Source: Deltaproteobacteria bacterium
GTDB taxonomy: Bacteria > Desulfobacterota > Syntrophia > Syntrophales > UBA6807
Direction of reading: 5' to 3'
NCBI GenBank assembly: GCA_011056835.1
Contig: DSDU01000055.1
Coordinates: 1 to 38,008 of the forward strand
DNA: 38,008 nt
Shown here: positions 1 through 38,008 of the stretch, in pieces
How the letters are laid out: every line of letters starts with the position of its first letter
Numbering within the stretch: position 1 is the first letter of the stretch
Position numbers and translations under genes: made by a program
Notes under the pieces: generated by a model
The model's input: the letters and a program-made list of their open reading frames with translations, nothing else
Database searches by the model: none
Told to the model about the DNA's origin: nothing

Positions 1-83
1 CATCATCAGGCAGCATTTATGCCTGATCAGGAGTATGGCGCTTGGTGTGTAATATAAACGGTATCATGCCTTGCCTGATGATG
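1..83. repeat. Nested inverted repeats at the left edge
   Basis: A 12-base arm catcatcaggca at 1-12 has its exact complement tgcctgatgatg at 72-83. Inside it, atcaggca (5-12) also pairs with tgcctgat (20-27) over a 7-base loop, and cctgatcagg (22-31) is a perfect 10-base palindrome. The arm at 5-12 can therefore pair with either of two downstream copies, giving mutually exclusive hairpins. A related inverted repeat sits at 29409-29436. It could be a terminator or attenuator of an upstream gene, a protein-binding site or a small dispersed repeat; the sequence does not decide. All three + frames contain a stop by position 57, so any upstream gene on this strand ends here. Confidence 0.5.
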
Positions 84-125
84 AATGTGTGGATTATGAC
101 TTTTTCAGCAAGCCCTAATGTAGCA

Positions 126-154
126 TTGAAAAAGCATGTGGATCATGATAGAAG
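126..154 (+). promoter_or_regulatory. Weak possible promoter upstream of gspI
   Basis: TTGAAA (126-131) and TAGAAG (149-154) are separated by 17 bases, a poor but possible sigma70-like pair about 70 bases before gspI. The operon may instead be read from upstream of the window. Low confidence. Confidence 0.2.
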
Positions 155-225
155 GGTAATGCCCCACGGGTTGCGCCACCGGCGTTGAACATACGGGACC
201 TACCGAAACTGAAACGGAAAAAGAC

Positions 226-591
226 ATGAGAGGGACAGCGGGATTTACACTTCTGGAGGTCATGATTGCCATGGCCATTCTTGCCATAGCATTGGTTGTG
301 GTGTTTCAGTCGCAATCGCAGAGCATTTCCATGGCAAGCGAATCCCGTTTCTTGACAACGGCTTCCCTGCTTGCCCAGAGCAAGATGACGGAAATGGAAG
401 CAGCAGTTCCTGGAAATCTCGTCTCTGGAAGCGGCGACTTTGGTGACGACTATCCCGGTTATTCGTGGCGCTCTACCGTTGAGGGCACGCACATGGACAC
501 GATCAAAAAAATCGATGTGACGGTCAGGAATGAACGCATGGCATCAAACAATACCTACACCCTCGTCCTTTACCGTTATGTTTCGCCCTGA
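226..591 (+). CDS. gspI: Type II secretion minor pseudopilin GspI
   Basis: This is a 121-residue type IV pilin-like protein. The prepilin peptidase site lies at the very N-terminus: a six-residue leader MRGTAG followed by FTLLEVMIAM, with Glu5 of the mature form present, then a hydrophobic helix to about residue 28. Length and position directly before gspJ and gspK fit GspI, which forms the tip complex of the pseudopilus with GspJ and GspK and is processed by GspO. The ATG at 226 is the only usable start, because the frame is closed by a stop at 157-159 and has no other start codon between; its ribosome binding site is weak. The next gene begins 13 bases after the stop. Assignment as GspI rather than GspH rests on size and order. 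Confidence 0.88.
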   Translation: MRGTAGFTLLEVMIAMAILAIALVVVFQSQSQSISMASESRFLTTASLLAQSKMTEMEAAVPGNLVSGSGDFGDDYPGYSWRSTVEGTHMDTIKKIDVTVRNERMASNNTYTLVLYRYVSP

Positions 592-604
592 GGGAGGAAG
601 GCAT

Positions 605-1312
605 TTGCGGAAACATTTCGTATCTGCAGCGGAAATTCACGCTGCTCCTCGCGGAGGGAGGGCCGGGTTCACCCTTCTGGAAATACTTGTCGCCATTATC
701 ATATTGTCAATGGTCCTGACAACGGTCTATGCCGCCTACACCGGGACATTTCGCATCATCAACCAGACAAGATACAGTGACGAGGTCTATGGCATGGCCC
801 GGACTGCGCTGACCCGGATGTCTGAAGATCTTGCATCGATGTGCGGATACGACGGCGCCTTCTCATTCGTCTCGACGACCGGTGAGTCAGGGGAACGTGA
901 ATTCATGAATCTCTCCTTTCTGTCATTGGCCCATATCAGCTTCGATAATCGGGGTACGTCGGGTGCCGCCTCGATTTCCTATACCGTTACCAAAGAATCG
1001 GAAGATACCGGCGGCATCCTGATAAGAACGGACAGGCTTCACAGCGGAGATGACGAGAGCGAAACCCACGATTCGGGCGGGCATATTCTCTGTAACCGGC
1101 TTCAATCGATAATCTATACTTTTTATGACGAGAAGGGTGAATCATTTGAAACGTGGGATTCCGGTTCCGATAGCCATAAAGACAGGGCACCGGCTATTGT
1201 CTCGATCTCATTGAATTTTATCAACCCCGATAACAAGGATAACCCTTACGCTTTTGTGACGAAGGTATATATCCCCACGGCAGGAGTCGATGATGCGACA
1301 GAATCCGACTAA
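605..1312 (+). CDS. gspJ: Type II secretion minor pseudopilin GspJ
   Basis: GspJ is a minor pseudopilin of the T2SS pseudopilus tip. The protein has a class III prepilin signal: a basic leader ending in RGGRAG, then FTLLEILVAIIILSMV with the conserved Glu5. I chose the TTG at 605 because gagggaggaag at 590-600, overlapping the gspI stop, is a strong Shine-Dalgarno five bases upstream. An ATG at 578 is in frame but would overlap gspI and has no such site. This gives 235 residues, near the usual family size. The 3' end overlaps gspK by 23 bases, so the two are probably translationally coupled. Confidence 0.87.
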   Translation: MRKHFVSAAEIHAAPRGGRAGFTLLEILVAIIILSMVLTTVYAAYTGTFRIINQTRYSDEVYGMARTALTRMSEDLASMCGYDGAFSFVSTTGESGEREFMNLSFLSLAHISFDNRGTSGAASISYTVTKESEDTGGILIRTDRLHSGDDESETHDSGGHILCNRLQSIIYTFYDEKGESFETWDSGSDSHKDRAPAIVSISLNFINPDNKDNPYAFVTKVYIPTAGVDDATESD

Positions 1313-2264
1313 TCGTGGTATCGCATTGGTACTCGTTCTATTAATGATCAGCGTTATCGTCGCCGTAACGATTCAACTGAACGTGGCTTCGCGCGCCGAA
1401 ATTCAGGAGGCGGCGAATATAGGTGACGGCATCATGCTCTCGTATATCGCCAAATCGGGATTCAACGGAGCCGAGGCCATTCTGATCGAGGATGATAATA
1501 ATGTAGACTCGCTCACCGAGGACTGGGCGAATGCAGATTTAATCTCCGCGATGTCGGAGGCACTCTTCAGCCGGGGGTCTTTTATTCTCTTTATCGAGGA
1601 CGAATCGGGAAAACTACCGATCAATAAACTGGTTGAAGGAACCGATTATAATAATGCGATAAAGGAACTGATGCTCCGATTTCTGGAATCGGATGAATTT
1701 AATCTTGACGAACAGCAGGTCCGTGATATTGTGGATGCCATAAAGGACTGGATCGATGCAGACGACGAGCCAACCGGATTCGGTGCGGAAAACTCCTATT
1801 ACAAAGGACTGGACACACCGTATCCCTGTAAAAACGGACCGCTCGACTCGATCGACGAACTTTTGAAGATAAAGGGGATTACCAGGGATCTTTTCTACGG
1901 TTCGGAGAAAACTCCCGGGTTGAGACATTATGTAACCATTCACAGCGAGGGTAAAATAAATATCAACACTGCCCGCCCGATGATCCTCAGGGCTCTCGCA
2001 GATGGAATAACCGCTGAGATGGCCGCGGACATGGATGAATTCAGACGAAACGAAAGCAATGACCTCTCAGATACTTCATGGTATAAGGATGTAACGGGAA
2101 TGGATGCCGTGACGATCGACCGGAATCTCATCACCGTACAAAGCGACGTGTTCACTATCATCTCGACGGGACAGGCGGGCTCAATGAAAAAGCGGATAAC
2201 CGGCGTTATCAAACGATCCATAACCAATAGAACAGCAACCGTCTTGTCTTGGAAGGTAGACTGA
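1290..2264 (+). CDS. gspK: Type II secretion minor pseudopilin GspK
   Basis: This 324-residue protein matches GspK in length. It begins with a short polar leader (MMRQNPTNRG) followed by the hydrophobic stretch IALVLVLLMISVIVAVTIQL, as in pseudopilins, with no Glu5, which is characteristic of GspK. The large globular domain includes the acidic VRDIVDAIKDWIDADDEPTG segment and the INTARPMIL segment seen in the helical SAM-like part of the family. GspK caps the pseudopilus tip with GspI and GspJ. A GGCAGGAG site precedes the ATGATG start. The stop codon shares one base with the gspL start, so gspJ, gspK and gspL form one translational chain. Confidence 0.9.
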   Translation: MMRQNPTNRGIALVLVLLMISVIVAVTIQLNVASRAEIQEAANIGDGIMLSYIAKSGFNGAEAILIEDDNNVDSLTEDWANADLISAMSEALFSRGSFILFIEDESGKLPINKLVEGTDYNNAIKELMLRFLESDEFNLDEQQVRDIVDAIKDWIDADDEPTGFGAENSYYKGLDTPYPCKNGPLDSIDELLKIKGITRDLFYGSEKTPGLRHYVTIHSEGKININTARPMILRALADGITAEMAADMDEFRRNESNDLSDTSWYKDVTGMDAVTIDRNLITVQSDVFTIISTGQAGSMKKRITGVIKRSITNRTATVLSWKVD

Positions 2265-3805
2265 TGCCCGGGAAAATACTCGGACTCGATATCGGATACG
2301 AAACGATTACAGCCGTTCACGTCACCGGCAGTTCCGCGTCGTATGAAGTTGACGATATCCGGGTTATCAACATTGAAAAATCGGGCGGTGTCGATAGCGC
2401 CCTGAAGAAATTATTCGAGGGAAACACGGCAGGCGGTGGCGTCTGCATAACATCACTGCCGGCCCGTTACTGTTGTTTCCGCACCGTTCACCTGCCGTTC
2501 ACCGGAAAGAAAAATATTCTTCAGACGATCCCCTATGAGCTTGAACCGATGCTCCCCTATCCCGTCGACGATGTAACGATCGATTACCTCGTGATTGACC
2601 AGACGGACCGGTCGAACCTTCTTGCCGCGGCGATCCCGACTGCTCACTTGAGGAATCTCGTTCACATACTCCGGGAAAACCATCACGAGGCCCTCATTAT
2701 TGATATAGACGCCGTGCCGATTGCCTTAAGGCTTATGCACGTCATTAATCCCGGTGAATACGGATTATTGGTTGACATTGACTCTCAGGACACGGCGTGT
2801 ATTATTTTCACAAATGAAAAAATTCTCCATATACGTCACTATTCCTATGGCGGTGACACCCTGCGCGAGGCGGCAGGCACCGGAACCGGAACAACATCAT
2901 CGGTACCGGCAACCGACATCGTCTATTCCAAAGCATGCCGGAAATTCCTGCAAGACGTGGACACTACACTCAATCTGCTCCGATTGCGAGGCGACCTTAA
3001 CGAAAAACTCGGACCCATCTATCTGACCGGAAGCGGCGCGGCTGACTCTCTGCTGAAACAGGAAATAGAAGCTTTTTTCTCCGTGCCGACAGAACCGGCT
3101 GATGTCTCAACAATCGGCACGATCCACTTGAACGGCGAAATCAAGCGGCAATGGAACCCACCGGTCATGAACAGAGCCCTCGCCCTGGCAACCCGGGGCA
3201 TCAAAAAAGCCGCCGGATTCAATTATGCCGCCGGGGAATTCGAACCGCAGCGAAAATATGACATTTTCAAGAAAAATATAAAATCCGTCGCAGCCGTGTT
3301 GATCGCCATTGCCGTCCTCATGGGAATCGACATCTTCATGGATTATCGACACGACCGGTTATATGCGGATCAGTTGAAAAGCGCCATCCATACAATATTC
3401 ATGGAAACCATGCCCGGCGTGACGAGAGTCGTCGACCCGGTTCAACAAATGAAAACGTCTATCGATGACATGCGAAAAACATCGAGCGGCCTGTCACCCG
3501 CAGGCTCGGGACCAACGGTGCTGGATATTCTTAATGCAATATCGCAACAGATTCCCCCATTTATTGATCTGCTCATAAACAGCTTTACCATCAACGGAAA
3601 TATTGTTGAAATCAAAGGGGAAACAGACAACTTCAACACAGTTGATGGAGTCAAGAACGCCCTCGATAAGTCGACCCTGTTCGCCAACGTCAAGATCAGT
3701 TCGGCCAATCTCATCAAGAAGGGGAGCCGGGTCGGTTTTGATGTCAGAATGGATGTATCGAAAGGTCCGCCTCTCGTCCGGACCGATCCGGCTCCGGCAC
3801 CATAA
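2264..3805 (+). CDS. gspL: Type II secretion inner-membrane protein GspL (PilM-like)
   Basis: GspL links the cytoplasmic ATPase GspE to the inner-membrane platform. The 513-residue protein starts with an actin-like/PilM-type fold (MPGKILGLDIGYETITAVHV). A central segment with GLLVDIDSQDT and YLTGSGA resembles the phosphate-binding loops of actin-fold proteins. One transmembrane helix (AAVLIAIAVLMGIDIFM) lies at about residues 342-358, and a periplasmic ferredoxin-like part follows. The start at 2264 overlaps the gspK stop as TGATG and is preceded by GGAAGG at 2251-2256; an in-frame ATG at 2249 is less well placed. It is longer than many proteobacterial GspL proteins and resembles the PilM-annotated GspL of deltaproteobacteria. 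Confidence 0.85.
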   Translation: MPGKILGLDIGYETITAVHVTGSSASYEVDDIRVINIEKSGGVDSALKKLFEGNTAGGGVCITSLPARYCCFRTVHLPFTGKKNILQTIPYELEPMLPYPVDDVTIDYLVIDQTDRSNLLAAAIPTAHLRNLVHILRENHHEALIIDIDAVPIALRLMHVINPGEYGLLVDIDSQDTACIIFTNEKILHIRHYSYGGDTLREAAGTGTGTTSSVPATDIVYSKACRKFLQDVDTTLNLLRLRGDLNEKLGPIYLTGSGAADSLLKQEIEAFFSVPTEPADVSTIGTIHLNGEIKRQWNPPVMNRALALATRGIKKAAGFNYAAGEFEPQRKYDIFKKNIKSVAAVLIAIAVLMGIDIFMDYRHDRLYADQLKSAIHTIFMETMPGVTRVVDPVQQMKTSIDDMRKTSSGLSPAGSGPTVLDILNAISQQIPPFIDLLINSFTINGNIVEIKGETDNFNTVDGVKNALDKSTLFANVKISSANLIKKGSRVGFDVRMDVSKGPPLVRTDPAPAP

Positions 3806-3829
3806 CGAGATGAGGAGGCGTGCAGAAAC

Positions 3830-4366
3830 ATGAAGAAATTATTATCACAGATTACATTCACAAAGAGAGAGAAGTTTTATGTCCTTACAGGGACGTCTGC
3901 CGTCGTTCTCTTTCTGTTGATACAGTTTCTCCTGCTTCCGCTCTTCGATGCAAAAGCAAAGATGAAGCGGTCAATTCACGTAAACGAACGGAGGCTGAAG
4001 GAAATAACCGAACTGAGCGCTGACTATCAGACATTCAGGGATAATGCCGACTATATTACAACGGCTCTGACCCGGAGGGACAAGGATTTCACCCTGTTTT
4101 CTTTCCTGGAAAAGCAGGCGGGGCGTGCCGGCGTCAAGACGAATATTACCTATATGAAACCGTCCACAGCGACTGATACGGGGCCATACAGGGAATCCTC
4201 GGTGGAAATGAAACTGGAAGAAATCACCTTGAAACAGCTTGTCGATTATTTATACTTCATTGAATCGCCGAGAGAACTGGTTCAGGTCAAAAGAATCTCG
4301 ATCAAACAGAGCAGCAGGAGTCAACAGTATCTTACGGTGTTGATTCATGCACTGACATACCTTTGA
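3830..4366 (+). CDS. gspM: Type II secretion inner-membrane protein GspM
   Basis: This is a 178-residue bitopic protein: a short basic cytoplasmic N-terminus, one transmembrane helix at about residues 19-40 (VLTGTSAVVLFLLIQFLLLP), then a periplasmic domain with a coil and a small alpha-beta fold typical of GspM/PilO-like proteins. GspM partners GspL in the inner-membrane platform. The ATG has a GAGGAGG site at 3812-3818. It begins 24 bases after gspL ends, as expected for a GspL-GspM pair. The family is divergent, so the call relies on topology, length and position as much as on residues. Confidence 0.8.
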   Translation: MKKLLSQITFTKREKFYVLTGTSAVVLFLLIQFLLLPLFDAKAKMKRSIHVNERRLKEITELSADYQTFRDNADYITTALTRRDKDFTLFSFLEKQAGRAGVKTNITYMKPSTATDTGPYRESSVEMKLEEITLKQLVDYLYFIESPRELVQVKRISIKQSSRSQQYLTVLIHALTYL

Positions 4367-4449
4367 ATGAATGATGTTTCTGTCAGATTGTCTCGAAAGA
4401 CCATGCTGACGGGTAACAGGCACGGTACCTGATCGATCCGACAGCAAAA

Positions 4450-5355
4450 ATGGATGGTGCAGGATACGATACGGCACCAGACGGTGCCCCCCGGAACCAA
4501 AGGGCATCGTTCGAAAATACGATAAAAGCAATGTTATCAATGAAGAAGAAGAGAATCGTCGCCTACGTCGCATATACCGTTCTGATCACGATCGTGTTTC
4601 TCTACGGTTTGTTTCCGTCGAAGGTTCTGGAACGGCACATCATGTCGACCTTCACAAAAAGAATTCCCGATATGGCTCTTTCCATCGGTACGGTAACACT
4701 GGGATTTCCACCGGCGCTGGACATGGCAAGTGTGTCGCTGCGGTCTCCCCGGTATCCCGAATCTCCCTTGAAGGCGGATCGTATTACCGTCAGCCCATCC
4801 ATAAAGGGGATTCTGACGGGAACGACGGTACTGTCTGTCCGCACTCTCGCTTACGATGGGGGCATTCAGGGGGAAATCGGCTTCAAGAATGGTTCGGAGG
4901 AATCTTTCATGAAGATCCATGCCGACGGGGAGAAAATCAATGTGGGAAAATGTCTGTATCTGGCATCAATGATACACCGCAGCATAACCGGCACGATGAA
5001 GGGGAACGTGACATACGACGGCACCGATGAAGTCATCAAAGGCAGCGGAAGCGCCGACTTACTGCTTGAGAACGGCAGCGTCCAGCTCCTTAATAACATA
5101 TTCGGCTTTGATAAAATCGATTTTGATACCATCAAGGCAACCATGACCCTGAAGGACAGAATACTGAAGATAAATCAGGCGGAACTCGTCGGTCAGCAAC
5201 TTCGGGGTACGCTTTCGGGAAACATTTACTTGACTCCCGACATAATGAAGAGCCGACTTAACCTTACGGGGAAGGCGGAACTCCCGGCGCTTGGAAAAGC
5301 CCTTACAGTGATTCTTCGCGGCACCCTCGATAATCCGACACCAAGCGTGAGGTGA
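4450..5355 (+). CDS. gspN: Type II secretion protein GspN
   Basis: A membrane-anchored periplasmic protein in the slot where deltaproteobacterial T2SS operons carry GspN. A hydrophobic segment (IVAYVAYTVLITIVFLYGLF) is followed by a beta-rich domain whose late part (GSGSADLLLENGSVQLLN, LRGTLSGNIYLTP) resembles AsmA/GspN-type repeats. The reading frame opens with ATG at 4450, giving 301 residues, but no ribosome binding site is visible. ATG at 4540 gives a cleaner signal-anchor N-terminus (MKKKRIVAYVAY) and 271 residues, so the start is unsettled. gspC follows after six bases. GspN is dispensable in several systems and its exact role is not known. Confidence 0.75.
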   Translation: MDGAGYDTAPDGAPRNQRASFENTIKAMLSMKKKRIVAYVAYTVLITIVFLYGLFPSKVLERHIMSTFTKRIPDMALSIGTVTLGFPPALDMASVSLRSPRYPESPLKADRITVSPSIKGILTGTTVLSVRTLAYDGGIQGEIGFKNGSEESFMKIHADGEKINVGKCLYLASMIHRSITGTMKGNVTYDGTDEVIKGSGSADLLLENGSVQLLNNIFGFDKIDFDTIKATMTLKDRILKINQAELVGQQLRGTLSGNIYLTPDIMKSRLNLTGKAELPALGKALTVILRGTLDNPTPSVR

Positions 5356-5361
5356 GATAAG

Positions 5362-6207
5362 ATGACGATCAAGACATCATATCGAACAGTACTTACCCTC
5401 ATGGTGATAACCGCCCTGTCGTATTTTTCCGTAGATATCTTCTACAAGGCGGTTGCCATGCAACTGCTCGGCGGGACGGTGAAGGCATCTACCATAAATA
5501 AATCAAAAGGTTATACGGCAGTACCGAAGCCGCCGCCAAGCACGTACACACCGATTTCGGAAAGAAATCTTTTCGGTTCGGAAAGAACGGCAACGGCTGA
5601 TGTGCAGATAAATGTGGAAGAGCTTGAACCGACGAAACTTGATCTTGAACTGATCGGCACGGTATCGGGAACCGGTGACTTCGACTATGCCGTTATAGAG
5701 GAAAAGAAAAAGCGGAAGCAGGGACTGTTCAAAGTCGGTGATCCCGTTGCGGATGCCACGATAATCAAAATCCTGAAGGGCAAGGTCATTTTGAGAATCG
5801 GCGGCAAGGATGAAGTATTGCTCATGAAGGAAACCTATGCGGGACAATCGAAGCCGGCACAAGGCAGTGTCGCCCAGGGACAGGCGGGCGGTTCCATACA
5901 GGTGAGCAAAGCCGACATCGACAGCGCATTTCAGAACATGAACGACATGCTCACTCAGGTGCGCGTCCGACCTTACTTTTCAGGAGGAAAGCCCGATGGT
6001 TTCATGGTCAGCCAGATAAAACCGGGAAGCATATTCGAAAAGATGGGATTGAAAAACGGAGATGTCATCAGAGGGGTCAACGGTGAAGCCTTGCAAAGCG
6101 CAGAAAAGATGCTTGACCTTTACAGCACAATGAAGAGCGGCGCGGAAGTTACTCTCAACATCAAACGGAGAGGAAAAGAGGAAGATGTACGGTATGTCTT
6201 CCAGTAA
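5362..6207 (+). CDS. gspC: Type II secretion protein GspC with PDZ domain
   Basis: GspC connects the inner-membrane platform to the secretin. The 281-residue protein has an N-terminal transmembrane helix (LTLMVITALSYFSVDIFY) and a homology region around residues 60-150 that starts with the family hallmark SERNLFG and continues through DLELIGTVSG. A C-terminal PDZ domain follows at about residues 205-281 (GFMVSQIKPGSIFEKMGLKN, GDVIRGVNGE). The HR domain binds the N0 domain of GspD and the PDZ domain takes part in substrate selection in known systems. In many gammaproteobacteria gspC is the first gene; here it sits after gspN. An 89-base gap separates it from the ATPase gene. Confidence 0.92.
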   Translation: MTIKTSYRTVLTLMVITALSYFSVDIFYKAVAMQLLGGTVKASTINKSKGYTAVPKPPPSTYTPISERNLFGSERTATADVQINVEELEPTKLDLELIGTVSGTGDFDYAVIEEKKKRKQGLFKVGDPVADATIIKILKGKVILRIGGKDEVLLMKETYAGQSKPAQGSVAQGQAGGSIQVSKADIDSAFQNMNDMLTQVRVRPYFSGGKPDGFMVSQIKPGSIFEKMGLKNGDVIRGVNGEALQSAEKMLDLYSTMKSGAEVTLNIKRRGKEEDVRYVFQ

Positions 6208-6296
6208 GGCACCGGAAATACTGCAAAGGAAGGGTTGACACAAGCTTCCGCTGAGGCACCTTGATGCCGGAAGAGAATGACAGAGTATAATACCAT

Positions 6297-7259
6297 ATGT
6301 ACACATCTTTTTTCGGTCTAAAAGAAAATCCGTTCAACGTGACACCGGATCCGAAATTTTTTTATTTAAGCCTTCAACACCGTGAAGCCTTGAACCATCT
6401 CATTTACGGAATTAACGAGAAAAAGGGATTTATTGTTATAACGGGAGGAATCGGTACGGGAAAGACGACTATCTGCAGAGCGATCCTCTCAATGCTCAGT
6501 GATTCGATTTCGACTGCATTGATATTCAACTCCTATATCTCCGATCTGGATCTTCTGGAAACAATCATTCAGGAATTCGGAATCATGATTGAACCGGGAG
6601 AACAATCGAAAAAGCGGTACATCGATGCGCTGAATTCCTTCCTGCTCGAAAATTTTACTGCGGGAAAGAACGCCGTCCTGCTTATCGACGAAAGTCAGAA
6701 TCTTCCCCTCACAACGCTGGAACAGATCAGGATGCTTTCAAACCTCGAGACTGAGAAGGAAAAGCTTTTGCAGATCGTTCTGCTCGGACAGCCGGAACTG
6801 GATGATCTATTGCACGCCCCCCTGTTGAAACAGCTCAACGAGCGGATTACCGTCAGATATGACATAGAACCGCTTGACCGAAGTCAGGTTTCGAACTATG
6901 TTGAACATCGCCTCGTTGTCGCAGGCGGGACGAATAATACTCCCCGTTTTTTAACGGGAGCATACAACGCACTCTATGTTTTCTCAAAAGGCATACCTCG
7001 AAGAATCAACACCATCTGCGATCGGGCTCTGCTGATTGCATATACGAAAGATAACCGTGAGATAGATGCCGGGATTATCGAACAGGCGGCTCACGATGTG
7101 GGAGGTCGGCATATCCTCAGCCACAGACACGGGTTCACATCACCGTGGTGGAATGCCCTGCTGTATGTGTTTTTCTTCGTTATCATCCTGGCATTACTGG
7201 GTATTATAAACAGCGATAATATTGCATATATAGTATCCTCATGGAAGAGCGCACCATGA
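6297..7259 (+). CDS. gspA: ExeA/GspA-type AAA ATPase lacking the peptidoglycan-binding tail
   Basis: The N-terminus MYTSFFGLKENPFNVTPDP is the signature of ExeA/GspA family ATPases. Walker A is GGIGTGKTT at residues 50-58 and Walker B is AVLLIDESQN at about 125-134. A transmembrane helix (ALLYVFFFVIILALLGII) lies near residues 287-304, followed by only about a dozen periplasmic residues. Aeromonas ExeA is much longer and carries a periplasmic peptidoglycan-binding domain; that domain is absent here. ExeA works with ExeB to assemble the secretin through the cell wall. The stop overlaps the next start by four bases (ATGA), so the pair is probably made in fixed proportion. AAA proteins of this type also serve MSHA pili, but the operon argues for T2SS. 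Confidence 0.85.
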   Translation: MYTSFFGLKENPFNVTPDPKFFYLSLQHREALNHLIYGINEKKGFIVITGGIGTGKTTICRAILSMLSDSISTALIFNSYISDLDLLETIIQEFGIMIEPGEQSKKRYIDALNSFLLENFTAGKNAVLLIDESQNLPLTTLEQIRMLSNLETEKEKLLQIVLLGQPELDDLLHAPLLKQLNERITVRYDIEPLDRSQVSNYVEHRLVVAGGTNNTPRFLTGAYNALYVFSKGIPRRINTICDRALLIAYTKDNREIDAGIIEQAAHDVGGRHILSHRHGFTSPWWNALLYVFFFVIILALLGIINSDNIAYIVSSWKSAP

Positions 7260-8440
7260 GCTATATTAATGAAGCACTGAAAAAAGCCCAGAAAGAGAAA
7301 GACACCCTGTACCGGCGGTATCGTGAATTTCTGAACGGACATGAAGGCGAAGCGCGGCGGAATGGATCCCGATGGAGAATCCCCGTCATTTTAACGACAG
7401 TGTGTATTATCATCGCGGGAATCACTGCGGCGTATTACCTGCAGAGAGGAACAGGCGACGGAGAAGAACCAATGCGCCATGTCATCGCTCAAAAGGATGC
7501 CGAACCGTCGAGGTCGACGGCACAACCCATGACTCCACACGACACATCATCCACAACGGTACAACCGGTTCAGCCCCCGAAACAACGGGAATCGGACATG
7601 AGGCAGTCGTCCAATGAGCCGGGGAAGACGGCATCTCCCGCTCAACCTCCCACGGCAGAGACGCCGATGTCTCAGGCAGAGGCCCCTCTGCAATCGTCAG
7701 GGGCATCGCCGGCGGCTTCGTCATTCCAGCCGCCCGTCGTCGGCGAGGAGACTTCCCGGCAGCAAGATCCGGAACCCGTAACAGTGCAACCTGTCGTTAT
7801 GACTCCCGACCCCAGCCAATTATACGAGCAGGCCCTCGCCTATCAGAAAACCAACAATCAGGTCATGGCGGAACGACTTTATGCCAGTGTTCTGAAGATC
7901 GACCCTCAGTATGTCGCTGCCATGAATAATCTCGGCGTCATATACATGTCGCAGAACAAATATCAGGATGCCCGGCAGTTATTCCAGAATGCCATCAGTA
8001 TCGACAACGATTACGTGGATCCTTATTACAATCTTGCCTGTATTCATACACTTTCAGGAAATACGGTGGAGGGTCTCGCGTATCTGAAAAAAGCCATCTC
8101 CCTAAAAAAGGATGTGAAAAACTGGGCAAAAAATGATAGAGACTTAAACAGGTTACGATATACACCCGAATTCGCTGAACTGATGGGGACATCGGCTGCC
8201 GTTGTACCGGAAGCGGAAGGAGTGTATATCGTGAAAAAAGGAGAGTGGGTCTTCGATATCGTAAGGAAATACTACGGGGTATCCGATGCCGTTGTACCCG
8301 GAATTATTACGGTCATGAAAACCCTTAACCCGGAACTGCACAGCTCGGATGTCGTCTACCCGGGCCAGAAACTGGTTCTTCCGTCAAAAGAAACTATAGA
8401 AACACTTGCGTCCGGGGAATCAAAAACCGATAGTAAATAA
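7256..8440 (+). CDS. GspB-like membrane protein with TPR and LysM domains
   Basis: The 394-residue protein starts MSYINEALKKAQKEKD, the conserved cytoplasmic motif of GspB/ExeB proteins. A transmembrane helix follows at about residues 42-62, then a Pro/Ser/Gln-rich periplasmic linker (70-180), about three TPR units (183-285) and a C-terminal LysM domain (322-377, GVYIVKKGEWVFDIVRKYYG to VYPGQKLVLP). LysM binds peptidoglycan. The start at 7256 overlaps the gspA stop (ATGA); an in-frame ATG at 7241 lies inside gspA and is less likely. Ordinary GspB is short and has neither TPR nor LysM. I infer a peptidoglycan-anchored scaffold for secretin assembly, taking over the wall-binding job missing from the adjacent ATPase. 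Confidence 0.82.
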   Translation: MSYINEALKKAQKEKDTLYRRYREFLNGHEGEARRNGSRWRIPVILTTVCIIIAGITAAYYLQRGTGDGEEPMRHVIAQKDAEPSRSTAQPMTPHDTSSTTVQPVQPPKQRESDMRQSSNEPGKTASPAQPPTAETPMSQAEAPLQSSGASPAASSFQPPVVGEETSRQQDPEPVTVQPVVMTPDPSQLYEQALAYQKTNNQVMAERLYASVLKIDPQYVAAMNNLGVIYMSQNKYQDARQLFQNAISIDNDYVDPYYNLACIHTLSGNTVEGLAYLKKAISLKKDVKNWAKNDRDLNRLRYTPEFAELMGTSAAVVPEAEGVYIVKKGEWVFDIVRKYYGVSDAVVPGIITVMKTLNPELHSSDVVYPGQKLVLPSKETIETLASGESKTDSK

Positions 8441-8484
8441 GAAATAAAGGTTTGGCCGCACCAGACAGAAAACGATTAAATTTT

Positions 8485-10437
8485 ATGAAAACATCATCAC
8501 GATGGACGTCAGCGATGCTCGTATCTGTTATCCTTGCACTTTCCATAATCTGCACCGCTGCGCCCGCCATCGGCGCCCGCGTAACCGGCGAGGAAAATCC
8601 GGTTGCTACATCGGTCACACCTGCCCTTAAGCCGAACGAAGCAGCATCAGTGACAATAGATTTCAACGATGTGGACATAAACGTCTTTATAAAATTTATC
8701 AGTGAAATTACCGGCAAGAACTTTGTTATCGATAAAGCTGTCCGTGGAAACGTCACGATCGTCTCGCCGGGGAAGATATCGCTGAGGGAAGCATACAAGG
8801 TATTCGAATCCGTTCTTGATGTTCACGGATTCGCTGCCGTTCCCGCGGGAAACATCATAAAAATAATACCTTCCCGGGATGCAAAAGAGAAAAACATCGA
8901 AACCCGCCTGAAACGAGAGGCGATTACCCCCGATGACAGGATCGTCACGCAAATTATCTCTTTGAAATACGCGAATCCCGAAGAGATGAAAAAAATCCTC
9001 ACCCCGCTGGTATCAAAGTCGAGCGTTATTCTATCATATCCCCCGACGGGAATGATCATCGTAACCGACCTTCTTTCCAATATCCAGAGACTCCTTACGA
9101 TCGTCAAGGCTCTCGACATCGAGGGAACCGAGGAACAAATTTCAGTCATTCCTCTCATGTACGCATCGGCGGCTGAAACGACCAAGTCATTAGGTCTTAT
9201 TTTTCATGATGCAGCCAGAACACAGAAAGGCTCTCTTGCGCCACCCATCAAAATCGTTTCCGACGACCGGACGAATACCATCATAACGCTTGCAAGCGAA
9301 ATCGACACATATCGTCTGAGGGAGTTGATAAAACTTCTCGACAAGGAGATTCCGAAAGGCGAAGCAAAAGTCCGGGTCTACCGTCTGCAGAACGCCGATT
9401 CGGAAGAGCTGACCAAGGTTCTGATGAATCTTCCTTCCAAGACGGATACACCGCAGGAAAAAGGTAAAACCCCCGTTATCTCGAAAGACATGCAGATCGT
9501 GCCGGATAAAGCCACCAATACGCTGATCATCACAGCCGCCCGGGATGACTATATCGTCATTGAAGACATCATCAAGCAGCTCGACGTGCCCCGACCCATG
9601 GTATACATCGAAGCGCTGATCATGGAAGTCAATGTGGATAAAGATTTCAGCATCGGCGCCGAGTGGACGGCGGGAGAATACATTTCACAAGGCCGAGTGA
9701 AAATCGGCGCCGGATCGTTCAGAGGAGACAGCAGCCTGGTTACAACAACAAGTGCCGGTCAGGTCAACTTGCCGAAAGGATTTTCCGTGGGCGTCCTCGG
9801 CGAATCGATTTCCATCGGCGGCCTGACGTTTCCCAGTCTCGGCGCCATATTCAATGCATACCAAAAGGACAAGGACGTCAACATCCTGTCGACACCACAG
9901 ATTCTGACGCTCGATAATCAAGAGGCTGAACTCTACGTGGGGAAAAACGTCCCCTACCAGACAAGGGCGGAAACCTCGTCGGCAAATGTCGACTACAGCT
10001 CCTATGAATACAAGGATGTAGGCGTCACGCTCAAGATAACACCACAGATCAGCCAGGAACGGTACGTCCGCCTGAATATCTACCAGGAAGTGACAAAGCT
10101 TGTCGACACCGACACGTCGGCGGATCGACCAACGACCCTGAAACGAACAGCAAAGACAGCGGTATCAATAAAAGACACGAACACCATTGTTATCGGCGGC
10201 CTCGTCGGTGACGATATTACGCAAACCACCTACCAGGTTCCCTGTCTGGGCAATGTTCCACTGCTGGGATGGCTCTTCAAATACCGGAGCGAGCGGCGGG
10301 AGAAAACAAATCTGTATATCTTCATTACACCCCATATTATTGAAAACCCGATCGAAGCGACAGAGCTGTTAAAAGAAAAGCATGAAGATCTCGACAGTGT
10401 CAGAGAAGGTGTTATCAAAAAAAATCATTGGAAATAA
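8485..10437 (+). CDS. gspD: Type II secretion outer-membrane secretin GspD
   Basis: GspD forms the outer-membrane channel of the T2SS. The protein (650 residues from ATG 8485) has a Sec signal peptide (LVSVILALSIICTAAPAIGA). N0 follows (VTIDFNDVDINVFIKFISEI), then three N-type ring domains ending near residue 375, and the secretin domain from PRPMVYIEALIMEVNV. The C-terminal signature VPCLGNVPLLGWLFKYR and LYIFITPHII are present. No lipobox is seen. A TTG at 8452 is in frame but would place 11 polar residues before the signal peptide and has an ill-spaced site, so I prefer 8485, although neither start has a strong Shine-Dalgarno. Nothing like a pilotin gene is adjacent. Confidence 0.93.
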   Translation: MKTSSRWTSAMLVSVILALSIICTAAPAIGARVTGEENPVATSVTPALKPNEAASVTIDFNDVDINVFIKFISEITGKNFVIDKAVRGNVTIVSPGKISLREAYKVFESVLDVHGFAAVPAGNIIKIIPSRDAKEKNIETRLKREAITPDDRIVTQIISLKYANPEEMKKILTPLVSKSSVILSYPPTGMIIVTDLLSNIQRLLTIVKALDIEGTEEQISVIPLMYASAAETTKSLGLIFHDAARTQKGSLAPPIKIVSDDRTNTIITLASEIDTYRLRELIKLLDKEIPKGEAKVRVYRLQNADSEELTKVLMNLPSKTDTPQEKGKTPVISKDMQIVPDKATNTLIITAARDDYIVIEDIIKQLDVPRPMVYIEALIMEVNVDKDFSIGAEWTAGEYISQGRVKIGAGSFRGDSSLVTTTSAGQVNLPKGFSVGVLGESISIGGLTFPSLGAIFNAYQKDKDVNILSTPQILTLDNQEAELYVGKNVPYQTRAETSSANVDYSSYEYKDVGVTLKITPQISQERYVRLNIYQEVTKLVDTDTSADRPTTLKRTAKTAVSIKDTNTIVIGGLVGDDITQTTYQVPCLGNVPLLGWLFKYRSERREKTNLYIFITPHIIENPIEATELLKEKHEDLDSVREGVIKKNHWK

Positions 10438-10581
10438 ACACCACGGCCCGGAGCAGGGAGATTGAAGAGCGGGTGATTCGATGGTTTCAGACCCGCCACG
10501 GCGCGACTGACGCCTTCGCCTCACCGCAGGTTTTTTCAAATTCCCCGAGAGGATAAATAGAAATCAAGGTGTATATGAGAA
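10438..10581 (+). other. gspD-gspE intergenic spacer with a short hairpin
   Basis: This 144-base gap is the longest inside the secretion operon. It contains a six-base inverted repeat gcgggt (10469-10474) and acccgc (10491-10496) without a U-run, so it is not a convincing terminator. AAGGTG at 10566-10571 is the likely ribosome binding site of gspE. Confidence 0.4.
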
Positions 10582-12285
10582 ATGCAAATTAATCCTGAGT
10601 CATTTTATTCAAACAGAAATCTTGCCAAATACGGCCTTTCCGACGACATTGCTGAAGAAGTCCGGAACCTACGGGCGGCAAAGGGAGACGGGATGGTAGA
10701 TATACTGACCCAGCACAAGGGAATCGCCGAAACCGACCTTCTCCATGCCATGGAAGAGGAATTTCATATACCATATTTGCCTGAATTGCCGATGAATAAT
10801 CTTGATATTGATTTCACCAAACACATATCGATTCAATTTCTGAAAAAGTACAGGATGGTTCCGCTGGTATCAACGGAAGGACCTGTAATCGCGGTAAACG
10901 ACCCGTCAAACTTTCAGGCTTTTGACGATTTAAAACGCATTCTCAATGTGGGCGGCGCCCGCATGGTTCTTGCCACCAGGACGGCAATCCTTTCCGCAAT
11001 AAACGTCGCGTACGATATGGGACACGATTCGGAAGATGAATTCATTCATGACATGAATGGAGAATCGCCGGACAGTATTATCTCGGAAATTGAGGAAACA
11101 GCCGACCTGCTTGATGATACAAGCAGTGCACCGGTAATAAAACTGGTCAATCTCATGCTGTCACGAGCAGTCAAGGCCCGGGCCAGTGACATTCATATCG
11201 AACCGTTCCAGAAGTCTCTTATCGTGAGATATCGTATCGACGGTGTATTGTACAATATAATGGATGTGCCCAAGGGAATTCAATCATCCCTGGCGTCTCG
11301 AATCAAGATTATGGCAAAGCTCAATATCGCTGAAAAACGACTGCCTCAGGACGGGCGGATCGACATAAAAATCGGCGACAAACTCATCGATATCCGCGTT
11401 TCCATCATCCCCACGGCCTTCGGGGAACGTATTGTTCTAAGACTTCTCGACAAGACAGGCATCATCCTGAAAATGACCGACCTGGGTATTGACGATAACA
11501 GGTTGAAACAACTAAATACTGTCATTCACTCTCCTCACGGGATCATCCTGGTCACCGGACCGACGGGAAGCGGCAAAACGACGACCCTCTATGCGGTCCT
11601 TTCCACACTGAACAACCCCGATGTCAACATTATCACCATTGAGGACCCCATCGAATATCAGATCGACGGCATCGGACAGATACAGGTCAATCCCAAGATC
11701 GACCTAACCTTCGCCAGAGGTCTTCGATCGATCGTACGGCAGGACCCCGATGTTATCCTGGTCGGAGAAATCCGAGACGGAGAAACCGCTGAAATAGCCA
11801 TACAATCTTCACTGACGGGACACCTTGTTTTCTCAACGCTTCATACGAACGACGCGGCAAGCTCAATCACCCGTCTTATCGATATGGGCATGGAACCTTT
11901 TCTCGTATCATCGTCCCTTGTCGCCGTCATTGCACAACGGCTGATCCGACTGCTGTGCCCTGAATGCAGGGAGCGCTACGTTCCCGACCACGAATCGCTG
12001 GCAAAAGTTGGAATCGACTCTCAGATGTTACAGGACCGAACAATCTATCGGAGCACGGGGTGTTCAGCCTGTATGAAAACGGGCTACCGGGGAAGGACGG
12101 CCATATTTGAAATGATGCTCCTCAATGACGATCTGAAAAAACTTATTCTCAAAACATCCGATGCAAACGAAATTAAACAGGAAGCCGTCAAGCACGGGAT
12201 GAAAACCCTCCTGCAGGACGGCGCGACGAAAGTCCTTGAAGGAAAGACCAGCATTGAAGAAATCTACCGGGTAACGGGATTCTGA
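10582..12285 (+). CDS. gspE: Type II secretion ATPase GspE
   Basis: GspE is the cytoplasmic hexameric ATPase that powers pseudopilus assembly. The 567-residue protein has an N-terminal MshEN/N1E-type domain (to about 150) and N2 (KLVNLMLSRAVKARASDIHI). The RecA-like core has Walker A GPTGSGKTTT near residue 327, the Asp box IITIEDPIEYQIDGIGQIQV, Walker B with VILVGEIRDGETAEIA and the His box TGHLVFSTLHTNDA. A tetracysteine zinc module follows, with the pairs CPEC and CSAC about 40 residues apart. All catalytic motifs are intact. The start is ATG 10582; a nearer ATG at 10575 is in another frame and stops after five codons. It is last in the operon, whereas many systems have gspE next to gspF. 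Confidence 0.95.
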   Translation: MQINPESFYSNRNLAKYGLSDDIAEEVRNLRAAKGDGMVDILTQHKGIAETDLLHAMEEEFHIPYLPELPMNNLDIDFTKHISIQFLKKYRMVPLVSTEGPVIAVNDPSNFQAFDDLKRILNVGGARMVLATRTAILSAINVAYDMGHDSEDEFIHDMNGESPDSIISEIEETADLLDDTSSAPVIKLVNLMLSRAVKARASDIHIEPFQKSLIVRYRIDGVLYNIMDVPKGIQSSLASRIKIMAKLNIAEKRLPQDGRIDIKIGDKLIDIRVSIIPTAFGERIVLRLLDKTGIILKMTDLGIDDNRLKQLNTVIHSPHGIILVTGPTGSGKTTTLYAVLSTLNNPDVNIITIEDPIEYQIDGIGQIQVNPKIDLTFARGLRSIVRQDPDVILVGEIRDGETAEIAIQSSLTGHLVFSTLHTNDAASSITRLIDMGMEPFLVSSSLVAVIAQRLIRLLCPECRERYVPDHESLAKVGIDSQMLQDRTIYRSTGCSACMKTGYRGRTAIFEMMLLNDDLKKLILKTSDANEIKQEAVKHGMKTLLQDGATKVLEGKTSIEEIYRVTGF

Positions 12286-12470
12286 TGGGTGGGGCTTAAA
12301 GATCATTCCTCCTGACAGCTGCGTCATACACAAGGCTGACGATCACGGAAGCATGGCGAAGGACATCATAACACGGACACAGCGTATTGGGTATAGGGTG
12401 TGGGGTTCAAATCATGATTAACCAGGTGACGAATCACACGTCATTGCAGCCAGATACTGATTTCTCATTT

Positions 12471-12503
12471 TCGATATTCGTTTTTCGAATTTCGATTTTA
12501 TAT
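12471..12503 (+). terminator. Possible weak terminator after the T2SS operon
   Basis: A ten-pair stem with one mismatch and a TTTTT loop (12471-12495) is followed by TTTTATAT. The stem is AT-rich and the U-run short, so efficiency is doubtful. Confidence 0.35.
12476..12493. repeat. Copy 1 of an 18-base intergenic repeat
   Basis: attcgtttttcgaatttc; identical to 24632-24649. The centre is a small hairpin ATTCG-TTTTT-CGAAT. Both copies lie in intergenic sequence with further TTTTCGA-rich flanks. Confidence 0.6.
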
Positions 12504-12540
12504 ACCTTATCCCCGTTTCACCGCCCCTCAGTCTGCCCGT

Positions 12541-13833
12541 TTATGCCGAATAGAAAAGATCATGTTTTGTTTCGATAACATGCCGGGTATCGACGACGGG
12601 AATCCCGAATGATGCAAAGTCAACGATTCTGTACTCATCGTGCGGCGTCGCGATGAGCATGAGATCGTAATCCCCGCTGATGTCGACAGACTTTCTACCG
12701 GCAAAGTGACCATATTCCCGGGTCGGTCCTATCTCGGGGATATAGGGGTCATTGTAGCTCACAACCGCTCCCATATTTTCAAGTTTTTCCATAAGACGAT
12801 AGGAAGGGGACTCCCGGTCATCGTCCACATTTGCCTTGTAGGCGAGTCCCAGCATCAGGATGCGTGACCCCTTGATTGGTTTGCCGGCATCATTGAGCGC
12901 CAGTATGACTTTGGAAACAACGTAATCCGGCATGGAGGTATTGATCTGTCCGGCGATTTCTATAAACCGGGTGGACAGCTCGTACTCCCGTGCCTTCCAG
13001 GTAAGATAAAACGGATCAATGGGGATACAGTGTCCGCCCAGTCCCGGTCCCGGGTAGAAAGCCTGAAAACCGAAAGGTTTGGTTTTTGCCGCATCCACGA
13101 CCTCCCATATGTCAATCCCCATTTTGTCGAAAAGAATTTTCAGCTCATTAACCAGGGCGATATTAACCGAGCGATATATGTTCTCGAGAAGTTTGGTCGC
13201 TTCCGCCACCTTCGTCGATGATACCGGAACGGTTCGTACGACAATGGAATCATACAGGGCCTTCGCCGCCTGCAGGCAGTCACGGGTAAGACCGCCGACG
13301 ACTTTCGGCACTGTTTTCAAATTAAAGTCTTTATTGTTGGGATCTTCCCGCTCCGGTGAATAGGCGAGGTGGAAATCATGTCCCGCCGTCAACCCCGACC
13401 CTTCAAGGATTGCCTTGAGATCTTCATCGGTTGTTCCGGGATAGGTCGTCGACTCAAGGATGACAAGATGTCCTGACCGGAGGTGGAGAGCAATCGTTTC
13501 GGCCGTGGTGAACACATACCGCATGTCCGGCTCTCTGTTCTTATTGAGGGGCGTGGGAACACAGATAATGATGCAATCGACGTCCCGCAGCATCGAAAAG
13601 TCGGTCGTTGTGGAAAATTTATCCGACAGGAGCCCCTTCACAGGAGCTATGTCGATGTGTTTGATATAGCTTTCACCCTTTTTCAGCTTCTCCACTTTTT
13701 TTGCATCAATATCAAAGCCCGTCACGGAAAATCCTGCTTTGCAGAACTCAATAACGAGCGGCAATCCGACATAGCCGAGACCGATGATTCCAATATGGGC
13801 AGCTTTTGTCTCAATCTTTTTAAGCAGATCCAT
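12541..13833 (-). CDS. wbpA: UDP-N-acetyl-D-glucosamine 6-dehydrogenase-type nucleotide sugar dehydrogenase
   Basis: The enzyme oxidises the C6 hydroxyl of a UDP-hexosamine (or UDP-hexose) to the uronic acid with two NAD+, supplying precursors for surface polysaccharide. The 430-residue protein has a Rossmann motif (IGIIGLGYVGLPLVIEFCKA), the ESTTYPGTTDE segment, the central KLLENIYRSVNIALVNEL helix and the active-site Cys269 in GPGLGGHCIPIDP. The C-terminal UDP-binding domain contains MLGLAYKANVDDDRESPS. SPEREDP and KTPFGFQAFYPGPG features favour the WbpA/UDP-GlcNAc group over Ugd (UDP-glucose), but substrate cannot be fixed from sequence. It is the last gene on this strand before a convergent region and has no glycosyltransferase neighbours in the window. 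Confidence 0.85.
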   Translation of the reverse strand: MDLLKKIETKAAHIGIIGLGYVGLPLVIEFCKAGFSVTGFDIDAKKVEKLKKGESYIKHIDIAPVKGLLSDKFSTTTDFSMLRDVDCIIICVPTPLNKNREPDMRYVFTTAETIALHLRSGHLVILESTTYPGTTDEDLKAILEGSGLTAGHDFHLAYSPEREDPNNKDFNLKTVPKVVGGLTRDCLQAAKALYDSIVVRTVPVSSTKVAEATKLLENIYRSVNIALVNELKILFDKMGIDIWEVVDAAKTKPFGFQAFYPGPGLGGHCIPIDPFYLTWKAREYELSTRFIEIAGQINTSMPDYVVSKVILALNDAGKPIKGSRILMLGLAYKANVDDDRESPSYRLMEKLENMGAVVSYNDPYIPEIGPTREYGHFAGRKSVDISGDYDLMLIATPHDEYRIVDFASFGIPVVDTRHVIETKHDLFYSA

Positions 13834-14144
13834 TATTCTCTCTTTTTTGCTCCCTTCAGAGAAATTTAATTCCAGGGCGCGAAGGTTAGCAGGGAATCAT
13901 GATCCGGTAAAGAACAAAATATCATCCTGCCATCTTCGCAGCCGTCGATGTTGTATCGGCATTTCTCTCAACGAACAGTAGGAAATTTTCATCATGCCCC
14001 GACACCGATGCCACCGGGCAAGGTTACTGAGGATTCTTGCAGTAATCATCAGGAATCTCGAGGGGATACCAATGATTGTCTCGATGAGGCCGACATGGGG
14101 AGCGGGGGGCAAATAATGAGAAGAATTCATCATCGGGAAATCAT
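13834..14144. other. Gap between zwf and the sugar dehydrogenase; nothing recognised
   Basis: About 310 bases separate the zwf stop from the next start on the - strand. I see no gene, RNA or clear terminator. A purine-rich AAGAGAGAA tract lies just upstream of the dehydrogenase ATG and may serve as its ribosome binding site. The gap suggests the dehydrogenase may have its own promoter. Confidence 0.4.
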
Positions 14145-15731
14145 TCAGATCCGGCGAGAATGAATTGAAATTTTATCTCGAGCGGTCTCCGGTCCCCAAC
14201 TGCCGCTCTCATAGATCTGCAGTCTACTGCTTCGTTCGGCACAGGTTTCACAAAAATCAAGAACGGGCGTCAGGTACGACCAGGTCAGCTCCAGTCCGTC
14301 CTGCCTCCAGAATAACATGTGATCACCTCCGATCACATCAAGCAGCACCTTTTCGTAAGCATCAAGAATGGGTCCTTCGTAGCTCTGCAGATAATTAAAA
14401 TCCATGGTTACCGATCGGAGAGCAATGTTGGATCCGGGGCTTTTTGTCTGAAACGTCAGCGTTATTCTCTCATCAGGCTGAATGCCCATGATCAGCCTGT
14501 TAGCGCTGATATGCTCGCCGAGTACGGCGCGAAACAGTGAATGAGGCACTTCCTTGAAGTTGACTACGATTTCCGTCAATTTCCGCGCCATCCGTTTTCC
14601 CGATGTGAGATAAAAGGGAACACCCTGCCACCGCCAGTTGTCAATCAAAACCGTCAACATGGCGAATGTGGGGGTCAGCGAGGAGGCACTGACCCCATGT
14701 TCATCACGGTACGCGGGGACCTCGGTCCCGTCGATGACGCCCCCGCCATATTGACCGAGTATGACATTATCCGAATCAAGGTCATGTGAGAACGGCCGTA
14801 ATGATCTGAACAATTTGACTCGTTCATCCCTGACACGTTCCGCTTCGAACAATGACGGCGGTTCCATGGCGGTTGTCGACAGAAGCTGCATCATATGATT
14901 TTGAAACATGTCCCGCAGGACACCCGCCTCTTCATAATATCCGGCACGGTGTTCCACTCCCAGAGACTCAGCGGCGATGATGCTCACATCGTGTATATAG
15001 TTCCTGTTCCATATCGGCTCAAAGATTGAATTGGCAAAACGGAACATGAGAATACTCTGAACGGTTTCCTTTGCCAGGTAATGATCGATTCGAAAGATCT
15101 GACGTTCGTGAAAATATTCTCGGAGTGTTTCATTCAAATCGATGGCGGTGGCCAGGTCCCTCCCGAAAGGCTTCTCGATGACGACACGGGGCCAGCCCTG
15201 TTCGTGCCTCCGTTCATCGGAAAGGCCGGATTCGCCGAGCATCCGGATCGTCATTTTATACAGAGACGGTGGAATCGCCAGATTATAGATTCGGTTACCC
15301 GGCAGATTATGGTCCCGCTCGAGCGATGACAGAAATGTCCCCAAGTCAATGAATGTTGCCGGATTATTATATTCAACGGTTGTATAGAAGAGGCGGGTGG
15401 CGAAAAATTCCCAGAGCTTCCGGTCCACATTGCAATAGAGCGGAACCGCTTTCTTCATGATGTTCCTGAAATCATTGTGAGTCATCTCCGTTCTGCTTGT
15501 ACCGATGATAAGAAACGAATCGGAAAGGCCGCCTTCCGCATACAATCGATAGAGCGCCGGCACGAGCTTTCTCCGGGTGAGATCACCGGAGGCACCGAAA
15601 ATGACGATTGTGCAGGGCTCTTGTTTCGTTTCGACAAGACGCACCCGTTGACGCCGGTCGGAATCCGCAACAACACATCGCACCACGGCATTGTCATCCC
15701 GCTGATCGGAATGAGCGGTATCGATGTTCAT
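14145..15731 (-). CDS. zwf: Glucose-6-phosphate 1-dehydrogenase
   Basis: Zwf oxidises glucose 6-phosphate to 6-phosphoglucono-lactone, the first step of the oxidative pentose phosphate pathway. The 528-residue protein (family about 490-510) has the coenzyme motif IFGASGDLTRRKLVPALY, the substrate site RIDHYLAKE (Asp216, His217), the AESLGVEHRAGYYEEAGVLR segment and QNHMMQLL. The usual Gly of RIDHYLGKE is Ala here. A polar extension of about 35 residues precedes the Rossmann motif. I chose ATG 15731: it shares a base with the pgl stop (TGATG) and has AAGGAGGGG six bases upstream. An in-frame ATG at 15755 lies within pgl. The pgl-zwf overlap indicates translational coupling. Confidence 0.95.
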   Translation of the reverse strand: MNIDTAHSDQRDDNAVVRCVVADSDRRQRVRLVETKQEPCTIVIFGASGDLTRRKLVPALYRLYAEGGLSDSFLIIGTSRTEMTHNDFRNIMKKAVPLYCNVDRKLWEFFATRLFYTTVEYNNPATFIDLGTFLSSLERDHNLPGNRIYNLAIPPSLYKMTIRMLGESGLSDERRHEQGWPRVVIEKPFGRDLATAIDLNETLREYFHERQIFRIDHYLAKETVQSILMFRFANSIFEPIWNRNYIHDVSIIAAESLGVEHRAGYYEEAGVLRDMFQNHMMQLLSTTAMEPPSLFEAERVRDERVKLFRSLRPFSHDLDSDNVILGQYGGGVIDGTEVPAYRDEHGVSASSLTPTFAMLTVLIDNWRWQGVPFYLTSGKRMARKLTEIVVNFKEVPHSLFRAVLGEHISANRLIMGIQPDERITLTFQTKSPGSNIALRSVTMDFNYLQSYEGPILDAYEKVLLDVIGGDHMLFWRQDGLELTWSYLTPVLDFCETCAERSSRLQIYESGSWGPETARDKISIHSRRI

Positions 15732-16555
15732 CAGCGCCCCTCCTTCTCGTGCCATTCAGCCTCATGCGGCATTTCAGCTGATTTTTTCAACGTCCGTAAG
15801 ACAAGCGATGCCGCATCATGATCAAGCAGCCAGATCAGTTCACCTTCTCGAGGTTTTACCATTCCGGCCGGCACGTCTCCGCCGTCACCATCTCCGGAAA
15901 AGACCTTTGAAACAACCGATGCCTTTTCTCCTCCAGCCACGATGAAAAGAACGTGTCGAGCATTATTCAGGACGGGAATCGTCAAAGTGAGACGGTTCAG
16001 ATCGGGGTTTCCTCCTTTAACAGCACAGACCAGTCTTTCCGTTGCATGGAGCGAATCGTGACCGGGAAAAAGGGATGCCGTATGACCGTCCGTACCGATG
16101 CCGAGAATAACAAGATCGAAGACCGGTACTTCATCATGAGCAATATTGAAGAAGGAACGCAGCTCTCCTTCATATTCCTCCCTTCCTTCATCGGGCGGTA
16201 AATCCCCCCGCATCGGATGCACTTGATACCGGGGAATCGGAACATGATCGAGCAGATCCTTGAGCGCCGTTCCGTAATTACTTACCGGATCGTCAACGGA
16301 GACGCACCGCTCATCCACCCAGAAAAAATGAATTCGTTCCCACGGTACGCGGGAATGATACGGCTCTTCAGCAAGCATGCGATACATATCTCTCGGGGTT
16401 GATCCCCCTGAAATGGCGACGATGAATTTGCCGGTCTTCTCGACACTTTCATTCACACATCCCTCGAAAATATCGACGGCGACATTCGAAAGACTGTGCC
16501 GATTGTTTTCTATGATCATTCGCGCGGTGTCGATATGAAATTCACGGCTGCTCAT
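15731..16555 (-). CDS. pgl: 6-phosphogluconolactonase
   Basis: Pgl hydrolyses 6-phosphogluconolactone to 6-phosphogluconate. The 274-residue protein is of the DevB/SOL type, with FIVAISGGSTPRDMYRML, the substrate-binding segment IHFFWVDERCVSVDDPVSNY and the signature FDLVILGIGTDGHTASLFPG, plus VLFIVAGGEKA near the C-terminus. A C-terminal tail of about 20 residues is rich in Glu, Lys and His. The gene lies 52 bases after gnd and overlaps zwf by one base, so the three oxidative steps are co-transcribed but not in pathway order. The ribosome binding site is weak (GTGAGCAG). Confidence 0.93.
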   Translation of the reverse strand: MSSREFHIDTARMIIENNRHSLSNVAVDIFEGCVNESVEKTGKFIVAISGGSTPRDMYRMLAEEPYHSRVPWERIHFFWVDERCVSVDDPVSNYGTALKDLLDHVPIPRYQVHPMRGDLPPDEGREEYEGELRSFFNIAHDEVPVFDLVILGIGTDGHTASLFPGHDSLHATERLVCAVKGGNPDLNRLTLTIPVLNNARHVLFIVAGGEKASVVSKVFSGDGDGGDVPAGMVKPREGELIWLLDHDAASLVLRTLKKSAEMPHEAEWHEKEGR

Positions 16556-16607
16556 CTGCTCACATTGCCACTGCGAGGGTTACGTTTACCATTCCATGTT
16601 GAATGTT

Positions 16608-17537
16608 TCATGTTTCCCCCTTTTCTGCAGATCCGACGACGGCGTGCCCACCGAACTTACGGCGCAGCGCCGCAAGGAGTTTTGCGGCATAGCGGTCTTC
16701 CTGACGGCTGAGAAACCGCATCATGAGTGAAAGAGTGATAACGGGTGCCGCCACATCTTCATTAATGGCTTCGGCTACGGCCCACCGCCCCTGCCCCGAA
16801 TCGTCAACCCAGCCTTTGATATCCGACAGATCCGGATCGTCCGACAGCGACACCGCTGTCAGGTCGAGAAGCCAGGACCGAACGACACTTCCGTATCGCC
16901 AGATTTCTGCAATCCGTTGAAGATCGAGGGAAAATTCTTTTTTTGATTTCAAGATATCAAACCCTTCGGCATAGGCCTGCATCAGGCCGTATTCAATTCC
17001 ATTATGCACCATTTTAACGAAATGACCCGAACCGGCAGGCCCCACGTGACCCCATCCTCTGTCGGGCGCCGGCGCCAGGGTCTCGAACATCGGGCGCAGC
17101 CGGTCGACATCTTCTTCAGAACCGCCAACCGTCATGCTGTACCCCTCGGTAAGTCCCCAGACACCGCCACTTGTTCCTACATCAATAAAAGAAATTCCTT
17201 TTGCGGCAATGCCGGCGGCACGTCGGACGCTGTCAAGATAAAATGAATTGCCGCCGTCAATCAGCATATCTCCGGGAAGCAGTATTTTCATCAACGCATC
17301 AATCATGCCGTCGGTTGCGCAACCGGCGGGAACCATAATCCAGCACACACGAGGCGGCTTCAACATCGTGATAAGACCATCCAGAGATTCTATCGCCGTA
17401 ACATTATCCTCTTCATCGGCGAGTTCATAGGCTTTTGCAACCGTTCGGTTATAGACGACCACATCATGCCCCCCCCGTGCAAGCCTGCGGGCCATGTTAC
17501 CGCCCATTCTCCCAAGGCCGATGATTGCCAGCTTCAT
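16608..17537 (-). CDS. gnd: 6-phosphogluconate dehydrogenase, decarboxylating, short form
   Basis: This enzyme converts 6-phosphogluconate to ribulose 5-phosphate and CO2 with reduction of NAD(P). At 309 residues it belongs to the short GntZ/YqeC-like class rather than the 470-residue GndA class. Motifs are LAIIGLGRMGGNMARRLARG (Rossmann), DGGNS, the catalytic Lys in GSGHFVKMVHNGIEYG and the DSGQGRWAVAEAINEDVAAP segment. The VVVYNRTVAKA stretch after the second strand carries an Arg that could favour NADP, but cofactor choice is uncertain. AAGGAGG precedes the ATG. About 280 bases separate it from pgi. Confidence 0.93.
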   Translation of the reverse strand: MKLAIIGLGRMGGNMARRLARGGHDVVVYNRTVAKAYELADEEDNVTAIESLDGLITMLKPPRVCWIMVPAGCATDGMIDALMKILLPGDMLIDGGNSFYLDSVRRAAGIAAKGISFIDVGTSGGVWGLTEGYSMTVGGSEEDVDRLRPMFETLAPAPDRGWGHVGPAGSGHFVKMVHNGIEYGLMQAYAEGFDILKSKKEFSLDLQRIAEIWRYGSVVRSWLLDLTAVSLSDDPDLSDIKGWVDDSGQGRWAVAEAINEDVAAPVITLSLMMRFLSRQEDRYAAKLLAALRRKFGGHAVVGSAEKGET

Positions 17538-17817
17538 TGTTCCTCCTTACAGCGCTTCATTCTCTATGCGGCAACAACGCATGCAGGACCGCTCATGTTC
17601 CTTCCGCCTGTTCTGTAGATTCTTGTGTCTTTCACGGCATTTCTTCAATATTCCTTTTTTTAAAATACCGTAAGCTGCTCTCTTCTTCATCCTTCGTCAT
17701 GGCGATTTACTCTCGCGCATGACTCGTCCCCGGTAATTCGCGCGCCTTGTCTCCGGAGCTTTTTCATAAAGCCGCATCCTTTATTACGGCATAAGATGTT
17801 TTGCCATGGCGTCATGG

Positions 17818-19566
17818 TCACGACGATTTGATCGCTCCCGACAAACGATTAACCCCTCCGATAACATCCTTGATCATATGGAGTCGTATTACGTTACGAC
17901 CGGCGTCGAGAAGCGCCTGTCGATCTCCGAGAGCCTGTGCCATCTTCAGAACACCGAAGCTCATTGATGACGTGCTCTTCTCCATCCCGTCGGGGATTGA
18001 AACATATCGCACATTTTCCGATGTAATCTGAACAAAAACCCCTCCTCCACCGTCTCCCTTATGCAACTGCCCGGTGGAATGGAGAAACCTCGGACCATAA
18101 CCGAAAGTCGTCGCCACCTGATATCGGTCTCGTATCGCCACCCGCAATGACTGCAGCGCCGCATATGTTGCGGGCTCCGGTTTGACGTAGGCCTGAAAAG
18201 CGACATATGAACCCGGTTTGACATTCCGTTCAATAAAATCGGTCAGAACTTTCTCCGCTTTGTCTGATTGAGCCGTCCCGAATACCATCATGCCATCATC
18301 AGTCAAAGACGGCGGCTCATCGGGAAGCGATCCTTTTTCCTTGAACTCAGCCACCATCCGCCGTGCCAGTATTTTGGAAGATTCTACATCGGGCTGATCA
18401 AAAGGATTGACGTGCAGACGATGGCAGGCAACAGCCGCAGCCATTTCCCACAGGAAAAATTGTTTTCCAAGATCGTATTCGTCTTCGAGCGTTATAACCA
18501 CAAGGGGATGGCCCGCGTGTACGAGATCGTTGCAAAGATCGGTGTATGTATCATCGTCACCCAGGCGGAGATAAACAAAGAGCCGGTCGTTGCCGTAATG
18601 TTCCGGCGCCCCGGCCGATTCTCCCACAACGGGCAGGATACCCTTCCCTTCCTTTCCTGTGCTCTCGGCGATGAGCTGTTCCACCCAGTCACTAAAACTT
18701 TCGATGGCGGGTGATCCAAAGATGGTTACTTTATCTCTTCCCGACTTCGACAACTCACCCAGAACAGCGCCGAGCCGCGCGCCGCTGTTGTTTTCACCGG
18801 CGGGATCATTGGCAGGTCGGCAGTTCGCCATCATCTCACCGACTCTATTCAGTAACTTTCCCAGGTCAACGCCGATGAGAGCTGCCGGTACCAGGCCGAC
18901 GTAAGAGAGAGCGGCATAGCGACCTCCGATCTCAGGATCATTGAGAAATACGGAACGAAATCGATGGCGTTCGGCGACGTCGGCCAGAGAACTGCCGGGG
19001 TCCGTGATAGCGATAAAATGTTCTCCCGCTCTGTCTCCCCCAACCGTATTCACCATCCGATTATAGAAGAATTTAAGAAATGAAAGCGTTTCGATGGTAC
19101 CACCCGATTTTGTGGATATGATGAACAGGGTGCGTTCCGGATTAAAGTAGTCGGCATAATATGAGACGGCGTCAGGATCGGTGCTGTCAAGCACGAATAG
19201 CTTCGGATACCCCTCCCGGACATGAAAGGTCCTGCTGAACACTTCCGGTGCCAGACTCGATCCTCCCATCCCCAGAAGAATTACGTGAGTGAACCCCTCG
19301 GATCGAATTTTTGCTGTGAAGGAAACAAGCCGGTTGATGGAGTCCTTCATGACCTCAACCACACGGAGCCATCCCAGACGATTGGTTATTTCGGTCGGGT
19401 CCTGCTTCCAAACCGTGTGATCGCGTGACCAGATCCGCCCCATAATGTCGTGAACCTTCATTTCGGCAAGGGCGTGGTCCACAGACTCCCCATACGGACC
19501 CAGATTGAATGACATATCACATCCCCGGTTCCATCCGCCTTTATAGAGTTCAATGTTGTCTGCCAT
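17818..19566 (-). CDS. pgi: Glucose-6-phosphate isomerase (transaldolase-fusion-type, standalone)
   Basis: Pgi interconverts glucose 6-phosphate and fructose 6-phosphate. The 582-residue protein has SIS-fold motifs LLGMGGSSLAPEVFSRTF and LFIISTKSGGTIETLSF, the later segment PVVGESAGAPEHYGNDRLFV and a helical C-terminal part with TFGYGPRFLHSTGQLHKG. These match, from memory of the family, the isomerase half of bifunctional transaldolase/glucose-6-phosphate isomerase proteins more closely than E. coli Pgi. No transaldolase half is present. ATG 19566 has AGGAG eight bases upstream; a TTG at 19596 is in frame but less likely. It lies between tkt and gnd on the same strand. Confidence 0.92.
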   Translation of the reverse strand: MADNIELYKGGWNRGCDMSFNLGPYGESVDHALAEMKVHDIMGRIWSRDHTVWKQDPTEITNRLGWLRVVEVMKDSINRLVSFTAKIRSEGFTHVILLGMGGSSLAPEVFSRTFHVREGYPKLFVLDSTDPDAVSYYADYFNPERTLFIISTKSGGTIETLSFLKFFYNRMVNTVGGDRAGEHFIAITDPGSSLADVAERHRFRSVFLNDPEIGGRYAALSYVGLVPAALIGVDLGKLLNRVGEMMANCRPANDPAGENNSGARLGAVLGELSKSGRDKVTIFGSPAIESFSDWVEQLIAESTGKEGKGILPVVGESAGAPEHYGNDRLFVYLRLGDDDTYTDLCNDLVHAGHPLVVITLEDEYDLGKQFFLWEMAAAVACHRLHVNPFDQPDVESSKILARRMVAEFKEKGSLPDEPPSLTDDGMMVFGTAQSDKAEKVLTDFIERNVKPGSYVAFQAYVKPEPATYAALQSLRVAIRDRYQVATTFGYGPRFLHSTGQLHKGDGGGGVFVQITSENVRYVSIPDGMEKSTSSMSFGVLKMAQALGDRQALLDAGRNVIRLHMIKDVIGGVNRLSGAIKSS

Positions 19567-20070
19567 CGTTTCTACTCCTGTTTGTGATGCGAGCAACTAA
19601 TTATTTTCACCGGTATCCTATACCAAACGGCCTTCCATTTCAATATGGTGGAAATCCGGCAGGTCGATCATCCGCCCGATCATGGTTGTCGGACAGAAGA
19701 AATCGGTATTCATACCGATTCGGTCTTGATCTCGTCCCAATCGCTGAAGGGCCACTACCCCCTGAATAAAGGAATAATCCGAAAGACAATGCGGGAAGAC
19801 GGCATTATCGTAATCAGCCGACAGATGCGGAAGATCATGCCATCCCGGCAAGCATATGGAATTCAAGGCTCTTTTGTCATTGCTTTATCGTAGCAGACAG
19901 TGGAAAAGTATCAAATATAAATAAGTGGTTAGACAATTGTCACCGGGTCAGGGCCTTCATGTGTGTGGTTATGACCGGCATTTCGATAAGGAGCTCACGG
20001 CAAACCTTGTGTATCCGGCTCATTTCGAACCAAAAACTTATGATACCGGAGACACGAGTACCGAGTCGCA
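19567..20070. other. 504-base gap between tkt and pgi; nothing recognised
   Basis: Reading frames on both strands reach about 80 codons here, but none has a good start with a ribosome binding site or a protein I recognise. In particular I see no transaldolase, ribulose-phosphate epimerase or ribose-phosphate isomerase remnant. No clear terminator hairpin was found downstream of tkt. Confidence 0.4.
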
Positions 20071-22128
20071 CTATTCAATCAGTTCTTTAACCGCTTTGAC
20101 CACCGATTCAACGGTTATACCGAATTTTTCATAAAGAACCGGTGCGGGGGCGCTTGCCCCGAAACCGTCCATTCCGATAATTTTACCTTCAAGTCCGGCG
20201 TACCGCTCCCATCCCTGCCTGAGGCCCGCTTCGACAACGACGCGGGCCTTGACTGAGGCAGGGAGCACCCATTCCCGGTATTCTTCGGGTTGACGATCGA
20301 ACAGCTCCCAGCTTGCAAGCGACACGACCCGAACGGAAACACCCTCGCGCGCCAATTCTTTGGCCGCCTCAAGGGCAAGGTGCAGTTCCGATCCCGTACC
20401 GATGATGATAACCGACGGGTTGTCTTTCGACGGCTCCCATAGAACATATCCCCCACGGTGCAGACCTGTTGCGGGAGCATATTCAGACCTGTCCAGCTCA
20501 GGAATATTCTGCCGGCTTGTGATCAGAGCGGTCGGTCCCTTTGTGTTTACCAGAGCGACCTTCCATGCCTCGACGACCTCGGCGCAATCGCCGGGACGGA
20601 TAACCGTGAGATTCGGTATACTTCTCAAACTCATAAGATGTTCGACGGGCTGATGTGTCGGACCGTCTTCTCCAACACCGATGCTGTCGTGGCTGAAGAC
20701 ATAAATAACCCTGATGCCCATGAGGGCGGCAAGACGCATGGCCGGACGCATATAATCGGAAAACATGAGGAATGTGCCGGTGAAGGGAATGATGCCACCG
20801 TGCAGGGCAAGACCGTTTGAAATTGATGCCATGGCGTGTTCGCGGACTCCATAATGAATATTTCTCCCTCCGAAGTCCCATCTGCTTCCAACCGCTCCCT
20901 GCACTTCCGCTGGGAAGAACGAAGGACTCTGAAAATCGCCATATCCCTTCAGCCAGGCCAAGGTGGAAGGATTGAGATCCGCCGTTCCGCCGAATAATTC
21001 GGAGAGACAGGTGGCGAGATACTGCATGACCGTTTCCGAAGCCCGACGGGTTGCGCGGCCTTTCGGATCCCGATCGAATTCAGGAAACCCGGCACTCCAG
21101 TTGTCCGGAAGCGATCCTTCCATAATCCTCGTGAACTCGGCGGCATGGTCTGGATATTCAGCCTGGTAGTTCTCAAACGTTGTTTTCCACTCTCTTTCCC
21201 GTTTTTCACCGGCCGTTATGGCCGTTCGCATATGCTCGATGACATCATCGGGCACATAAAAGTCAGGTTCGACAGGCCAGCCAAGATTTTCCTTTGCCGC
21301 CTTTATCTCTTCACGACCGAGCGGCGAGCCATGGCTGCCGAATGTATTTTGTTTATTCGGAGCTCCGTAGCCGATAGTGGTTCGGACCATGATGAGAGAC
21401 GGTTTGTTTTTGTTCTGTTTCGCGGAGCGGATGGCCTGATCGATTTCCGTGATGTCATTACCGTCATCAACAAACTGGACATCCCAGTTATACGCGGCAT
21501 ACCGCGCCGCCACATCCTCGGTAAAGGACAGTGACGTCGAACCGGCGAGACAAATGCGGTTATCATCGTACAGCAAGATCAACTTGCCGAGACCCAGGTG
21601 ACCGGCGAGAGAACACGCTTCAGCCGACACGCCTTCCATGAGGTCTCCATCCCCTGCAATGACATACGTATAGTGATCGAGAATCTCATTTCCCGGCCGG
21701 TTATACCGGGCTGCAAGATGGGCTTCCGCAACAGCCATGCCGACGGCATTACCGATCCCCTGACCGAGAGGTCCCGTGGTGACTTCCACGCCCGGCGTCA
21801 AGCCTGCTTCAGGATGGCCCGGCGTTATGCTGTCCCATTGCCGAAAATCCCTGATATCATCCAGGGACACATCATATCCTGTCAAATAGAGCAGCGAGTA
21901 AAGAAGCATTGAACCATGACCGGCGGAAAGAACAAATCGATCGCGGTTCACCCATCGCGGGTTGGCGGGATTATGGATGAGGTGTTTCATCCACAGCGTG
22001 TATGCCATTGCCGCCGCCCCCATGGGCAGACCGGGATGTCCTGATGATGCCTTTTGAATCGCATCGACGGAAATAAAGCGAAGGGCATTTATTGCCCGCT
22101 CGGCTAACTGCATTTCTTCACTACTCAT
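20071..22128 (-). CDS. tkt: Transketolase
   Basis: Transketolase is a thiamine diphosphate enzyme that moves two-carbon ketol units between sugar phosphates. The 685-residue protein is full length. Its motifs are [33 protein letters not shown], the ThDP/Mg site GDGDLMEG followed by [23 protein letters not shown], then the pyrimidine domain with [17 protein letters not shown] and [19 protein letters not shown], and the C-terminal domain with [18 protein letters not shown]. All expected catalytic residues appear present. GGAGG lies upstream, but the first ATG after it belongs to a two-codon frame overlapping the real start. The gene links glycolytic intermediates to the pentose pool produced by the zwf-pgl-gnd steps. 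Confidence 0.96.
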
Positions 22129-22133
22129 TGCAT
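22125..22133 (-). other. Two-codon leader frame overlapping the tkt start
   Basis: On the - strand, GGAGG is followed five bases later by ATGCAATGA, a start-Gln-stop frame whose last four bases (ATGA) contain the tkt ATG. The Shine-Dalgarno is better spaced for the minimal frame than for tkt (about ten bases). Coupling is possible, but it may be chance. Confidence 0.3.
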
Positions 22134-22152
22134 TGTATCCTCCAAATAAATT

Positions 22153-22181
22153 TAACTATCGAAACGTCTGCAAAACGTCAA
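22153..22181 (-). promoter_or_regulatory. Possible promoter upstream of tkt
   Basis: Read on the - strand, TTGACG (22176-22181) and TAGTTA (22153-22158) are 17 bases apart, about 25 bases before the tkt start. The -35 is good and the -10 poor. Confidence 0.3.
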
Positions 22182-22397
22182 TCTTGGGTGTCCCGCGCCA
22201 TCCTTCTCTCGTTTTTCACGGGGGGAAGCTTATGACGCATACATAAGGACGGCACAGTTCCTGGGACCAAGAGCTGACGGTTTTCAGCTCCTGAGCAGTT
22301 GAGCTGTTGAGGATTCACAATCTGTTCTTTCATCACTTCTACACCTAATCCCAAGAGATTCGGAGTGTCCGGCTTCCGGAGTATTTACAAAGCCCTC

Positions 22398-23429
22398 TCA
22401 TTTATTACGGTTTTGAAACTTTTTCGCGAAAGCATCCTCGCTATTTTTTTTCATACGTCCCCAGTATATCGCACCAAGCAGCGGCGCCTTCGTATTTAAA
22501 ATGATGCGGACCGGTATCTTTTCAAGAAAACCGGAATATCTGCCTTTCCTGAGAAAGGATTCCATAAATAAGTCCTTTTGAAAAAATGATGTGATGCGTG
22601 GCGGAATGCCGCCACCGAGATACACCCCACCGGTCGCCATCACCTTCAGCGCAATATTTCCCGCTTCCGCTCCCAGTATGGAAACAAACATATCAAGTGC
22701 TTTAATGCACAGGTCGCACCGGTGATCATCATCAAGGGCGGCGCCGACAATAATCGGGGTCGGATCCTCTATCCCGCGACAACGCTCGGCCAGCCAATCC
22801 GGTTCGGGAGCGTATCCGCTCTGCCGCAAATATGAATAAATAGCGGCGATACCCGGACCTGAACACACCCGTTCATAGCTGACATGATCGAATCGATCCA
22901 TCAGATACGCCAGAAGTTCCATTTCCTCGGCTGTGCGGGGGGCAAAGTCGGCGTGACCGCCCTCGGACGGATGAACCTGATACCGTTCGCCGTCCCACGT
23001 CAGAAATGCCTCCCCAAGACCGGTGCCCGGTGCAACGACAGCCATATTTCCCGTGCCGGCTGCCGACCCCTCATTAATGGTCAACAATTCCGATCGTAAG
23101 AGAAACGGCACGGCACAGGCAACCGCTTCGAGGTCATTAAGCAGCTGAACCGATGAAAACCCGAAGTCCTTCTCAATCTCCCGTTGATCGACCACCCACG
23201 GAAGGTTCGTCAGGACAGCCCGACCTTCCATCACCGGTCCCGCAACACCAAAAATCGCCTGGGCCGATCTTTCATCGACTTCATTCAGAAATTCGGCAAT
23301 GATTGCCCCTAATGAAGAATACTCCGCACTAGAAAATGTTTTTTCCGACAGAGAATGACGGCAATCCGAGTCTCCCGGCACCAAGGCCAGCGTCGTTCTT
23401 GTTCCTCCTATATCACCGATGAGCAACAT
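22398..23429 (-). CDS. glk: Glucokinase
   Basis: Glk phosphorylates glucose with ATP to glucose 6-phosphate. The 343-residue protein is of the E. coli Glk type rather than the ROK type. It has the phosphate-1 motif LLIGDIGGTRTTLALV, FGVAGPV, LTNLPWVVD, the catalytic Asp in LLNDLEAVACAVP, APGTGLGEAFLTW and GGVYLGGGIPPRI. Length is slightly above the E. coli enzyme because of a charged C-terminal tail. ATG 23429 fits the family start; a TTG two codons earlier is in frame. The gene provides the substrate for both pgi and zwf further along the same strand, with a 269-base spacer before tkt. Confidence 0.93.
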   Translation of the reverse strand: MLLIGDIGGTRTTLALVPGDSDCRHSLSEKTFSSAEYSSLGAIIAEFLNEVDERSAQAIFGVAGPVMEGRAVLTNLPWVVDQREIEKDFGFSSVQLLNDLEAVACAVPFLLRSELLTINEGSAAGTGNMAVVAPGTGLGEAFLTWDGERYQVHPSEGGHADFAPRTAEEMELLAYLMDRFDHVSYERVCSGPGIAAIYSYLRQSGYAPEPDWLAERCRGIEDPTPIIVGAALDDDHRCDLCIKALDMFVSILGAEAGNIALKVMATGGVYLGGGIPPRITSFFQKDLFMESFLRKGRYSGFLEKIPVRIILNTKAPLLGAIYWGRMKKNSEDAFAKKFQNRNK

Positions 23430-23508
23430 TAACAATTCTCGGCAACAATCCCCTGTTGAAAAACATTAATGAAAAAACCTTTTACACCAACCGCTCGTTA
23501 CATGTCCC

Positions 23509-24486
23509 CTATTTGTTTGCCTGACCCTTATCAAGCCCAAAAAGTTTTTCCCGATACATGTTCCGATCTGCTTCGTTTTGCACATGGGCAAGTAAACATC
23601 CCTTATCGCCGGTTGCAAAACCGATGGAAAAACTCAATGGGGGTTTTGGAGAAGATCCTTCATTGTGAACCGCAAGGGCAGCCTTGATCCTTGAAACCAC
23701 GTGCGCGGCAACATGGTCTTCGGTCATGGGCAACAAGACCGAAAACTCGTCGCCGCCGATTCGTGCCACGACGTCTTCACTGCGGAAAACCGTTTTCATA
23801 ACCTGTGCGGTCCGCCGCAACAGATCATCGCCCGCTGCGTGCCCGAGGCTGTCGTTTGTCGTCTTCAGCCCGTCAACGTCGACCATGATAATACTGACCG
23901 GAAAATGGCGGCCACGCTCAAGGCGAGACATTTCTTCCTCGAAATAAGCTCGGTTGTAAAGCCCGGTAAGCGCATCATGGGTGCTCAGGTATCTCAGTTG
24001 CTCTTCCATACGTTTTCGTTCGGTAATATCCGTAATGGACGCTATCGTCTTCTTTGTTTTTGGCACGACGGCAACAGTGATCATAATATCTTTATGATTA
24101 CCGTTGCGGTCAATCATCGTTGATTCATAACTCTTTGGCGGCACCTTTGGATTGATCCGTCGAAATCGATGGTATTCCGCCATTTTCTCGCGATCACCGG
24201 GCACAATAAAATCTACCCACTTCAGCTTTCCAACGATTTCATCTTTTGAATAGCCTGAAATTGTTTCAACCTCGGCATTTGCCACCGAAACAACCATGTC
24301 TTCCTCTATCACGATCATGGCCGTTCCGGTAGTTTCAAAGATCGTTCGATAGAGGGATTCCGATTCCTTAATGTCTTCTTCCAATTGTTTCAGCTTTGAT
24401 ATCGACTCTTCCAACTCTGATATCCGAATCCGCAATTCCGTAAGCTCACTCACGAGCTTTCCTCCGCTTTTTTCCAACTCTGTCAT
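23509..24486 (-). CDS. PAS-GGDEF diguanylate cyclase
   Basis: The protein makes cyclic di-GMP from two GTP. From ATG 24486 it has 325 residues: an N-terminal coiled coil (about 1-42), a PAS domain (about 45-160, ending in ITDITERKRMEEQLRYLSTH) and a GGDEF domain with DALTGLYNRAYF and an intact RIGGDEFSVLLP active site. The inhibitory RxxD site (RSED) lies five residues before GGDEF, so product inhibition is expected. There is no membrane segment. The frame stays open 71 codons further upstream, but that stretch is unlike a protein domain, and ATG 24486 has GGAG seven bases ahead. c-di-GMP often controls polysaccharide and secretion, but no link to the neighbours is shown. Confidence 0.9.
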   Translation of the reverse strand: MTELEKSGGKLVSELTELRIRISELEESISKLKQLEEDIKESESLYRTIFETTGTAMIVIEEDMVVSVANAEVETISGYSKDEIVGKLKWVDFIVPGDREKMAEYHRFRRINPKVPPKSYESTMIDRNGNHKDIMITVAVVPKTKKTIASITDITERKRMEEQLRYLSTHDALTGLYNRAYFEEEMSRLERGRHFPVSIIMVDVDGLKTTNDSLGHAAGDDLLRRTAQVMKTVFRSEDVVARIGGDEFSVLLPMTEDHVAAHVVSRIKAALAVHNEGSSPKPPLSFSIGFATGDKGCLLAHVQNEADRNMYREKLFGLDKGQANK

Positions 24487-24810
24487 TGCAATCTCCGAAA
24501 ACAGCGACCCATCATTCGGGGTCACATCAAACACACCTGGTGCGGCAATGCCGCCAAGGCTATAGAGGTCTGGGATCAGGGCAAGAAGACCGAAGGCTCT
24601 GCTTTCAGGCACCCGATTTTCGAAACCCGACATTCGTTTTTCGAATTTCCATTTCCGTACCTCTTTAATCAGACACCGCGGTCCCTGTGAAAAACACAAT
24701 TACCCAAAAAATTCAGAAGGACATTCGATGTCCCTGTCTTTTACTACATGATTAATATTTTGTCCAAAGGTTAAGCTCTTGAGTGAACCGACGCCATCGA
24801 GGAGGAACAG
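24487..24810. other. Intergenic region with a probable dispersed repeat
   Basis: This 324-base gap lies between the GDSL hydrolase stop and the cyclase start. Its part next to the cyclase (about 24487-24699) is open in the cyclase frame but contains the module attcgtttttcgaatttc (24632-24649), also found at 12476-12493 between unrelated genes. The remainder shows no gene or clear hairpin. I treat it as non-coding, possibly a member of an intergenic repeat family. Confidence 0.45.
24632..24649. repeat. Copy 2 of an 18-base intergenic repeat
   Basis: Identical to 12476-12493. Flanked by cgattttcgaaacccgac on the left, a related TTTTCGA-type sequence. It lies inside the open extension upstream of the diguanylate cyclase. 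Confidence 0.6.
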
Positions 24811-25437
24811 CTAATCTGTAACCACTTTATATTTCTTCAGGAAGCGGGCCATTGCCTCGGCGATTCGCGCATATCCCCGATCGTTCGGGTGGATATAATC
24901 CGACTTCAGATTCCCCTGGGACAGAATTTCCGCCATAATCGTACCTTCGAACGGCACCTTCATGTTTCGTGCAATATCCTTGTAAAAATCAGCCGTCGAC
25001 GGCAGAAGGCCGGGACGAGGAATCCCGATGAGAACAACCTGACTCCCGCTGTCACGTATCATGCGGATCATCTCCATAATATTCTCCACCGTTTTGATCG
25101 TATCCATTTTCCGAAGAAGATCATTTCCCCCATGGCAGAGGAGAACCAGATCCGGTCTCACCTTATCCAACACCCCCTGAAGCCGGTCACGCCCTTCAGC
25201 GGATGTCTCTCCGGGAACACCGGAATTGAAGACTTTCCTCTTCACGAGAATCTCCAGGACTTCGGGATAACTTGCTCCGGGACTCGCACCGGTTCCGTAG
25301 GTCAAGCTGTCTCCGAATGCCAGGATGACGCCGTTTAGAGGGACAGGCCTAAGCGTCGACTGGGAACAGCTTGAGAGAACAACAATAAAGATGGCGACAA
25401 CTGTACCGAGTGTTCGACCTGTTTTCTTTTTCATCAT
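24811..25437 (-). CDS. GDSL/SGNH-family lipoprotein hydrolase (TesA-like)
   Basis: An esterase or lysophospholipase-type hydrolase predicted to be a lipoprotein. The N-terminus MMKKKTGRTLGTVVAIFIVVLSSC carries a lipobox LSSC with Cys24 as the likely lipidated residue. Block I is GVILAFGDSLTYGTG (Ser44), the oxyanion Gly is in SGVPGETS, Asn is in CHGGNDLLRK, and the catalytic Asp/His are in DYIHPNDRGY. The whole resembles TesA/arylesterase. The chosen start gives 208 residues; the frame extends to an ATG at 25485, which would put 16 extra residues before the signal peptide. Ribosome binding sites are weak for both. It follows the beta-CASP gene closely on the same strand. Confidence 0.85.
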   Translation of the reverse strand: MMKKKTGRTLGTVVAIFIVVLSSCSQSTLRPVPLNGVILAFGDSLTYGTGASPGASYPEVLEILVKRKVFNSGVPGETSAEGRDRLQGVLDKVRPDLVLLCHGGNDLLRKMDTIKTVENIMEMIRMIRDSGSQVVLIGIPRPGLLPSTADFYKDIARNMKVPFEGTIMAEILSQGNLKSDYIHPNDRGYARIAEAMARFLKKYKVVTD

Positions 25438-25512
25438 CTTTTGCTGGATTCCACATGGCAATGATCTTGCCGACAAGCCCGTCATCTTCCGAATCAGATA
25501 ATCCTCAATGAT

Positions 25513-27123
25513 TTATTCCGAAGCCATCAGTCGTAATTCATCATGAAGATCCTTCAATCGCTCCATATCATCTTCACTGACCGATGCCCTCCCTTGCGCC
25601 GAAATCCGATCTTTGAATCTGCCGAGTTCGGATTCCAATTCACTGATCATTGCAAGCATATGCTCACGGATATTCGGGCGGACTGCTTCTTCAGGGACCA
25701 CACCGGGAAGCTCTTTCTTTCTTTCAAGTTTCAGCACTTCCCGCCATCGGGGCACGGACACATCAAGATTGAATTTTTCCCGTATTGCCAGAGCAAGTGA
25801 ATCACTTGCCGTGGGTTCTCCGTGGACCACAAAGACACGGGGCCTCGATTTTTCCGTAAAGTGACTGACCCAGCCGAGGAGATCATCCCGATCAGCGTGA
25901 GCGGAAAATCCGCCGATCGTATAGACTTTTGCCCTGACGGCAACATTTTCTCTAAAGATCTTGACCGTCTTCGCCCCGTCGACGATCCGCCGTCCCGTCG
26001 TCCCCTGTGCCTGAAATCCCACGATGATGATACTCGCACCTGGACGCCACAGATTGTGCTTCAGATGATGTTTGATCCTGCCGGCCGTACACATGCCATT
26101 CGCCGATATAACAATGGCAGCCCCCTCTTTTTCGTTGATCGCCATTGACTCTTTCGTGGAAAGAGTTAAATGGAGGTTGGGCATATCGAAGGGATCAAAA
26201 CCCTGTTCAACAATAGCTCTAGCCTCATCGTCATAGTACTTCTTATTTCTGCGAAAGATTTCAGTCGCTTTGATCGCCAGAGGGCTGTCCAGGTAGATCG
26301 GTATCGATGGAAGCATACCGGCCCGGGAAAATTCACCGAGCAGATACAGAATTTCCTGGGTCCGCTCAAGAGCAAAGGCAGGAATGATAACTTTCTCGTT
26401 GTTTGAGGAGGCGTAAAGGATCGCCTCAAGAAGCTCCGCCTTAGTGTCTTCGAAGGTCCGATGGAGTCGATCACCGTAAGTCGATTCAATAAACAGGTAA
26501 TCAGCTTCCACCACTTCATGGGGGTCCTTGACGATGAGCTGATTCTGTTTGCCCAGATCCCCTGAAAATACTATTTTGGTTTCGTCTCCATCATCCTCCA
26601 TCCACACCTCCACAATAGATGAACCGAGAACATGTCCTGCATTTCTGAGACGAACCCCGATCCCCGGTTCGATCTCGATCTTCCGATCTCGTTCAATGGG
26701 AGAAATATATCGAAGGCTTGTCTCCGCGTCATCCATCGTGTACAGAGGCTCTACCTCTTCTTTCCCCTGTCGTCTGTTTTTTCGACTCTGCCATTCAGCG
26801 TCCATTTGTTGAACATGGGCGGAGTCCAGGAGCATTATCTGACACAATTCCGCCGTCGGCGGCGATGTAATGATCGATCCTCGGAATCCATCCTTGACCA
26901 GTTTTGGAATTCTTCCGCTGTGATCAATATGCGCATGGGTCAAGATCAGGGTATGAATCTCCGCAGGATCATAACCCCAGTCTTCCCAGTTACGACGCTC
27001 CATTTGCTTGCCGCCCTGAAATAAACCGCAATCCACCAGGATTTTTCTACCTTGAGAATTTTCGATAAGATAATTTGACCCGGTTACCGATTGTGCCGCT
27101 CCGAAACATGTTACTTTTATCAT
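25513..27123 (-). CDS. Beta-CASP metallo-beta-lactamase fold ribonuclease-like protein
   Basis: The 536-residue protein belongs to the MBL-fold family with an RNA-specificity (beta-CASP) domain, related to CPSF73 and bacterial YsiN-like proteins. Metal-binding motif 2 is HAHIDHSG (residues 63-70), with FSGDLGKQN and the beta-CASP part from FIESTYGDR to ISANGMCTAGRI. The terminal motif is GGFSAHADRDDLLGW, followed by VHGEP. An N-terminal GAAQSVTGSNYLI is typical of this group. It is probably a zinc-dependent endo- or exoribonuclease in the cytoplasm; the physiological substrate is unknown. A C-terminal extension of about 60 residues is charged and coil-like. GAGAGGAG precedes the ATG. Confidence 0.9.
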   Translation of the reverse strand: MIKVTCFGAAQSVTGSNYLIENSQGRKILVDCGLFQGGKQMERRNWEDWGYDPAEIHTLILTHAHIDHSGRIPKLVKDGFRGSIITSPPTAELCQIMLLDSAHVQQMDAEWQSRKNRRQGKEEVEPLYTMDDAETSLRYISPIERDRKIEIEPGIGVRLRNAGHVLGSSIVEVWMEDDGDETKIVFSGDLGKQNQLIVKDPHEVVEADYLFIESTYGDRLHRTFEDTKAELLEAILYASSNNEKVIIPAFALERTQEILYLLGEFSRAGMLPSIPIYLDSPLAIKATEIFRRNKKYYDDEARAIVEQGFDPFDMPNLHLTLSTKESMAINEKEGAAIVISANGMCTAGRIKHHLKHNLWRPGASIIIVGFQAQGTTGRRIVDGAKTVKIFRENVAVRAKVYTIGGFSAHADRDDLLGWVSHFTEKSRPRVFVVHGEPTASDSLALAIREKFNLDVSVPRWREVLKLERKKELPGVVPEEAVRPNIREHMLAMISELESELGRFKDRISAQGRASVSEDDMERLKDLHDELRLMASE

Positions 27124-27354
27124 TCTGTGCTCCTCTCAGTTCTGAAAATAGCCATCTCTTACAGGGCTTTAACACGGTCAGTCTCTTTTCATCGCCTATT
27201 CAAATGCCGTTTGTCAATATGATCGCAGAAAAAGCAATAAAAGTTATTAACTCTAAGGCGGGGAGACAGAACCATCTCGACAGCCTGCCGTGAGATATTG
27301 AACCTATTGCTATTATCGGGAAATAACGGGAGCATATCGCAAAGCGCGGGCATA

Positions 27355-28143
27355 TTATGCGGTATCAAACGTTACCGCCATGATCGTATGATCCGACGGT
27401 TTTTCCACCCGCCTCGGCTCCAGATCGATATACGCATCGACGGACTTTTCAGCCAGAGGGACCGTCGCCAGAATATGATCCACACGCCAGCCCAGACCTC
27501 GGTCAACCGCTTTCGGTACACGATAATCAAAAAAGGCAAACTGATTTGCCTCGTCGGGATGGTGTTTGCGAAAGACATCGACAAGCCCCCATGCCTTCAA
27601 ATCATCAAAGGCAGCCCATACCTCCGGTGTAAAGTCCACGTGCCCGAGCAGCCGCTTCGGATCGTGCACATCAATCTCATCACGGGCCACGTTGAGGTCT
27701 CCGCAACACAGGACAGGGTGGCCGGGTTTGTAATGCCTCGACAGATAACCCCTGAGACGCTTGAACCAGTGAAGTTTATATTCAAACTGCGGGTTGTCCT
27801 TGGTCCGTCCCTGAGGGACATAGAGATTCACTACTGCAATGCCTGAGTAGACGCCGGTAATCAGGCGATCGGTATCGGCCGGACCGTCGTCATCAAGCCC
27901 ACGTGAAACGGCTGCCGGCCTTACCAGTGATGCGATGGCAACACCGTTGTACTTCTTGCTCCCGCTGAAGACCGTGTAATAACCGGCATCCTCGAATGCC
28001 TTGACAGGAAACATTTCATCTTCCACTTTTGTCTCCTGCATGCAGAGTACATCGGGGCGGTTATTTTGAAGCCATGGTATTACTATATGCAACCGTGACC
28101 TGATAGAATTGACGTTATATGTAGCAACCGTAAAGGTTTTCAT
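27355..28143 (-). CDS. xthA: Exodeoxyribonuclease III (AP endonuclease)
   Basis: XthA cuts 5' to abasic sites and degrades duplex DNA 3' to 5' in base excision repair. The 262-residue protein has the full motif set: TVATYNVNSIRSRL (catalytic Asn), MQETKVEDE (metal-binding Glu), NLYVPQG (Tyr), CCGDLNVARDEIDVHDP (Asp/Asn), GWRVDHIL (Asp) and KPSDHTIMAV (His). ATG 28143 has a long AAGGGGGGG purine tract just upstream; the frame extends 14 codons further to 28185, without support. It is divergent from the YbaK gene, with 267 bases between them. The beta-CASP gene follows 231 bases downstream on the same strand. Confidence 0.95.
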   Translation of the reverse strand: MKTFTVATYNVNSIRSRLHIVIPWLQNNRPDVLCMQETKVEDEMFPVKAFEDAGYYTVFSGSKKYNGVAIASLVRPAAVSRGLDDDGPADTDRLITGVYSGIAVVNLYVPQGRTKDNPQFEYKLHWFKRLRGYLSRHYKPGHPVLCCGDLNVARDEIDVHDPKRLLGHVDFTPEVWAAFDDLKAWGLVDVFRKHHPDEANQFAFFDYRVPKAVDRGLGWRVDHILATVPLAEKSVDAYIDLEPRRVEKPSDHTIMAVTFDTA

Positions 28144-28410
28144 ATCCCCCCCCTTCATTCGACACGGTACCGCTGATGCGATCATTGCCGGTAACGTATC
28201 GAATTGTCGTCAAAGACACAAGCAATATATGCAATAAAAACGGATTTTCTTACGTTAACGGAACACCTTACGAGTTATGCGCTCTACGGAGTAAGCATCG
28301 CCATGGCGATTGATACTTTCCATGTCGCCGTCTGTACTTCAAAAGGACTTCATGCTATAGGACCCGGCATGATGAAACATGATTACAATCCGGAACAGCG
28401 GAGGAACGAT

Positions 28411-28869
28411 ATGAGTTTTGAAACCGTAAAAGCATTCTTCGAAGATAACGGCTATGATTTTAAAGTCAGAGAATTCGATACCAGCACGGAAAATGTAGCA
28501 CTTGCAGCCCGTGCACTGGGAGTCGAACCCGCCCTGATTGCAAAAACACTGGCATTCAAGGGCAATGAGAAGAATATCCTTATTGTCATGAAAGGGGATG
28601 CACGGGTAGACAATAAGAAATTCAAGGACCAGTTAAAGATAAAGTCAAAGATGATGTCATTTGATGAAGTGGAAACAACAACAGGTCACCCCGTGGGAGG
28701 TGTCTGCCCCTTCGGACTGAAACAGGACATGGACATCTATGTTGATGTCAGCCTGAAACAGTTTGAAAAAGTATACCCTGCAGGAGGTTCAAAAAACACA
28801 TGCATCGAAATGACGCCCGAGAATATCATGCAGATTACCGGCGCATCCTGGGTTGATGTCTGCAAGTAA
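28411..28869 (+). CDS. ybaK: YbaK/EbsC-family Cys-tRNA(Pro) deacylase
   Basis: This 152-residue protein matches the YbaK/EbsC single-domain family of editing enzymes, which hydrolyse cysteine from mischarged tRNA(Pro). Seen in the sequence are ALAARALGVEPALIAKTLAF with its conserved Lys, the core MKGDARVDNKKFK and the hallmark TGHPVGGVCPFGLK, then DVSLKQFEKVYPAGGS. ATG 28411 has GGAGG seven bases upstream. The frame is open for 69 codons before it, but that stretch lacks family similarity. The family also includes other trans-editing specificities, so the exact amino acid is inferred. Confidence 0.92.
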   Translation: MSFETVKAFFEDNGYDFKVREFDTSTENVALAARALGVEPALIAKTLAFKGNEKNILIVMKGDARVDNKKFKDQLKIKSKMMSFDEVETTTGHPVGGVCPFGLKQDMDIYVDVSLKQFEKVYPAGGSKNTCIEMTPENIMQITGASWVDVCK

Positions 28870-29188
28870 AAAAAATGCCTGGGTTTCACGAAATTTTAAC
28901 GAAAAGATTGTCGCCGTTGCATGAAAAGCGGCTTTTGCACATGACGTATCATCGCAGGTCGGCATACCGATTATTTCGATGTGCAGCCGGAAAGTTTCCC
29001 ATCGCCTACTCAGGTAATGGAGGGCATTACGGTTTACAGCCAATCCCGTCTCTCTTCCAAGAGAGAGCTTACGGCAGGACCTTCCCACAGATTATATGGC
29101 TGCGAGAATCCGGAATGTTTTCTCGCCGCTATGGACGAGGGCCATACACCATAGGTGATTGCTGCCGTGCATTTCAAATTTCACCACA

Positions 29189-29248
29189 TCAGTCGCTGTC
29201 AAGAACAAACTGGAAAAGCATTTCCTTGCATTTATGACATCTACTCAT
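29189..29248 (-). CDS. Very small CxxC reading frame, possibly the start of a broken gene
   Basis: On the - strand AAGGAGG lies five bases before an ATG that opens MSRCHKCKEMLFQFVLDSD and stops after 19 codons. A CxxC pair at positions 4 and 7 suggests metal or redox binding. In the neighbouring frame, immediately beyond the stop, is an open stretch reading DVVKFEMHGSNHLWCMALVH and onward to a stop at about 29096-29098, with one further Cys. Joining the two would need a frameshift near 29190 and would give about 50 residues. It could be a small zinc-binding protein, a decayed gene or chance. I do not recognise the protein. Confidence 0.3.
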   Translation of the reverse strand: MSRCHKCKEMLFQFVLDSD

Positions 29249-29287
29249 ATTGTCCTCCTTGCAAATGCCCATCATGTTTAAAAGTTG

Positions 29288-29307
29288 AACTTTCTTAAAG
29301 GAAAGTT
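29288..29307. repeat. Inverted repeat upstream of the small CxxC frame
   Basis: aactttc (29288-29294) and gaaagtt (29301-29307) pair perfectly around a six-base loop. Together with aaagtt at 29281-29286 it forms a cluster of AAAGTT half-sites. It lies about 40 bases upstream of the CxxC start on the - strand and could be an operator or leader hairpin. Confidence 0.4.
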
Positions 29308-29408
29308 GCAAAAGAATGTAAATTTTCTTATGAGGTACCGATACATTGATGTGACCGGGGATCGTGATGCTGTCATTACTAGAAATCACGCTACATATAT
29401 AATGCATA

Positions 29409-29436
29409 CTGATGATCAGGGATCCTTAATCATCAG
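29409..29436. repeat. Inverted repeat related to the left-edge repeat
   Basis: ctgatgat (29409-29416) pairs with atcatcag (29429-29436). The right arm continues as atcatcaggcaa (29429-29440), and the complement of the arm near 70-82 contains the same 12 bases. This suggests a short dispersed palindromic element. Confidence 0.4.
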
Positions 29437-29556
29437 GCAACGTTTATTTTAACCCATTGAATGACAAATGAGATAAGCCAAGCCGGTTGTCACTGAACGC
29501 TGGAATGATAAAAATATCTTTGAAAGACGAAGAGGTATCCGTCATCATTATTTTCA

Positions 29557-29585
29557 TTGACGTTCTACGCCGGCTTTCCTATACT
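29557..29585 (+). promoter_or_regulatory. Sigma70-like promoter of the MORN operon
   Basis: TTGACG (29557-29562) and TATACT (29580-29585) are separated by exactly 17 bases. Transcription would begin near 29592, about 40 bases before the first start codon. AAAGGGGA at 29604-29611 is the only purine-rich site but lies over 20 bases before the ATG. Confidence 0.7.
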
Positions 29586-29631
29586 GCTAAGGCGCAAAAA
29601 CTGAAAGGGGAACTATCATAGTTTACGTGAT

Positions 29632-32600
29632 ATGCTGATTCGCGATTCACACGATGAGATACGATACAGAGTAACCTTGAACGAGCAGGACTTCCAGGGA
29701 AGCGGTACGTTCATCTGGCCCGACGGCAGTCGTTACGAGGGCAAATTCATCAAAGGATTTATTCACGGAAAAGGTATTTTTACGTGGCCTGATGGAAGCA
29801 GTTACAATGGTGAATGGAACAAGAACCTTCCAAACGGAGAAGGTGTTTTTACCTGGCCCGACGGGAGTTACTGCAAGGGGGTGTGGGATCAAGGAAAGGC
29901 AACACCCGATGAAGACATCATACAGGCCGAGAAGGCGGCGCGATTGAAGGCTGCGGAAGAAGCACGGATCAAGGAAGAAGAAACTCAAAAGAAGGTAGAG
30001 GAGGCCAGAAGAAAAACCGAGGAAATGGCCCGAAAAATTGCCGAGGAAGAAGCCCGGCTGAAGGCCCAAGAAGAGGAACTCAAGAAGAAAACGGAAGAAG
30101 CCAGACGACGCATCGAAGAGACGGCACGTAAAGTTGCTGAGGAGGAAGCACGACTTCAAGCGGAAGAAGAAGCGCTGAAGAAAAAGGCGGAGGAGGCTCG
30201 TCGTAAAGCAGAGGAAGCCGCCAGAAAAATTGCCGAAGAGGAGGCCAGACTCAGAGACGAAGAAGAAGCGCGAGAGAAAGCAGAAGGAAGCAGAAGAAAA
30301 ACCGAGGAAATGGCCCGAAAAATTGCCGAGGAAGAAGCCCGGCTGAAGGCCCAAGAAGAGGAACTCAAGAAGAAAACGGAAGAAGCCAGACGACGCGTCG
30401 AAGAGACGGCACGTAAAGTTGCTGAGGAGGAAGTACGACTTCAAGCGGAAGAAGAGGCGCTGAAGAAAAAGGCGGAGGAGGCTCGTCGTAAAGCAGAGGA
30501 AGCCGCCAGAGAAATTGCCGAAGAGGAGGCCAGACTCAGAGACGAAGAAGATATGCTGCGACAGCAGATTGAGCAGAAAAAACAGAAGACTGAAGAAACC
30601 GCCAGGATACTCGCCGAGGAAGAAGCACGACTTCAAGCGGAAGAAGAAGCGCTGAGGGAAAAAGCTGAAGAAGCTCGGCACAAAGCCCAGGAAACGGCTC
30701 GCAGGATTGCTGAGGAGGAGGCCAGACTCAGGGCTGAAGAGGAAGCAAGCAAGAAAGCCGAAGAAGAGTTCAGGATAAAAATTGAGGAATCCAGGAAAAA
30801 AACGGAAGAAACAGCTATCAAAATGGCTGAAAAAGAAGCCCGCCTTAAGGCTGAGGAAGGATATTTGAGAATAAAGGCTGACGAAGCACGGCAACGCGCC
30901 GAGGAAACGGCGCGGAGGCTGGCTGAGGAAGAAGCACGGCTCAGGGCTGAACGGGATGCCATTCGAACAGCGGAAGAGGAGCTCAGAAATCGAACAGCAG
31001 ACGCACGGCAACAAGCCGAACAGGCAGCCCGAGAAATTGCTGCGAAAGAAGCCATGCTGAGGGCCGAAGAAGAGGAACTCAAAAGGATAACCGATGAAGC
31101 AAGAGTAAAAGCCGAGCAAGATGCGGTGAAGAAGCAGGAAGAAGGGGCACGGCTGAAAGCCGAAGAGGAAGAGCTGAAGAAGAAGGCCGATGAAGCACGG
31201 AAGCGCGCCGAAGAAACGGCACGAAGGCTCGCCGAAGAAGAAACAAGGCTCAGAGCTGAGGAAGAAGCCAGACAACAGGCTGAAAAAGAACTGGAACAGC
31301 GGGCCGAAGAAGCAAGGAGAATGGCTGAAGAGACAGGCCGAAGGATGGCTGAACGCGAAGCCCAACTCAAGATAGACGAAGAAGAGCTGAAGAAGAAGGC
31401 CGATGAAGCACGGAAGCGCGCCGAAGAAACGGCACGAAGGCTCGCCGAAGAAGAAGCCAGACTCCGAGAAGAAGAGGAAACGAGAAAAAAAGCAGAAGAA
31501 GAATTGAAACAGCGCGTTGAAGATGCCCGATACCGTGCCGAAGAAGCAGCCAGACAACTGGAGGAAGAAGAAGCCAGATTCAAAGCTGAAGAAGTCGCTT
31601 TGAGGGGAAAAGCAGAAGAAGCGCGGCAGCGTGCTGAAGAAACCGCCCGAAGGCTGGCGGAAGAAGAAATAAAGATCAAGGCCGAAGAAAATGCATGGAA
31701 GATTGCCGAGGAAGAATTAATAAAACGGGCTGAAGATGCTCGGAAAAGAACGGAAATTGCCGCTAAAAGACTGGCTCAGGAAGAAGCAAACCTTAAGGCG
31801 GAGGAATCCGGGAGATCGTTATCCGGCGTAGGACACATCACAACGGTGACGGCATCTGAAGAAGCAATACAACGAACCGAGAAAGCGGCCAGACAACTTG
31901 CCGAAGAAGAAGCACGTCTCAAGGCTGAAGAGGAAGAATTACAAAACCGCAAGGAAGAAGCGCGGAGGAGGGCCGAAGATGCGGCCGGCAGGATCGCCGA
32001 AGAAGAAGCCAGGCTTAAGGAGGAGGAGGCTGCCAGCCAAAAGGCGGAAGAAGAATTAAAAAAACGTATCGCGGATACGAGGCGGCGAACCGAAGAGGCA
32101 GCACGGAGAATCGCCGAGGAAGATGCCCGGTCACATGCCGAGGAAGAGGAATTGCGAAAACGGGCGGATGAAGCACGAAGAAGGGCCGACGATGCAACCC
32201 GAAGACTGGTTGACGAGGAAGCTCGCCTCATGGCCGAAGAAGACGATTCGAGGAAACGAACCGAAGCCCTCGGATCAAAAAAGGAAGAAAAACAACTGCC
32301 CGCCGATCAGGAAGCGATCGAAATATCAGATGGACATGGATCAAAAGCATATTCCGATGGCAGCGTATACACAGGCGAACTTGTTGATGGACTGCCTGAG
32401 GGTCAGGGAATCATGAACTACAGTAATGGGAACAAATATGCAGGGGAATGGAAAAAGGGAATCCGGGAGGGTCATGGCATACTCACATTATCAGATGGTT
32501 CACGGTATGTAGGCCAGTGGAAAGCCGACAAAAAGAACGGGAATGGTACCGTCACAACATCGGACGGTACAAAATATACCGGTGACTGGGAAAATGATTA

Positions 32601-32982
32601 TCGTCACGGACAGGGAACGGAAACATTTGCCGATGGAATGAAATACAGCGGTCAATACAAGGGCGGAAAATTTAACGGCCAGGGCACGCTCATATTGCCC
32701 GATGGGAGAAAATATACCGGGGAATTCGAAAACTATCAGTTCAACGGAAAGGGAGCGCTTCATTTTCCGAACGGGGACCGGTATGAAGGAGAATTTAAAA
32801 ATAACGAATACCATGGCCAGGGAACAATGACCATGACAGACGGGCGAAAGTACACGGGCCAGTTTGAAAACGGCCTCCCTCACGGATGGGGCGTGATGGA
32901 ATTTACCAGCGGCAAAAGAAATGTTGGTGAATTCAAGAACGGCAAATATGTGGGGAAAACCGAGGGAGGGCGTTATGAGTAA
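29632..32982 (+). CDS. Giant MORN / coiled-coil / MORN protein
   Basis: A 1116-residue protein with no signal peptide or membrane helix, so probably cytoplasmic. Three 23-residue MORN repeats (about 22-92; FIWPDGSRYEGKF, FTWPDGSSYNGEW) precede a charged Glu/Ala/Arg/Lys coil (about 98-885). The coil consists of about 22 units beginning ARxxAEEEARL, mostly exactly 32 or 39 residues long, with a Gly/Ser/Thr hinge near 727-745. Nine further MORN repeats occupy 900-1106. MORN repeats bind membranes or other proteins in eukaryotes; bacterial roles are largely unknown. A fully helical coil of about 780 residues would span over 100 nm, suggesting a spacer, filament or scaffold with binding heads at both ends. 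ATG 29632 is the only start available; the ribosome binding site is poorly spaced. It overlaps the next gene by eight bases. Confidence 0.88.
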   Translation: MLIRDSHDEIRYRVTLNEQDFQGSGTFIWPDGSRYEGKFIKGFIHGKGIFTWPDGSSYNGEWNKNLPNGEGVFTWPDGSYCKGVWDQGKATPDEDIIQAEKAARLKAAEEARIKEEETQKKVEEARRKTEEMARKIAEEEARLKAQEEELKKKTEEARRRIEETARKVAEEEARLQAEEEALKKKAEEARRKAEEAARKIAEEEARLRDEEEAREKAEGSRRKTEEMARKIAEEEARLKAQEEELKKKTEEARRRVEETARKVAEEEVRLQAEEEALKKKAEEARRKAEEAAREIAEEEARLRDEEDMLRQQIEQKKQKTEETARILAEEEARLQAEEEALREKAEEARHKAQETARRIAEEEARLRAEEEASKKAEEEFRIKIEESRKKTEETAIKMAEKEARLKAEEGYLRIKADEARQRAEETARRLAEEEARLRAERDAIRTAEEELRNRTADARQQAEQAAREIAAKEAMLRAEEEELKRITDEARVKAEQDAVKKQEEGARLKAEEEELKKKADEARKRAEETARRLAEEETRLRAEEEARQQAEKELEQRAEEARRMAEETGRRMAEREAQLKIDEEELKKKADEARKRAEETARRLAEEEARLREEEETRKKAEEELKQRVEDARYRAEEAARQLEEEEARFKAEEVALRGKAEEARQRAEETARRLAEEEIKIKAEENAWKIAEEELIKRAEDARKRTEIAAKRLAQEEANLKAEESGRSLSGVGHITTVTASEEAIQRTEKAARQLAEEEARLKAEEEELQNRKEEARRRAEDAAGRIAEEEARLKEEEAASQKAEEELKKRIADTRRRTEEAARRIAEEDARSHAEEEELRKRADEARRRADDATRRLVDEEARLMAEEDDSRKRTEALGSKKEEKQLPADQEAIEISDGHGSKAYSDGSVYTGELVDGLPEGQGIMNYSNGNKYAGEWKKGIREGHGILTLSDGSRYVGQWKADKKNGNGTVTTSDGTKYTGDWENDYRHGQGTETFADGMKYSGQYKGGKFNGQGTLILPDGRKYTGEFENYQFNGKGALHFPNGDRYEGEFKNNEYHGQGTMTMTDGRKYTGQFENGLPHGWGVMEFTSGKRNVGEFKNGKYVGKTEGGRYE
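30007..30265 (+). repeat. Tandem duplication within the coil, copy 1
   Basis: 259 bases nearly identical to 30292-30550 (I count four differences). The offset is 285 bases, or 95 codons: three coil units of 32, 32 and 31 residues. The reading frame is kept. Confidence 0.85.
30292..30550 (+). repeat. Tandem duplication within the coil, copy 2
   Basis: Second copy of 30007-30265. Differences seen are one base each in an Ile/Val, Ala/Val, Glu/Glu and Lys/Glu codon, so the duplication is recent compared with the other units. Confidence 0.85.
31168..31242 (+). repeat. 75-base identical repeat in the coil, copy 1
   Basis: Identical to 31381-31455, offset 213 bases (71 codons, one 39-residue plus one 32-residue unit). 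A second, separate duplication event or gene-conversion tract. Confidence 0.8.
31381..31455 (+). repeat. 75-base identical repeat in the coil, copy 2
   Basis: Identical to 31168-31242. It encodes the EELKKKADEARKRAEET and ARRLAEEE segments. Confidence 0.8.
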
Positions 32983-33589
32983 AAAATCGCCGCTTCAACA
33001 GTCATTTCGTGATACATACGGACAGAGAGCTGTCGACTTTCAATGGAGTGAAACATCATTGGATAGTGAGGGATCACGTGTTTATCCAAGCGGGGCGAGA
33101 TATAACGGCTTCTTTAAGGCGGGATTATTTCAAGGAAAAGGAACATTCACCTGGCCGGATGGAAGTCGCTACGATGGCGAATGGGAAAACGGACTGCCTC
33201 ACGGGGCGGGCACAATGCTTCTGGCCGATGGGTACAGATACGAAGGAACATGGACAAACGGCAGCGCCGATGGCAAGGGCCAGGAAACCCTTCCCGATGG
33301 CGGACGATATCGAGGACAATGGAAAAACGGATTGAAAAACGGAAAAGGTGAGATGGTTTCAGCCGATGGTACCAAATATGGCGGAGACTGGAAAGACGGG
33401 ATATCCCATGGAAGGGGCATACTCATATTTTCAGACGGCTCCAAATATCAGGGAATCTGGAAAGAGGGCTATATGTTCGGTGAGGGTATCCTGACATCAA
33501 CCGATGGGAAAAGCTACCGGGGCACATGGAAAGACGGCAGGTTTAACATTATATCCGAAGTCGGCAAATCAACCGCCGCTGAGGGCTGA
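32975..33589 (+). CDS. MORN-repeat protein
   Basis: A 204-residue protein made of a polar N-terminal segment of about 48 residues and seven 23-residue MORN repeats (for example GTFTWPDGSRYDGEWENGLP) up to near the C-terminus. It has no signal peptide or membrane segment. ATG 32975 has GAGGGAGGG five bases upstream; it overlaps the end of the giant MORN gene by eight bases, so the two are translationally coupled. An earlier in-frame ATG at 32921 lies inside that gene without a site. Its repeats resemble the N-terminal three of the large protein (shared FTWPDGS), suggesting a common origin and perhaps joint assembly. Function unknown. Confidence 0.87.
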   Translation: MSKKSPLQQSFRDTYGQRAVDFQWSETSLDSEGSRVYPSGARYNGFFKAGLFQGKGTFTWPDGSRYDGEWENGLPHGAGTMLLADGYRYEGTWTNGSADGKGQETLPDGGRYRGQWKNGLKNGKGEMVSADGTKYGGDWKDGISHGRGILIFSDGSKYQGIWKEGYMFGEGILTSTDGKSYRGTWKDGRFNIISEVGKSTAAEG

Positions 33590-33921
33590 TATTTCAGGCA
33601 TGCAACAAAATCGTGCCGCGCCATTGAAATAATCCCAACATGAGACTGCTCACAGTTGAGCCATCCTACAATGCGTTTTCCAAGCGTGTCCCCGTGAAAA
33701 CGGGGAAAGGGTGAAGGGGAATCCTTGACTGGTTGTTTTTCAATCGTTTCTTACGATTCGTGATTCGGATCAAATGTGGTTTTTGAAACGGCATTTGACC
33801 TTTTCTGGTAAACAATGATTCATAATAACATCAGAATAGTTCACAAGCCTGGGAAATAAGACACGAAACCAAACACAACCGATCATATCACCCGGATGAC
33901 TCACAGAACCTGAAATCTCGT
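33590..33921. other. Region downstream of the MORN operon; no gene recognised
   Basis: This stretch separates the MORN operon from the cspA terminator. The only structured element I see is the hairpin at 33690-33705. Short frames on the - strand run into the cspA terminator and lack good starts. Confidence 0.45.
33690..33705. repeat. Short perfect hairpin with GAAA tetraloop
   Basis: CCCCGT, loop GAAA, ACGGGG: six GC-rich pairs closed by a GNRA-type loop. It is followed by AAAGGGTGAAGGGG rather than a U-run, so it is not a standard terminator. It may stabilise the 3' end of the MORN transcript or belong to a repetitive family. Confidence 0.45.
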
Positions 33922-33962
33922 TAAAAAAAAGGCATCTCTTCTTTCGTGAAGAGATGCCTTTC
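33922..33962 (-). terminator. Strong intrinsic terminator of cspA
   Basis: A 13-pair perfect stem (aaaggcatctctt at 33928-33940 with aagagatgccttt at 33949-33961) and an eight-base loop. On the - strand it is followed by a run of T, 20 bases beyond the cspA stop. Confidence 0.92.
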
Positions 33963-33981
33963 GCGTTCATGTGGCCGCTTG

Positions 33982-34185
33982 TTATACCCTCATGACGTTT
34001 TTAGCCGCATACCCACGCTCATTCTCTTCAACTTCAAAGGCAACTTTCTCCCCTTCCGTAAGAGTCCGAAACCCCGACATGTTTATTGATGAATAATGAA
34101 CGAACAAGTCTGCACCATCGTTGCGTTGAATAAAACCGTATCCCTTTTTGTCGTTAAACCACTTTACAATGCCTTCCTCCAACAT
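33982..34185 (-). CDS. cspA: Cold-shock domain protein
   Basis: A 67-residue single cold-shock domain, the normal size for CspA-type RNA chaperones that melt structured mRNA. It has [16 protein letters not shown] (RNP1, KGYGFI) and DLFVHYSSI (RNP2), ending [12 protein letters not shown] 34185 has GAAAGGAGGG ahead of it; an ATG five codons earlier is inside that site. The upstream leader forms an 11-pair hairpin (34219-34250), in keeping with the structured leaders known for cold-shock genes. The gene lies 244 bases downstream of the parvulin gene and has its own terminator. Confidence 0.96.
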
Positions 34186-34218
34186 GTTCCCTCCTTTCAA
34201 AACGTGCCTAAATCCCCT

Positions 34219-34250
34219 TCAGGTTATTTCATTCTGAAAAAATAACCTGA
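34219..34250 (-). promoter_or_regulatory. Leader hairpin upstream of cspA
   Basis: tcaggttattt (34219-34229) pairs perfectly with aaataacctga (34240-34250) around a ten-base loop, about 35 bases upstream of the cspA start. No U-run follows on the cspA strand, so it is more likely a stability or temperature-responsive element than an attenuator. Confidence 0.5.
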
Positions 34251-34267
34251 CACCACACAGTGAGGCC

Positions 34268-34297
34268 TATATATCATAAATTCAATAATCAATACAA
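34268..34297 (-). promoter_or_regulatory. Possible cspA promoter
   Basis: On the - strand TTGTAT (34292-34297) and TATATA (34268-34273) are 18 bases apart in an AT-rich region. This would give a leader of about 75 bases that includes the hairpin. Confidence 0.35.
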
Positions 34298-34306
34298 ATT
34301 TTTCCA

Positions 34307-34320
34307 GCATAAATTTATGC
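34307..34320. promoter_or_regulatory. Perfect 14-base palindrome upstream of cspA
   Basis: GCATAAATTTATGC is a perfect palindrome just upstream of the proposed cspA -35 box. It has the form of a dimeric regulator site; the regulator is unknown. Confidence 0.35.
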
Positions 34321-34429
34321 CGCACTGTACGGTCCATTTTTTCAGGCTTCTGTATCGGCACACGTTCGTCAGGTAACATCTTGATGGTGTAATATGAAAA
34401 TATGCTTTTTTTACTGTGCTTTATTATTT

Positions 34430-35419
34430 TTATCTTTCAAGATATCGCTCGATCTTCGAGGCCTTCTTTAATTTTTCCACGTGAACTCCAATGTCATCGC
34501 GGATTTTTCTCTGTTTTAAAAAACGATGCAACTCCTCCTCTACATCGTTTAATGCAAGCGTTGTCTCCGGTTTCTTATCAATAACATGGATAAGATGATA
34601 TCCGAATGGTGTTTCTACAACGGAACTCATCTGGCCCGGTTTCAAGGAAAATGCTGCATCTTCAAAAGGTTTTACCATCTGCCCCCGTCCGAAATAACCG
34701 AGATCTCCTTCTTGAGCGTTGCTGGGACATTGTGAGAATTCTTTGGCAAGCGTCGGGAAATCTTCACCTCTCTTCAGTCTTTGCTCTATTTCAATCAGTT
34801 TTTTCTTCGCCAACGCTTTTTCCTTATCTGTTGCACCGGCATCGACTTTTAACAAAATATGACGAACCCGCACCTGCTCAGGCTGTTTAAACATTTCCGG
34901 ATGGTTCTCATAAAAATCTTTCAGTTCTTTATCGGAAATGGTAACTTTCCGGACGAACTGCGTATCAATGAACCGCTCAAAGACAATTTCGTTCTTTATC
35001 TTAGTCTTTACATCCGCCTCTGATAGATTCATCTCAGTCAGGACTTGCTTGAATTCATCCTCACTGGAATATCGATCCTTAAATTTTTCATAATACTCGT
35101 TTGTTTCCTTCTCCGTGACCCTGATATTTTTTGTCCGGCTTTCCTGAATAAGAAGCTCCCGATTGATCATGCTCTCGATGACTTCCTTTTCAAGCTGAGA
35201 GGCATCAAGACCTTCCGTAGACTGTCCTCTCTGCAAGATCTGCATCATCACCCTGTTCATTTCTCTGTCGAAATCCGCTCTATCAAGGGAGGTTCCGTTG
35301 ACAACGGCAACGACATCACCGGATTTTAATCCATCGTCTGCCATGGACGTCGAAACAATCAGCACGATACAGATAATAACCATGATAAGAGAGAAACACT
35401 TTTTCTGAATTTTTATCAT
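34430..35419 (-). CDS. SurA/PrsA-like periplasmic peptidyl-prolyl isomerase
   Basis: A 329-residue exported foldase. The N-terminus MIKIQKKCFSLIMVIICIVL to TSMA is a Sec signal peptide. A SurA_N-type chaperone region follows (VVAVVNGTSLDRADFDREM, ESMINRELLIQESRTKNIRV). One rotamase (parvulin) domain spans about residues 180-280 (QVRVRHILLKVDAG, LAKEFSQCPS, GDLGYFGRGQMVKPFEDAAF, PFGYHLIHVID), and the end is a charged helix. It probably helps outer-membrane or periplasmic proteins fold, perhaps including secretin or secreted substrates, though this link is only inference. AAGGAAAGG lies about 11 bases before the ATG. The CsgG-like gene is divergent. Confidence 0.9.
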   Translation of the reverse strand: MIKIQKKCFSLIMVIICIVLIVSTSMADDGLKSGDVVAVVNGTSLDRADFDREMNRVMMQILQRGQSTEGLDASQLEKEVIESMINRELLIQESRTKNIRVTEKETNEYYEKFKDRYSSEDEFKQVLTEMNLSEADVKTKIKNEIVFERFIDTQFVRKVTISDKELKDFYENHPEMFKQPEQVRVRHILLKVDAGATDKEKALAKKKLIEIEQRLKRGEDFPTLAKEFSQCPSNAQEGDLGYFGRGQMVKPFEDAAFSLKPGQMSSVVETPFGYHLIHVIDKKPETTLALNDVEEELHRFLKQRKIRDDIGVHVEKLKKASKIERYLER

Positions 35420-35707
35420 TGTATTTTAACCTTTCCTTCTACTCATTAACGAAATATAAACTTTATTCCGAGGTGTTTATCACCTTTTGTCTTTTAAGAG
35501 CAAGCAATGAATGCATAGTTTTGTACATGGTTACGGGAAAATAAACATTGACAAATCAGAAATCGATTCTATAAAGTTCTAAAGTACGTTCAAGATCTGC
35601 CCGATTATTTATTATACTAAAATTCGCGTGATGCTGATAATGGGTCCGCTGATTTTGTATCGCCGGACTGGATAGAATGTAAATGTCATATGGAGGGATA
35701 AAAAATA
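35420..35707. other. Divergent intergenic region between the parvulin and CsgG-like genes
   Basis: 288 AT-rich bases between two divergent starts. It holds the + strand promoter at 35548-35575. I found no equally good promoter for the parvulin on the - strand and no small gene. Confidence 0.5.
35548..35575 (+). promoter_or_regulatory. Sigma70-like promoter of the CsgG-like gene
   Basis: A perfect TTGACA (35548-35553) and TATAAA (35570-35575) separated by 16 bases. The leader to the start codon would be about 125 bases. GGAGGG at 35693-35698 is the ribosome binding site. Confidence 0.7.
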
Positions 35708-36361
35708 ATGAAGAAAAAGTCACTGTTTTGGGGATTACTTGCCGTGATTTTCATCACCTTCGGATGTGCGGGCATGGGTGGAGAGACCAGGCAAGTTGAT
35801 GAAGGAACCGCACAGAAGTTGCCGGCGTATACGGGGCAGAAGATATCGATTGCAATCATGGATTTTGAAACTAAGGTTCCCGGTTACGACTGGCGCGTCG
35901 GTCAGGGAGCATCGGATATGCTCACGACGTCACTGGTGAAGACGAAGAAGTATCGCGTTTACGAACGGAACAAGCTGGCAAGTATCATGAAAGAGCAGGG
36001 ATTTCAGCAAAGTGGGGCTGTTGATCAAGCTACGGCAGTTCGACTCGGCAAAATGATCGGCGTTAAATACATCCTGACCGGAGCGGTTACAGAGTATGGA
36101 ACATCCCAGAGCGGTTTCCAGGCAGGCGGCTTTGCAAACGTCGGCAAAAAAGGATACTCAGCGGCGGTAGACGTCAGGGCGGTCAGCGTCGAAACGGGAG
36201 AAATAGTCTTTGCGGATACTGCGGAGGGCGTTCTGAAGAGCACCCATGTCTCAGTCATGGGTTTCGGAGGCGGTGAAAGTTTTGATCATAAAAAAGCCAC
36301 TGAAGCCATGAGAATGGCAATTGATAAAGTCATGGCACAGATTTACATTGATCTCAATTAA
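35708..36361 (+). CDS. CsgG-family lipoprotein
   Basis: A 217-residue lipoprotein with signal sequence MKKKSLFWGLLAVIFITFGC; the lipidated residue would be Cys20, followed by Ala-Gly. The mature part has the CsgG-type fold: ISIAIMDFETKVPGYDWRVG, DMLTTSLVKTKKYRVYERNK, RLGKMIGVKYILTGAVTEYG and a strand-rich segment VDVRAVSVETGEIVFADTAEG. CsgG forms the curli export pore, but shorter relatives of about this length are widespread without curli genes and are thought to act in envelope assembly or stress. No csgE, csgF or curlin gene is nearby. The gene is a single unit with a strong promoter and terminator. Confidence 0.85.
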   Translation: MKKKSLFWGLLAVIFITFGCAGMGGETRQVDEGTAQKLPAYTGQKISIAIMDFETKVPGYDWRVGQGASDMLTTSLVKTKKYRVYERNKLASIMKEQGFQQSGAVDQATAVRLGKMIGVKYILTGAVTEYGTSQSGFQAGGFANVGKKGYSAAVDVRAVSVETGEIVFADTAEGVLKSTHVSVMGFGGGESFDHKKATEAMRMAIDKVMAQIYIDLN

Positions 36362-36410
36362 AATAACGGGAATCACCGGGAAGCAGTGCGGTGATGCAAC
36401 TCAGGACAAT

Positions 36411-36447
36411 AAGGGGTGTCTTTTTCGTAAGGCGCCCCTTATTTATA
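36411..36447 (+). terminator. Intrinsic terminator of the CsgG-like gene
   Basis: aaggggtgtc (36411-36420) pairs with ggcgcccctt (36431-36440) over ten pairs, two of them G-U, with a ten-base loop, followed by ATTTATAAT. It lies 50 bases after the stop. Confidence 0.8.
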
Positions 36448-36569
36448 ATAAGACACAGTGCGTTTCGTACAGACATTGTAATACATCCCATGGCAACGTA
36501 CCCATTCATCGGATGATCCAACGTTACATTTCATATGTTGACTCCAGCATTGACCATACGCACCCTGCC

Positions 36570-36606
36570 AAAAAAGAAGGGGCGCAACCTGTTGAGATCG
36601 CACCCC
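36570..36606 (-). terminator. Intrinsic terminator of tRNA-Leu
   Basis: On the - strand GGGGTGCGATCT pairs with AGGTTGCGCCCC, allowing some G-U pairs, and is followed by TTCTTTTTT. It begins 13 bases beyond the tRNA 3' end. Confidence 0.85.
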
Positions 36607-36618
36607 ATTCTGACTATA

Positions 36619-36706
36619 TGGTGCCGAAGCCGGGATTTGAACCCGGACAGGCATACGCCCACTAGACCCTGAACCTAGCGCGTCTACCAAATTCCGCCAC
36701 TTCGGC
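36619..36706 (-). tRNA. tRNA-Leu(CAG)
   Basis: An 88-base class II tRNA including encoded CCA (36619-36621). The seven-pair acceptor stem is GCCGAAG with CTTCGGC and discriminator A. The anticodon stem is CTAGG with TCTAG (one G-U pair) around the loop TTCAGGG, giving anticodon CAG for CUG codons. The T arm contains GGGTTCAAATCCC and a long variable arm (about TGGGCGTATGCC) is present, as expected for leucine. The gene is flanked by its own promoter and terminator on the - strand. Confidence 0.97.
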
Positions 36707-36749
36707 ATGCTTTGAATGTTGAAGAACGTTGCCATAAATGAGTGCATAC

Positions 36750-36777
36750 TCTATACTCATGGTAATTGCCTTGTCAA
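36750..36777 (-). promoter_or_regulatory. Promoter of tRNA-Leu
   Basis: On the - strand TTGACA (36772-36777) and TATAGA (36750-36755) are separated by 16 bases. Transcription would start near 36743, leaving a leader of about 37 bases for RNase P to remove. Confidence 0.75.
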
Positions 36778-36926
36778 GCAAAAATACGCTTGAAAATAAC
36801 CCCATACATGCTATGGTACATACACTTATCTACTCATCCATGCGACGGGTATTCACTTCGCATCGACCGCTTACCAGGGCAGGACGTATCACAATACGTA
36901 AATACATACCGATGGAGAGAAGTTCT

Positions 36927-37910
36927 ATGGTGGTAATCAGGAACATCGAAGACATTCCAGACGCATTGCACGGTGCCTTCGTAACAATCGGCAACTTTGA
37001 CGGCATTCACAGGGGGCATCAGCGTATATTCCGAAAGCTGATCGATGACGCTGGAAGGCACAATCGGAAAACCGTCGTTATTACCTTTGATCCTCATCCT
37101 CAAAAAGTTCTTCATCCTGAACGTCGACCGTTTTTCCTCCTGACGCATCTCGACGAAAAGCTGCGGTTGCTGGAAAGGTCGGGAATCGATGCCGTTGTTT
37201 TGATAACATTCACTTTGAAATTCGCCAGAACAACTGCGGAGGATTTCGTCCGAACCATCCTTTGGGACAAGCTTCGTTTATCAAAGCTCTTTATCGGTTA
37301 TGATTACGCTTTCGGAAAAGACAAACGGGGCAATGCAGCCTTTCTGAAAACAATCGGAGCGAAACTCGGCTTTGAAGTGGAAGAAATCATCGTGGTCAAG
37401 GAAAATAACACTATTGCCAGCAGCACCAATATTCGTGAGGCAATATGCGAAGGCAATGTCAAATTGGCTCATACGTTGCTCGGCAGACCTTACAATGTTT
37501 CCGGCACTGTGGTGAAAGGGTATCGGAGAGGAACGGACATCGGAATTCCGACGGCGAATATACAATCGGAAAAGGTTATGCCTACGCGCGGTGTTTATGC
37601 CGTTATCGTCGAGATTGAAGGAATAAAACACCGGGGTGTCATCAATATCGGCTATAATCCCACCTTCGGCAACAATCAACTCTCCATCGAGGTACACCTC
37701 TTTGACTTTCATGAGGATATCTACAACAAGCATATCGAAATATTTTTCATCGACAGACTGCGCGATGAAATGAAATTTGATAGTGCCGAAAAGCTGGTGG
37801 AGCAGATAAGAAAAGACATTGGAAGGGCACGTACCATCCTGCAGACATATGACGTGAGCGTCACGGATCCGTCAGGGATTCTGCAGTCGGAAGACAGAAC
37901 CTCTTATTAG
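36927..37910 (+). CDS. ribF: Bifunctional riboflavin kinase / FAD synthetase
   Basis: RibF phosphorylates riboflavin to FMN and adenylates FMN to FAD. The 327-residue protein has the N-terminal adenylyltransferase domain (VTIGNFDGIHRGHQRIF, ITFDPHPQKVLHP, GYDYAFGKDKRGN, ASSTNIREAI). The C-terminal flavokinase domain has SGTVVKGYRRGTDIGIPTAN, GVYAVIV, INIGYNPTFG, SIEVHLFDF and VEQIRKDIGRA. The full domain pair is intact. ATG 36927 has GGAGAGAAG about six bases ahead. The frame is open for 63 codons upstream, reaching across the tRNA promoter, but without family similarity. It is divergent from tRNA-Leu. Confidence 0.95.
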   Translation: MVVIRNIEDIPDALHGAFVTIGNFDGIHRGHQRIFRKLIDDAGRHNRKTVVITFDPHPQKVLHPERRPFFLLTHLDEKLRLLERSGIDAVVLITFTLKFARTTAEDFVRTILWDKLRLSKLFIGYDYAFGKDKRGNAAFLKTIGAKLGFEVEEIIVVKENNTIASSTNIREAICEGNVKLAHTLLGRPYNVSGTVVKGYRRGTDIGIPTANIQSEKVMPTRGVYAVIVEIEGIKHRGVINIGYNPTFGNNQLSIEVHLFDFHEDIYNKHIEIFFIDRLRDEMKFDSAEKLVEQIRKDIGRARTILQTYDVSVTDPSGILQSEDRTSY

Positions 37911-37972
37911 AGCCTCCTGAAAAAGTAAAACACATTGATATAGTAATTAGTTACGTGTATATTACGGGTCAA

Positions 37973-38004
37973 TTGGTGCCCGGAAAATGAACACCGGGGG
38001 CCAA
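37973..38004 (+). terminator. Possible terminator downstream of ribF
   Basis: ttggtgcccgg (37973-37983) pairs with ccgggggccaa (37994-38004) over eleven positions with one mismatch and one G-T pair. The window ends four bases later, so a U-run cannot be judged; AAAAC follows. It could also be a repetitive palindrome. Confidence 0.4.
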
Positions 38005-38008
38005 AAAC

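Follow-up and report, generated by a model that had tools for sequence, protein, structure and literature searches.

A long two-headed MORN protein and its MORN partner form a conserved two-gene cassette in the order Syntrophales: a candidate cytoplasmic tether or scaffold

Introduction

MORN repeats are common in bacteria, and their function there is almost wholly obscure. Among the better-described MORN proteins, the junctophilins end in a membrane anchor. The MORN1 proteins of trypanosomes and apicomplexans are built of MORN repeats alone and belong to the eukaryotic cytoskeleton; TbMORN1, the best studied of those made of MORN repeats alone, is a dimerisation module that fails to bind liposomes (PMC7725318). 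MORN4 binds Myo3a through its groove (PMC7725318). For a single alpha-helix, the persistence length is close to 15 nm (PMC5347031).

Here we describe a bacterial gene that carries two MORN arrays (termed heads here) on either side of a long charged linker. It lies in the window, by which we mean the whole 38,008-nucleotide stretch that was analysed, from a Deltaproteobacteria bacterium of the order Syntrophales. The gene is the longer member of a two-gene cassette that is conserved and, it appears, has not been described before; this defined and recurrent unit also holds a small all-MORN partner gene. An earlier note on this DNA knew of no described bacterial system with this layout. Within the papers it covered, our literature search likewise turned up no counterpart among described bacterial systems, and no mention of one with Syntrophus aciditrophicus.

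Results

We observed that the ORF at 29632-32982 (+) has an ATG start and encodes 1116 residues. MORN (PF02493) was the sole Pfam family on this protein (P0001; whole-protein E = 3.7e-60), with tandem 23-residue repeats above the Pfam cut-off and single repeats scoring 22-35 bits. The repeat positions were taken from a local MORN profile made with the window's own repeats, which placed three at residues 21-80 and nine at 913-1109 (eight to nine were counted at the C-terminal end). The MORN repeats are predicted to be beta-hairpins in one elongated array (from the AlphaFold2 models and their Foldseek matches to MORN1), and the model of the long protein has such hairpin arrays at residues 22-86 and 903-1109. 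By its repeats and by its fold, the long protein is a MORN repeat protein.

The features of the locus are as follows.

29632..32982, + strand: long gene, MORN head, linker and MORN head; the same layout is found in 20 other complete copies
29632..29907, + strand: N-head (residues 1-92), a short N-terminal segment and three MORN repeats; from the profile, the model and collinearity with the partner
29908..32337, + strand: charged linker (residues 93-902), 27% Glu, 25% Lys/Arg and 19% Ala, in 32-/39-residue units
29911..30282, + strand: linker helix 1 (residues 94-217), predicted by AlphaFold2
30006..30551, + strand: recent tandem duplication, a 285-bp (95-residue) unit present 1.9 times with 98% matches (Tandem Repeats Finder)
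30319..31821, + strand: linker helix 2 (residues 230-730), with a hydrophobic seam of period 3.545; from the AlphaFold2 model and periodicity
31822..31845, + strand: predicted break or hinge (residues 731-738, around SGVGHITT), modelled as non-helical with a low pLDDT
31846..32265, + strand: linker helix 3 (residues 739-878), predicted by AlphaFold2
32338..32958, + strand: C-head (residues 903-1109), nine MORN repeats; from the profile, the model and a match to 6t4r (E 8e-41)
32975..33589, + strand: partner gene, an all-MORN protein of 204 residues; overlaps the long gene by 8 bp and is the neighbour of the C-head in 30 of 30 copies

The earlier note had read the protein as three MORN repeats, a charged coil of about 780 residues and nine further MORN repeats, and had seen neither a signal nor a membrane segment. 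The local profile and AlphaFold2 both recovered this layout. The coil length was close (the three predicted helices hold 765 residues), but the coil is interrupted at residues 218-229 and 731-738, and a non-helical stretch (879-902) follows it. The model was run at an alignment depth of two sequences; its pLDDT was mostly 82-93 in the C-head, 69-86 in the N-head and mostly 55-79 in the coil. We found no transmembrane segment in the long protein (the highest 19-residue Kyte-Doolittle mean was 0.31) and no signal peptide-like segment, the N-terminus being charged. The opposite strand holds an antisense ORF of 636 residues (29647-31557, -), which is a mirror image of the repetitive coil.

The coupled partner that had been proposed proved to be real. 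Its conserved start is ATG 32975, 8 bp inside the end of the long gene, and its product (P0002) matched PF02493 with an E-value of 1.2e-38 in Pfam. The partner model had a pLDDT of 82, and its structure matches were led by MORN1 crystal structures, followed by radial-spoke, junctophilin and MORN4 structures. When the two proteins were compared with hhalign, the N-head, non-repeat start included, aligned collinearly with roughly the first 100 residues of the partner (probability 99.9%, E 3.7e-34), of which it is a shortened paralogue. The two genes are thus paralogues, the long one consisting of a partner-like start, a linker and a second array.

The promoter that the gene was said to have of its own did not stand out from chance. 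The candidate site, TTGACG-17-TATACT at 29557-29585, is one of six promoter-like sites, and shuffled sequences gave 4.8 +/- 2.3, so it is not significant. The genes that lie near the cassette in the window code for an aminoacyl-tRNA editing protein, an exo/endonuclease, a cold-shock protein, a SurA-like isomerase, a CsgG-like protein and RibF. We observed no conserved functional gene beside the cassette in the genomes compared; the neighbours are unrelated from genome to genome and mostly housekeeping. As the adjoining genes differ between genomes, we rejected them as a clue to function.

We then looked at the distribution of the cassette. MORN proteins were present in 23 of 41 related genomes. 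A partner profile (E < 1e-75) recovered 29 orthologues in 27 of the 155 genomes of the order, and the intact 210-residue partner of one more genome (G027), which had scored in two pieces, was added to give 30 copies in 28 of the 155 genomes. About a fifth of the order's genomes thus carry the cassette, and since it is absent from about four-fifths, it is dispensable. One related genome (G039) retains a C-head with a short coil and has no partner gene beside it. All 30 partners lie directly 3' of a C-head on the same strand (one contig begins inside the C-head). The homologues looked for, with the MORN-coil-MORN order, were found: head, linker, head and linked partner follow one another identically in all 21 copies that lie whole within a single contig. 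One of these complete copies (L027) had only two detected C-terminal repeats. In the remaining nine of the 30, the long gene is cut by, or lies near, a contig end (the L022 frame is, in addition, disrupted close to the end), and such cuts are expected, since the coil DNA is repetitive and the assemblies are drafts. The distance between the long gene and the partner ranged from -62 to +50 nt (20 complete pairs, first-start ORFs). The complete copies are spread across many families of the order. Outside the order, the single match at E < 1e-45 among 395 genomes of the phylum was a lone MORN protein without a linker, and three relatives came out of a search for peptide patterns across 84,980 species genomes, one being JAFGQS010000054.1 ('Deltaproteobacteria bacterium'). 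The layout could occur in phyla beyond those sampled.

Several candidate explanations for this distribution or for the gene itself were evaluated and rejected. Cassette presence did not go with flagellin (14/28 as opposed to 50/126; p = 0.40), which leaves a flagellar role unsupported. A phage origin was rejected: MORN proteins occur in PHROG 7324 and at 20 IMG/VR loci, but the long-linker, two-head layout was seen in none of them. Phage defence was rejected on PADLOC models, which gave no match, and a chance low-complexity ORF on the conserved architecture and the purifying selection described below. The comparison with bactofilin gave a weak inverse association (19/28 as opposed to 109/126; p = 0.025 with no correction for phylogeny or for the number of tests), which is not easily interpreted and was set aside.

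Within genera, the C-head had a dN/dS of 0.07-0.14, the partner one of 0.07-0.15 and the N-head one of 0.20-0.42; the linker gave 0.11-0.41, a rough value since its repeats align ambiguously. These ratios show that purifying selection acts on both heads and on the partner. We also compared the window with three copies having other linker types (L019, L021 and L023). Identity was 54-55% in the C-head, 43-48% in the partner and 26-30% in the linker (26% for L019 and L023). In the C-head, 20 positions are conserved within a single repeat yet do not belong to the MORN consensus, which indicates that single repeats carry constraints of their own. Heads and partner are kept as a unit, while the linker varies in length and type. 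What stays constant is a pair of MORN heads with a long charged spacer between them, rather than a coil of fixed length.

The complete linkers range from 87 residues (L026) to 1297 residues, and every one is Glu-rich with few bulky hydrophobic residues. Five types were assigned from sequence periodicity together with the low-depth model: 32/39-residue Glu/Arg/Ala units (the window, L020, L042-L044 and L022); 46-residue Ala-rich units (L021, L045-L050); a classical coiled coil of 67/68-residue units (L019, L054); AEEEARRK octads with little or no hydrophobic seam (L025, L027, L034, L051, L053, L056 and others); and a Pro/Glu-rich type found in one genus (L023, L024). In this genus (g7; genomes G008 and G027), the linker has about 20% Pro and 24% Glu, so it should not form a coil and is probably non-helical. 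When placed on the partner tree, the linker types required 10 changes (the minimum being 8, and shuffled labels giving 18.9). The linker types thus follow clades and are inherited with the cassette, yet have been swapped several times.

The linkers grow by tandem duplication, as two genomes of one genus (G101 and G102) differ by 92 residues, which is exactly two 46-residue units, and the window carries the 285-bp duplication listed above. That duplication, the 32-/39-residue units and the hydrophobic seam show that the window's linker is not a product of chance. The seam has a period of 3.545 (power 26-29), with 24-36% ILVMF along one face but 0-11% outside it, as in a coiled coil of left-handed period near 3.5. 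A hydrophobic period of 3.53-3.56 recurs in linkers with 32/39-, 46- and 67/68-residue repeats. This recurrence across repeat lengths, along with the seam, makes a shallow left-handed coiled coil likelier than a single helix in the case of the window's linker. Its salt-bridge index was 0.37 of that of EEEEKKK (shuffled, 0.18), and with the seam present the linker does not show the pattern of a single alpha-helix domain (dense i,i+3/i,i+4 salt bridges and no seam). The octad relatives (L025, L051 and L056) had an index of 0.56-0.61 and no seam, as a single alpha-helix would. No solved structure matched the linker at 1e-6. The helices of the window's linker, which by their periodicity probably pair as such a shallow left-handed coil, have a contour of ~115 nm. 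The linker would span ~100 nm as a dimeric coiled coil (with an assumed persistence length of 150 nm), and a single helix of that contour would have an rms span of ~55 nm (taking a persistence length of ~15 nm; PMC5347031).

The reading in the earlier note was supported in part. The window's linker is predicted to be helical with a coiled-coil seam, but the prediction has breaks and only moderate pLDDT, and how stiff the helix is would depend on whether it is single or paired. Two heads and a spacer are conserved in the 21 complete copies, but a set rod length or stiffness is not, given the range of lengths and the Pro/Glu type. As the linkers of relatives are single-helix-like or Pro/Glu chains, stiffness is no shared requirement.

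Discussion

We consider it about an even chance that the two genes make a cytoplasmic MORN tether or scaffold. We infer that its heads would be protein-binding rather than membrane-binding, since MORN1 dimerises without binding liposomes, MORN4 grips a myosin tail and the N-heads are neutral to acidic. By analogy, the heads and the partner may act as protein-protein modules that dimerise mutually, as the MORN1 proteins do end to end; alternatively, they may hold a helix inside the groove of the MORN array, in the way that MORN4 holds the Myo3a tail. The linker would be a soluble, non-sticky spacer that sets the binding sites some tens of nm apart, and one long molecule could bridge two binding partners as a tether or cross-linker at variable distance. 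The protein encoded by the partner gene may compete for, or complete, one end of the long protein, and the length of the spacer would shift through tandem duplication of repeat units. The spacer, it appears, must be long and soluble, neither stiffness nor exact length being common to all copies. More tentatively, and with clearly less confidence than in the tether or scaffold as such, we suggest a lineage-specific scaffold in which heads and paralogous partner are cross-linked into a network, its mesh being set by fast-evolving repeat number and exchanged spacer material.

Other readings start from the same parts. The partner or the C-head could bind along the linker helix, or the heads could join tail to tail, and the protein would then self-assemble into a cytoskeletal bundle or lattice. 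Two MORN heads and a MORN partner would give enough valency for this, and the window's linker has a coiled-coil seam. Dimers of the MORN1 proteins form by way of the C-terminus and may build higher-order assemblies, and the MORN4 groove holds a segment of the Myo3a tail (PMC7725318). However, the linker is unconserved in sequence, length and structural type, and in two genomes it is Pro/Glu-rich, so a specific groove-on-linker contact is not general. We regard such a filament as unlikely overall; a network or filament through head-to-head pairing is possible, and it is a likelier arrangement than a tether to the membrane. The earlier note had suggested tethering between membrane or nucleoid sites. 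In a membrane tether, one or both MORN heads would bind phospholipid and the linker would reach from the inner membrane into the cytoplasm, much as has been proposed for junctophilins, which have a MORN region and a long helix at membrane contacts and are among the fold matches. Phosphatidylethanolamine did co-purify with TbMORN1 from E. coli, but TbMORN1, which dimerises, does not bind liposomes, and a MORN repeat cannot be equated with lipid binding short of an experiment (PMC7725318). The long protein moreover has no transmembrane anchor, the N-heads, mostly acidic, carry a net charge of 0 to -10 in all copies, and many partners are acidic. The membrane or nucleoid suggestion is thus left unsupported, and we rate the membrane tether as improbable.

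It is also improbable, by our estimate, that only the heads matter and the linker is a roleless low-complexity expansion within or between MORN domains. Its highly variable length and type, its growth by tandem duplication and the mere 87 residues left in L026 are what such drift would produce. Against this, all complete copies keep a spacer of at least 87 residues that is Glu-rich and low in bulky hydrophobics, and the within-genus dN/dS of the linker (0.11-0.41), rough as it is on a repeat alignment, indicates that the linker is under constraint.

Should it act as a scaffold, the cassette would stand as a distinct kind of cytoskeleton-like element among syntrophic anaerobes. With its conserved heads, its matched partner and spacers that vary naturally in length and material, it also opens two questions to study with small expressed proteins: whether MORN proteins build structures in bacteria, and whether the length or stiffness of a spacer matters.

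Comparison with known systems

The MORN1 proteins (6t4r, 6t68, 6t6q, 6t4d; PMC7725318) share the fold and have long uninterrupted MORN arrays. Trypanosome MORN1 (6t4r) is the best PDB sequence match of the C-head (E 8e-41), and MORN1 is the best structural match of the partner model (E 5e-19, TM 0.73). However, MORN1 proteins, whose type is an antiparallel dimer at the C-terminus, have no linker, second head or linked partner gene. The long protein, with a linker of ~810 residues, does not consist solely of MORN repeats, whereas the partner alone would be of the MORN1 type.

Junctophilins resemble the long protein in joining a MORN array to a long helical segment, and were found among the structural matches (7rw4, 7rxe, 9uo9). 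They differ in domain order and have no separated pair of N- and C-terminal heads; the membrane anchor at their C-terminus has no equivalent in the long protein, where mean hydropathy reaches 0.31 at most. MORN4/retinophilin with myosin III (6jle) uses the MORN array as a binding groove and serves as a model for heads that grip a helix, but it is a single short MORN protein with no spacer and a eukaryotic target.

As for the linker, the ER/K single alpha-helix spacers and the de novo AEEEXXX helices (PMC5347031, PMC5812594) share dense i,i+4 salt bridges with the octads of the relatives. The window's linker differs from them in its 3.545 seam, and the lengths far exceed the usual 40-200 residues. 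The linker also matched two TolA models of NCBIfam (E 1e-15 and 3.6e-12), both below the cut-off (57.7 bits against 213, and 46.2 against 59.45), and these weak matches come from its being an Ala/Glu/Lys-rich helix. The N-terminal transmembrane helix and C-terminal domain of TolA are absent from the long protein, which is cytoplasmic here.

The periscope proteins, as outlined in PMC8201768, are streptococcal, with surface-exposed repeat domains, and have no homology to the cassette. The likeness is one of analogy only: there, as may be the case in this cassette, a change in repeat number sets the distance at which a conserved binding part is held.

Copies of the cassette and other MORN genes

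Opposite the coil of the long gene, on the minus strand of the window (29647-31557), we observed an antisense ORF of 636 aa, which is explained by the repetitive codons of the coil.

Four contig pairs in related genomes (G024 C105/C14, G040 C118/C48, G007 C255/C177 and G033 C54/C31) each appeared to have a long gene split between the two contigs, with contig ends lying in or near it. The cassette will be truncated or missed in draft assemblies. A second copy was seen in G102 (contig C247, locus L050, 2385-4865), where the partner is 120 aa and apparently truncated. In G039, which we take to be probably Syntrophus aciditrophicus, locus L035 (5134-6135) encodes an 8-repeat C-head with a short coil. 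The N-head is absent and no partner gene adjoins it; this is a relic.

A separate MORN protein of about 10 repeats was observed in G000 (contig C36, locus L038, 4698-5879) and G001 (locus L037, 1061-1972), with conserved neighbouring genes. Its start resembles a signal peptide (MRTAIALFLVIIVFVPC...) and is followed by a Cys pair; these proteins probably form an exported MORN family.

The IMG/VR viral contigs L059, L060 and L061 carry long MORN arrays (up to 18 repeats), and two of the three have at least two MORN genes side by side (PHROG 7324).
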